Shown in pieces: positions 1-34,415 of a DNA stretch of 34,415 bases. Below the pieces are notes generated by a model. It saw only the letters and a list, made by a program, of their open reading frames with translations. It was not told where the DNA came from and ran no database searches. Origin of the DNA: a virus. Positions within the stretch are counted from its first letter, which is position 1; the number at the start of each line of letters is the position of its first letter. Location of the stretch: the IMG/VR virus record IMGVR_UViG_3300028394_000194, positions 1-34,415 of that record; one strand, 5' to 3'. The translations under genes and the position numbers were made by a program.

Positions 1-325
1 CTTAAACCAGTGGGTACAAGGTCTGCAAAGACGGCAAAAACGGATAAAACACTTGAAGGATTAGCCAAAGACTTCCAGATGACCGATATCAAGTCCACCA
101 AAGAGGGTGAACACCAAACAGGCTATCTCAAACGCAACAACAAGCTAACTGACAAGCAATATGCCGAGGCTACAGCCGCCAGTGAGCACTTTGAGAGCCA
201 AAAACCCAAAGAAGGACGGGCTGGTGACTCCGCAATCTGGGGAAATGGGGGTAACATCTCTATGAAATCCGTACTTGGTGGACAATTTAAGTCCGTCATG
301 GGAGAATCTGTAGGCATCAATCCCA
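1..325. repeat. Left copy of the contig-end overlap
   Basis: Bases 1-325 match 34091-34415 in the same orientation, with substitutions at 12, 54, 132 and 258 and no indels. It shows that the contig closes into a circle of 34,090 bp. All four differences fall at third codon positions of the gene crossing the junction and leave the protein unchanged. Confidence 0.95.
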
Positions 326-405
326 AAGAAGCGGGGAACTTGACAGGGCCAAAACCTGCGTCTTATATTCCAGACCATGAAAACTTAACGGTTCCTAAAC
401 CATGA
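1..405 (+). CDS. C-terminal part of the junction-spanning hypothetical protein
   Basis: Reading frame open from the first base to TGA at 403-405; this is the 3' part of the gene that starts at 33986. Joined across the circular junction (105 nt plus 405 nt) the product is 169 residues. This part is hydrophilic, rich in Lys, Gly and Ser, with no membrane segment or recognised domain beyond the Cys/His cluster at the missing N terminus. Its stop overlaps the portal start in an ATGA (402-405), so the two are probably translationally coupled. It lies between the packaging genes and the portal, which suggests a head or packaging role by context only. An ATG-less start near base 10 would be an artefact of the contig break. 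Confidence 0.85.
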   Translation, partial: LKPVGTRSAKTAKTDKTLEGLAKDFQMTDIKSTKEGEHQTGYLKRNNKLTDKQYAEATAASEHFESQKPKEGRAGDSAIWGNGGNISMKSVLGGQFKSVMGESVGINPKEAGNLTGPKPASYIPDHENLTVPKP

Positions 406-2021
406 AAATTCCATCAGCCCCACTTGAGCGGGAAATTTTCTACCTTGACCTGATACAAAAGTGTTTAGTGTCAAGGGAAGACCGTAGGCCCGACTATGCG
501 GGGCTGAGAAGTTGGTATTTGTTTGGAAACGGGCCAAGTGAAACCCCCGCCATCTACAACAAAATCTATCCGCACATTGACCAACTGACTTCGTTTCTCT
601 ACTCAGCAGAGACAACCCGCTTTAGTATCAATATCGGTGCGGCGGTGGACGAAGCAGAACACACCAAGATTCCTAGCCTCACCCGTGCGCTCAATGATGA
701 GTGGCTCAACAGTAATGCTGACCAAGTTTTCTCGCAAGCAGTCTCGTGGTCACTGGCTTACTCTTCCACCTTTGTAAAACTGATTATCAATAACGGTATT
801 CACCCCTACATGGTGGAGCCTGCCTGCATGGGTGTGCTGCGTGAAGACAGTCCCTACACCGACAGACAAGAAGCTATTGTCCAGACGTACTACATCACCA
901 AGTCAGAGTTGTATGCCCGTCTGTACTCCCACCCTAAGCGGGAACAGATTGTCAAACGTGTCAGCGCAACTCAGCATGAGAGAACAGAAGTTTCTAATGG
1001 CGTAGAGAAAATTATTCTCTCTGCCAGCAACCCAACCATGTACGGTAACGTCAATCTGGATTTGTCAGGCCTCAACAAATACAAGGCTGTTGTTGCGGAA
1101 GAAACAGTAGAGATGACTGAGTTATGGGTGTGGAACGATGACACCAATGACTACCAAGTGGTCACCAAGGCAGACCCGGACATCATCATCTATGACCGCA
1201 GCGGAGAATCCATCTTCCTCAAGGGCGAGTTGCCCTTTATTCAGATTTGTCCTAACCCGCAGTACGATTACTTCTGGGGTACGTCCGAGGTTGCCCGTCT
1301 GATTTACTTGCAGCAGCTACGCACCAAGCGTATGTCTGAAATTTTAGACTTGCTGAGTAAACAGGTATCACCTCCTACCGCCTTGATTGGCTTTACCGGC
1401 ATCTTAGATGAGAAGAATTTTGCCCTTAACCGGGCTGGTGGATTACTCGCAACTGACATGCCCAATGCCAAGGTAGAGAAGTTAGCGCCTACTATCCCGC
1501 CTGACCTGTTCAAAGAGATTGGTGAGATTGATGCCATGTTTGAAGAGGCCTCTGGTATCTCTTCTATCCTGCAAGGCAAGGGTGAATCTGGGGTGCGCTC
1601 TACTGGTCACGCAAGCCAACTTGCCCGTCTGGGAAGCAGTCGTGCCAAGAAACGGGCGCTGGTTATTGAAGACAGCCTAGAAAAGCTGGCAACCCTGTAC
1701 CTCAAGTGTATGCAAGTCTATGACAACACGCACTTCAAGGATGTAAAGGGTAACAAGTTCATTGCAGAGCAGTTCACCAAAGATTTTGTGGTCAAAGTGG
1801 ATGCTCACAGCAACTCGCCTATCTTTATGGAAGATTTGCGCCAATTGGCATTCAATTTGTTCAAAGCACAGGTCATTGACAAAGAATCTCTGCTTGACTT
1901 GCTAGAACCTCCTATGAAACAACTGTTGCAAGACAGGTTGAAAGTCATGGAGAAAAAAGCAGAGGAAAAAGCGGCGCAGCAGCCCCCTCCCAAAGAAAAA
2001 GCACCCCCCAAGGAGCAATAA
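402..2021 (+). CDS. Portal protein
   Basis: 539 residues. It would form the dodecameric ring at the capsid vertex through which DNA is pumped in and ejected, and on which the short tail is built. The N-terminal third has the aromatic, helix-rich portal character (IYNKIYPHIDQLTSFLY near residues 50-66). The central part carries the stretch around YDYFWGTSEVARLIYLQQL (about 288-306), and the C terminus is a long helical, Lys/Glu/Pro-rich tail ending in PPPKEKAPPKEQ. Length fits podovirus portals. It follows the terminase block and precedes scaffold and capsid, the usual head-gene order. The start overlaps the preceding stop (ATGA) and the end overlaps the next ATG (TAATG at 2019-2023). Assignment is by composition, length and synteny rather than a single catalytic motif. 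Confidence 0.85.
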   Translation: MKIPSAPLEREIFYLDLIQKCLVSREDRRPDYAGLRSWYLFGNGPSETPAIYNKIYPHIDQLTSFLYSAETTRFSINIGAAVDEAEHTKIPSLTRALNDEWLNSNADQVFSQAVSWSLAYSSTFVKLIINNGIHPYMVEPACMGVLREDSPYTDRQEAIVQTYYITKSELYARLYSHPKREQIVKRVSATQHERTEVSNGVEKIILSASNPTMYGNVNLDLSGLNKYKAVVAEETVEMTELWVWNDDTNDYQVVTKADPDIIIYDRSGESIFLKGELPFIQICPNPQYDYFWGTSEVARLIYLQQLRTKRMSEILDLLSKQVSPPTALIGFTGILDEKNFALNRAGGLLATDMPNAKVEKLAPTIPPDLFKEIGEIDAMFEEASGISSILQGKGESGVRSTGHASQLARLGSSRAKKRALVIEDSLEKLATLYLKCMQVYDNTHFKDVKGNKFIAEQFTKDFVVKVDAHSNSPIFMEDLRQLAFNLFKAQVIDKESLLDLLEPPMKQLLQDRLKVMEKKAEEKAAQQPPPKEKAPPKEQ

Positions 2022-2191
2022 TGGCAACAACAGGTTCACCAAAAGCAGGGGTTACCCAACCCCGTGCAGACCAGCCAAGAGTAAACACCCCTACCCTACA
2101 GCGGGGAGAGGCCAGCCCCAACTTGACATATCGCCAAGTTGGATATAAAACTAGCGGTGGGCGAAGTCAAAGGGACTATGCTCGTCGTTGA
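2021..2191 (+). CDS. Small hypothetical protein behind the portal
   Basis: 56 residues, starting MATTGSPKAG and ending RSQRDYARR. The ATG overlaps the portal stop by one base, indicating coupled translation. It is Pro/Thr/Gly-rich in the first half and Arg-rich in the last ten residues, with no hydrophobic segment. No family recognised. Its basic tail resembles the basic micro-ORFs that follow immediately, so it may belong with them as a minor head-associated or DNA-binding component; this is inference from composition and position only. Confidence 0.6.
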   Translation: MATTGSPKAGVTQPRADQPRVNTPTLQRGEASPNLTYRQVGYKTSGGRSQRDYARR

Positions 2192-2207
2192 CCAACAGGA
2201 GTTTCTC

Positions 2208-2249
2208 ATGTACAAAACAGCAAAGCGCGGTCGTAAGACTCGCCGGTAA
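2208..2249 (+). CDS. Micro-ORF: 13-residue Arg/Lys-rich peptide
   Basis: ATG at 2208 encodes MYKTAKRGRKTRR, seven of 13 residues basic, ending at TAA. A CAGGAG-type ribosome site lies at 2196-2201, with spacing of 6-7 bases, which is as good as those of neighbouring real genes. The last 18 bases match 15 of 18 with the end of the micro-ORF at 2322-2360, suggesting duplication. Very short, so chance cannot be excluded. If made, such a peptide would bind nucleic acid and could be packaged; compare the small basic packaging proteins of other phages. Confidence 0.5.
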   Translation: MYKTAKRGRKTRR

Positions 2250-2321
2250 GAATTCCGCAAGGAATAGGGTATGGCTGCTTCCCCTAGTAAGTAAGTGGCC
2301 GCCTCTATGAAGGAGCGCATT

Positions 2322-2360
2322 ATGCGTAAAGGTCGTAAAGGACGTAAGTCTCGCAAGTAA
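2322..2360 (+). CDS. Micro-ORF: 12-residue Arg/Lys-rich peptide
   Basis: Encodes MRKGRKGRKSRK, eight of 12 residues basic. A full AAGGAG ribosome site sits at 2310-2315, six bases before the ATG, which fixes this start. An in-frame ATG at 2307 would add five residues but would overlap that site. Its 3' end is similar to the micro-ORF at 2208-2249. The strong ribosome site, repeated composition and location between portal and capsid genes argue for real translation; there is no homology evidence. Confidence 0.5.
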   Translation: MRKGRKGRKSRK

Positions 2361-2400
2361 TCAAGGGTAAAACCTTGGTTGCCTAGAGCAGCACATCATT

Positions 2401-2460
2401 GGCGGTTGGATGATAAATAACCGCCACCTATTGACAAATCGTTTGTATGTGTTACAAACG
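2401..2460 (+). promoter_or_regulatory. Pair of stem-loops before the gene at 2478
   Basis: Two perfect inverted repeats follow each other: GGCGGTT/AACCGCC (2401-2407 and 2419-2425, 11-nt loop) and CGTTTGTA/TACAAACG (2440-2447 and 2453-2460, 5-nt loop). Between them is a TTGACA hexamer (2431-2436) without a convincing -10 at the right distance. No T-run follows either stem, so they are not typical terminators. They may be RNA processing or translation-control structures in the long rightward transcript, or part of a weak promoter. Confidence 0.4.
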
Positions 2461-2477
2461 CGCCAAAGGAGTTAGTT

Positions 2478-2948
2478 ATGGGTGTACCCTCAGATAAATT
2501 GATGGAGTTAATGCGAGGCAGTCGTTCTGCTGGCGCAGCAGCCCCCGTTCCTTCCCCAGACCTCGGTGGTTCACCCGGCGCACCCGCTATGTCGGATGCG
2601 GAAACCCCCCCGATGTCCAGCCCCATGTCCACACCAGAGCCAAAGATGGGTAGCAAAGAAGCTGCCATGATTAATGTTGGCATGGCAATGGACTTGCTAG
2701 AACAATCGCTCCCCGCTCTAGGGTCTGAGTCAGTAGAAGGGCAGAAGGCTCTTGCAGCTATTCGTTCTTTGACCGGCTTAATGGGGCCACGCAAGAACAA
2801 AACTAATGAGTTGCAGCAGTCAGAGATTCTGCAAATGCTGCAAACTCTACCTCAAGCTGGTGGCGCATCGCCTGAGGGTAAAGCAATGGCAAGCGCGCCA
2901 ATTCCCGGTATGCCCTCACCCGGCGCACCACAACCACCCCCAATGTAA
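2478..2948 (+). CDS. Hypothetical Pro/Met/Ala-rich protein
   Basis: 156 residues with a low-complexity N-terminal part (Ala, Pro, Ser, Met) to about residue 55, a helical middle (KEAAMINVGMAMDLLEQSL near 60-78), and a Pro/Met-rich tail ending PGAPQPPPM. An AAAGGAG site precedes the ATG. It lies in the portal-to-scaffold interval, and proteins of this composition are common there in short-tailed phages, where they may be minor capsid or assembly factors. No domain recognised and no function assigned. Confidence 0.7.
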   Translation: MGVPSDKLMELMRGSRSAGAAAPVPSPDLGGSPGAPAMSDAETPPMSSPMSTPEPKMGSKEAAMINVGMAMDLLEQSLPALGSESVEGQKALAAIRSLTGLMGPRKNKTNELQQSEILQMLQTLPQAGGASPEGKAMASAPIPGMPSPGAPQPPPM

Positions 2949-2958
2949 GGAGTCCATC

Positions 2959-3141
2959 ATGGATTTGTTTAAGCCTCGTGGCGCAGCAGCCCCCCGCCGT
3001 CCTACTGACAACAATCAGCAAAATGGCGTTATGGTTAACACCCCCCGTTTTTCTCAGCTTGGTGGCCTCAACAGCCCAGCCAAAGTTGGCAAAGCTGGTA
3101 TGGCGGTGCAAAAGCCTGCTGACGGAAAAAAAGTTATATAA
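2959..3141 (+). CDS. Small hypothetical protein
   Basis: 60 residues starting MDLFKPRGAAAPRRP. A textbook TAAGGAG at 2946-2952 sits seven bases before the ATG, which overrules the longer frame opening upstream inside the preceding gene. Basic (net positive), Gly/Pro/Asn-rich, no hydrophobic segment, ending in DGKKVI. No family recognised. Head-gene location, between an assembly-type protein and the scaffold-like gene, suggests a head-associated role by context. Confidence 0.65.
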   Translation: MDLFKPRGAAAPRRPTDNNQQNGVMVNTPRFSQLGGLNSPAKVGKAGMAVQKPADGKKVI

Positions 3142-3162
3142 GCGTATAAAGAGGGTAACACT

Positions 3163-3693
3163 ATGTCATTAGAAAACGTCTCCTTAGAAGCCCGTGATGA
3201 ACTGGCTTCCCTATCTCAAATGCTGGCTGAGAATCCTGAGACTCGTAAAGAGTTCTTGCGGATGACCAAGAAAGTTAAACCTGACCTTCCTATTCCAGAA
3301 CTAGATATGGAAGACTTTACACGCAACGCTGTCAATCAGTCAGAACAGCGTGTACAAGCCTTGGAAGCAAAGTTGCGTGAGCGTGATGCAATTGCAGAAT
3401 TGCAAAGTCGCCGTAACTCTCTGGTTAAGAAGGGTCTTATCTCTTCTGAAGCAGAGGTCAAAGACGTAGAAAAGATTATGCTGGAACAAGGTATCACCAA
3501 CCATGAGACAGCAGCCCAGTATCATAACTGGATGAAACAAGCAGCAGTACCAACATCTTCTGGATACAACCCGTCACCTGTTAAACAGTTTGACCTCAAC
3601 AAGTATTGGAAGAATCCTGTCGGTGCTGCTCGTGAAGAAGCAGCAAGGGCATTGAGTGATTTGCGTAAGCCCACTCGCCCTATCGGTTTGTAA
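3163..3693 (+). CDS. Putative scaffolding protein
   Basis: 176 residues, charged and strongly helical. A predicted coiled coil spans roughly residues 55-90 (around QRVQALEAKLRERDAIAELQ), and an acidic N-terminal part precedes it. Scaffolding proteins direct procapsid assembly from the inside and are removed or cleaved afterwards. They are typically short, helical, and encoded directly upstream of the major capsid gene, as here (42 bp gap). The C-terminal segment (SDLRKPTRPIGL) is basic, as expected if it contacts the capsid shell. The call rests on synteny and composition, since scaffolds share little sequence. Confidence 0.65.
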   Translation: MSLENVSLEARDELASLSQMLAENPETRKEFLRMTKKVKPDLPIPELDMEDFTRNAVNQSEQRVQALEAKLRERDAIAELQSRRNSLVKKGLISSEAEVKDVEKIMLEQGITNHETAAQYHNWMKQAAVPTSSGYNPSPVKQFDLNKYWKNPVGAAREEAARALSDLRKPTRPIGL

Positions 3694-3734
3694 AAGAGGG
3701 TATTATTTTGTCTATCGTGACGTAAGGAGGCCTT

Positions 3735-4745
3735 ATGGCTATTGGCGGCGGCATCCTACCAGCTACAGGGTCGAATCAGTTTACTGAACTGACTTATGTA
3801 ACTCGTAGAGCCTTTATCCCCAAGCTGGTTGTCCAGCTTTATAACTCTACACCTCTGTTGGCAGCACTGATTAGTAATAGTCAGCAAGCTAGTGGCGGTG
3901 TATCTTCTGTAACTGTTCCCGTACAGGGCGCTCAGTTTGTAAATGCTCAGTGGTCTGACTACAGCGGCTCTTTTGCCCAACCGTCAGTTCAACAAGGCGC
4001 TTACAACGCTGAATTTGACTTGAAACTGATGATTTCTCCCGTGCCGTTCCTCGGTATGGAAGGCGCAGTTCAACAAGATGCAGCGATTATCCCGTTGATT
4101 GAGGCTCGTATGAACGATGCTACCAACGTGATGATGGACGCAATGGCTACGGCTTTGTACACCAACACCACTAACACCCAACAGTTCATTGGACTGCCCG
4201 GTGCTGTAGATGACGGTACAACGCTTGCTACTTACGGAAACATTAACCGTAATACCTACACATGGTGGAAGTCTAAGCAATACGCTGCTGGCTCGGTTAA
4301 CCCAACCCGTCAAAACATCTTGCAATACATCTCTGGTACTGTGAAGAACGGTGCTGAAATGCCTAGCTTTGGTGTTTGTGGCTTTGGTACATGGACTCTG
4401 TTGGCTCAAGACTTTGTAGGTCAAGAGCAATATGTCATCACCCCCGGTTCGGGATTTGATGGCGACAACAACGGCCCACAAGCTGCTTTCCGCGCATTGA
4501 TGGTTGCTGGTGTACCTATCTACCCAGACCCATACTGCCCAGAAGGTACGGTTTACTTCCTCAACACTAACTATCTCTCGCTCTACATCCATGAGCAAGG
4601 TTCGTTCGTGTTCACAGGATTTGAATCTACGCTTCCCAACTGGCAAATTGGTTATGTCGGTGCGGTTCTGATGATTGCCGAGTTGGTGAACGTCAAGCCT
4701 AAGTCGATGACCAAGGTGACAGGTTACAACTACCTCTCGCTGTAA
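3735..4745 (+). CDS. Major capsid protein
   Basis: 336 residues, the likely HK97-fold shell subunit. It starts MAIGGGILPATGSNQFTEL and has the mixed alpha/beta, Gly/Asn/Gln-rich character of capsid proteins. The stretch around NDATNVMMDAMATALYTN (about 125-142) resembles the long spine helix, and the last 50 residues are beta-rich. The ribosome site is the strongest in the region, TAAGGAGG at 3724-3731, fitting very high expression. It lies directly after the scaffold-like gene and before small head proteins. No protease gene is present nearby, so no maturation cleavage is indicated. Identification is by composition, length and position. Confidence 0.85.
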   Translation: MAIGGGILPATGSNQFTELTYVTRRAFIPKLVVQLYNSTPLLAALISNSQQASGGVSSVTVPVQGAQFVNAQWSDYSGSFAQPSVQQGAYNAEFDLKLMISPVPFLGMEGAVQQDAAIIPLIEARMNDATNVMMDAMATALYTNTTNTQQFIGLPGAVDDGTTLATYGNINRNTYTWWKSKQYAAGSVNPTRQNILQYISGTVKNGAEMPSFGVCGFGTWTLLAQDFVGQEQYVITPGSGFDGDNNGPQAAFRALMVAGVPIYPDPYCPEGTVYFLNTNYLSLYIHEQGSFVFTGFESTLPNWQIGYVGAVLMIAELVNVKPKSMTKVTGYNYLSL

Positions 4746-4757
4746 GGAGCATAGAAC

Positions 4758-5132
4758 ATGTCATTGTCTCTAAATAAAATCCTTCTTGCCAACGCAGCCA
4801 CTAACACGGCTGGTGCGTATCTCCAAGGCATCACCATTACCGCTATTGGTATTGGCAATACAACTTTGATGAACGCTGGCACATCGTCCGCTCAGTTTGT
4901 TCCTGCTGGTGCTTACATTCTTCCTCAAACCACAAACAACGTGATTATTGAAGTGAATGCTTACACCTCTGCTGGTGCTAATGCTTGGACAACGTACATT
5001 GCAGCCAACACAGGCGGTACTGTTATTTCTGACGGTTGGAACGTGCGTGCAAACGCAACTACCAGCACTCAGTCTTTGACTCTGTACACGTCTAACGGCG
5101 GTAACAACGCTCCCGGCACTTACTCAAGTTAA
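4758..5132 (+). CDS. Small beta-rich head protein
   Basis: 124 residues, unusually rich in Thr, Asn, Ala and Gly, almost free of charge, with an alternating beta pattern through its length. The TAAGGAG site overlaps the capsid gene's stop region, so it is probably expressed with the capsid. Composition and position fit a capsid decoration or head-fibre protein, but no domain is recognised. It resembles the next gene in composition, so the two may be related. Confidence 0.6.
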   Translation: MSLSLNKILLANAATNTAGAYLQGITITAIGIGNTTLMNAGTSSAQFVPAGAYILPQTTNNVIIEVNAYTSAGANAWTTYIAANTGGTVISDGWNVRANATTSTQSLTLYTSNGGNNAPGTYSS

Positions 5133-5141
5133 GGAGTTGAC

Positions 5142-5546
5142 ATGAACGCAAACAATGTAGGCGCTCGCTACCCAGACTCATTTGGCAATTTTGCTATTGC
5201 CACAGCAGTACCAGTTCCGCTAAATGCGGTAAGTAATGCTGCTGCTGTGATGTCTGTGGTTGGCACTAGCTTCATAGTTCGCCGTGTCACCATCTCAAAT
5301 GCAAACGCAACTGCTGCTACCGCTAACGTAAGTATTCTTACGTCTAGCGATGGCAACGCTGCTAACGCTGTATTTGCTACCACTAAACTTGCAAACATCA
5401 CAAGCACAAGTACTTTTCAAGACATTGCACCTACTGCGAATGCCGTTTCTAACGTGTACTCGTCTGGCGCTCTGTGGGTAAAAGTAACTACCGCTAATGA
5501 TGCAACTTGTGAAGTTACGGTGTACGGTGACATTGTGAACCTATGA
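5142..5546 (+). CDS. Small beta-rich structural protein
   Basis: 134 residues, Ala/Thr/Val/Asn-rich, low in charge. A beta-sandwich-like pattern runs from FIVRRVTISNANA (about 44-56) to CEVTVYGDIVNL at the end. AAGGAG precedes the ATG, and the stop overlaps the next start (ATGA at 5543-5546). The ending, a strand with a final Gly-Asp turn, recalls the small proteins at 10433 and 19335. Likely a virion surface or decoration protein; function not shown by the sequence. Confidence 0.6.
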   Translation: MNANNVGARYPDSFGNFAIATAVPVPLNAVSNAAAVMSVVGTSFIVRRVTISNANATAATANVSILTSSDGNAANAVFATTKLANITSTSTFQDIAPTANAVSNVYSSGALWVKVTTANDATCEVTVYGDIVNL

Positions 5547-5884
5547 CCGAAACTGTATTCGTAACCAACAGAACCGACACTGCACTCACAGATGGGTACA
5601 GTGGCGTATTCTATGAATTTCTTAAGGGTAAACCCGTAGAAGTTCCTGTGCATGTTGCAAAGCATGTGTTTGGTTACGGTGCAGAGAATAAAGAACCGTA
5701 TCTGGCCCGTCTGGGTTGGATACGTTCTCATTCAGACCTAAATTCTGGGATTGAAAGACTGAGCAAGTTTGAAATAACTGCACAGGCTCCCGAACAGCAC
5801 CGCTCGTTACCCTCGGCGGTTAGCGTAGTACCTCTGCGGATTGAGAAATCCGTAGGGGGAAAAGTTACCCAAAGGGCAGCATAA
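5543..5884 (+). CDS. Hypothetical head-completion region protein
   Basis: 113 residues, start overlapping the previous stop. The N-terminal half has the pattern FVTNRTDTALTDGYSGVFYEF then VEVPVHVAKHVFGYG (about residues 32-46), which I associate with small proteins encoded between capsid and tail adaptor in many phages. The C-terminal half is variable and basic. By location it could be a head-completion or neck protein, but no catalytic or structural motif supports this. Confidence 0.6.
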   Translation: MTETVFVTNRTDTALTDGYSGVFYEFLKGKPVEVPVHVAKHVFGYGAENKEPYLARLGWIRSHSDLNSGIERLSKFEITAQAPEQHRSLPSAVSVVPLRIEKSVGGKVTQRAA

Positions 5885-5896
5885 AATGGAAGCAAC

Positions 5897-6742
5897 ATGG
5901 CAACACTTACTTCCTACATATCGGAAGTCCGCAGGCTCCTACACGATGCCAACGGCAATTTCTGGGATGATGCTGAGTTAACGGACTATATCAATAGTGC
6001 GCGTGAGCGAGTAGTCAGAGACACAGGGTGCTTACGCACTCTACAAATTACGCAAACCCCGTTATCTACAACGGGAGTAGCGGCTACTGCATGGGCTGCA
6101 AGCACCCCTGTAACAGCCGGTGATTTCTTGTTCTCCAACATCTTCATCTATGAAGTAATTAGTAGCGGAACAACTGACACTTCTGCCCCGCCTTACCCTG
6201 CATCTGGCGCTACGTTTCCTCCTACTGCCCCGTTTACCAACGGTACAGCAACGTTGCAATACTCCAGCAATGCGGAAATAATTACTTACGCCGCTATGCC
6301 TAACGGTCAGTACACGCTAGACATCATGAATGTCAACTTGTATTGGGGAAATAGCCGCATTCCGCTGCGCTACTTGCCGTGGACAAACTTTAATGCCCAA
6401 CTGCGTTACTGGCAAAACTATGTTGGCAGGCCTATTTGCTTCTCAACGTATGGTCAGGGTCAGATTTATATCTCTCCTATTCCAGACCAAAGCTACTACA
6501 TAGAACTAGATACGGTAATCATGCCTACGCCGTTGCAGACCTCTGCACCTAGCGTCACTGACACCATCGTTGCTCCGTACACTGGCCCTGTAGCTTTTTA
6601 CGCAGCCTACAAAGCCAAGTACAAAGAACAAAGCTACGGTGAGGCTGAAATCTACAAACAAGAGTACAGCAAGCAAGTCAATGCTGTGCAGAACTCCGTA
6701 TTCACGCGCCGCATCCCTGACCCTTACTCTAGCCCGTACTAA
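5897..6742 (+). CDS. Head-tail adaptor protein
   Basis: 281 residues. The N terminus is helical with the pattern YISEVRRLLHDANGNFWDD...LTDYINSARERVVRDTG (within residues 6-42), characteristic of short-tail phage adaptor proteins (SU10-adaptor/T7 tubular-A type) that sit under the portal and connect it to the nozzle. The rest is beta-rich and aromatic, ending with another helix (about 240-270). A GGAAG site precedes the ATG. It is followed after two bases by the nozzle-like gene, the standard adaptor-nozzle order. Confidence 0.75.
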   Translation: MATLTSYISEVRRLLHDANGNFWDDAELTDYINSARERVVRDTGCLRTLQITQTPLSTTGVAATAWAASTPVTAGDFLFSNIFIYEVISSGTTDTSAPPYPASGATFPPTAPFTNGTATLQYSSNAEIITYAAMPNGQYTLDIMNVNLYWGNSRIPLRYLPWTNFNAQLRYWQNYVGRPICFSTYGQGQIYISPIPDQSYYIELDTVIMPTPLQTSAPSVTDTIVAPYTGPVAFYAAYKAKYKEQSYGEAEIYKQEYSKQVNAVQNSVFTRRIPDPYSSPY

Positions 6743-6744
6743 TC

Positions 6745-8754
6745 ATGGCAGCAGCAGAGCAAAAAAAGTCGTATGCTGTCGTCAAGAACTTCACTAGCCT
6801 AAACACAAAGGCTAATAGAACGGCGATAAAAGAAGATGAATTTGCATGGATTGAGAATGCCATGCCGATTGGTCACGGCAACATCAAAGTTATTCCCGCT
6901 CAATCTACCGTCAAAGATGCTAGCAACAACGTTATAGCTTTTGCCAACACGGTCAGCTTTCTTACCTCTGCCAACATTGATGTCAATGATTACATTCTTG
7001 GATTTGAGGCTAACGGCAGGGCGCAGTACGTCAAGCTAGACACTAGCGGTACTGCCAACATAGGCAATGTAGCCGCTGCGGGTACGTTCTCTTCTGGCAA
7101 TGTATCTGCCGCCCAATACAAGAACCAGCGCGTCATCATTGGTGACCCAGACAAGGGATTGTTTACTTGGGATGGAGCCAATGTCTCCAGCATAGGCGCT
7201 GTAGGATTTATAGGCGTTAGAAGTGCTGGTGCTGGATATACCTCAACCCCTAGCGTTATCCTTTCTGCCCCACAAGAGACTACTGGCAACGTACAGGCAA
7301 CAGCCGTAGCTACTGTCTTAGCAAATGTAATAAGCAGTATTACCCTCACAAACGCTGGTCAAGGCTATACGCTACCTCCTACCGTAACTATTTCTGGTGG
7401 TGGCGCGTCTGTTGGCGCTACCGCTATTGCTTCCCTTGTTACATTCAAGACAGGCACTGTGTCTGTGGTGATAAACACATCTGGCACGGGCTACACCAAC
7501 TCTGCTAACGTCACAGTCACTATTGGAGATGTAACCGGCTGGACAACACGGGCAACTGCTAACGCTATTGTCAGCGGCGGTCAAATTACCCAGATTTTGA
7601 TGTCTAACCCCGGCGCTGGATACACCTCTACGTCCAATGTGACGGTAGCTATTTCTGACAGCAGCGGCACACCCGGTTCTGGCGCTACTGCTACAGGAGT
7701 AATCAACCTTGACCAGATAGTTGATGTTGCTACTTTTTCTGGCAGGGCATGGGTGGCGGCTGGACGTACTGTGTATTACTCTGCGGCTGGAAGCTACAGT
7801 GACTTTACTTCTGTTTCTGCTGGCGCTCTGACCCTCACAGACTCTACGCTGCACGGCAACATTAAAGGCTTGCTCTCTGCTAACAACTTCCTGTACATCT
7901 TTGGTGATGACAGTATCAACGTGTTTTCGGATTTACGGGTTACCACTAGCGGCGCAACCTTGTTTACCAACACCAACGTCAGCGCCAGCGTAGGCACAAA
8001 ACGTATATACGCTATCTTCCCGTATTTCCGTTCTGTCCTGTTCATGAACGATTACGGCATCTACGCTCTGGTTGGCTCTACTACCAGCAAGATTTCTGAC
8101 CAGCTAGACGGTGTTTTCCCATACATAGATTTCACAAAGCCGGTGTCTGCCGGTCAAGTTCTGCTAAACAACATTCTGTGTGCAGCCTTTTCTTTTACCT
8201 ACAATGACCCAATTCTTGGCGCTCGTGCTATACAAGCGGTGTTCTTTGAGAAGAAGTGGTTCATCTCTAGCCAAGGAAGCCTGACCTACATTACGTCCGT
8301 TCCCTTGTCTGGCCTGATTAATTTGTACGGCACTACCGGCACAGACCTATACCGGCTCTATAGTGATGCCACTGGAAATGTGTCTAGCACCATCCGCACG
8401 GCCTTGATGCCTATGGGTGACCCCATCCGTACCAAACAGGCTCTGAAGTTTGGCATAGAGGCTACGCTTAACAATGCCTCTACCATTAGCGTAACGGTGG
8501 ACAGTGAGGCTGGTTCTAGCCCTGTTTACACGCTAGACAATGCGGTTGTTTGGTATAACAATAGCATTGCAGCTATCCCTTGGAAAAACAACAGCAATAA
8601 CACTATTGGGTGGATTACGTCCAATGGTTATGCCCTGTACAAGAGTGACGCGCAGCAATACGGTAAGTATCTAGGTTTGACTATCACAAGCAATAGCGCA
8701 GGCTTTGTGTACAACACGTTTGAGTTTGAACATGAATTGAGAGTGAGGTTCTAA
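6745..8754 (+). CDS. Tail nozzle-like protein with 43-residue repeats
   Basis: 669 residues, beta-rich throughout. The N terminus (NFTSLNTKANRTAIKEDEF, about 15-33) matches the typical beginning of short-tail nozzle/stabilisation proteins, and the second half (about 330-669) has the many short strands of a propeller-like tail protein. Inserted at about residues 160-320 are four copies of a G-x-G-Y-T motif (at 162, 205, 247, 290), each followed by a valine/isoleucine strand, giving a regular 42-43 residue period. Such repeats occur in bacterial and phage surface proteins and are probably a peripheral domain. No clear ribosome site before the ATG, two bases after the adaptor stop, so translation is probably coupled. 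Confidence 0.7.
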   Translation: MAAAEQKKSYAVVKNFTSLNTKANRTAIKEDEFAWIENAMPIGHGNIKVIPAQSTVKDASNNVIAFANTVSFLTSANIDVNDYILGFEANGRAQYVKLDTSGTANIGNVAAAGTFSSGNVSAAQYKNQRVIIGDPDKGLFTWDGANVSSIGAVGFIGVRSAGAGYTSTPSVILSAPQETTGNVQATAVATVLANVISSITLTNAGQGYTLPPTVTISGGGASVGATAIASLVTFKTGTVSVVINTSGTGYTNSANVTVTIGDVTGWTTRATANAIVSGGQITQILMSNPGAGYTSTSNVTVAISDSSGTPGSGATATGVINLDQIVDVATFSGRAWVAAGRTVYYSAAGSYSDFTSVSAGALTLTDSTLHGNIKGLLSANNFLYIFGDDSINVFSDLRVTTSGATLFTNTNVSASVGTKRIYAIFPYFRSVLFMNDYGIYALVGSTTSKISDQLDGVFPYIDFTKPVSAGQVLLNNILCAAFSFTYNDPILGARAIQAVFFEKKWFISSQGSLTYITSVPLSGLINLYGTTGTDLYRLYSDATGNVSSTIRTALMPMGDPIRTKQALKFGIEATLNNASTISVTVDSEAGSSPVYTLDNAVVWYNNSIAAIPWKNNSNNTIGWITSNGYALYKSDAQQYGKYLGLTITSNSAGFVYNTFEFEHELRVRF

Positions 8755-10110
8755 ATGGCAGTCCCATATACATTCGGCACGGCAACGGCATCTATTCCGT
8801 TGTCGCAGCTTGACAGCAACTTTGCTACCGTCATTACGTTAGGCAACACGGCTATCCAGTTGGGTAACACCGTGACTACGCTTAACAACATGACGCTGGC
8901 TAATGTCACTATTAGTAGCGGCAATGTTACGTTAACAAACGTAGCGGTCACTACTGCTAACGTGACTACAGCAAACATAACTACTGCTGTTATTGGTACT
9001 GCAACAATTACTACGTCAACAATTACAAGTTCGAATGTAACCACTGCAAACATTACCACTGCAAACATTACTACTGACAACATTACTAGCGGCACTGTAT
9101 CCACAAGCCTTACGTTGTCATACGGAACAGCCAATGCAGTAGCGTATCTCAACGGCAGCAAGGTAGTTACTACTGGTAGTGCGTTAACTTTTGACGGAAC
9201 TAACTTTGCTACTACCGGCACGGCAACGGCAACAAAACTTATTCCTACTGGAACAAGCGTAACTGGTAATGGTATGTACTTGCCTGCCACTAATGCAGTG
9301 GGTATCTCTACTAATGGAACAAACGCTGTCTATATAGACGCAAGCCAGAACGTGGGGATAGGAATTGTACCTAGCGCGTGGTCAGTTATAAAGCCAGTTC
9401 AAGTTGGATATGCAGCACTTGGGGCTTATTTAACTAACTTGTATTCAACTATAAACACATACTTTGATGGTTCAAATTGGAAATATATAACCACTGACTA
9501 TGCTTGCCGATACCAACAATCTTCGGGGCAGCATCAATGGTACACAGCACCATCTGGAACAGCGGGTAATACAGCAACGTTTACCCAAGTAATGACCCTT
9601 GATAACAGCGGTAACTTGCTGGTGGGGACTACGACAGTAGTTAATACTGGGAAAGTAATAAGTGCTTTTAATGGTTCTTCCGCTGTTGGTTTTGTTGCTA
9701 ACGACACTGCTTCTGCATCAGGCGGCGTATATTATGGATGTTCTCTGAACGGAACTTTTATTGGTAGTGTTCAGCGAGTAGGCGCTACGTCTGCTGTTGT
9801 TTATAACACTACGTCTGACCAAAGATTAAAGTCAAACATTACAGATTCAAATTCGGTTTTACCGACTTTAATGAATGTTAAGGTTCGCCAATACGATTGG
9901 ACTGACGGAGATTTTCATCAAGAATATGGTTTTATCGCCCAAGAACTTGAGCCAATTCTGTCTGGTGTAGTAACCAAAGGTAAAACTGATGATGATATGT
10001 GGCAGTTGGACTATTCACGTTTGACACCGCATTTAGTCAAAGCAATTCAAGAACAACAAGCCCTAATCACATCCCTGACTGACCGTATCGCAGCACTGGA
10101 GGCAGCATGA
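8755..10110 (+). CDS. Tail fibre/spike with C-terminal S74 chaperone domain
   Basis: 451 residues. The N-terminal part (YTFGTATASIPLSQLDSNFA at 4-23) is the attachment-type start common in tail fibres. It is followed by Asn/Thr/Ala-rich repeats of the type TTANITT (about 60-120), likely a beta-helical shaft. The C-terminal about 100 residues are a peptidase S74 intramolecular chaperone: the Ser-Lys pair is S354 and K359 in SDQRLKSNI, followed by YGFIAQELEPIL and a terminal coiled coil. In this family the domain assists trimerisation and then cleaves itself off before the catalytic serine. The stop overlaps the next start (ATGA). It is probably the main receptor-binding protein. Confidence 0.85.
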   Translation: MAVPYTFGTATASIPLSQLDSNFATVITLGNTAIQLGNTVTTLNNMTLANVTISSGNVTLTNVAVTTANVTTANITTAVIGTATITTSTITSSNVTTANITTANITTDNITSGTVSTSLTLSYGTANAVAYLNGSKVVTTGSALTFDGTNFATTGTATATKLIPTGTSVTGNGMYLPATNAVGISTNGTNAVYIDASQNVGIGIVPSAWSVIKPVQVGYAALGAYLTNLYSTINTYFDGSNWKYITTDYACRYQQSSGQHQWYTAPSGTAGNTATFTQVMTLDNSGNLLVGTTTVVNTGKVISAFNGSSAVGFVANDTASASGGVYYGCSLNGTFIGSVQRVGATSAVVYNTTSDQRLKSNITDSNSVLPTLMNVKVRQYDWTDGDFHQEYGFIAQELEPILSGVVTKGKTDDDMWQLDYSRLTPHLVKAIQEQQALITSLTDRIAALEAA

Positions 10111-10436
10111 ACACTACATGGACAATTGAACAAATGAAATGCCTTCCTCAAACAGAAGGCAAGACCAGTGTTGTTACAGAGGTTCACTGGATATGTTCTG
10201 TTGAGCAAGAACAGGATGACCAAACTTATTCTGTTTCTGATTTTGGTGTATGTGAGTTTGTCTATAAAGGCGGTAATTTTGTAGAGTACAAAGACCTTAC
10301 TCCTGATGACGTACTTGCTTGGGTGTGGTCTAGCGGTGTAGAGAAAAGTGATGTAGAGGCAAAAGTAAAACTCAAGATTGCTGATTTGATAAACCCGCCT
10401 GTTGTTTCACTGGCACTACCTTGGAGTCAAGCATGA
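10107..10436 (+). CDS. Small conserved phage protein next to the fibre
   Basis: 109 residues; ATGA overlaps at both ends tie it to the fibre before and the small protein after. It starts MNTTWTIEQMKCLPQTEG and continues with VVTEVHWICSVEQ, a start I associate with a small uncharacterised phage family found beside fibre genes (possibly DUF7936; from memory, not checked). Acidic, with no membrane segment. The C-terminal part (SDVEAKVKLKIADLINPP) is helical. It may be an accessory tail-fibre or fibre-assembly protein by location. Confidence 0.65.
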   Translation: MNTTWTIEQMKCLPQTEGKTSVVTEVHWICSVEQEQDDQTYSVSDFGVCEFVYKGGNFVEYKDLTPDDVLAWVWSSGVEKSDVEAKVKLKIADLINPPVVSLALPWSQA

Positions 10437-10765
10437 GCGTAAATGCACCTTTCTGCCCGTCTGGTAACACGGTTGCGTTTACCGCAGCTACTAGCGCACC
10501 TACGCCTGTGCAGGCTTTATCTAGCACGTTAGGCGGTAACCAGTACCGTGTTCTTAACGCAGGCTCTGTAACTGTGTTTATGGGTGTAGGTACTACCTCT
10601 GCACAAGCGGGCAATAGTGCGGCTGCTGTCACCAGTACGGGTAACAGTATTCCTCTACTTGCTGGTACAGATGAAATTCTTACCTTCCAACCCAACGCTT
10701 ACTTCACAGGCCTGACAAGCACTAGCACGGCTGTGGTGTATGTCACGCCGGGAGATGGTAGCTAA
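10433..10765 (+). CDS. Small beta-sandwich-like protein, copy A
   Basis: 110 residues from the ATG at 10433, which overlaps the previous stop in ATGA; a TTG four codons upstream is less likely. Ser/Thr/Ala-rich, low charge, with short strands ending in TAVVYVTPGDGS. The ending, overall length and strand pattern resemble the protein at 19335-19685 (ending CYFTPGEGV), so the two may be divergent paralogues. Probably a virion surface protein. The stop overlaps the next start (TAATG). Confidence 0.65.
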   Translation: MSVNAPFCPSGNTVAFTAATSAPTPVQALSSTLGGNQYRVLNAGSVTVFMGVGTTSAQAGNSAAAVTSTGNSIPLLAGTDEILTFQPNAYFTGLTSTSTAVVYVTPGDGS

Positions 10766-11595
10766 TGTTAAAGACGGTAAGCGGTTTAGGTAATCTTGTT
10801 GGCGCTCTTGTCTATAAAGGGACTTGGGATGCCAGCTCTAACACGCCTACGCTTACCTCCAGTGTTGGAAGCAAAGGTGACTACTACTACGTTTCTGTAG
10901 CGGGTAGCACTAACCTTAACGGCATTACCGATTGGCAAGTAGGTGACCTTGCAGTATTTAACGGTACTGTTTGGCAAAAGATTGACAATACAGATGCAGT
11001 GCAGTCTGTCAATGGTCAGACGGGTATTGTTGTCCTAGATGCCAATAGTGTAGGCGCTACTGCCAACACTACCTATGTCTTATCTAGCGGATTGCTTACT
11101 GGTGGCGGTAGGTTAAATGGCAATGTCACACTAGGTCTTACTAGCGTACCTGTGGCTAACGTGCCGGGTGCTGTGCCTAACACTGTTAACGTCTTAGCCT
11201 CTGGACTTCTTACTGGTGGTGGCCCACTTACCAGCAACGTAACCATAGGACTAACCACTGTTCCTATTGCTAACGTACCTAGCGCAGTACCCAACACAGT
11301 CAACGTGATTGCAGGCGGTCTGCTCACTGGTGGCGGCAACTTGTCTGCTAACGTCACTATTTCACTAGCCAACGTACCCAATGCCAACGTCACAGGCCTT
11401 GGCAACATGGCTTTGCAGAACTCTACCAGTGTGACTATTACTGGTGGCAACATCAACGCACAGACCACAAACTTTACAAGCACTACATCTTCTAGTGCAA
11501 CATTTGCAACGTCTAGTCTTCTGTTAGTGCCTGCTGGATTCTTTAGTGTTGACCTTAACGGCACAGTAGTAAAAGTGCCTTACTACGCTGTTTGA
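10765..11595 (+). CDS. Second tail fibre-like protein with 38-residue repeats
   Basis: 276 residues. The N-terminal domain (VYKGTWDASSNTPTL at about 16-30, then GDYYYVSVAGSTNLNGI) and the linker SVNGQTGIVVLDANSVGA (about 79-96) are typical of phage tail-fibre proteins. Then come three tandem copies of a unit starting GLLTGGG (residues 109, 147, 185) with an exact 38-residue (114-bp) period, each ending in a VPxANVP-type strand. A short C-terminal domain follows. It is probably a trimeric fibre or fibre extension acting with the S74 fibre upstream. The in-phase repeats make length variation by recombination likely. Confidence 0.75.
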   Translation: MLKTVSGLGNLVGALVYKGTWDASSNTPTLTSSVGSKGDYYYVSVAGSTNLNGITDWQVGDLAVFNGTVWQKIDNTDAVQSVNGQTGIVVLDANSVGATANTTYVLSSGLLTGGGRLNGNVTLGLTSVPVANVPGAVPNTVNVLASGLLTGGGPLTSNVTIGLTTVPIANVPSAVPNTVNVIAGGLLTGGGNLSANVTISLANVPNANVTGLGNMALQNSTSVTITGGNINAQTTNFTSTTSSSATFATSSLLLVPAGFFSVDLNGTVVKVPYYAV

Positions 11596-11596
11596 C

Positions 11597-11764
11597 ATGG
11601 AACAAGAACACTCACAGACCTCTTTCTTAGACTTGCTCATTATTTGGGCAGGGACTATTGCAAGTCACTTTACATCTTATGACATGATGGTGTGGGCTAC
11701 GCTTATCTTTACCGTGTTAAAGACATACATCCTTATCCGCAACGAATTCTTTAAGAAAGAGTAG
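11597..11764 (+). CDS. Small membrane protein, possible holin
   Basis: 55 residues, MEQEHSQTSFLDLLIIWAG start. Two hydrophobic stretches (about 10-25 and 31-47) are separated by a short polar turn, with a charged C terminus (RNEFFKKE). This shape fits a class II holin or other small inner-membrane phage protein, but the main lysis block lies 7 kb downstream, so a role in DNA entry or tail biogenesis is equally possible. It starts one base after the fibre stop; the ribosome site is weak. Confidence 0.6.
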   Translation: MEQEHSQTSFLDLLIIWAGTIASHFTSYDMMVWATLIFTVLKTYILIRNEFFKKE

Positions 11765-11779
11765 GGACGGACTATTAAC

Positions 11780-12112
11780 ATGGACGCTTTAAGTTACGTC
11801 AAGTTTGGCGACAAGGATGGACTAGCAGAGATGCTGTTTGAGAACGGTGTGCAGCATCGTCTGTTCCACCAGATTATTACTGATACGGGAGTGACCTACC
11901 CTAAGTATCCTATAACAGATGCCAGCCCCGAAAACCTTGATGACTGGTTGTTTGTGCATAACCAAGAACATGAGTCTCTGGCCTCTATCCTTGCCCTTGA
12001 CAACCCGTTTCAATTGTTAGATGCTGATTGGAACGTAGAAGATGACTTCTATGATTGGCTAGGTGTACACCTATCTATTCACGAACAAATAGCGTCAGCT
12101 TTAGGAGTGTAG
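11780..12112 (+). CDS. Hypothetical acidic protein
   Basis: 110 residues, strongly acidic, rich in Asp, Glu, Leu and His. The middle, DDWLFVHNQEHESLASILAL (about 54-73), and the end, DFYDWLGVHLSIHEQIASAL, show two similar W-[LF]-x-V-H...H-E patterns. The four or more histidines could bind a metal. No family assigned. It is encoded between the tail-fibre block and the first ejection-type protein, so it is probably a tail or ejection accessory protein. AGGGACGG precedes the ATG. Confidence 0.6.
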   Translation: MDALSYVKFGDKDGLAEMLFENGVQHRLFHQIITDTGVTYPKYPITDASPENLDDWLFVHNQEHESLASILALDNPFQLLDADWNVEDDFYDWLGVHLSIHEQIASALGV

Positions 12113-12114
12113 TT

Positions 12115-14454
12115 ATGGCAGGTTTTGCTAACACTGGATACACAGAAGAAGAAATTCAATCTGTTCCCGGTTTGATGAGACAAGTGGAGTTTCTTATGAG
12201 TCTTCCGTCAGGAAGTCCTGCCGGTCTTAAAAAAATAGTTGAAAAAGCAATGGCAGATAAAGCTGCTTATGCACAACAAGAAGCAGCAAGAGAAGCAAAA
12301 AATGCCATAGTAAATGAACAGGTAAAAGCATCAATAGCTGCGGAACCTAGTTTTGCGTCACAAGCACTTCCATTAGTTTTGTCTTTTGTTCTTCCCGGTG
12401 TTGGCTCTGCTATTGCATCAGAACTTGTTAGTGCTGGAGTTATGGCTGCCGGGCCTTTAGCAGAAGCAACAGGACTTGCTATTGCAAACACTGTGTCAGG
12501 AATTGCACAAGGACAAACTCCTGAAAAAGCATTAGCCAACGCTGTTACTAACGCTGCTGTCAATTATGGTTCTATAGAAGTTGCAAAAGTAGTTAATGGA
12601 GTTCTTAGCAGTCCAGCGGTTACAAATGCTATTGTGTCTGCTGGTGCTTCTGCGGTAAAAACTGCTGTTGGTGGTGGTAATGAAGATGATGTAGCAAAAG
12701 CAGCTTTAGCTGGTCTTGTTAGCAGTGGAACAACATCTGCTGTTTCAAATGTTATAAATGCAAGCCCTGATATTGCAAACATTGTTGGCTCTGCTGCTGG
12801 TGGTGCTGTGGCTGGTGGAGAAAAGGGCGCTCTTATGAGCGCGTTCAGTACAGCAGCCGGTCAAGCTGGAGCAGCAGCATCTAAAACTACTCCAGTTGCA
12901 GAAGCGCCTGCTCCTGCTCCTACGCCTGTTGCAGAAGTGCCTATGGACGCACAGGGTGTTCTTGCTGCGTTTAATGAAACAGCAAAAAAAGATTATGTAA
13001 GTTCATCAACAGCGTTTGCTGGTGCAGGAATGATTCCCGCAGCCACAGCAGAAACACAAGCATTGCTTGCTAGACTTGCTTCTACACCAGCAGGACAAAC
13101 TGCTCTCAGAGAAGCTGCAAGTGCAAGTGAAAAAATTAGAACAGCAATAGTTGCTACTGGCATTATGTCTGCTGGCGCTCTCAGTGGTTTTATTGGTGGT
13201 CAACAATTAGTTCCGCAAGCACAAACAGATAAAACAATACAAAACCCTGCTTTTGCTTTAATTCCTACAACTGGTGGTGACCCCGGAACAGCATTAGCAG
13301 CAAGAACATCTTTTGCTGAAACAGACCCTCGCCGTGTTGATACATCTACACAAACACCTCCAGCGCCTACACCTGTAAAAGTTTCAACGCAACGGGTTGC
13401 TCAAAACTTAAACATATCAACAGAAGCAGCCGCTCAATTACAAAACACAAATCCTATTTTATATAGCATGTTTGGTGACACTAGTAATTCTGCTAGTTTT
13501 ACTCCTGCCAACATTGAGACTATGCCTGTCAGAGATAGGTTAATGTTGGAAAACATTGCTTCTGGCGCTGTAAGCCCTACTGGTATAGAGATACCAGCAG
13601 AAACAATAACTGCGGCTGAAACATCTCCTACTGCTGCTGGTGAAAATGTTGTTATTGCTGTAGATGCAAATACTGGCGATGCTCTTATCATAAGTCCTAC
13701 AGGTGTTGTATCAACAGTAAAAGTTGAGCCTGACACTAGGACAGGAACATCTGTTGTTTATGACCCGCAAGCAAGAATAATTATTAACCCGCAGACAAAC
13801 ACAATTACTGCTATTGATACAAACATCACTTCTAGGGTTGACAGCTCTAAAATTAGTGAGGCAATTAATACAGCAACAACAGAAAAGACAAAAACAGCAA
13901 CAGCAACAGATGCTATAGCTGCTCCTGATATAAAAACCAAAACAGCAACAGATACTTTGTCTGGCCCTCTTGTCGAGCCAACTCCTTCTGTTCAGCCTAA
14001 AGCTGGAGAGTCTCTTGCGCCTACAACTCCTACAACAATTCCTGTAACTTCACCTACAGGAACGCCTAGCTTAGTTCCTCCTGTTGCGGCTAAACCTTCT
14101 ACAAAAACACCAAGTTTTACTTTTAAGACTCCATCTGCAACTACTCCCACTACTACTACTCCTACGACTACGACAGAACCTGTTCCTAGTTCTGTTAAAG
14201 AACCTGTAGAGACATCTCTTATAGAAGAGACAGTGCCAGATAAGTTTTACAAACCAAACATAAAAGTGTTTACAAGTAAAACTCCACCAAAAACCCCTGC
14301 TACAACTTCTCCTTTAAGTCAAGCTTTGGGTACTACAACGGGGTTGACAGCATACCGTGGGGCTGGTGAAATTGAAGACCCGTCCACGGGTAAGAAGCGT
14401 AAAAAAGTTTGGAACGAGGAAACCTTGCGTCTTAAAGACGCTTTAGGAGTTTAA
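12115..14454 (+). CDS. Large Ala/Thr-rich ejection-type virion protein
   Basis: 779 residues from the ATG at 12115, chosen because TTAGGAG lies just before it and an upstream TTG lies inside the previous gene. The N-terminal 60 residues are charged and helical. Residues about 80-260 are hydrophobic Ala/Gly/Val-rich helices (ALPLVLSFVLPGVGSAIAS at about 84-102 and later). The C-terminal half is long Thr/Pro-rich low complexity, with TPTTTTPTTTT near 685-700. This build is that of internal virion or pilot proteins that leave the particle and insert in the host envelope to make the DNA channel. Its AT content looks higher than that of the fibre genes. No enzymatic motif found. Confidence 0.6.
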   Translation: MAGFANTGYTEEEIQSVPGLMRQVEFLMSLPSGSPAGLKKIVEKAMADKAAYAQQEAAREAKNAIVNEQVKASIAAEPSFASQALPLVLSFVLPGVGSAIASELVSAGVMAAGPLAEATGLAIANTVSGIAQGQTPEKALANAVTNAAVNYGSIEVAKVVNGVLSSPAVTNAIVSAGASAVKTAVGGGNEDDVAKAALAGLVSSGTTSAVSNVINASPDIANIVGSAAGGAVAGGEKGALMSAFSTAAGQAGAAASKTTPVAEAPAPAPTPVAEVPMDAQGVLAAFNETAKKDYVSSSTAFAGAGMIPAATAETQALLARLASTPAGQTALREAASASEKIRTAIVATGIMSAGALSGFIGGQQLVPQAQTDKTIQNPAFALIPTTGGDPGTALAARTSFAETDPRRVDTSTQTPPAPTPVKVSTQRVAQNLNISTEAAAQLQNTNPILYSMFGDTSNSASFTPANIETMPVRDRLMLENIASGAVSPTGIEIPAETITAAETSPTAAGENVVIAVDANTGDALIISPTGVVSTVKVEPDTRTGTSVVYDPQARIIINPQTNTITAIDTNITSRVDSSKISEAINTATTEKTKTATATDAIAAPDIKTKTATDTLSGPLVEPTPSVQPKAGESLAPTTPTTIPVTSPTGTPSLVPPVAAKPSTKTPSFTFKTPSATTPTTTTPTTTTEPVPSSVKEPVETSLIEETVPDKFYKPNIKVFTSKTPPKTPATTSPLSQALGTTTGLTAYRGAGEIEDPSTGKKRKKVWNEETLRLKDALGV

Positions 14455-14456
14455 TC

Positions 14457-15452
14457 ATGGCATCAGCAGTAAGACAAATTACCAGTGTTGGCGGCGATAT
14501 ACGCAAGATAGCGAGGCTTCTACAAAAGAAAGCCCCGCCCGGTCACATGTTGGCGTATATCAACCAAGAAGAAGCTGACTTACTGAAAGAGCGTGGAGGC
14601 TCTGGTAGGCCACATGCTGACACTGGAGTTCCGTCTTTTGAAGAGGAAGATTTGATTCCTATAGAAACAGCTACTCCTGACCCTACTCCCGCCTCTGTGC
14701 CTGCTGGCCCAGATGTTACTGAATCACCAGACCCGGCAGCAGCACCGTTTTCTACATTTCCCACAGCAGAGGTTGCTACTCCTAGTTCGTATACACCTTC
14801 TTACGGGGCAGAGACTGCTCCTACGTTTCCTACTCAACCTTACTTGTATGGCTCTGATGCTGCAACAAAAACTCAATACGGTGCGTTTGGTGAAACACCT
14901 ACTGCTCCAGTAACCGCAGCAACACCAAAAGACCTTGACTTGTTAGGCAGAGCATCAAAAGCAACAGGATTTAGTGAAGACACCTTAAAGAAGTTAGGCA
15001 TTTCTGGCTTGCAAGGATTGATAGGTGCTTATCAGGCCAACAAAGCACAGCAGGCTGGACAAGCTGGTAAAGAAGAGTTGTCTGCTTTGGCTGCACCTTA
15101 CAAGCAGCAAGCACAGGAAATGATTGGCAAAGCGCAGCGTGGAGAACTAACACCTGTTGCCCAACAACAATTGCAAGCAGTGCAGGCACAGGCAGCGCAG
15201 GGTGCAGAGCGCCGTGGCGGTGTAGGCGCACAGCAGTCTATGGCACAGGTAGAAGCCTTCCGACAACAGTTGTTGCAAGGTCAGTATGACTACGGTCTGA
15301 AGCTGTCTGGCATTGCTGACAACATAATGACTGGTGCTATTAAAGTAGGTATGCAGGCAGACCAGTACGTCAACAACTTAACTAGCAATTACTATAGCAA
15401 CATGGCTAGGATAATGGCTGGTACTCCAGCACCAACTGCACCAACACCTTGA
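14457..15452 (+). CDS. Putative internal virion/ejection protein
   Basis: 331 residues. The N-terminal 45 residues (VGGDIRKIARLLQKKAPPGH then MLAYINQEEADLLKERGG) form a compact region I have seen in phage ejection-type proteins. Residues about 55-155 are Pro/Thr/Ala-rich and disordered. The C-terminal half is Gln/Ala-rich helix (about 175-310), with QQQLQAVQAQAAQGAERRGG a clear example, and ends in Pro-rich APTAPTP. TAGGAG precedes the ATG, two bases after the preceding stop. Together with the three neighbouring large genes it forms the ejection set expected of a short-tailed phage; by order and helix content it is comparable to T7 gp14. Confidence 0.6.
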   Translation: MASAVRQITSVGGDIRKIARLLQKKAPPGHMLAYINQEEADLLKERGGSGRPHADTGVPSFEEEDLIPIETATPDPTPASVPAGPDVTESPDPAAAPFSTFPTAEVATPSSYTPSYGAETAPTFPTQPYLYGSDAATKTQYGAFGETPTAPVTAATPKDLDLLGRASKATGFSEDTLKKLGISGLQGLIGAYQANKAQQAGQAGKEELSALAAPYKQQAQEMIGKAQRGELTPVAQQQLQAVQAQAAQGAERRGGVGAQQSMAQVEAFRQQLLQGQYDYGLKLSGIADNIMTGAIKVGMQADQYVNNLTSNYYSNMARIMAGTPAPTAPTP

Positions 15453-15460
15453 GGTTAATC

Positions 15461-16807
15461 ATGGCTGAAACATTGTCTCCTAAAACTTCTCAAGCATTAG
15501 GGATTACAGACCCTTTGAAAGAACTTACGTCTAAAGCAGAAGAAGCTGGACGCAAAGAATTAGAAACCAGTTCAGCAGTTGAAAAATTAGAGATAAATAA
15601 AGCTGTTAGTGAAGCAGAGCGCACCCATGAAAAAGCTAAATCATTATTAGCTGGAACAGAAGAAGCTACTAAACGCCGAGAAGAAAGAGATGCGCCTATA
15701 AAAGAACAAAAAAGCAAAATTGACGATGCTTACATGAACGCTCACTTTGAGCCTAGCAGAGAGAATCTGCAAGACCAAGCTGCGTTGTTTTCCTTAATTA
15801 ACGTCATTGGCTTTGCTATTGGTGCTGGCGGTAAACAGAACGCTATGCTGGCTATGCACGCCATGAACGGCATGTTAGAAGGTCATCAGAAAGGCCGTGC
15901 TGACTTGTTTAAACAAGAGCAAATCAAGTTTGAAAAGAACTTTAAAGCATTGCAACAAAAAGCTACGTTTTTAGAGTCTGAATTACGTCATTCGTTAGAA
16001 GATTTTACCCGCGACAAACGCGCTGCTGATGAACGTGCAGCGGTTGCTTTTGCTGAGTCTGGCGCTAACTTTATGAAACAGTACGCAGAAAAGTACGGTC
16101 TTGTTGAAGCGCACAAAAGGGCAGTAGAAGTTAAAAGGTCTGCTGACAAAGCGGTAGCAGATTATGAAAGAGACCAGCGTAGAAATCAAGAAAAGATAGA
16201 AGCTGAAGGTCGTCATTTAGCAGATGCGAAAGAGTTAAGACGGTTTGCTGCAAGCCTTAAAACGCCTGCTGCTGGTGTTTCTCAAGAATTGCCAAAAGAC
16301 ACTAAGACCAAAGATGAACACAGGTTTAGGCATGTAGCAAAAGAAAACGTAAATTCTATTTTGGAAGATTTGCAAGACCCACAAATTAGAAAATTGATTG
16401 GCCCTCAAAACCAATATATACCAGACGTAATTTTGAACTTGCAAGATAAATATCCTGCACTGGCTCAAAAGTTAGCAAAGTTTCAGTCGCAAGAATTCCT
16501 AATTGGCGGCAAGGCTCTTACGTTGTCTGAACAAAAAATACTTGGCCCAATTTACAATTGGCGCAACTTGACTGCAAAAGGATTAGAAGACAACTTGAAA
16601 GAAGCAGTTGATGAGATGGGCTATCAACAAGACATTTTAGAAGCAGAGTACCCCGGATTTAAGGGATTGACTAAGCGTTATTCTAGTGTTGCAAAAAGCG
16701 GAGAAACACCAAGAAGGTCTTTTAACTCTATTCAAGAAGCAGAGGCTGCTAACCTTGATAAAGGAACAAAAATTCTTGTTGGCGGCAAACCAGCAACCGT
16801 GGAGTAA
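15461..16807 (+). CDS. Putative coiled-coil ejection protein
   Basis: 448 residues from the ATG at 15461, which has GAGGT eight bases upstream; a TTG at 15449 is rejected. Charged coiled coil at about 20-90 and again at about 150-265. In between is a short hydrophobic stretch (ALFSLINVIGFAIGAGG, about 106-122) that could contact membrane. The C-terminal region is mixed and ends in GGKPATVE. No catalytic motif. It is part of the block of four long genes with a helical build that I interpret as internal virion proteins; individual roles cannot be told from sequence. Confidence 0.55.
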   Translation: MAETLSPKTSQALGITDPLKELTSKAEEAGRKELETSSAVEKLEINKAVSEAERTHEKAKSLLAGTEEATKRREERDAPIKEQKSKIDDAYMNAHFEPSRENLQDQAALFSLINVIGFAIGAGGKQNAMLAMHAMNGMLEGHQKGRADLFKQEQIKFEKNFKALQQKATFLESELRHSLEDFTRDKRAADERAAVAFAESGANFMKQYAEKYGLVEAHKRAVEVKRSADKAVADYERDQRRNQEKIEAEGRHLADAKELRRFAASLKTPAAGVSQELPKDTKTKDEHRFRHVAKENVNSILEDLQDPQIRKLIGPQNQYIPDVILNLQDKYPALAQKLAKFQSQEFLIGGKALTLSEQKILGPIYNWRNLTAKGLEDNLKEAVDEMGYQQDILEAEYPGFKGLTKRYSSVAKSGETPRRSFNSIQEAEAANLDKGTKILVGGKPATVE

Positions 16808-16810
16808 TTT

Positions 16811-18694
16811 ATGGCTATCAAATTTGATGAACCAACTACTGCAAAAAGCAGAATAAAGTTTGATGAATCTGCGCCTGCTAAACAAACATCTCCTGTTGCC
16901 GAACCTACTGTTGGAGAAAAAATTGGCGCTGGTGCTTTAGGTCTTGGAACTGGAATTGTTGGAATTCCGGGTGACATTGAATCCATGTTTACTCCAGAAG
17001 CAAAAGGCGAATTGGCTGGATATGAAACAATTTTTCCAACCACAAAAGAATTTCAAAAAGGTTATGAAAGACTTAGGGGCGAAAAAATAAAACCAGAATT
17101 AGAAAGCTATGTAAAAGCGGGTGAACTTGTTCCTGCTGTAGCTGCTGGTGGAAAAGCCTTGCTTGGTCTTGGAAAGTACGGATTTGGAAAAGCGGCTGAC
17201 CTTGGTAGTATGTTGTTAGGAAGAAAGACAGCAGGCCAAGCTGGTCAAGTTGGAAAAGAAGCCGCTGCTGTTGGTACTGGAGCAGAAAAAGCACTTACTC
17301 AACAAGAGTCAGAAACAAGAAGGTTACTTGCAAAAGAGCAGGAAGCCCGTGCAGCATCTACAAAAAGCCAAGCTGAACGTCAAGCAATGGCAGAAACAGC
17401 GGCAGCAAAAACAGCACCAAAAGGTGAACGTTCATTGCGTGAACTGGTTGGAGTTAAGACATTGCCAGAAGCTGGTGGGTTCAAACCTATTCCTCAAACT
17501 CCTACTCAAGTGGGTAATTTTGTTCGACAACAAGCTGAGAACTTTGTTAAATCTATTAAGTCTCAGAGAGATGCTGCTGCCAAAACTGGATTTGCAAACG
17601 CCAAGAATGAGGCAGCGTTAAAACAGAGTCTTGGTCAGTATGTTGATACACAACCATTGGTTAGAGAGATTGACAGTCTTATAGCCAAGGGTGGCTCTAG
17701 TGATTACATCCGTTCTATCTCTCAGCTTAAAAATGACTTAGCAGTTACCAGAGATTTTGAAGGTTTAGAAGTTATTAGGCGCAGACTTGGTGATGCAGCT
17801 TTTGGTTTGCCAGAAGAAGGATACAAAGCTATTGGTCAAGGTTTTGCCAAAGACATGTACAAAAACTTGTCTGGCGAGATGAAAAAGTATTCATCTGACT
17901 TTGAAAAGTACCTTGAAGACTACGCACGATTGTCCAAAAACATAGAGGCTCATGGCACAAAAGTTGGCAAAGGTTTGACAGAGACACAAGACTCTGCTGG
18001 CAAATATTACGCTAAACCAGCCGAGCAAGTTGCTAATGATATCTTTAGCAGCCCGGAAAAGTACAAGCAGTTTGTGGACGCTGTTGGTGGTAATTTGGAA
18101 ATTGCTACTTCTGCTGGACGTAAGTTTTTTGCTGGCAAGCTAGAGGCTGCAAAGACACCAGAGGCCGTAGAGAAAATTTTAAAAGACAGCCGAGAATTGT
18201 TGCGTCAACCGGGCATGGCTGGTGCAAAACAAGACTTGGAAGCATACCTTGCGTCTTTACGTCAGGCTGGCAGAAAAACAGAGGCTGCTACCGCAATATC
18301 AGCAGAAGCCAAAGGCGCACAAGAAGCTATTGCCAAAGAGTTGAAAGACTTAGACAAAGTGGCTACAGAAAAGCTGAAAGGCATTGCTGGAGCAAAAACC
18401 TTGATGTCTGACGCAGTTTCAGCGTTGTCTTCTGCTAAACCGGGCAAAGCCATTGAAACTTTTGAAAGCACTGTGTTGCCAAAAATACGGGATGCAGAAG
18501 CAAAAGCGGGTACAAAGCTATTGTCTGAACAACAAATTGAGACTTTGCGTCAGCAAGTACAGAGGCTTGAGCAAATTTCAGACAAGACAACCAGAGCCAG
18601 AATCATCTCTGGAGTTATAGCTGGTTACCTTCTTGGAGAAACTGCCGTTGACAAATTACGCAGATTAGGCGGTATGCCCGGAGTAGGACAATGA
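16811..18694 (+). CDS. Putative internal virion/ejection protein
   Basis: 627 residues. Near the N terminus a Gly-rich hydrophobic hairpin-like segment (IGAGALGLGTGIVGIPGDIE, about 37-56) precedes a long mostly helical body rich in Lys, Glu and Ala (about 170-610), including coiled-coil stretches. A final hydrophobic segment (IISGVIAGYLLGETAV, about 598-613) lies near the C terminus. Hydrophobic ends around a helical rod fit a protein ejected into the cell envelope. GGAG precedes the ATG. The stop overlaps the next start (ATGA). Confidence 0.55.
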   Translation: MAIKFDEPTTAKSRIKFDESAPAKQTSPVAEPTVGEKIGAGALGLGTGIVGIPGDIESMFTPEAKGELAGYETIFPTTKEFQKGYERLRGEKIKPELESYVKAGELVPAVAAGGKALLGLGKYGFGKAADLGSMLLGRKTAGQAGQVGKEAAAVGTGAEKALTQQESETRRLLAKEQEARAASTKSQAERQAMAETAAAKTAPKGERSLRELVGVKTLPEAGGFKPIPQTPTQVGNFVRQQAENFVKSIKSQRDAAAKTGFANAKNEAALKQSLGQYVDTQPLVREIDSLIAKGGSSDYIRSISQLKNDLAVTRDFEGLEVIRRRLGDAAFGLPEEGYKAIGQGFAKDMYKNLSGEMKKYSSDFEKYLEDYARLSKNIEAHGTKVGKGLTETQDSAGKYYAKPAEQVANDIFSSPEKYKQFVDAVGGNLEIATSAGRKFFAGKLEAAKTPEAVEKILKDSRELLRQPGMAGAKQDLEAYLASLRQAGRKTEAATAISAEAKGAQEAIAKELKDLDKVATEKLKGIAGAKTLMSDAVSALSSAKPGKAIETFESTVLPKIRDAEAKAGTKLLSEQQIETLRQQVQRLEQISDKTTRARIISGVIAGYLLGETAVDKLRRLGGMPGVGQ

Positions 18695-18897
18695 GCAAGA
18701 AACAAAAAGGCATCAATCCTGAGTTGGAGAAGGCCATCAATAGCCTGATGGACTCTGTTACCAATGACCCTACCGCCTCTATTACGGACAAAATGCGGGT
18801 AATTGACCGTGCTTTGAAGCTAGAGCAGTTGAAGCTGAAAGACTCTGACTCCGAATGGGGTAGCGGGTTTGGGTTAGACGATGATGATGAGAAGTGA
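18691..18897 (+). CDS. Small acidic hypothetical protein
   Basis: 68 residues. A helical middle (TDKMRVIDRALKLEQLKLKD, about 34-53) is followed by a very acidic tail, GLDDDDEK. GGAGTAGGA lies before the ATG, which overlaps the previous stop. No domain recognised; it sits between the ejection proteins and the lysis block. Small acidic helical proteins at this place are common in related phages, without known function. Confidence 0.65.
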   Translation: MSKKQKGINPELEKAINSLMDSVTNDPTASITDKMRVIDRALKLEQLKLKDSDSEWGSGFGLDDDDEK

Positions 18898-18935
18898 TAA
18901 CATGATTACTTCTCAACAGAAAGAGGGTATTTATC

Positions 18936-19169
18936 ATGGATGCAACCGCAGTAGTCCGCATAGCGTTAGGTGTCATATCAGACCGTCTAATAACTATACT
19001 CGCACTCTTAACTTCGTTTGGCCTCGGATGCTGGACAATGTGGGGTCTGGGATGGGAGCGTGTCTCAGCACTAGCAATTTATGTAGTTTTCGCGTATCTT
19101 GTAGTAACCTCAAAGGAGAAGAGTAATGTCAGTACAACGTCCTCACGACATAAATCAGCAGATAGCTAA
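18936..19169 (+). CDS. Small two-helix membrane protein (holin candidate)
   Basis: 77 residues with two transmembrane helices (about 15-33, LITILALLTSFGLGCWTMW, and 41-58, VSALAIYVVFAYLVVTS) and a hydrophilic Lys/Ser C-terminal tail. GAGGGT precedes the ATG. It overlaps the next gene by 44 bp, in a different frame. By size and topology it fits a class II holin, but the three-helix protein at 19696 is a better match to a named holin family, so this could be an antiholin or an unrelated membrane protein. Confidence 0.65.
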   Translation: MDATAVVRIALGVISDRLITILALLTSFGLGCWTMWGLGWERVSALAIYVVFAYLVVTSKEKSNVSTTSSRHKSADS

Positions 19170-19335
19170 ATCAACCCGTCCTCAGTTGCCCCGTGATGGC
19201 AGCAAAGATATGGAGCGTTGGCAGCCGGGTCAGCTTCCCAAGGGAGGTTTTCGCTCTGTGTTTGATTTCTCAGGCACACCCACCTATGACACTAAGAAAA
19301 GCCCCACTGAAGGCGGCGGCTGCAAGGTGTACTAA
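19126..19335 (+). CDS. Hypothetical small protein in the lysis block
   Basis: 69 residues, hydrophilic, rich in Pro, Gly, Lys and Asp, with no membrane segment. AAGGAG lies at 19113-19118 inside the 3' end of the preceding gene, indicating real initiation within the overlap. Motif-like stretches are WQPGQLPKGGFRSVFDFSG (about 32-50) and the end GGGCKVY. The stop overlaps the next start (TAATGG). No family recognised. Confidence 0.6.
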   Translation: MSVQRPHDINQQIAKSTRPQLPRDGSKDMERWQPGQLPKGGFRSVFDFSGTPTYDTKKSPTEGGGCKVY

Positions 19336-19685
19336 TGGCTAACAATATTGCTTTCCAAGCACAGGGAAAGACGTATAAGGCTAACGCTACTACGGCTTCC
19401 CAGATTATCAGCATTACCGCTGATAGCCCTTGCAATCAGCTAATGGTGGCTAACCACCAGCCTGCTGGAACTACTGGACAGCCGGTGTATTTTTATGTGA
19501 GTTCCAACTCTAGCGCTACTATTGCAGCGCCAGCTAACGGTTCTCCGCAGTACGCACTTGTTTCTGTTCCAGCAAGCATCAGAGTCTTTACTGTGCCTAC
19601 TCAGTTTGGCTCTAGCCCTTTGTACATTGCGTTTATTGGTGCAGCAGCTTCTGAATGCTACTTTACCCCCGGCGAGGGTGTCTAA
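19335..19685 (+). CDS. Small beta-sandwich-like protein, copy B
   Basis: 116 residues, Ala/Ser/Thr-rich with regular strands, start MANNIAFQAQGKTYKA and end SECYFTPGEGV. The pattern VSVPASIRVFTVPTQFG then YIAFIG near the C terminus is one I recall from a small uncharacterised phage family. The end and length resemble the protein at 10433-10765, so the phage may carry two diverged copies, one beside the fibres and one beside lysis genes. AAGGTG precedes the ATG. Probably a virion surface protein rather than a lysis factor. Confidence 0.65.
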   Translation: MANNIAFQAQGKTYKANATTASQIISITADSPCNQLMVANHQPAGTTGQPVYFYVSSNSSATIAAPANGSPQYALVSVPASIRVFTVPTQFGSSPLYIAFIGAAASECYFTPGEGV

Positions 19686-19695
19686 GGTGTAACCT

Positions 19696-20100
19696 ATGCT
19701 TGACCCTGTATCCGCTATTTTTGAAGTTGGCAGCAAAGTCTTAGACCGAATTCTGCCTGACCCTGCACAGCAGGCCGCTGCCAAGCTGGAGTTAATGAAA
19801 CTCCAACAGAACGGCGAGTTAGCCCAGATTACGGGTCAGATGGACATCAATAAGGTTGAGGCAGCAAGTTCTTCTTTGTTTGTGAGCGGCTGGAGGCCAG
19901 CTATCGGCTGGATATGTGGTGCAGGGTTTGCCGTTCAATTTGTCATTGGGCCTCTGGCTGAGTGGGGTTCTGCGCTCTACGGTCACCCCGTTAAGTTTCC
20001 GCAGATGGATACCGGCACGATGATGCCTCTGCTCTTAGGTATGCTTGGCTTGGGTGGTTTGCGTACTGCGGAGAAGCTGGCAGATAAGGCGGCAAAATGA
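19696..20100 (+). CDS. Three-helix holin-like protein
   Basis: 134 residues. The N-terminal amphipathic helix and Gln/Lys-rich region (about 1-55) leads to FVSGWRPAIGWICG (about 62-75), followed by hydrophobic helices (about 68-86 and 109-122). This W-R-P-x-x-G-W signature is typical of the GTA-type three-helix holin family. Holins permeabilise the inner membrane so the endolysin downstream can reach the peptidoglycan. AAGGTG precedes the ATG; the stop overlaps the next start (ATGA). Position two genes before the peptidase supports the role. Confidence 0.75.
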   Translation: MLDPVSAIFEVGSKVLDRILPDPAQQAAAKLELMKLQQNGELAQITGQMDINKVEAASSSLFVSGWRPAIGWICGAGFAVQFVIGPLAEWGSALYGHPVKFPQMDTGTMMPLLLGMLGLGGLRTAEKLADKAAK

Positions 20101-20321
20101 AAGCAAAACTTACCTTTCTTGTTACCCTGATGGTCAGCTTTACCCTTTGCGTGGTTATCATCGGTATGGTGGCTGTGCTGATGGCGGGTTTGTTTGACCC
20201 CCTTGTGGACAATGCCGAAATATTCAAACTTATTTCCCCCGCATTTCAAACCATTGTGGGTGGGTTTATCGGCTTGCTGGCTGGGGTGAAGCTGTCCCAC
20301 GGTGAAGAGAGTCTTAAATGA
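20097..20321 (+). CDS. Small membrane protein of the lysis block
   Basis: 74 residues with two membrane helices (about 5-31 and 48-63), a periplasm-sized polar loop between them, and a charged end HGEESLK. Overlaps the holin-like gene at its start and the peptidase at its end, ATGA in both cases, so all three are made together. It may modulate the holin (antiholin) or act as a second membrane component; no family motif decides this. Confidence 0.65.
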   Translation: MKAKLTFLVTLMVSFTLCVVIIGMVAVLMAGLFDPLVDNAEIFKLISPAFQTIVGGFIGLLAGVKLSHGEESLK

Positions 20322-20746
20322 ACCTAACCGAACACTTCACTCTTGAAGAACTGACCATCACAGACCACCGAGAGTTTGACAATACACCCAATGAAACAGA
20401 GCGAGCAAATTTGGTGCGACTGGCTGGCTTACTGGAGTTGGTCAAGGTGGAACTTGGAGGTAAACCCGTCATGGTCAACTCTGCATTTCGGTCTAAACAA
20501 GTCAACGATGCGGTTGGTTCCAAAGACACCAGCCAGCATCGGCTTGGTTGCGCTGCGGACATCCGTGTACCCGGCATAACTCCTGATGAAGTGGTGAAAG
20601 CAATCATTGCTGCCAAGCTGCCTTTTGACCAACTAATCCGTGAGTTTGACCGCTGGACACACATCTCTGTCCCCAATGAAAAAAGTGCAAAGCCTAGAGG
20701 TCAGGTGCTAATCATTGATAAGAAAGGGACACGCTTGTATGCCTAA
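20318..20746 (+). CDS. Endolysin, M15-type zinc peptidase
   Basis: 142 residues. It should cut the peptide part of host peptidoglycan (D-Ala carboxypeptidase or L-Ala-D-Glu endopeptidase type) at the end of infection. The zinc site is visible: H74 in SQHRLGCAADI, D81, and H115 in RWTHISV, with the preceding SAFRSKQVN segment (about 55-63) that normally leads into it. Length fits the single-domain phage M15 proteins; no separate wall-binding domain. No signal peptide, so it depends on a holin, and holin-like genes lie immediately upstream with start/stop overlaps. Confidence 0.85.
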   Translation: MNLTEHFTLEELTITDHREFDNTPNETERANLVRLAGLLELVKVELGGKPVMVNSAFRSKQVNDAVGSKDTSQHRLGCAADIRVPGITPDEVVKAIIAAKLPFDQLIREFDRWTHISVPNEKSAKPRGQVLIIDKKGTRLYA

Positions 20747-20969
20747 GAAAAAGTTTCCTAATCTTTCTGTTGGCAGAGGTGAGAAGCTATCTGTCAAGAA
20801 GGGTGGTGGCTTGACCGCCAAGGGTAGAGCAAAGGCAAATAGGGCTACTGGTAGTAACCTCAAAGCCCCTACCAAGTCTGGCCCCCGTCATAAATCGTTC
20901 TGCGCCCGGTCTAAGAGTTGGACAGGTGAGCGGGGCAAGGCTGCTAGAAAACGCTGGGGTTGCAGATGA
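20739..20969 (+). CDS. Small very basic protein
   Basis: 76 residues from the ATG at 20739, which overlaps the endolysin 3' end by 8 bp. About one third are Lys/Arg, in a pattern GGGLTAKGRAKANRATGSNL (about 28-47) followed by SGPRHKSFCARSKSWTG; I associate this with an uncharacterised phage family (possibly DUF6321, from memory). Strong positive charge predicts nucleic-acid binding, perhaps on packaged DNA. The stop overlaps the following ATG (ATGA). Confidence 0.7.
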   Translation: MPKKKFPNLSVGRGEKLSVKKGGGLTAKGRAKANRATGSNLKAPTKSGPRHKSFCARSKSWTGERGKAARKRWGCR

Positions 20970-21109
20970 AAACACCAAAAGCTAAACGTGGTTTGTACTA
21001 CAACATTAACAAGCGCAGGAAAGCTGGCCTGCCAGCAAAAAGACCCGGACAGAAAGGTTACCCTACTGCCGCATCTTTTCGCAAAGCAGCCAAGACAGCT
21101 AAACGCTGA
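20966..21109 (+). CDS. Small very basic protein, last gene of the rightward unit
   Basis: 47 residues, MKTPKAKRGLYYNINKRRKA start, ending SFRKAAKTAKR; about 15 Lys/Arg and no acidic residue. Start overlaps the preceding stop. The pattern AGLPAKRPGQKGYPTAASFR (about 20-39) is one I have seen repeatedly at this place in phage genomes, without known function. Its 3' end overlaps, in antisense, the last 11 bp of the methyltransferase gene, so the two long transcription units converge here. Confidence 0.7.
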   Translation: MKTPKAKRGLYYNINKRRKAGLPAKRPGQKGYPTAASFRKAAKTAKR

Positions 21110-21656
21110 CCTTCTGAACAGCTAACTGGTAGTTCTTTACAATTACCTTTAACTGTCCGCTGTAAGCCTTGAGAAAGGCATCTACCGCTGCGCCTACGCC
21201 TGCACCGCCTGCGTAGTCATCAAACAGCATCACGCCTTCTGGCTCCAATAACTTAAATGCGAGACAAGCATCCAACAGAACTTCTGGAGTCTGGTGGTTG
21301 CCATCCACATAAATGAAATCAAACGTAAAGTCCAAGTACACCAACTCGCTCAAGGCCTCCCAAGATGTCTTGGCTATCACCTCAACAGCTTGGTCTGTTC
21401 CTTTTACCTCCGCTACATTGGCATCAAAAGTCTTTCTCAAGTCTGTTAGGTCAAGTGCTGCGTGTTCCTCTCCACCTTCAAAGGTATCCACGCATACAAG
21501 CGTCCCTTCTTTGTCCAGCATGTTCTGAAGTATCCAGCAAGTTGACCTACCTTCAAAACTTCCTATCTCTAGGAAAGCTTCTGTTGAAGGCAGCTTTGTC
21601 TTGATGTACTGGAAGTTAGGGATGGTGTTGCTAAACCAATCTTGCGTGAATTTCAT
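21099..21656 (-). CDS. SAM-dependent methyltransferase (class I)
   Basis: 185 residues. Motif I for S-adenosylmethionine binding is EIGSFEGRS (about 30-38); the acidic residue after beta-2 is D57 in CVDTF; FIYVDGNH (about 114-121) and LLEPEGVMLFDDY (about 136-148) give strands 4 and 5 with D117/D146-D147. This D-x-N-H and DDY pattern matches the Methyltransf_24 type, which usually acts on small molecules or sugars rather than DNA, and it lacks a DNA-methylase DPPY/PC motif. The start overlaps the stop of the glycosyltransferase upstream, suggesting joint action on a glycan. Last gene of the leftward unit. Confidence 0.8.
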   Translation of the reverse strand: MKFTQDWFSNTIPNFQYIKTKLPSTEAFLEIGSFEGRSTCWILQNMLDKEGTLVCVDTFEGGEEHAALDLTDLRKTFDANVAEVKGTDQAVEVIAKTSWEALSELVYLDFTFDFIYVDGNHQTPEVLLDACLAFKLLEPEGVMLFDDYAGGAGVGAAVDAFLKAYSGQLKVIVKNYQLAVQKVSV

Positions 21657-22435
21657 TATGGCGCTGGCAGTAAGCCACCCTCAAAGAGATAGGTTCCAAA
21701 GTGGCCTAGACGTACCCAAGGTGCTGCGTAAATCTTATGCCCGTTAAGACGCGCTACCCGGCAGAAATGATAGTCCTCTGACAGCAGCCTCTCTGTCTCT
21801 GGCTCTATGCTGCAAGCAAAGTATTCAATGATAGGCTCTTGGCCTAAGTCACCAGCAAGGATGGTTACGTCATTCTTGTAGCTAGATACCTTGTCTTTAA
21901 GGTCATCAAACACTTCACGCTTGATAAGCATAAAACCAGTGCCGCCTGCCCATATCTCTACAGGCTTGTCCACAGGCACAGTGACTGCACCTTCGTAACC
22001 CACAAGATTGACCACCAGAGAGCCTGTACGCTTTGGCAGTTCCTTCCAGTCTGTACCTTCGTGTACTGCTTTTTCTACGCCTTGCCAGTTGATTTCCTTC
22101 TTAGGGTAGATGCCGCAGATGATGCCTTTGTCTGCATGAATCATAGGAGGGATGTCGTTGGCATCAAACTTAATGTCTGCGTCAATGAACAGCAAGTGAG
22201 TGCAGGGTGTTTTTAGGAACTGGTGGACAAGAGCATTCCTGCCACGCTGGATAAGTGATTCGTTGAACATGCTGGAGAAGGACATATCCCACCCGCAGTT
22301 CTTCATCACGTTAGTCATAGCAATGAGGCTATTTGTAAAGTAGCCTGTACACATGCCGCCGTACATAGGAGTAGCCACAAAGATGTGTGGTTTAACTGCT
22401 TCTGTTGTTTCCATAACTTTGCCGCCTTCAGCCAT
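21656..22435 (-). CDS. GT-A type glycosyltransferase-like protein
   Basis: 259 residues. It begins with a nucleotide-binding-like strand (HIFVATPMYGG, about 17-27) and contains LLFIDADIKFD (about 81-91) with the metal- and sugar-nucleotide-binding D-x-D at D85 and D87. WAGGTGFMLIKREVF (about 164-178) and a late EDYHFCRVARLNGHKIY (about 220-236) resemble acceptor-site regions of family-2 enzymes. AAAGGA lies seven bases before the ATG. Encoded with the methyltransferase (TAATG overlap), so it may modify a host glycan or phage component. Confidence 0.75.
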   Translation of the reverse strand: MAEGGKVMETTEAVKPHIFVATPMYGGMCTGYFTNSLIAMTNVMKNCGWDMSFSSMFNESLIQRGRNALVHQFLKTPCTHLLFIDADIKFDANDIPPMIHADKGIICGIYPKKEINWQGVEKAVHEGTDWKELPKRTGSLVVNLVGYEGAVTVPVDKPVEIWAGGTGFMLIKREVFDDLKDKVSSYKNDVTILAGDLGQEPIIEYFACSIEPETERLLSEDYHFCRVARLNGHKIYAAPWVRLGHFGTYLFEGGLLPAP

Positions 22436-22437
22436 TT

Positions 22438-22515
22438 TTAATCCTTTGAAATAAAACTCATACCATCTTCATAACCAGCCCGATAAGCCATTTCCCACAG
22501 TTGCTGTAGAGACAT
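22438..22515 (-). CDS. Short ORF, 25 residues
   Basis: Encodes MSLQQLWEMAYRAGYEDGMS plus five residues, filling the gap between the nuclease-like gene and the glycosyltransferase. The YRAGYEDG helix is like short conserved phage peptides I have seen elsewhere. There is no good ribosome site before its ATG; translation could be coupled to the gene ending 12 bases upstream. It contains the AAAGGA site of the next gene. Uncertain. Confidence 0.4.
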   Translation of the reverse strand: MSLQQLWEMAYRAGYEDGMSFISKD

Positions 22516-22526
22516 GTTTATCAGTT

Positions 22527-22847
22527 CTACGATATGTCCTCTATCCGCAAGACATACTTCTTTGTTTTCGCTGACTTGCGCCAGCCCCATACTTGTATCT
22601 TCCATCCTGCTTCCCTCACTTTCGGTAATAGTTCACTAGCCATAATCTTCTTTATCCTGTCACTCACCCCGGACGCAGTGGCCTGCACCGCTAATGTCTC
22701 ATCCCTCTTGATGGCAAGGATGTCGATAAACCCAAACAGGTCTTGCCGTATCCTTGCGTGAGGGTTCCACTTCTCAACGATAGCCACTGTGTAGCCTTGC
22801 TCTCGCAAGACTGCCAATGTCCTACTGGTGGGTGAGTCCTTTGCCAT
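22527..22847 (-). CDS. PD-(D/E)XK nuclease-like protein
   Basis: 106 residues. The core RQDLFGFIDILAIKRDETLA (about 34-53) and VQATASGVSDRIKKI (about 54-68) follows the restriction/resolvase-fold layout: an acidic residue at the end of a strand (D38/D43), then a second strand where E-x-K is expected. Here that strand reads V-Q-A-T, with Gln in place of Glu and no Lys, so activity may be altered or the family may use Gln. WGWRKSAKTKKYV at the C terminus is basic. Size fits Holliday-junction-resolvase-like or VRR-NUC-like proteins, and the recombination genes lie just upstream in the same operon. Confidence 0.6.
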   Translation of the reverse strand: MAKDSPTSRTLAVLREQGYTVAIVEKWNPHARIRQDLFGFIDILAIKRDETLAVQATASGVSDRIKKIMASELLPKVREAGWKIQVWGWRKSAKTKKYVLRIEDIS

Positions 22848-22860
22848 TAAAACTTTCTGT

Positions 22861-23067
22861 CTAATGTTTTCTTGTAGTGTTGGTGGTATGCCAATGTTTT
22901 TTTGCTTCCCTAACGGCAGAAAAATCTACTTTCATAAATTCCGATAGTTTTAGTGCTGACAACTTCGGTGTTTGACCAATGTCTTCTAACATCCTTTTCT
23001 CACCATTCTTTATTACCCACTGCGTTATGTCTTTTTCTCTCAAGGAGTTCAATTCTTCTTCAGTCAT
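22861..23067 (-). CDS. Hypothetical helical protein
   Basis: 68 residues, charged, start MTEEELNSLREKDITQWVIK. The first half is helical; the second, PKLSALKLSEFMKVDFSAVREAKK with a Lys/His/Thr end, has the spacing of a possible helix-turn-helix, but no signature is convincing. It lies between the single-strand-binding-like/HTH cluster and the nuclease-like gene and is co-directional with both. AT-rich. Function unknown. Confidence 0.5.
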   Translation of the reverse strand: MTEEELNSLREKDITQWVIKNGEKRMLEDIGQTPKLSALKLSEFMKVDFSAVREAKKHWHTTNTTRKH

Positions 23068-23087
23068 AATATTTAATCCTTTCTAAA

Positions 23088-23417
23088 TCAAAACGGAATT
23101 TCGCTATCGTCATCAGCAGCAATACGAGAGTCAACCCTTGGCTTCTTGTAGGCAGGGGTTACCTCCACTACTTCTGCGCGGTAAGCCTCTTTCTCTTCCA
23201 TCTTCTTACGCTTAGTCCAGTTGTCTTCTTTGAAAGACAGCAGGCTAGTGCCTTTAGAAGTAGGACGTTGCCAGACAGCAAACTTCAGCTTCTCTCCAGC
23301 TTTGTAGTCCATCTCTAGTACTATGAAGCCTTTGAAGTCTGGGCCTTTCTCTGACTTCTTTTCCTCTTCAAAGAACGCTACCCCGCTGCCGGGCATCTCA
23401 CGATGTTGATTGTTCAT
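23088..23417 (-). CDS. Hypothetical protein with acidic C terminus, recombination block
   Basis: 109 residues from the ATG at 23417, preceded by GGAAGAGAG; a longer reading from an ATG at 23549 is rejected because the overlapping frame there encodes the HTH domain. The middle (KGFIVLEMDYKAGEKLKF then FAVWQRPTSKGTSL) is beta-like, the second half is Lys/Glu-rich, and the end is DDDSEIPF. An acidic tail ending in -IPF is typical of single-stranded DNA binding proteins (Asp-Asp-x-x-x-PF), and the gene sits beside RecT-type annealase and exonuclease. An SSB-like role is a reasonable guess; no OB-fold is demonstrated. Confidence 0.6.
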   Translation of the reverse strand: MNNQHREMPGSGVAFFEEEKKSEKGPDFKGFIVLEMDYKAGEKLKFAVWQRPTSKGTSLLSFKEDNWTKRKKMEEKEAYRAEVVEVTPAYKKPRVDSRIAADDDSEIPF

Positions 23418-23658
23418 ACTCTCTTCCTTTCTGTAATGAGTAACTGGCGTATTCCTTGCCGTGTTGCTTAACCATCTTTGTAAAGATGTTGTATCCCTCT
23501 TTCCTAAGAACTTCGATATGGGCAGCAAGCCGAAAACTACCGTATTCATTTAATGCTTCCAGTGGGGTTAACGACTTGCCTGCTTCTAGGTGTCTTAGGA
23601 TATTGTCTCGCTGTGTACCACTTCGGGACTTAGTGGGGACGACTCCGACTTTGGGAAT
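23398..23658 (-). CDS. HTH-domain protein with probable ATT start
   Basis: The frame is open from 23673 to the TGA at 23398-23400 and contains no usable ATG, GTG or TTG before the domain; the only in-frame ATG comes after it. The product carries a clear helix-turn-helix of the HTH_39 type: RDNILRHLEAGKSLTPLEAL, then YGSFRLAAHIEVLRKEGYNI, then GKEYASYSL. The best initiation site is ATT at 23656-23658, with GGAG seven bases upstream, giving 86 residues starting (M)PKVGVV. It overlaps the 3' end of the RecT-type gene by 64 bp in the -1 frame, and the next gene by 20 bp. Alternatives are ATC at 23601 or -1 frameshifting from the RecT-type gene. It is probably a small DNA-binding regulator or excisionase-like protein. 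Confidence 0.65.
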   Translation of the reverse strand: MPKVGVVPTKSRSGTQRDNILRHLEAGKSLTPLEALNEYGSFRLAAHIEVLRKEGYNIFTKMVKQHGKEYASYSLQKGREYEQSTS

Positions 23659-24446
23659 AAAGGCACTCCAGCTTTAACCATGTTGGCCTTTATCTTTGCC
23701 TTGCCAAGACTATCCAGCGAGTCAATCATGTCCATGTTGCATACCTTTAGGCTATCTATCTTCTCGGCCTTCAGACCATCTGGCATCTTTGTGCTGTGAT
23801 GGATACGCGCAATCATGTCAACATAGCCCACTAGCCACTCATCAACAGTGTGAAAGCGGTTGTAGGGGTCAGGGTTGCCGGGGACATACAGGGCATAGGC
23901 TCCGTCTGGTTCCTGCGGTACTGCTGGCAACTGCACTTCCTCCACCATGCCCATGTCTTTAGTGGCAGGGGCTGGCTGGAAGTCTTGCACTTCTTCTGGC
24001 GTGTACACACCTACCACGCAGCCGGGATAGACCGCACGGATACCTTCTGAGATACACCTAGCCCGTAGCATGGCTCTAGGGTAGTTCTTCCAGTTATCCT
24101 TGCTTGCAATACCTATTTGTTTGGCATGAGAGAGTAGCCAAGTAACTGCCAAGCTACCACCGCTAGGGTGAGAGAACGTACCTGTTACTTCTTGGTCTGT
24201 GTACACATCCCACTTGACAGCACCGCCTGCCTGCTGAAACCTAGCAAGCATGGCATCTGCTTTCAGTGCAGGCCTACCTTGGATAACGTGATAGTCACGC
24301 ATAGCGATAGCAGGGTGCAGTCCTTCGCCTTGGCACAGCAGCATGATAGCTAGTGCCTCTTGCGGGTTCTTAAACCCAAACATCTTGCTACTAGCAGCTA
24401 CCTCTGCCATCTGCTGCATGTCGTTGTAGGGAATGATATTACTCAT
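23595..24446 (-). CDS. RecT-type single-strand annealing protein
   Basis: 283 residues. The region from about 30 to 155 has the RecT pattern: AIMLLCQGEGLHPAIAMRDY, VIQGRPALKADAMLARFQQAGG, W79, then W119 and YPRAMLRARCISEGIRAVYP with GVYTPEEV. The protein would coat single-stranded DNA left by the exonuclease encoded upstream and anneal it to complementary strands, for recombination, concatemer formation or genome circularisation. The C-terminal 120 residues are divergent and may serve for partner binding. The start overlaps the preceding gene by 8 bp. Its last 64 bp are shared with the HTH reading frame. Confidence 0.8.
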   Translation of the reverse strand: MSNIIPYNDMQQMAEVAASSKMFGFKNPQEALAIMLLCQGEGLHPAIAMRDYHVIQGRPALKADAMLARFQQAGGAVKWDVYTDQEVTGTFSHPSGGSLAVTWLLSHAKQIGIASKDNWKNYPRAMLRARCISEGIRAVYPGCVVGVYTPEEVQDFQPAPATKDMGMVEEVQLPAVPQEPDGAYALYVPGNPDPYNRFHTVDEWLVGYVDMIARIHHSTKMPDGLKAEKIDSLKVCNMDMIDSLDSLGKAKIKANMVKAGVPLFPKSESSPLSPEVVHSETIS

Positions 24447-24699
24447 GGCTTTCTACTCCAAAGAATTTAAGAATTTCATCTTTGATGCGTTGACGTTCTT
24501 TTAAGATGATGTTCAGAGTTTCTGTCTGCACTGGCTCATCAGTTCCTTGCACAACAATCTGTGAACAAATATCAACAATGGACAAGCCAAACTTTTTGTA
24601 AGAAGAATACTTATATCCTTCTTTTGACATTAATCCAAAGTGGTCACTACGTTTAACGATGCTCTCTGCTTGGTCAGCTAAATCAGAAAATATACTCAT
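24439..24699 (-). CDS. Hypothetical helical protein
   Basis: 86 residues, start MSIFSDLADQAESIVKRSD; acidic/helical, no motif recognised. Overlaps the start of the RecT-type gene by 8 bp and starts within the stop of the 28-codon gene upstream (ATGA), so it is locked between exonuclease and annealase genes. Such a place suggests a recombination accessory or a host-nuclease inhibitor, but the sequence gives no direct evidence. Confidence 0.55.
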   Translation of the reverse strand: MSIFSDLADQAESIVKRSDHFGLMSKEGYKYSSYKKFGLSIVDICSQIVVQGTDEPVQTETLNIILKERQRIKDEILKFFGVESHE

Positions 24700-24782
24700 A
24701 AGAACTTCTCCATAAGTGTTAATGCGGTATCAATGACAGAACTGACTGCCATAACGTAAATTGCAAGGTCAAGACTGCTCAT
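24696..24782 (-). CDS. 28-residue membrane peptide
   Basis: Encodes MSSLDLAIYVMAVSSVIDTA plus LTLMEKFL: a single hydrophobic helix (about 6-24). The ATG lies inside the end of the preceding gene (14 bp overlap), and the stop overlaps the next ATG (ATGA), the same coupling as the neighbouring genes. An ATG-to-stop frame exactly tiling a gap supports reality; there is no family evidence. Might affect membrane or membrane-bound host nuclease/defence. Confidence 0.5.
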   Translation of the reverse strand: MSSLDLAIYVMAVSSVIDTALTLMEKFL

Positions 24783-24984
24783 CTTTAGGCTCCCTAGCTT
24801 TCATCATTTCGTCTGCCATCTTGTATGAGGCTTTTGCAACTTCATCCCAGCTTTCATAATTTTTTCTATCAAACATTGAAAAGCGCATGGCTTGAGCAGC
24901 AAAGTAGTCTCGCAAGTCCATGCCCTCACTGCTGGTTGTTACGCCAGTAGTAGGGTGTCTGTGTTGGTAGGGATGTGCTTTCAT
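24769..24984 (-). CDS. Small conserved-type hypothetical protein
   Basis: 71 residues, start MKAHPYQHRHPTTGVTTS. The centre, EGMDLRDYFAAQAM (about 20-33), and the end, ASYKMADEMMKARE (about 52-65), form two helices in an arrangement I have seen in many phage small proteins located beside recombination genes. No known function. Overlaps the exonuclease stop (ATGA at its start). Confidence 0.65.
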   Translation of the reverse strand: MKAHPYQHRHPTTGVTTSSEGMDLRDYFAAQAMRFSMFDRKNYESWDEVAKASYKMADEMMKAREPKDEQS

Positions 24985-25877
24985 TTGATTAAGAACCTCC
25001 GAAAACCGGGCATCTCCCGGATGAACTGCTTGTAGATGTCAGGCATAGCCTCTTGGAACAGCTTGGAATCAAACTTCATAGATGCCTTGGCAGACTTCCA
25101 AGTGGCTAGGACATTGCCATCTATGCTTGCCAGCGTAGCCTTGTCTTCCATGTAGCCTTGCACTAGCGTTTGGAACTGGTCTTCCCGCTCTTCCAAGGCC
25201 TTTATTTCACGTTTGATAGCAGAGAGATACCTGACTGCTTCCTCTACGCTTGCAGACGCTAGACGGGTGCTTTCCATGCTTACAGGGTACAGAGCCTTGG
25301 CTTGGTCAACAGTCTCCGGGGGTAGGGCAGTACCAGATGCGACATGCGCCCACAGGACAGCCATTTCCTGTATGTGCTTGGTCTTCATCTCGTCAGTAAT
25401 TTCCTTACGAATAAGGACAAACTCCTGACCACCAAATAAAACGGCAAGATAAACCACCTCGACACCGAATACGGTTGCTTCGTGGACAAGTTGAGCCATA
25501 TCCGCAGTTGGCATAAGTCCAGTGTCTGCATCAAACTTAGAGCGTGTGCCTGCGTTATAGTTCTTAGCCTCAACCAATATTGTTTTACCATTTTCAGTTC
25601 CTGCAAAGTCAAAATGAGAACGTAGCCAAGATTCTTTAGGGTGAGTCAAAGCCTCTTCTATCTTGTGAAGTTCTACCTGTAACTTCTGTTGAGCTAGCTT
25701 GCCTATCACTGGTTCCATGATGTGACCCATCTGGACAGCTTCCACTTGGGATAAGTCAGGACGTTCCATCTTGCCCTGTTTTGTCAGGATGGCTTCGTTA
25801 GCACGGCCTTGTGCGGCTAGGCGGCTATCGCCTGACCACCAAGCACTGTTACGGGTTTCTGGTGAAAAGTCAGACAT
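24981..25877 (-). CDS. YqaJ-type exonuclease (lambda-exonuclease fold)
   Basis: 298 residues from the ATG at 25877, preceded by GAGGAG; earlier in-frame starts would overlap the upstream gene. The family digests one strand of double-stranded DNA from the end. Visible residues in order: W14-W15 and R19-A21 in the start helix, E55 in GHIMEPVIGKLA, D90 in SHFDFAGTENG, E103-A-K105 in ILVEAKN, and Q129 in MAQLVHEATVFG. These give the D...E-x-K nuclease centre. The C terminus (about 195-255) is a helical coiled coil. It pairs with the RecT-type protein four genes downstream as an exonuclease/annealase module. Confidence 0.85.
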   Translation of the reverse strand: MSDFSPETRNSAWWSGDSRLAAQGRANEAILTKQGKMERPDLSQVEAVQMGHIMEPVIGKLAQQKLQVELHKIEEALTHPKESWLRSHFDFAGTENGKTILVEAKNYNAGTRSKFDADTGLMPTADMAQLVHEATVFGVEVVYLAVLFGGQEFVLIRKEITDEMKTKHIQEMAVLWAHVASGTALPPETVDQAKALYPVSMESTRLASASVEEAVRYLSAIKREIKALEEREDQFQTLVQGYMEDKATLASIDGNVLATWKSAKASMKFDSKLFQEAMPDIYKQFIREMPGFRRFLIK

Positions 25878-26091
25878 TGGTGTTCTCCTCGTATTGGTGA
25901 CCATCAGGGCCACAGGTTTCGCTGGACATACGCCTAACTTCAGCGTACTTGAGTTCTCCCCCGTATTTGGGCTGTCCAGTGACTAGGGAAAGGGGAAGGG
26001 GGAGAGTGCCGCCAGAACAGCGAGCGTAGAGGTGATGGGGGTCACCCTCTTTGGGGATAAAGTGAACACAATTTACACAGTATTTATTCAT
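25870..26091 (-). CDS. Four-cysteine zinc-binding-type small protein
   Basis: 73 residues. C5-V-N-C8 with HF after it, then C25 and C60, plus histidines at 10, 19 and 20. The N-terminal C-x2-C-x-H-F pattern suggests a treble-clef or ribbon zinc site. The end is charged (HQYEENTNV) and overlaps the exonuclease start by 8 bp. A strong GC hairpin lies just upstream of its ATG (26110-26127). Function unknown; small zinc proteins in early operons are often host-takeover or DNA-binding factors. Confidence 0.6.
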   Translation of the reverse strand: MNKYCVNCVHFIPKEGDPHHLYARCSGGTLPLPLSLVTGQPKYGGELKYAEVRRMSSETCGPDGHQYEENTNV

Positions 26092-26109
26092 GGTGAAACT
26101 TTCATTAGT

Positions 26110-26127
26110 GGGGGGATTTCTCCCCCC
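26110..26127 (-). promoter_or_regulatory. GC-rich hairpin in the leader of the zinc-type gene
   Basis: Seven-base-pair perfect stem, GGGGGGA/TCCCCCC, with a four-base loop, between the gene ending at 26136 and the ATG at 26091. There is no T-run after it on the minus strand, so it is not a typical terminator. It ends 18 bases before the start codon and could block or time translation, or shield the upstream mRNA end. Confidence 0.45.
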
Positions 26128-26135
26128 GTGGTTGA

Positions 26136-26381
26136 TTAGATTAGCCCGTGGATTGGGGTTAACTCTGGGATGTATGCCGCCTTCTGTAAGAACTTCGGCA
26201 ACTTGTCAAAGGCTCTCTTGGCCTCTTCCTCTGTCTTGAATTCCACCTTGCCCTTGGCGTAATGCTTTAGGTCAAACTGGAGTTGTTTTAGGGTACTTCG
26301 GTACTCATCTGCTGGGAGTTCTTTCTTCAACTTGTAAGAGTTGATTTGTAAAGCCCAGTATGGTTTTCCTGTTGTATACAT
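26136..26381 (-). CDS. Hypothetical basic protein
   Basis: 81 residues from the ATG at 26381 (MYTTGKPYWALQINSYKLKK), chosen over an ATG at 26450 because AAAGGTAG stands just before it and the longer form would start inside the promoter. Lys-rich and helical: LKQLQFDLKHYAKGKVEFKT is followed by EEEAKRAFDKLPKFLQKA. No recognised domain. First gene after the candidate promoter at 26442-26447. Confidence 0.6.
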   Translation of the reverse strand: MYTTGKPYWALQINSYKLKKELPADEYRSTLKQLQFDLKHYAKGKVEFKTEEEAKRAFDKLPKFLQKAAYIPELTPIHGLI

Positions 26382-26441
26382 GTTGGTACTACCTTTAAAT
26401 GTTAATGAACAAACGTAAGACTCTATCGCCTTACACCTAAT

Positions 26442-26447
26442 ATTATA
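26442..26447 (-). promoter_or_regulatory. Candidate promoter (-10 TATAAT)
   Basis: Perfect TATAAT on the minus strand, about 60 bases before the ATG at 26381. The -35 region (near 26465-26470, ATTCCA) is poor. Just upstream are GGGTTTACCCT (26473-26483) and a tandem pair of TGTAAAGTT (26491-26499, 26501-26509) spaced by exactly 10 bp, one DNA turn. The weak -35 with phased upstream repeats suggests an activator- or repressor-controlled promoter for the recombination genes. Confidence 0.5.
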
Positions 26448-26490
26448 CACGTCTAATCATCTAATGGAATAGGGGTTTACCCTTAATTAG

Positions 26491-26509
26491 TGTAAAGTTT
26501 TGTAAAGTT
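26491..26509. repeat. Tandem TGTAAAGTT, 10-bp period
   Basis: Two identical 9-mers with one base between them, 44-67 bp upstream of the TATAAT at 26442-26447. Equal face of the helix and closeness to a promoter fit a dimeric operator or activator site; AT-rich chance repetition is possible. Confidence 0.5.
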
Positions 26510-26529
26510 AGTTGTTAAAAAGATACAGG

Positions 26530-26742
26530 TCAAGTGTTCTTTATTCTCAATGTGTCTTCTATTGCGCGTTCATAACCAAAGTTAGGTGATTCACATTCGC
26601 CATATTGGTTGTGATGTTGCTCATAAATAACATCAATTTCTTTATCAGTCAGTCCTACCCACGGGCGCTTATAGACTTGGATATCATCATCGTCTAGTAG
26701 CTTGTCTAAAGCCGCAGCCTTCTTGCTTTGGTAGCCTGTCAT
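26530..26742 (-). CDS. Small conserved-type hypothetical protein
   Basis: 70 residues from the ATG at 26742 (MTGYQSKKAAALDKLL), with GGGGGAAG upstream. The start overlaps the stop of the membrane peptide gene (TGATG). DDDDIQVYKRPWVGLTDKEI (about 17-36), followed by a long acidic helix and ERAIEDTLRIKN, is a pattern I recall from many enterobacterial and other phage genomes as an uncharacterised early protein. No catalytic residues evident. Confidence 0.7.
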   Translation of the reverse strand: MTGYQSKKAAALDKLLDDDDIQVYKRPWVGLTDKEIDVIYEQHHNQYGECESPNFGYERAIEDTLRIKNT

Positions 26743-26840
26743 CACTTCCCCCATATCGCATACGCCAGTAGCACTAAGCCAGTTAGAAAAAAGAGGAATG
26801 CCAGCAAACCTCTAAAGTGTATGTACTGTATGTCTTTCAT
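26742..26840 (-). CDS. 32-residue membrane peptide
   Basis: Encodes MKDIQYIHFRGLLAFLFFLT plus GLVLLAYAIWGK: one strong membrane helix (about 11-29) with positive N-terminal flank. GAGGGG stands seven bases before the ATG and the stop overlaps the next start, so it is very probably translated. First gene of the transcription block below the 27.1-kb terminator. Role unknown; perhaps superinfection exclusion or host membrane change. Confidence 0.6.
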   Translation of the reverse strand: MKDIQYIHFRGLLAFLFFLTGLVLLAYAIWGK

Positions 26841-26866
26841 GTTTACCCCTCTAAAAAAAAAGAATG

Positions 26867-26912
26867 TTACCTACTCTAATCTCTTACCTACTCTAGACCT
26901 TAACCTACTATA
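26867..26912 (-). repeat. Three direct repeats overlapping a candidate promoter
   Basis: TTACCTACTCTA at 26867-26878 and 26884-26895, and the variant TTAACCTACTATA at 26900-26912, a 16-17 bp period. On the minus strand the third copy contains TATAGT (26907-26912), five of six with a -10 box, so the repeats lie over and just after a probable promoter of the gene at 26840. They look like operator or iteron sites. No matching -35 box is seen. Confidence 0.6.
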
Positions 26913-27113
26913 AAACCCCTCTGCTGGATGGTGAGCAAAACCTAGCCCTCCCTACTGAAAGGGAAAGGCCTTCAATGCTGGACGGAGCCGCACATACCCG
27001 ACAGACGTTCGCGTAGGGGTTCTATCTTCGCCGCCCCTGTGACTATCTCAACGCTTACCCACAGTAGTCACCTATCCCCTAGCCCTGCCGTATGGGTCAC
27101 CGACAGCTAGGCG

Positions 27114-27224
27114 GTTGCGCGTGGAAAAGACAATAAAAAAGCCGCTTACTACTGCACTAGTGGAAACCCCATAAGGGGTAGTGCATGAGTAAACGGCCTT
27201 CAACTTGTTACTTTCCACGGCAAC
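27114..27224 (-). terminator. Nested-hairpin intrinsic terminator
   Basis: Inner stem: arms 27141-27159 and 27179-27197 pair over 19 positions with three mismatches, and enclose a small CCCC-ATAA-GGGG hairpin. Reading the minus strand, the inner stem is followed at once by six T (27135-27140), a standard rho-independent signal. An outer stem pairs GTTGC and CGTGGAAA near 27114-27128 with TTTCCACG and GCAAC near 27212-27224. It comes ten bases after the stop of the gene ending at 27234, so it closes the first leftward block. Confidence 0.75.
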
Positions 27225-27233
27225 ACGCATATC

Positions 27234-27416
27234 TTACTTCAGCTTTCTAGGGCTAGTCAACACATTAACCATGTAATCAACAGGGGAAATGCTAGGCGCG
27301 AGGGTGCGCGTAGGGGTTTTACGCCTCTTACGCTTCAGCAAAGCGGGACAATTCCAGCATGGGGCAGCCAGCCGCTGGCATACCCCTAGCCCTTCACATG
27401 GGGTTACCGCAGCCAC
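27234..27416 (-). CDS. Hypothetical Cys-rich basic protein, GTG start
   Basis: 60 residues, starting at GTG 27416, which overlaps the previous stop by 13 bp. Cys at 7, 13, 20 and 23 (CEGLGVCQ then CWNC) could hold a zinc ion; the following KRKRRK segment is basic. No clear ribosome site. Position as the last gene before the terminator, and a full-length frame up to it, supports it being real; the family is not recognised. Confidence 0.5.
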   Translation of the reverse strand: MAAVTPCEGLGVCQRLAAPCWNCPALLKRKRRKTPTRTLAPSISPVDYMVNVLTSPRKLK

Positions 27417-27616
27417 AGGATGACCGGCAAGGCTACTAAAAGGGCTATTAAGGCCACCTCTAGGGCTTTATGGTAGTCCTGCCCTTCCTCTGCAAAGTCA
27501 GGGGCAGGAAAGCGGGGGAAAGCCTCTGCAAGTGTGCGAGGGTATCGCCTATGCGTAGGGTTTACCCTTACAGGGCAGTTATCCCCCTGATTACATTCGT
27601 AGTCGCAGCAGTTCAT
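27404..27616 (-). CDS. Small Cys-rich protein with C-terminal membrane helix
   Basis: 70 residues from the ATG at 27616, with GAGGTG upstream and ATGA overlap with the preceding gene; a longer frame upstream is rejected. The N terminus MNCCDYECNQGDNCPVR has C3, C4, C8 and C14, a pattern I have seen often in small proteins of betaproteobacterial and enterobacterial phages. Residues about 51-68 form a membrane helix (ALEVALIALLVALPVILW), followed by Arg. Function unknown. Confidence 0.7.
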   Translation of the reverse strand: MNCCDYECNQGDNCPVRVNPTHRRYPRTLAEAFPRFPAPDFAEEGQDYHKALEVALIALLVALPVILWLR

Positions 27617-27825
27617 GTTGTCACCTCTATGTCGTTTGTGGTTTTCCAATCGGCTAGGTCTCCCATCCATGTTACATCCGGGAGGGTTATGCGGTAGTGC
27701 TTTGCCACCTGTAGGACATCCGCTAAGGTTTTTTTGTAGTCACACAATGGGCTACCCTGATAAATCAGTAGCCAGCCCCTCTCGGGGCTATAGCTAAGGT
27801 ATTCGCGAGGGTTAAAATCAGACAT
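27613..27825 (-). CDS. Hypothetical protein
   Basis: 70 residues, MSDFNPREYLSYSPERGWLL start; mixed composition with Trp at 18, 53 and 60, and no hydrophobic segment or catalytic motif. It ends in ATGA overlap with the Cys-rich membrane protein and starts two bases after the previous gene. Early-region small protein of unknown function. Confidence 0.6.
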   Translation of the reverse strand: MSDFNPREYLSYSPERGWLLIYQGSPLCDYKKTLADVLQVAKHYRITLPDVTWMGDLADWKTTNDIEVTT

Positions 27826-27827
27826 GG

Positions 27828-28145
27828 TTAGCCCCTCCGATAATGTACGGGCCGCTCATATAGCCCGGTTTCGTCCCTGTATACGGACACATAGTGCCCA
27901 TAGCGTGTGCCGTCATCATAGGTTAGGGACACGGTCTCTCCGTAGGCTATTGGTCTCCAATTCCACATGTGTGAGACACCTTCGGACTCTAGCGCTTCAC
28001 TTAGGGTTTGAAAACGGTTCTGTTTAGGGGTTTTCGCTACCGCACAGGTTAGCGCGCGCGTGGCAAATTCTAGGTTAGCCTGTACTGCGGCCCGGTAAAT
28101 AGCCGGGTTTTCGCGAATAGCCTTGATTTCGTCAATGGTTAGCAT
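27828..28145 (-). CDS. Hypothetical protein
   Basis: 105 residues. The first 50 are helical (MLTIDEIKAIRENPAIYRAA and following). The second half is beta-like and aromatic: VSHMWNWRPIAYGETVSLTY, then RYGHYVSVYRDETGLYERPV. GGAG precedes the ATG. No known domain. Part of the tightly packed leftward early block. Confidence 0.6.
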   Translation of the reverse strand: MLTIDEIKAIRENPAIYRAAVQANLEFATRALTCAVAKTPKQNRFQTLSEALESEGVSHMWNWRPIAYGETVSLTYDDGTRYGHYVSVYRDETGLYERPVHYRRG

Positions 28146-28161
28146 GGGGTTTCTCCAAAGG

Positions 28162-28290
28162 TTAACGTGTACGGTTTAGATGCGCGAGGGCATCCGCACG
28201 GGTTTCAAACCGTCCGCTAATAGGGGTTTGATGCGGCCCTTTCACAATGAAATAGCCGTTTAAGAGTCGGTTAAATACAATTTTTGTCAT
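28162..28290 (-). CDS. Small hypothetical protein, 42 residues
   Basis: MTKIVFNRLLNGYFIVKGPH start, then QTPISGRFETRADALAHLNRTR. GGAG with spacing 8 before the ATG, and it fills the space between its neighbours. The shape, a short strand pair followed by F-x-T-R-A-D-A-L-A-H-L helix, resembles small phage proteins with a Lys/Arg-rich antiparallel sheet plus helix. Function unknown. Confidence 0.6.
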   Translation of the reverse strand: MTKIVFNRLLNGYFIVKGPHQTPISGRFETRADALAHLNRTR

Positions 28291-28313
28291 GATTTATCTC
28301 CAAGGGTTAGGGG

Positions 28314-28550
28314 TTAGATAGTGCAGCATCCACAGCATGGCGCGTCTTCGCATAGTCCGTTTTTGTTACGGTAGTATTCGTTTTTGCCAATGGTAAATAC
28401 ATGCGATACATAGTCCGCGCGTGGGCGCGTGGCGTGCGCGAGGTAAGTGGCGCGTGAACCGGTATCGTATTCAATTAAATCACCGGGTTTGATAGGATTA
28501 CCTGTAGCCCGGCATGTGCCACGGTATTTTGCGGTTAGTGTCTTTATCAT
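28314..28550 (-). CDS. Cys-rich zinc-binding-type small protein
   Basis: 78 residues. The N-terminal half, AKYRGTCRATGNPIKPGDLI (about 7-26), has the C-x2-T-G-x-x-I-x-x-G-D pattern of small zinc-finger-like modules seen in phage and bacterial proteins. The C terminus CEDAPCCGCCTI has five cysteines (67, 72, 73, 75, 76). A metal site joining both ends is plausible. GAGG precedes the ATG. Possible host-transcription or nucleic-acid-binding factor; not proven. Confidence 0.65.
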   Translation of the reverse strand: MIKTLTAKYRGTCRATGNPIKPGDLIEYDTGSRATYLAHATRPRADYVSHVFTIGKNEYYRNKNGLCEDAPCCGCCTI

Positions 28551-28628
28551 GGGTACAACCTCATAAAGTTAAACAATGGCTAGGATTAGCCCGGTAAACC
28601 CCTATCTCTAAGGGTTTACATGAAAACC

Positions 28629-29378
28629 CTATGCTGTCGCTAGCATAATTACCCGTCTTTTATCATGTCCTACTGCATGGTCTGCAATTACTACGTCTTT
28701 AGCCTTTTTGGTAGTACCTCCGCATAACATGCAATCGGCGCATGTAGCCTTTTTGCCACCCTCTGCGCTAGCCGGACATGTAACCTCACCGGGTTGTTTA
28801 TCGATGCCTACCGATACCCTAAAAGAGCGCATACCGTAAAGGTTAGCTAACGCTGCATCATCGATGCTGTCCGCGCTAGCCATTACCAATGGAGACCATG
28901 CAGCATGGTCAAACCCGGTTTCTTTCCATTGGTGGCTATAACCGGCCCTAGCGGTAACGTACCGGCTAACCCTTTGCCACATGCTAACCGGCGCAGCTGC
29001 CGGGTCTCCATATGTACCTATCCGCAAAGCTTTACCGGCTAACGCTAGCGCTATAGTTTCCAGGCTAGCCTTTACGTACCTACCGCGCTTGTATGCGTTG
29101 TATACAGCCAGTACGCTGCGCCCTACGTTAACGTAGCATGGTGGTTTCCCGGTTTCTTTAGCGGTAATAGGTCTATGCTCACATGTACCGCATATGCTGT
29201 AATCTGCGCCGTTCTTTAGCGCAGCTACCGGGTTAACGTCAGAACGAATAATGAAGCTTTGCACAATAGCGCCGGTTTTAGCGTTATCACTACCGTTAAG
29301 CTTATTTATGATTACTACGATAGGTGCGCCGTCAATAGCGCTAGGGCCTTCGTATGCGATATAGCCTAGAATTTTCAT
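28629..29378 (-). CDS. Conserved phage Cys-cluster protein, first leftward gene
   Basis: 249 residues. The start MKILGYIAYEGPSAIDGAPI, SICGTCEHRP (61-70, C63 and C66), GTYGDPAAAP (121-130) and C201 followed by ATCADCMLCGG (C213, C216, C219) match a widespread uncharacterised phage family as I remember it (possibly DUF7227). Two separated cysteine groups suggest zinc or an Fe-S cluster. It is the longest gene of the early block and the first after the divergent control region, so it is probably expressed early and strongly. AAAGG lies before the ATG. A stem AGGGTTT/AAACCCT (28611-28617 and 28624-28630) follows the stop. Confidence 0.7.
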   Translation of the reverse strand: MKILGYIAYEGPSAIDGAPIVVIINKLNGSDNAKTGAIVQSFIIRSDVNPVAALKNGADYSICGTCEHRPITAKETGKPPCYVNVGRSVLAVYNAYKRGRYVKASLETIALALAGKALRIGTYGDPAAAPVSMWQRVSRYVTARAGYSHQWKETGFDHAAWSPLVMASADSIDDAALANLYGMRSFRVSVGIDKQPGEVTCPASAEGGKKATCADCMLCGGTTKKAKDVVIADHAVGHDKRRVIMLATA

Positions 29379-29437
29379 GGTACAACCTTTAAATATGCCT
29401 ACTAGGTTAGTAGATGACTAGAGTATAACGCTATCCT

Positions 29438-29545
29438 ATGCAATTATGCATGGTGTCAATCTATAGAATTGATACTAGGGTTTACCCTATACGACACCCG
29501 TAGTAGTAGGTAGCTACCTAGGTTATACTTAGACTGTAAAGTCTA
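29438..29545. repeat. Array of five perfect inverted repeats
   Basis: In order: ATGCA/TGCAT (29438-29451), TCAAT/ATTGA (29456-29472), TAGGG/CCCTA (29476-29489), the unbroken palindrome TAGGTAGCTACCTA (29507-29520) and TAGACT/AGTCTA (29530-29545). Loops are 4, 7, 4, 0 and 4 bases. Centres are 19, 19, 31 and 24 bp apart. Five different dyads within 108 bp look like a set of operators or an origin. Confidence 0.65.
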
Positions 29546-29819
29546 TAAACATACTAGGTGTTTATGATGTAGGTAATCGGTCTAGCAAATAGACTGAAGA
29601 GTATGGGGTTTGTCCCATCCCGTTCACTCCGCAACTATGTAGTCACTATGCGTACTCCATGCCTACGTTATGACTATGGGGTCTGGGTTGTGACTGCTCA
29701 GTCTACATTCCCCTACGCGCCCCGTGGTCATTGAAGTTGGGTTTCATATCCTGTGTGGTGTGACCTCCACATCCCGTCCCCCCCCATAAAAATTTAGGTT
29801 TCTGGCTACAAGATAAGTA

Positions 29820-29828
29820 TGCTAGTAT
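29820..29828 (+). promoter_or_regulatory. Candidate rightward promoter (extended -10)
   Basis: TG-C-TAGTAT: an extended -10 with four of six -10 bases, about 30 bases before the GTG-free ATG at 29858, whose GAGGAG site is at 29844-29849. No good -35 is seen, which is normal for extended -10 promoters. It would drive the long rightward unit. Confidence 0.4.
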
Positions 29829-29857
29829 CTAGTTATTGGTAGAGAGGAGATTAAGAT

Positions 29858-30076
29858 ATGTTAGAGATAAAGAGAGAGAGCGGTTATGCAATTCCTGCTG
29901 CGAGGGTTGTGTACGCTTACCCTTATGAGGACATGGAGGTGGGGGATTCGTTTGTAGTGCCGGTAGCGGCTAGGGCCAAGGTGTTAAACGCTAACTACCG
30001 GGCGGGTAAGCGGTTACAGAGGGTGTTTATAGCTAGGACTGAGGGTGAGTCCATACGCATTTGGAGAACGGCATGA
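29858..30076 (+). CDS. Small hypothetical protein, first rightward gene
   Basis: 72 residues. Beta-rich middle YPYEDMEVGDSFVVPVAARA (about 26-45), then a basic helix and FIARTEGESIRIWRTA. This D-M-x-V-G-D-S-F-V-P arrangement is seen in many small phage and plasmid proteins of unknown function. GAGGAG is eight bases before the ATG. The stop overlaps the next start (ATGA). Confidence 0.65.
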   Translation: MLEIKRESGYAIPAARVVYAYPYEDMEVGDSFVVPVAARAKVLNANYRAGKRLQRVFIARTEGESIRIWRTA

Positions 30077-30249
30077 AAGTAGAACTAGACGTTAACCACA
30101 AGATTGACTCTGTAGACCTTGTTGACCAGTTAGTGAGGGCTAGGCTGGCACAGATACGCGATGAGTTAGACGGGTGGAATGAAAGCCCAGAGGTAGCTGC
30201 TGCTTGCCAGACCATCCTAGATTGGATGGCAGTGCCTGTAGGTGAGTAA
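30073..30249 (+). CDS. Small hypothetical protein
   Basis: 58 residues from the ATG at 30073, overlapping the preceding stop; a TTG four codons upstream is less likely. Helical and acidic: KIDSVDLVDQLVRARLAQIR (about 8-27), then SPEVAAACQTILDWMAVPVG. No known domain. One base separates its stop from the GTG of the next gene. Confidence 0.6.
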   Translation: MKVELDVNHKIDSVDLVDQLVRARLAQIRDELDGWNESPEVAAACQTILDWMAVPVGE

Positions 30250-30462
30250 GTGTCAGACAGGGTTCAATTGGAGATGGCAGAGGCTAGGATGCTGGTGGCA
30301 AGTTACTTTGCTGCCAAGCGTACCTATGGTGCTGTAGAGGCTAACAAGTTCCTTGCCAAGCAGTTGAAGAAATTAGAGAAGGTTTACGGCAAGAAGTCAG
30401 ATGACAGGCTCAAGGCTTACATGCGGGTGGTGGTAGATACGGAAGTATTGGAGGACGTATGA
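30250..30462 (+). CDS. Small helical protein, GTG start
   Basis: 70 residues starting at GTG 30250, with GGTGAG upstream within the previous gene. Strongly basic helical centre: ASYFAAKRTYGAVEANKFLA (about 17-36), then KQLKKLEKVYGKKSDD. The stop overlaps the next start (ATGA). It might bind nucleic acid; there is no recognised domain. Confidence 0.6.
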   Translation: MSDRVQLEMAEARMLVASYFAAKRTYGAVEANKFLAKQLKKLEKVYGKKSDDRLKAYMRVVVDTEVLEDV

Positions 30463-31169
30463 GGGTAGCGGTTATAACTCCTTACTACAGGGAGGCTCTA
30501 CACGTTTTGGTACGTTGCAGGAGCAGTGTGTTTGCCCAGACGTACCCAGATGTGCGGCACTACATGTTGGCTGACGGGCATCCCAGAGATGAGTTGCGGG
30601 ACTTAATGTTTCATGTGGAACTTCCCAGATGTGATGACTACGGGGATACGCCCAGACTAATTGGTTGCGCCATAGCAGATGCACAGGGAGCAGACGCTAT
30701 TCTTTTGCTGGATGCTGATTGCTGGCTAGAGAAGGGGCATATTCAGCAGATGGTCAAGGTCATGCAGCGTGAGGATGCTCCTGTTGTTACATGCCCTAGA
30801 AACCTGTACAGGACAAATGGCAGCTATATGTGTGTGGACAGTGAGTCAGACGGTGTTCACTTCAATGACACTAACTGCTACCTTATCAGGAAGGATGCTT
30901 TTCACTTGTTACGGGCATGGGGACTGAAAGACAAGAGGCTGTGCATCATTGATGACCGGGTGTTCTGGCAAAGCGTTAAGGCTAGTGGTCTAAAGATAGT
31001 GAGGTCAGGTGTTCCTACTGTGAACTACCCTACCAGCTTTGCCTTTCACTACAGTCAGAACAAAGAGCCTATCCCTGATGACACTAAAGTAATCATGCAA
31101 ATAGACGGGGAGTTGACAATGCGAACATACACTCAATATAAAGAACTAACAGGAAAGACAGAAGTATGA
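30459..31169 (+). CDS. Family-2-like glycosyltransferase
   Basis: 236 residues. VAVITPYYREALHVLVRCRS (about 3-22) is the typical start of family-2 enzymes (nucleotide-sugar-binding strand followed by helix), VFAQTYPDVRHYMLADG follows, and ADAILLLDADCWLEKGHI (about 78-95) supplies the D85-A-D87 metal/sugar motif. CIIDDRVFWQSVKASG (about 162-177) is the likely catalytic/acceptor region. Overlaps neighbours on both sides (ATGA). It could glycosylate the virion, host surface or DNA-linked groups; no way to tell from sequence. Its place before terminase is unusual. Confidence 0.8.
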   Translation: MRVAVITPYYREALHVLVRCRSSVFAQTYPDVRHYMLADGHPRDELRDLMFHVELPRCDDYGDTPRLIGCAIADAQGADAILLLDADCWLEKGHIQQMVKVMQREDAPVVTCPRNLYRTNGSYMCVDSESDGVHFNDTNCYLIRKDAFHLLRAWGLKDKRLCIIDDRVFWQSVKASGLKIVRSGVPTVNYPTSFAFHYSQNKEPIPDDTKVIMQIDGELTMRTYTQYKELTGKTEV

Positions 31170-31846
31170 ACGTAGAGATACACACCCTAGCATGGCCTAA
31201 CACCCATGTTGATATGCTGAAATCTCACAGTGATGTCTGCCGCCATCTAGGGTTACAGGTGGGCTACTCTATTCAGCAGACTCCGCACGGGTCTTGGATG
31301 GACAACATCTTGGCTAACAGTGCTGCTGATGTGGTGGGCTTCCTAGACATTGACTGTGTACCTACCAACAAAAAGGTAGTGGACGATGCTATCCAATATG
31401 CGGCAGACAATAAATCATTTGTAGGCATTGCCCAAACTAGTAATCACATCCCTCCTAAGTCCCATATCTTTGCTGCTCCTGCTTTCTTCTTCATCTGGCG
31501 TAAGACTTGGAAGGCTATGCAGCGTCCTACCTTCTCAGAGACTCCTGTAGCAGATGTAGCAGAAAACGTAAGCTATGCAGCAGAGATGGCAGGCATACGC
31601 TACAAGACCTTGTACCCTACCCACTGGACAGCCATACCAGAAGAGGGTGTGTGGCGGCTACACACTTACGGTCTGTACGGCATAGGCACTCACTTTGAGG
31701 AAGGTGTTTATCACCTGTACCAAGGACGCTATGAGAAGAACGTACAGATGTTTGTCAACCGCTGTGATGACATCATAAAAGGAACATTCAGTACAGAATT
31801 AATGATAGACAGTCGCCTTCCCTTTCACGGCAAGATAGTTCCATGA
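31166..31846 (+). CDS. Glycosyltransferase-like protein (GT-A fold)
   Basis: 226 residues. It starts with a short strand (VEIHTLAWPNTH, about 3-14) and has ADVVGFLDIDCVPTNKKVVD (about 54-73), with D61-I-D63 in the place of the D-x-D of GT-A enzymes. AAPAFFFIWRKTWKAM (about 98-113) is the matching later segment. It lacks the usual complete acceptor signature and is more divergent than the upstream gene. ATGA overlaps with both the upstream glycosyltransferase and the terminase gene, so all three are coupled. Probably a partner of the neighbouring enzyme. Confidence 0.65.
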   Translation: MNVEIHTLAWPNTHVDMLKSHSDVCRHLGLQVGYSIQQTPHGSWMDNILANSAADVVGFLDIDCVPTNKKVVDDAIQYAADNKSFVGIAQTSNHIPPKSHIFAAPAFFFIWRKTWKAMQRPTFSETPVADVAENVSYAAEMAGIRYKTLYPTHWTAIPEEGVWRLHTYGLYGIGTHFEEGVYHLYQGRYEKNVQMFVNRCDDIIKGTFSTELMIDSRLPFHGKIVP

Positions 31847-33597
31847 ACTTTAACTTAGACCACTTCTACAAGTTCTGTAGCGAACTCAAGATTGAGACTA
31901 AGGAAGAAGGCCTAAAGAAGATGGGCAACCTTCTGGGTACGCAGAAGTACGTCATGGAGGAAATACAGAAAGGGCTGGCAAATGACATCCATTTCTTTGT
32001 TATCCTAAAAGGCAGGCAGCTAGGCATCACTACCGTCAGTCTTGCCCTTGACCTCTACTGGCAGTTCACACACCCCGGATGGCAGGGGACTCTGGTGGCA
32101 GACACAGAAGAGAACAGGGACATGTTCCGCTCTACGCTGGGTATGTACATGGACGGGCTACCCAAGGAATACAAGATACCCCTGATAGCCCACAATCGTA
32201 ACCAGATGGTTCTGAAAAACAGAAGTCGTATCTTCTATCAGATTGCTGGTAACAAAAGTAGGCTAGGGCAAGGCAAGGCTATCACTTACCTTCACGGTAC
32301 AGAAACTGCTAGTTGGGGCAATGAGGAAGGATTAGCCTCCCTGATAGCTTCTCTAGCAGAGAAGAACCCAGAGCGGCTGTACATGTTTGAAAGCACAGCG
32401 CAGGGCTTTAACATGTTTCACGACATGTACAAGGTAGCCAAGTCTGCCAAGACCCAGAAAGCAATCTTCTGCGGCTGGTGGCGTAACGAATACTACTCCG
32501 TAGATGCCAGCAGCAACATCTACAAAGTTTATTGGGATGGCAGGCTCACCCCAGAAGAGAAGGAGTGGACAAAAGATATTAAGAAACTTTACGGCGTAGA
32601 GATTAACTCCCGTCAGATGGCGTGGTGGCGCTGGAAGCTAAGTGAAGGTATCAAGGATGAGTCCCTGATGTACCAAGAGTTTCCTCCTACAGAGGACTAC
32701 GCCTTTGTGATGACCGGCACTTCCTTCTTCTCGCACAGCCGCTGTACAGAGTCTGCCAAGGTTGCCAAGAAACAATTGCCAGACTGCTACCGCTATGTCT
32801 TTGGTCAGTCCTTCCAAGACACAGAGGTGCTGAAGTCCACTGAGCGTTTGGGTACGCTGAAGGTATGGGAAGAGCCTGTTGACACCGCTTACTACGTCAT
32901 AGGTGCTGACCCAGCCTACGGCAGCAGTGATTGGGCAGACAGGTTCTGCATACAAGTCTATCGCTGCTATGCCAACGGCCTAGACCAAGTAGCTGAGTTT
33001 GCTACCTCTGAGATGAACACCTATCAGTTTGCGTGGGTGATAGCGCACTTGGCAGGAGCCTACAAAAACTCTACACTGAACTTGGAAATCAACGGCCCCG
33101 GTCAGGCTGTCATTAATGAGATTAGAACCTTGAAGCGCATGGCAGTTAGCATGAACAACAAGATGGGGTCTGACCTGATGGACGTACTTGGCAACATGTC
33201 CAACTACCTCTGGCGGCGTAATGACTCTCTTGGTGGGCCAAGCATGAGCATAGGCTTTCTGACAACCAGTTCCACCAAAGAGCGGATGCTGGCCTACATG
33301 AAAGACTTCTTTGAGCGTGAGATGATGAACGTCATGAGCATGGACTTACTGGAAGAGATGAAGACCATCGTGCGTGAGGACGGGTTCATAGGAGCGCCGG
33401 GTAGAGCCAAAGATGACCGGGTGATAGCCTCTGCCTTGGCAGTGGTAGCCTTTGCAGAGCAAGTCCAGCCTCGCCTGATAGCCGCTAGGATTACCCGTGA
33501 GGTGAGTAAGTCACAGGAAGACTACACGGCAGAGCAGCTCTCTGTTGGCAGAAACGTCAGTGACTACCTTAAAAAGATAGGAATGTACGGCTCATGA
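31843..33597 (+). CDS. terL: Terminase large subunit
   Basis: 584 residues: ATPase motor and nuclease that pumps and cuts concatemeric DNA into the procapsid through the portal. ATPase motifs: K56-GRQLGITT (variant Walker A with Lys at the start and Ile in the usual Lys place), AITYLHGTE (146-154, Walker B-like with E154 as acid), and FESTAQG (182-188, coupling motif). Nuclease motifs: D356 in IGADPAYG, E415 in LEINGPG, and D524-D525 in AKDDRVIAS. Length and order fit T4/P22-like large terminases. No certain small subunit precedes it; the HTH protein downstream is a candidate. Confidence 0.92.
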   Translation: MNFNLDHFYKFCSELKIETKEEGLKKMGNLLGTQKYVMEEIQKGLANDIHFFVILKGRQLGITTVSLALDLYWQFTHPGWQGTLVADTEENRDMFRSTLGMYMDGLPKEYKIPLIAHNRNQMVLKNRSRIFYQIAGNKSRLGQGKAITYLHGTETASWGNEEGLASLIASLAEKNPERLYMFESTAQGFNMFHDMYKVAKSAKTQKAIFCGWWRNEYYSVDASSNIYKVYWDGRLTPEEKEWTKDIKKLYGVEINSRQMAWWRWKLSEGIKDESLMYQEFPPTEDYAFVMTGTSFFSHSRCTESAKVAKKQLPDCYRYVFGQSFQDTEVLKSTERLGTLKVWEEPVDTAYYVIGADPAYGSSDWADRFCIQVYRCYANGLDQVAEFATSEMNTYQFAWVIAHLAGAYKNSTLNLEINGPGQAVINEIRTLKRMAVSMNNKMGSDLMDVLGNMSNYLWRRNDSLGGPSMSIGFLTTSSTKERMLAYMKDFFEREMMNVMSMDLLEEMKTIVREDGFIGAPGRAKDDRVIASALAVVAFAEQVQPRLIAARITREVSKSQEDYTAEQLSVGRNVSDYLKKIGMYGS

Positions 33598-33983
33598 TTA
33601 TCCTAACTAAGAAAGAACTGCTGCGGCAGATGCAAAAGTTTTGTGCTGACAAGGAAAGAGGCATCTCTATCCCCCTGTTTTGCGAGTTAGCGGGAATACA
33701 CAAGGAGCATTTTCGGGATGTGTTCATCCGTCAGTGCGAACCGCTTACCGAATACGTCCAGATGCGGGTCAACAAAGCCTATACGCAATGGAAAGCAGGC
33801 AACGTCAAGGTAATGAGACGCAGGGATTTAACCCGTTATGTGGAGTACAGGAAGACACCAGAACCCCCCATGATGGCGGGTATGGGGCTGAAAGTTACCT
33901 CTGACGGGATAAAAATCAAGGTGGGAATGGTCAACCGCCATGATTACAGTGAAACTGACCTTAACGAAGCACTTAGAGGGTAA
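33594..33983 (+). CDS. HTH DNA-binding protein, candidate small terminase
   Basis: 129 residues. A helix-turn-helix with AraC-like spacing, ISIPLFCELAGIHKEHFRDV (about 24-43), is followed by YVQMRVNKAYTQWKAGNVKV, a helical oligomer-type segment. The C-terminal 30 residues are beta-like. ATGA overlap ties it to the terminase. A DNA-binding protein at this place would fit the pac-recognising small subunit, although that gene usually precedes the large one; it could equally be a regulator of late genes. Confidence 0.6.
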   Translation: MIILTKKELLRQMQKFCADKERGISIPLFCELAGIHKEHFRDVFIRQCEPLTEYVQMRVNKAYTQWKAGNVKVMRRRDLTRYVEYRKTPEPPMMAGMGLKVTSDGIKIKVGMVNRHDYSETDLNEALRG

Positions 33984-33985
33984 CT

Positions 33986-34415
33986 ATGGCTATCTTAAGA
34001 GACTACTACTGCGAATCACACGGCATCTTTGAGGCATGGGAGCCAGAATGCCCTATGAAGCTATGCAAAGCCGCTATTTCTGTTGTACACCTTAAACCAG
34101 TAGGTACAAGGTCTGCAAAGACGGCAAAAACGGATAAAACACTGGAAGGATTAGCCAAAGACTTCCAGATGACCGATATCAAGTCCACCAAAGAGGGTGA
34201 ACACCAAACAGGCTATCTCAAGCGCAACAACAAGCTAACTGACAAGCAATATGCCGAGGCTACAGCCGCCAGTGAGCACTTTGAGAGCCAAAAACCCAAA
34301 GAAGGACGGGCTGGTGACTCCGCAATCTGGGGAAATGGGGGTAACATATCTATGAAATCCGTACTTGGTGGACAATTTAAGTCCGTCATGGGAGAATCTG
34401 TAGGCATCAATCCCA
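33986..34415 (+). CDS. N-terminal part of the junction-spanning protein
   Basis: Begins MAILRDYYCESHGIFEAWEP with GAGGGT upstream of the ATG at 33986. C9, H12, C22 and C27 (C-x2-H ... C-x4-C) suggest a small zinc ribbon at the N terminus, followed by a hydrophilic Lys-rich region. It runs off the window at 34415, in the right frame to continue in bases 326-405 (total 169 residues). It lies directly after the HTH protein and before the portal. Confidence 0.85.
   Translation, partial: MAILRDYYCESHGIFEAWEPECPMKLCKAAISVVHLKPVGTRSAKTAKTDKTLEGLAKDFQMTDIKSTKEGEHQTGYLKRNNKLTDKQYAEATAASEHFESQKPKEGRAGDSAIWGNGGNISMKSVLGGQFKSVMGESVGINP
34091..34415. repeat. Right copy of the contig-end overlap
   Basis: Repeat of bases 1-325, with substitutions at 34102, 34144, 34222 and 34348 relative to the first copy. 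The copy ends exactly at the last base of the window. Confidence 0.95.

Follow-up and report, generated by a model that had tools for sequence, protein, structure and literature searches.

Operators of controller (C) proteins have the form GACTtatAGTC and are bound by XRE-like HTH proteins (PMC3115060). Structures at the 5′ end of an mRNA impede RppH and RNase E (PMC3997798). Here, we describe the gap between the divergent genes of an uncultured freshwater phage, which contains symmetric sequences comparable to both. We consider it reasonably probable that this gap is a bidirectional control region, in which a dimeric regulator acts on GACT-N4-AGTC and the early mRNA is led by a hairpin. Within this reading, we infer that the promoters are active, that repression takes place, and which protein binds. 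On the left, a sigma70 promoter, P_L, would drive the recombination operon, and its mRNA probably starts with a free-sequence hairpin, which would shield the 5′ end. On the right, P_R1 and a nearer promoter would drive the late operon, and a symmetric DNA-binding dimer would recognize GACT-N4-AGTC at 29532, 29633, and 29692. The phage group thereby gains a concrete operator sequence and a promoter map, and an early/late switch that can now be tested using synthetic DNA and a single small protein. With its compensatory change over many stems, the leader hairpin offers a clean natural test of 5′-end protection in phage early mRNA.

The divergent gap and its relatives

The window, meaning the whole stretch analyzed here, is the 34,415-base virus record IMGVR_UViG_3300028394_000194. 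Its ends (1–410 and 34006–34415) carry near-identical ORFs (123–326 and 34213–34410), and the final 60 bases repeat at 266–325. The two ends evidently overlap, the genome being either circular or terminally redundant. Among the proteins scanned, the rightward genes encode a glycosyltransferase-like protein, terminase, portal, capsid, holin, and endolysin, while the leftward genes encode a RecE-like exonuclease, a RecT-like annealing protein, and a weak SSB match. With regard to lysogeny, no integrase, repressor family, or cI/cro pair was recognized among these proteins, in agreement with the original prediction, which had recognized no repressor gene. Restriction-modification genes were not recognized either. 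The gap spans 479 bp. It is bounded on the left by a minus-strand gene of 249 aa (28629–29378; PHROG 2554, function unknown), whose first-gene position is not conserved in distant relatives, and on the right by a plus-strand gene of 72 aa (29858–30076), which is conserved across the phage group. The 72-aa protein is predicted to adopt a beta-alpha-beta-beta arrangement (pLDDT 87), for which a fold search gave no significant match.

The phage collection searched contained only two close terminases, both from uncultured spring-water phages with 73–74% protein identity, and no cultured close member of the group. Terminase relatives are encoded by at least 600 IMG/VR stretches. For comparison, 18 contig stretches with the same intergenic type were gathered, two of which are identical to the window across the region, and a second core-pattern scan yielded no additional relatives. 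About 40 distant relatives were added to the comparison. Since the intergenic region is mosaic among the relatives, its dyads can be judged one by one. Five dyads with perfect arms had been predicted in the gap, and they were recovered exactly (D1–D5, with arms of 5, 5, 6, 7, and 6 bp) across the 108 bp from 29438 to 29545, together with the unbroken 14-bp palindrome at 29507–29520 and the minus-strand TTGACA that the dyads overlap (TGTCAA on the plus strand, about 29454–29459). The further claim of a divergent control region with protein-site-like dyads also stands; leftward genes for recombination flank it on one side and rightward late genes on the other.

The GACT-N4-AGTC sites and their candidate binder

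D5 (TAGACT-gtaa-AGTCTA, TAGACTgtaaAGTCTA, 29530–29545), the putative operator O1, contains the core GACTGTAAAGTC at 29532–29543. O1 covers the predicted P_R1 start, and binding should therefore block or time rightward transcription. Two further operator places lie rightward of D5, at distances of 101 and 160 bp, and spacers there read AGGT, GAGT, GCTC, and GAGC. O2 (AACTATGTAGTC, 29633–29644) has one mismatch and takes the forms GACTAGGTAGTC in five relatives and GACTGAGTAGTC in one, while O3 (GACTGCTCAGTC, 29692–29703) recurs in seven further relatives, one of which has it as GACTGAGCAGTC. Across the 34 kb of the window, perfect GACT-N4-AGTC occurs only at 29532 and 29692, and the one-mismatch copy lies at 29633.

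Comparison of the sequences establishes an operator word with a fixed spacing that is confined to this region. The 17 close intergenic regions contain 23 copies of GACT-N4-AGTC, compared with 0.15 in shuffles, and none in which GACT and AGTC are separated by the adjacent spacings N0–N3 or N5–N7. The 8.2 kb of intergenic DNA from the relatives holds 21 copies against none in 124 kb outside, although these 21 copies are not independent, since same-position copies are inherited, and the independent support comes from three positions and from four or five different spacers. The word ranks first among 4-mer inverted repeats with spacings of 0–10. Across 36 relatives, the words most enriched in the dyad region are TAGACT (67 occurrences vs. 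11 in shuffles) and AGACTA (76 vs. 12). The D5 arms are altered symmetrically in three relatives (TAGTCT..AGAC), only variant O1 forms with GTCT or GATT arms are present in L130, L131, L134, L139, and L143, and no form of O1 was found in L063. In distant relatives, the half-site TAGACT is again the leading word, but its spacings differ. A ribbon-helix-helix array of TAGWCTA heptads was considered and rejected, as the heptads are present in some distant relatives only. Arms held in common around free spacers indicate that a protein dimer binds the DNA, as opposed to an RNA fold, and the three-copy set in the window probably represents regulator binding sites.

The original prediction had named HTH proteins at 23.4 and 33.6 kb as possible binders of the dyads. 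The 23.4-kb protein gave weak matches to an SSB family (E 0.017) and to a sigma-factor region (E 0.01). The other, a 129-aa protein encoded on the plus strand at 33594–33983, is conserved beside the terminase, and its predicted model contains an HTH that is weakly XRE-like (pLDDT 84), making it an unproven candidate binder. In a Foldseek search with this model, controller and XRE proteins lead the matches, with C.BclI first, at a weak best E of 0.1. VIA-align gave a Z of 7.2 for HNF1, the best match, and 5.6 for C.Kpn2I, values that may mean no more than a shared arrangement. Sequence profile searches were weak. The 129-aa protein is perhaps the regulator that binds the operators; it could equally be a small terminase subunit.

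Predicted promoters and the leader hairpin

P_L is predicted on the minus strand (29422–29449), with the −10 element TATACT (29427–29422), a 16-nt spacer, and a degenerate −35 element, GCATAA (29449–29444). Several relatives carry TTGACA-N16-TATAAT at this place, and both boxes are degraded in the window. The TTGACA overlapped by the dyads is not the −35 element of P_L, because it lies 26 bp from the leftward −10. On the plus strand, the candidate P_R1 is TAGTAG-N17-TATACT (29501–29529). The 16 sequences that carry the core (TTGTAC/TAGTAC-N17-TACAAT/TATACT) all space the two hexamers by exactly 17 bp, despite nearby indels. In the window itself, the boxes of P_L and P_R1 are weak, and a consensus promoter/terminator scan of the window returned no sigma70 promoter at either place and nothing else relevant. 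A proximal candidate, P_R2, is predicted from the extended −10 element TGCTAGTAT (29820–29828, plus strand), which most of the close clade retains. Element B (TGTGGTGTGACCTCCACATCCCGTCCCCCCCCATAAAAA, 29737–29795, plus strand) lies upstream of the right gene; it is a block strongly conserved across the phage group, with a C-run followed by A-rich DNA. Element A (TATGGGGTTTGTCCCATCCCGTTCA, 29602–29626) appears by inspection to be a weaker copy of part of element B.

The strongest symmetric element of the gap lies outside the originally predicted interval and had been missed there. It is a minus-strand leader hairpin (29398–29414), in which 29414–29410 pairs with 29402–29398, about 8 nt past the leftward −10. 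Across 13 relatives, all 65 of 65 cells are paired, 19 of them double-changed (0/500 shuffles), and four of the five pairs are changed on both sides. The covariation score is 0.836, compared with 0.241 in shuffles, and it is far lower after sliding. The stem sequences vary widely (CCTAC/GTAGG, CTCAC/GTGAG, CTATC/GATAG, CTTCC/GGAAG, and others). Three U-G pairs were seen, all of them on the minus strand, and this restriction of the wobbles fits RNA. Distant relatives show the same layout of P_L and hairpin, with a stem of at least 5 bp in five of six leaders vs. 0.6 expected. Consensus RNA folding missed the hairpin, which was revealed by pair counting. As befits a stabilizer hairpin, the stem is kept by compensatory change beside a predicted promoter, and it probably forms the 5′ end of the early mRNA.

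This hairpin is clearly an RNA element, and two other places behave in a related manner. D3 (TAGGGT-tt-ACCCTA, 29476–29489) is a dyad whose sequence varies but whose place, before GACACC, is fixed. In 16 sequences, its summed arm length is 74, compared with 57 for shuffled sequences and 59 for hybrid halves (0/300 each), and its arms are swapped wholesale between relatives while the position stays fixed. Like D3, the place at about 29623–29651 keeps hairpins with differing sequences. Such features would fit a reading of the dyads as structured RNA, either long-leader hairpins or a small RNA, instead of DNA sites. Nevertheless, when the dyad core and the entire region were folded as a consensus, neither strand did better than column shuffles, except for a weak signal around element B (z −2.15), and O1–O3 have arms in common, not folds. 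As an account of the dyads in general, structured RNA is unlikely, and we prefer DNA sites for a dimeric regulator beside a hairpin-led early mRNA.

In 41 of 54 loci (e.g., L060, L105, L101, and L109), a T6 tract lies upstream of the 72-aa gene. It is preceded by a hairpin in the aligned examples and mostly stands about 48 bp before the rightward gene, behind a promoter-like element. The tract and hairpin are possibly an attenuator of the late operon in these relatives; this attenuator-like element is absent from the window and the close clade. At L085:4272–4346, the leader of the 72-aa gene contains a tRNA-Met (CAT) gene, and a similar sequence is visible in L082. We also entertain, as a speculative scheme that is rather unlikely in its entirety, a large group of apparently lytic, uncultured freshwater phages in which an XRE regulator resembling controller proteins and encoded beside the terminase would time early and late transcription via GACT-N4-AGTC. 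The early mRNA would begin with a free-sequence 5′ hairpin, and the late operon of most relatives would have a promoter-proximal terminator.

The dyad cluster, competing readings, and known systems

The segment from 29438 to 29545 contains five non-overlapping dyads, compared with 1.33 in dinucleotide shuffles (p 0.002). The p value is 0.004 when the best 108-bp stretch of the entire intergenic region is considered, and the region as a whole has 11 dyads vs. 4.8 expected (p 0.012). A second site in the window, at about 28821, likewise reaches five dyads per 108 bp. The five-dyad density is high locally and not exceptional at the scale of the whole window. Further dyads flank the segment at 29399–29413, 29545–29565 (D6), 29580–29594, and 29692–29703. 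Since dyads lie on both sides, the interval is an arbitrary cut.

Conservation of symmetry in relatives, proposed originally as the test against chance, separates the dyads. D1 (ATGCA-atta-TGCAT, 29438–29451), located over the −35 element and spacer of P_L, is not kept and is probably a chance occurrence. D4, the 14-bp palindrome (TAGGTAGCTACCTA), fills the P_R1 spacer and fails the test; 83.9% of its cells are paired vs. 83.8% in shuffles, with a covariation score of 0.112 vs. 0.114, and it is probably incidental. D6 also shows no covariation. D3 stays symmetric with other sequences, and D5 is modest as a pair structure and strong as a repeated operator word. The arms of D2 (TCAAT-ctataga-ATTGA, 29456–29472; centered about −48 from the P_L start) are kept. 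Its word, CAAT-N7-ATTG, occurs 11 times with seven distinct spacers in 17 regions, and 10 times in the relatives' intergenic DNA vs. six times in 124 kb outside. D2 is kept 28–29 bp from the leftward −10 in the close sequences measured by hand and is, judging from these counts, a separate conserved site behind P_L. A palindromic −10 within D2 was tried as a rightward promoter and rejected, as no −35 stands at a constant distance from it.

A replication origin, in which the palindromes and AT-rich words would form an initiation site opened by host DnaA, had been offered as an option. No polymerase or helicase was recognized among the proteins scanned, 6 of 39 relatives carry perfect DnaA boxes in the corresponding gap (seven in 31 kb vs. 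19 in 322 kb elsewhere), and the GC skew becomes positive near 29.5 kb. However, the skew also tracks gene orientation. Moreover, the window has no perfect DnaA box, and TTATNCACA is absent from all 20 close-clade regions extracted. Origin function is thus unsupported in the close clade, and we regard it as quite improbable for the window, although it may apply in the wider group. The six relatives with perfect boxes (TTATCCACA) are the distant L070, L077, L081, L105, L110, and L124, where the boxes lie about 386–707 bp upstream of the 72-aa gene.

Still less probable is a single operator array, in which all five dyads would serve one repressor as in the switches of temperate phages. The dyad density above local shuffles and the location between divergent operons would suit such an array, but no half-site is common to the five dyads, D1 and D4 are not maintained, the relatives split the set, and the lysogeny families named above were not recognized among the proteins scanned. 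Least credible of all is a chance clustering of short, unrelated dyads in noncoding DNA that is AT-rich: five per 108 bp is reached in 5 of 20 whole-window shuffles and chance is still likely for D1 and D4, but it is contradicted for D5 and the leader hairpin by the operator and covariation results, and in 36 relatives the dyad region has 174 dyads vs. 99 in shuffles while coding controls fall below shuffles (37 vs. 56 expected). The intergenic excess and the coding deficit together indicate that symmetry enrichment is a property of the region.

The preferred reading, a control region with GACT-N4-AGTC operators and a hairpin-led early mRNA, can be set against three known systems. The operators of R-M controllers likewise have quasi-palindromic GACT...AGTC arms, and the 129-aa model has a weak fold likeness to C.BclI (E 0.1). 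In contrast, their spacer is 3 rather than 4, and N3 is absent from the close intergenic regions. They also consist of two adjacent dyads with a central GT within about 35 bp, whereas distances of 101 and 59 bp separate the sites here. The phage sites thus resemble this class without belonging to it. The gap resembles the divergent operator regions of lambdoid phages in having three related dyads that part the leftward from the rightward genes, one of them over a predicted start; here, the spacing is wide, and lysogeny genes and a cI/cro pair were not recognized among the proteins scanned. Finally, as in 5′-terminal stabilizing mRNA hairpins, the leader hairpin stands at a predicted start, with free sequence and conserved pairing, here known from sequence comparison. 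It is most simply read as a 5′-terminal mRNA hairpin.
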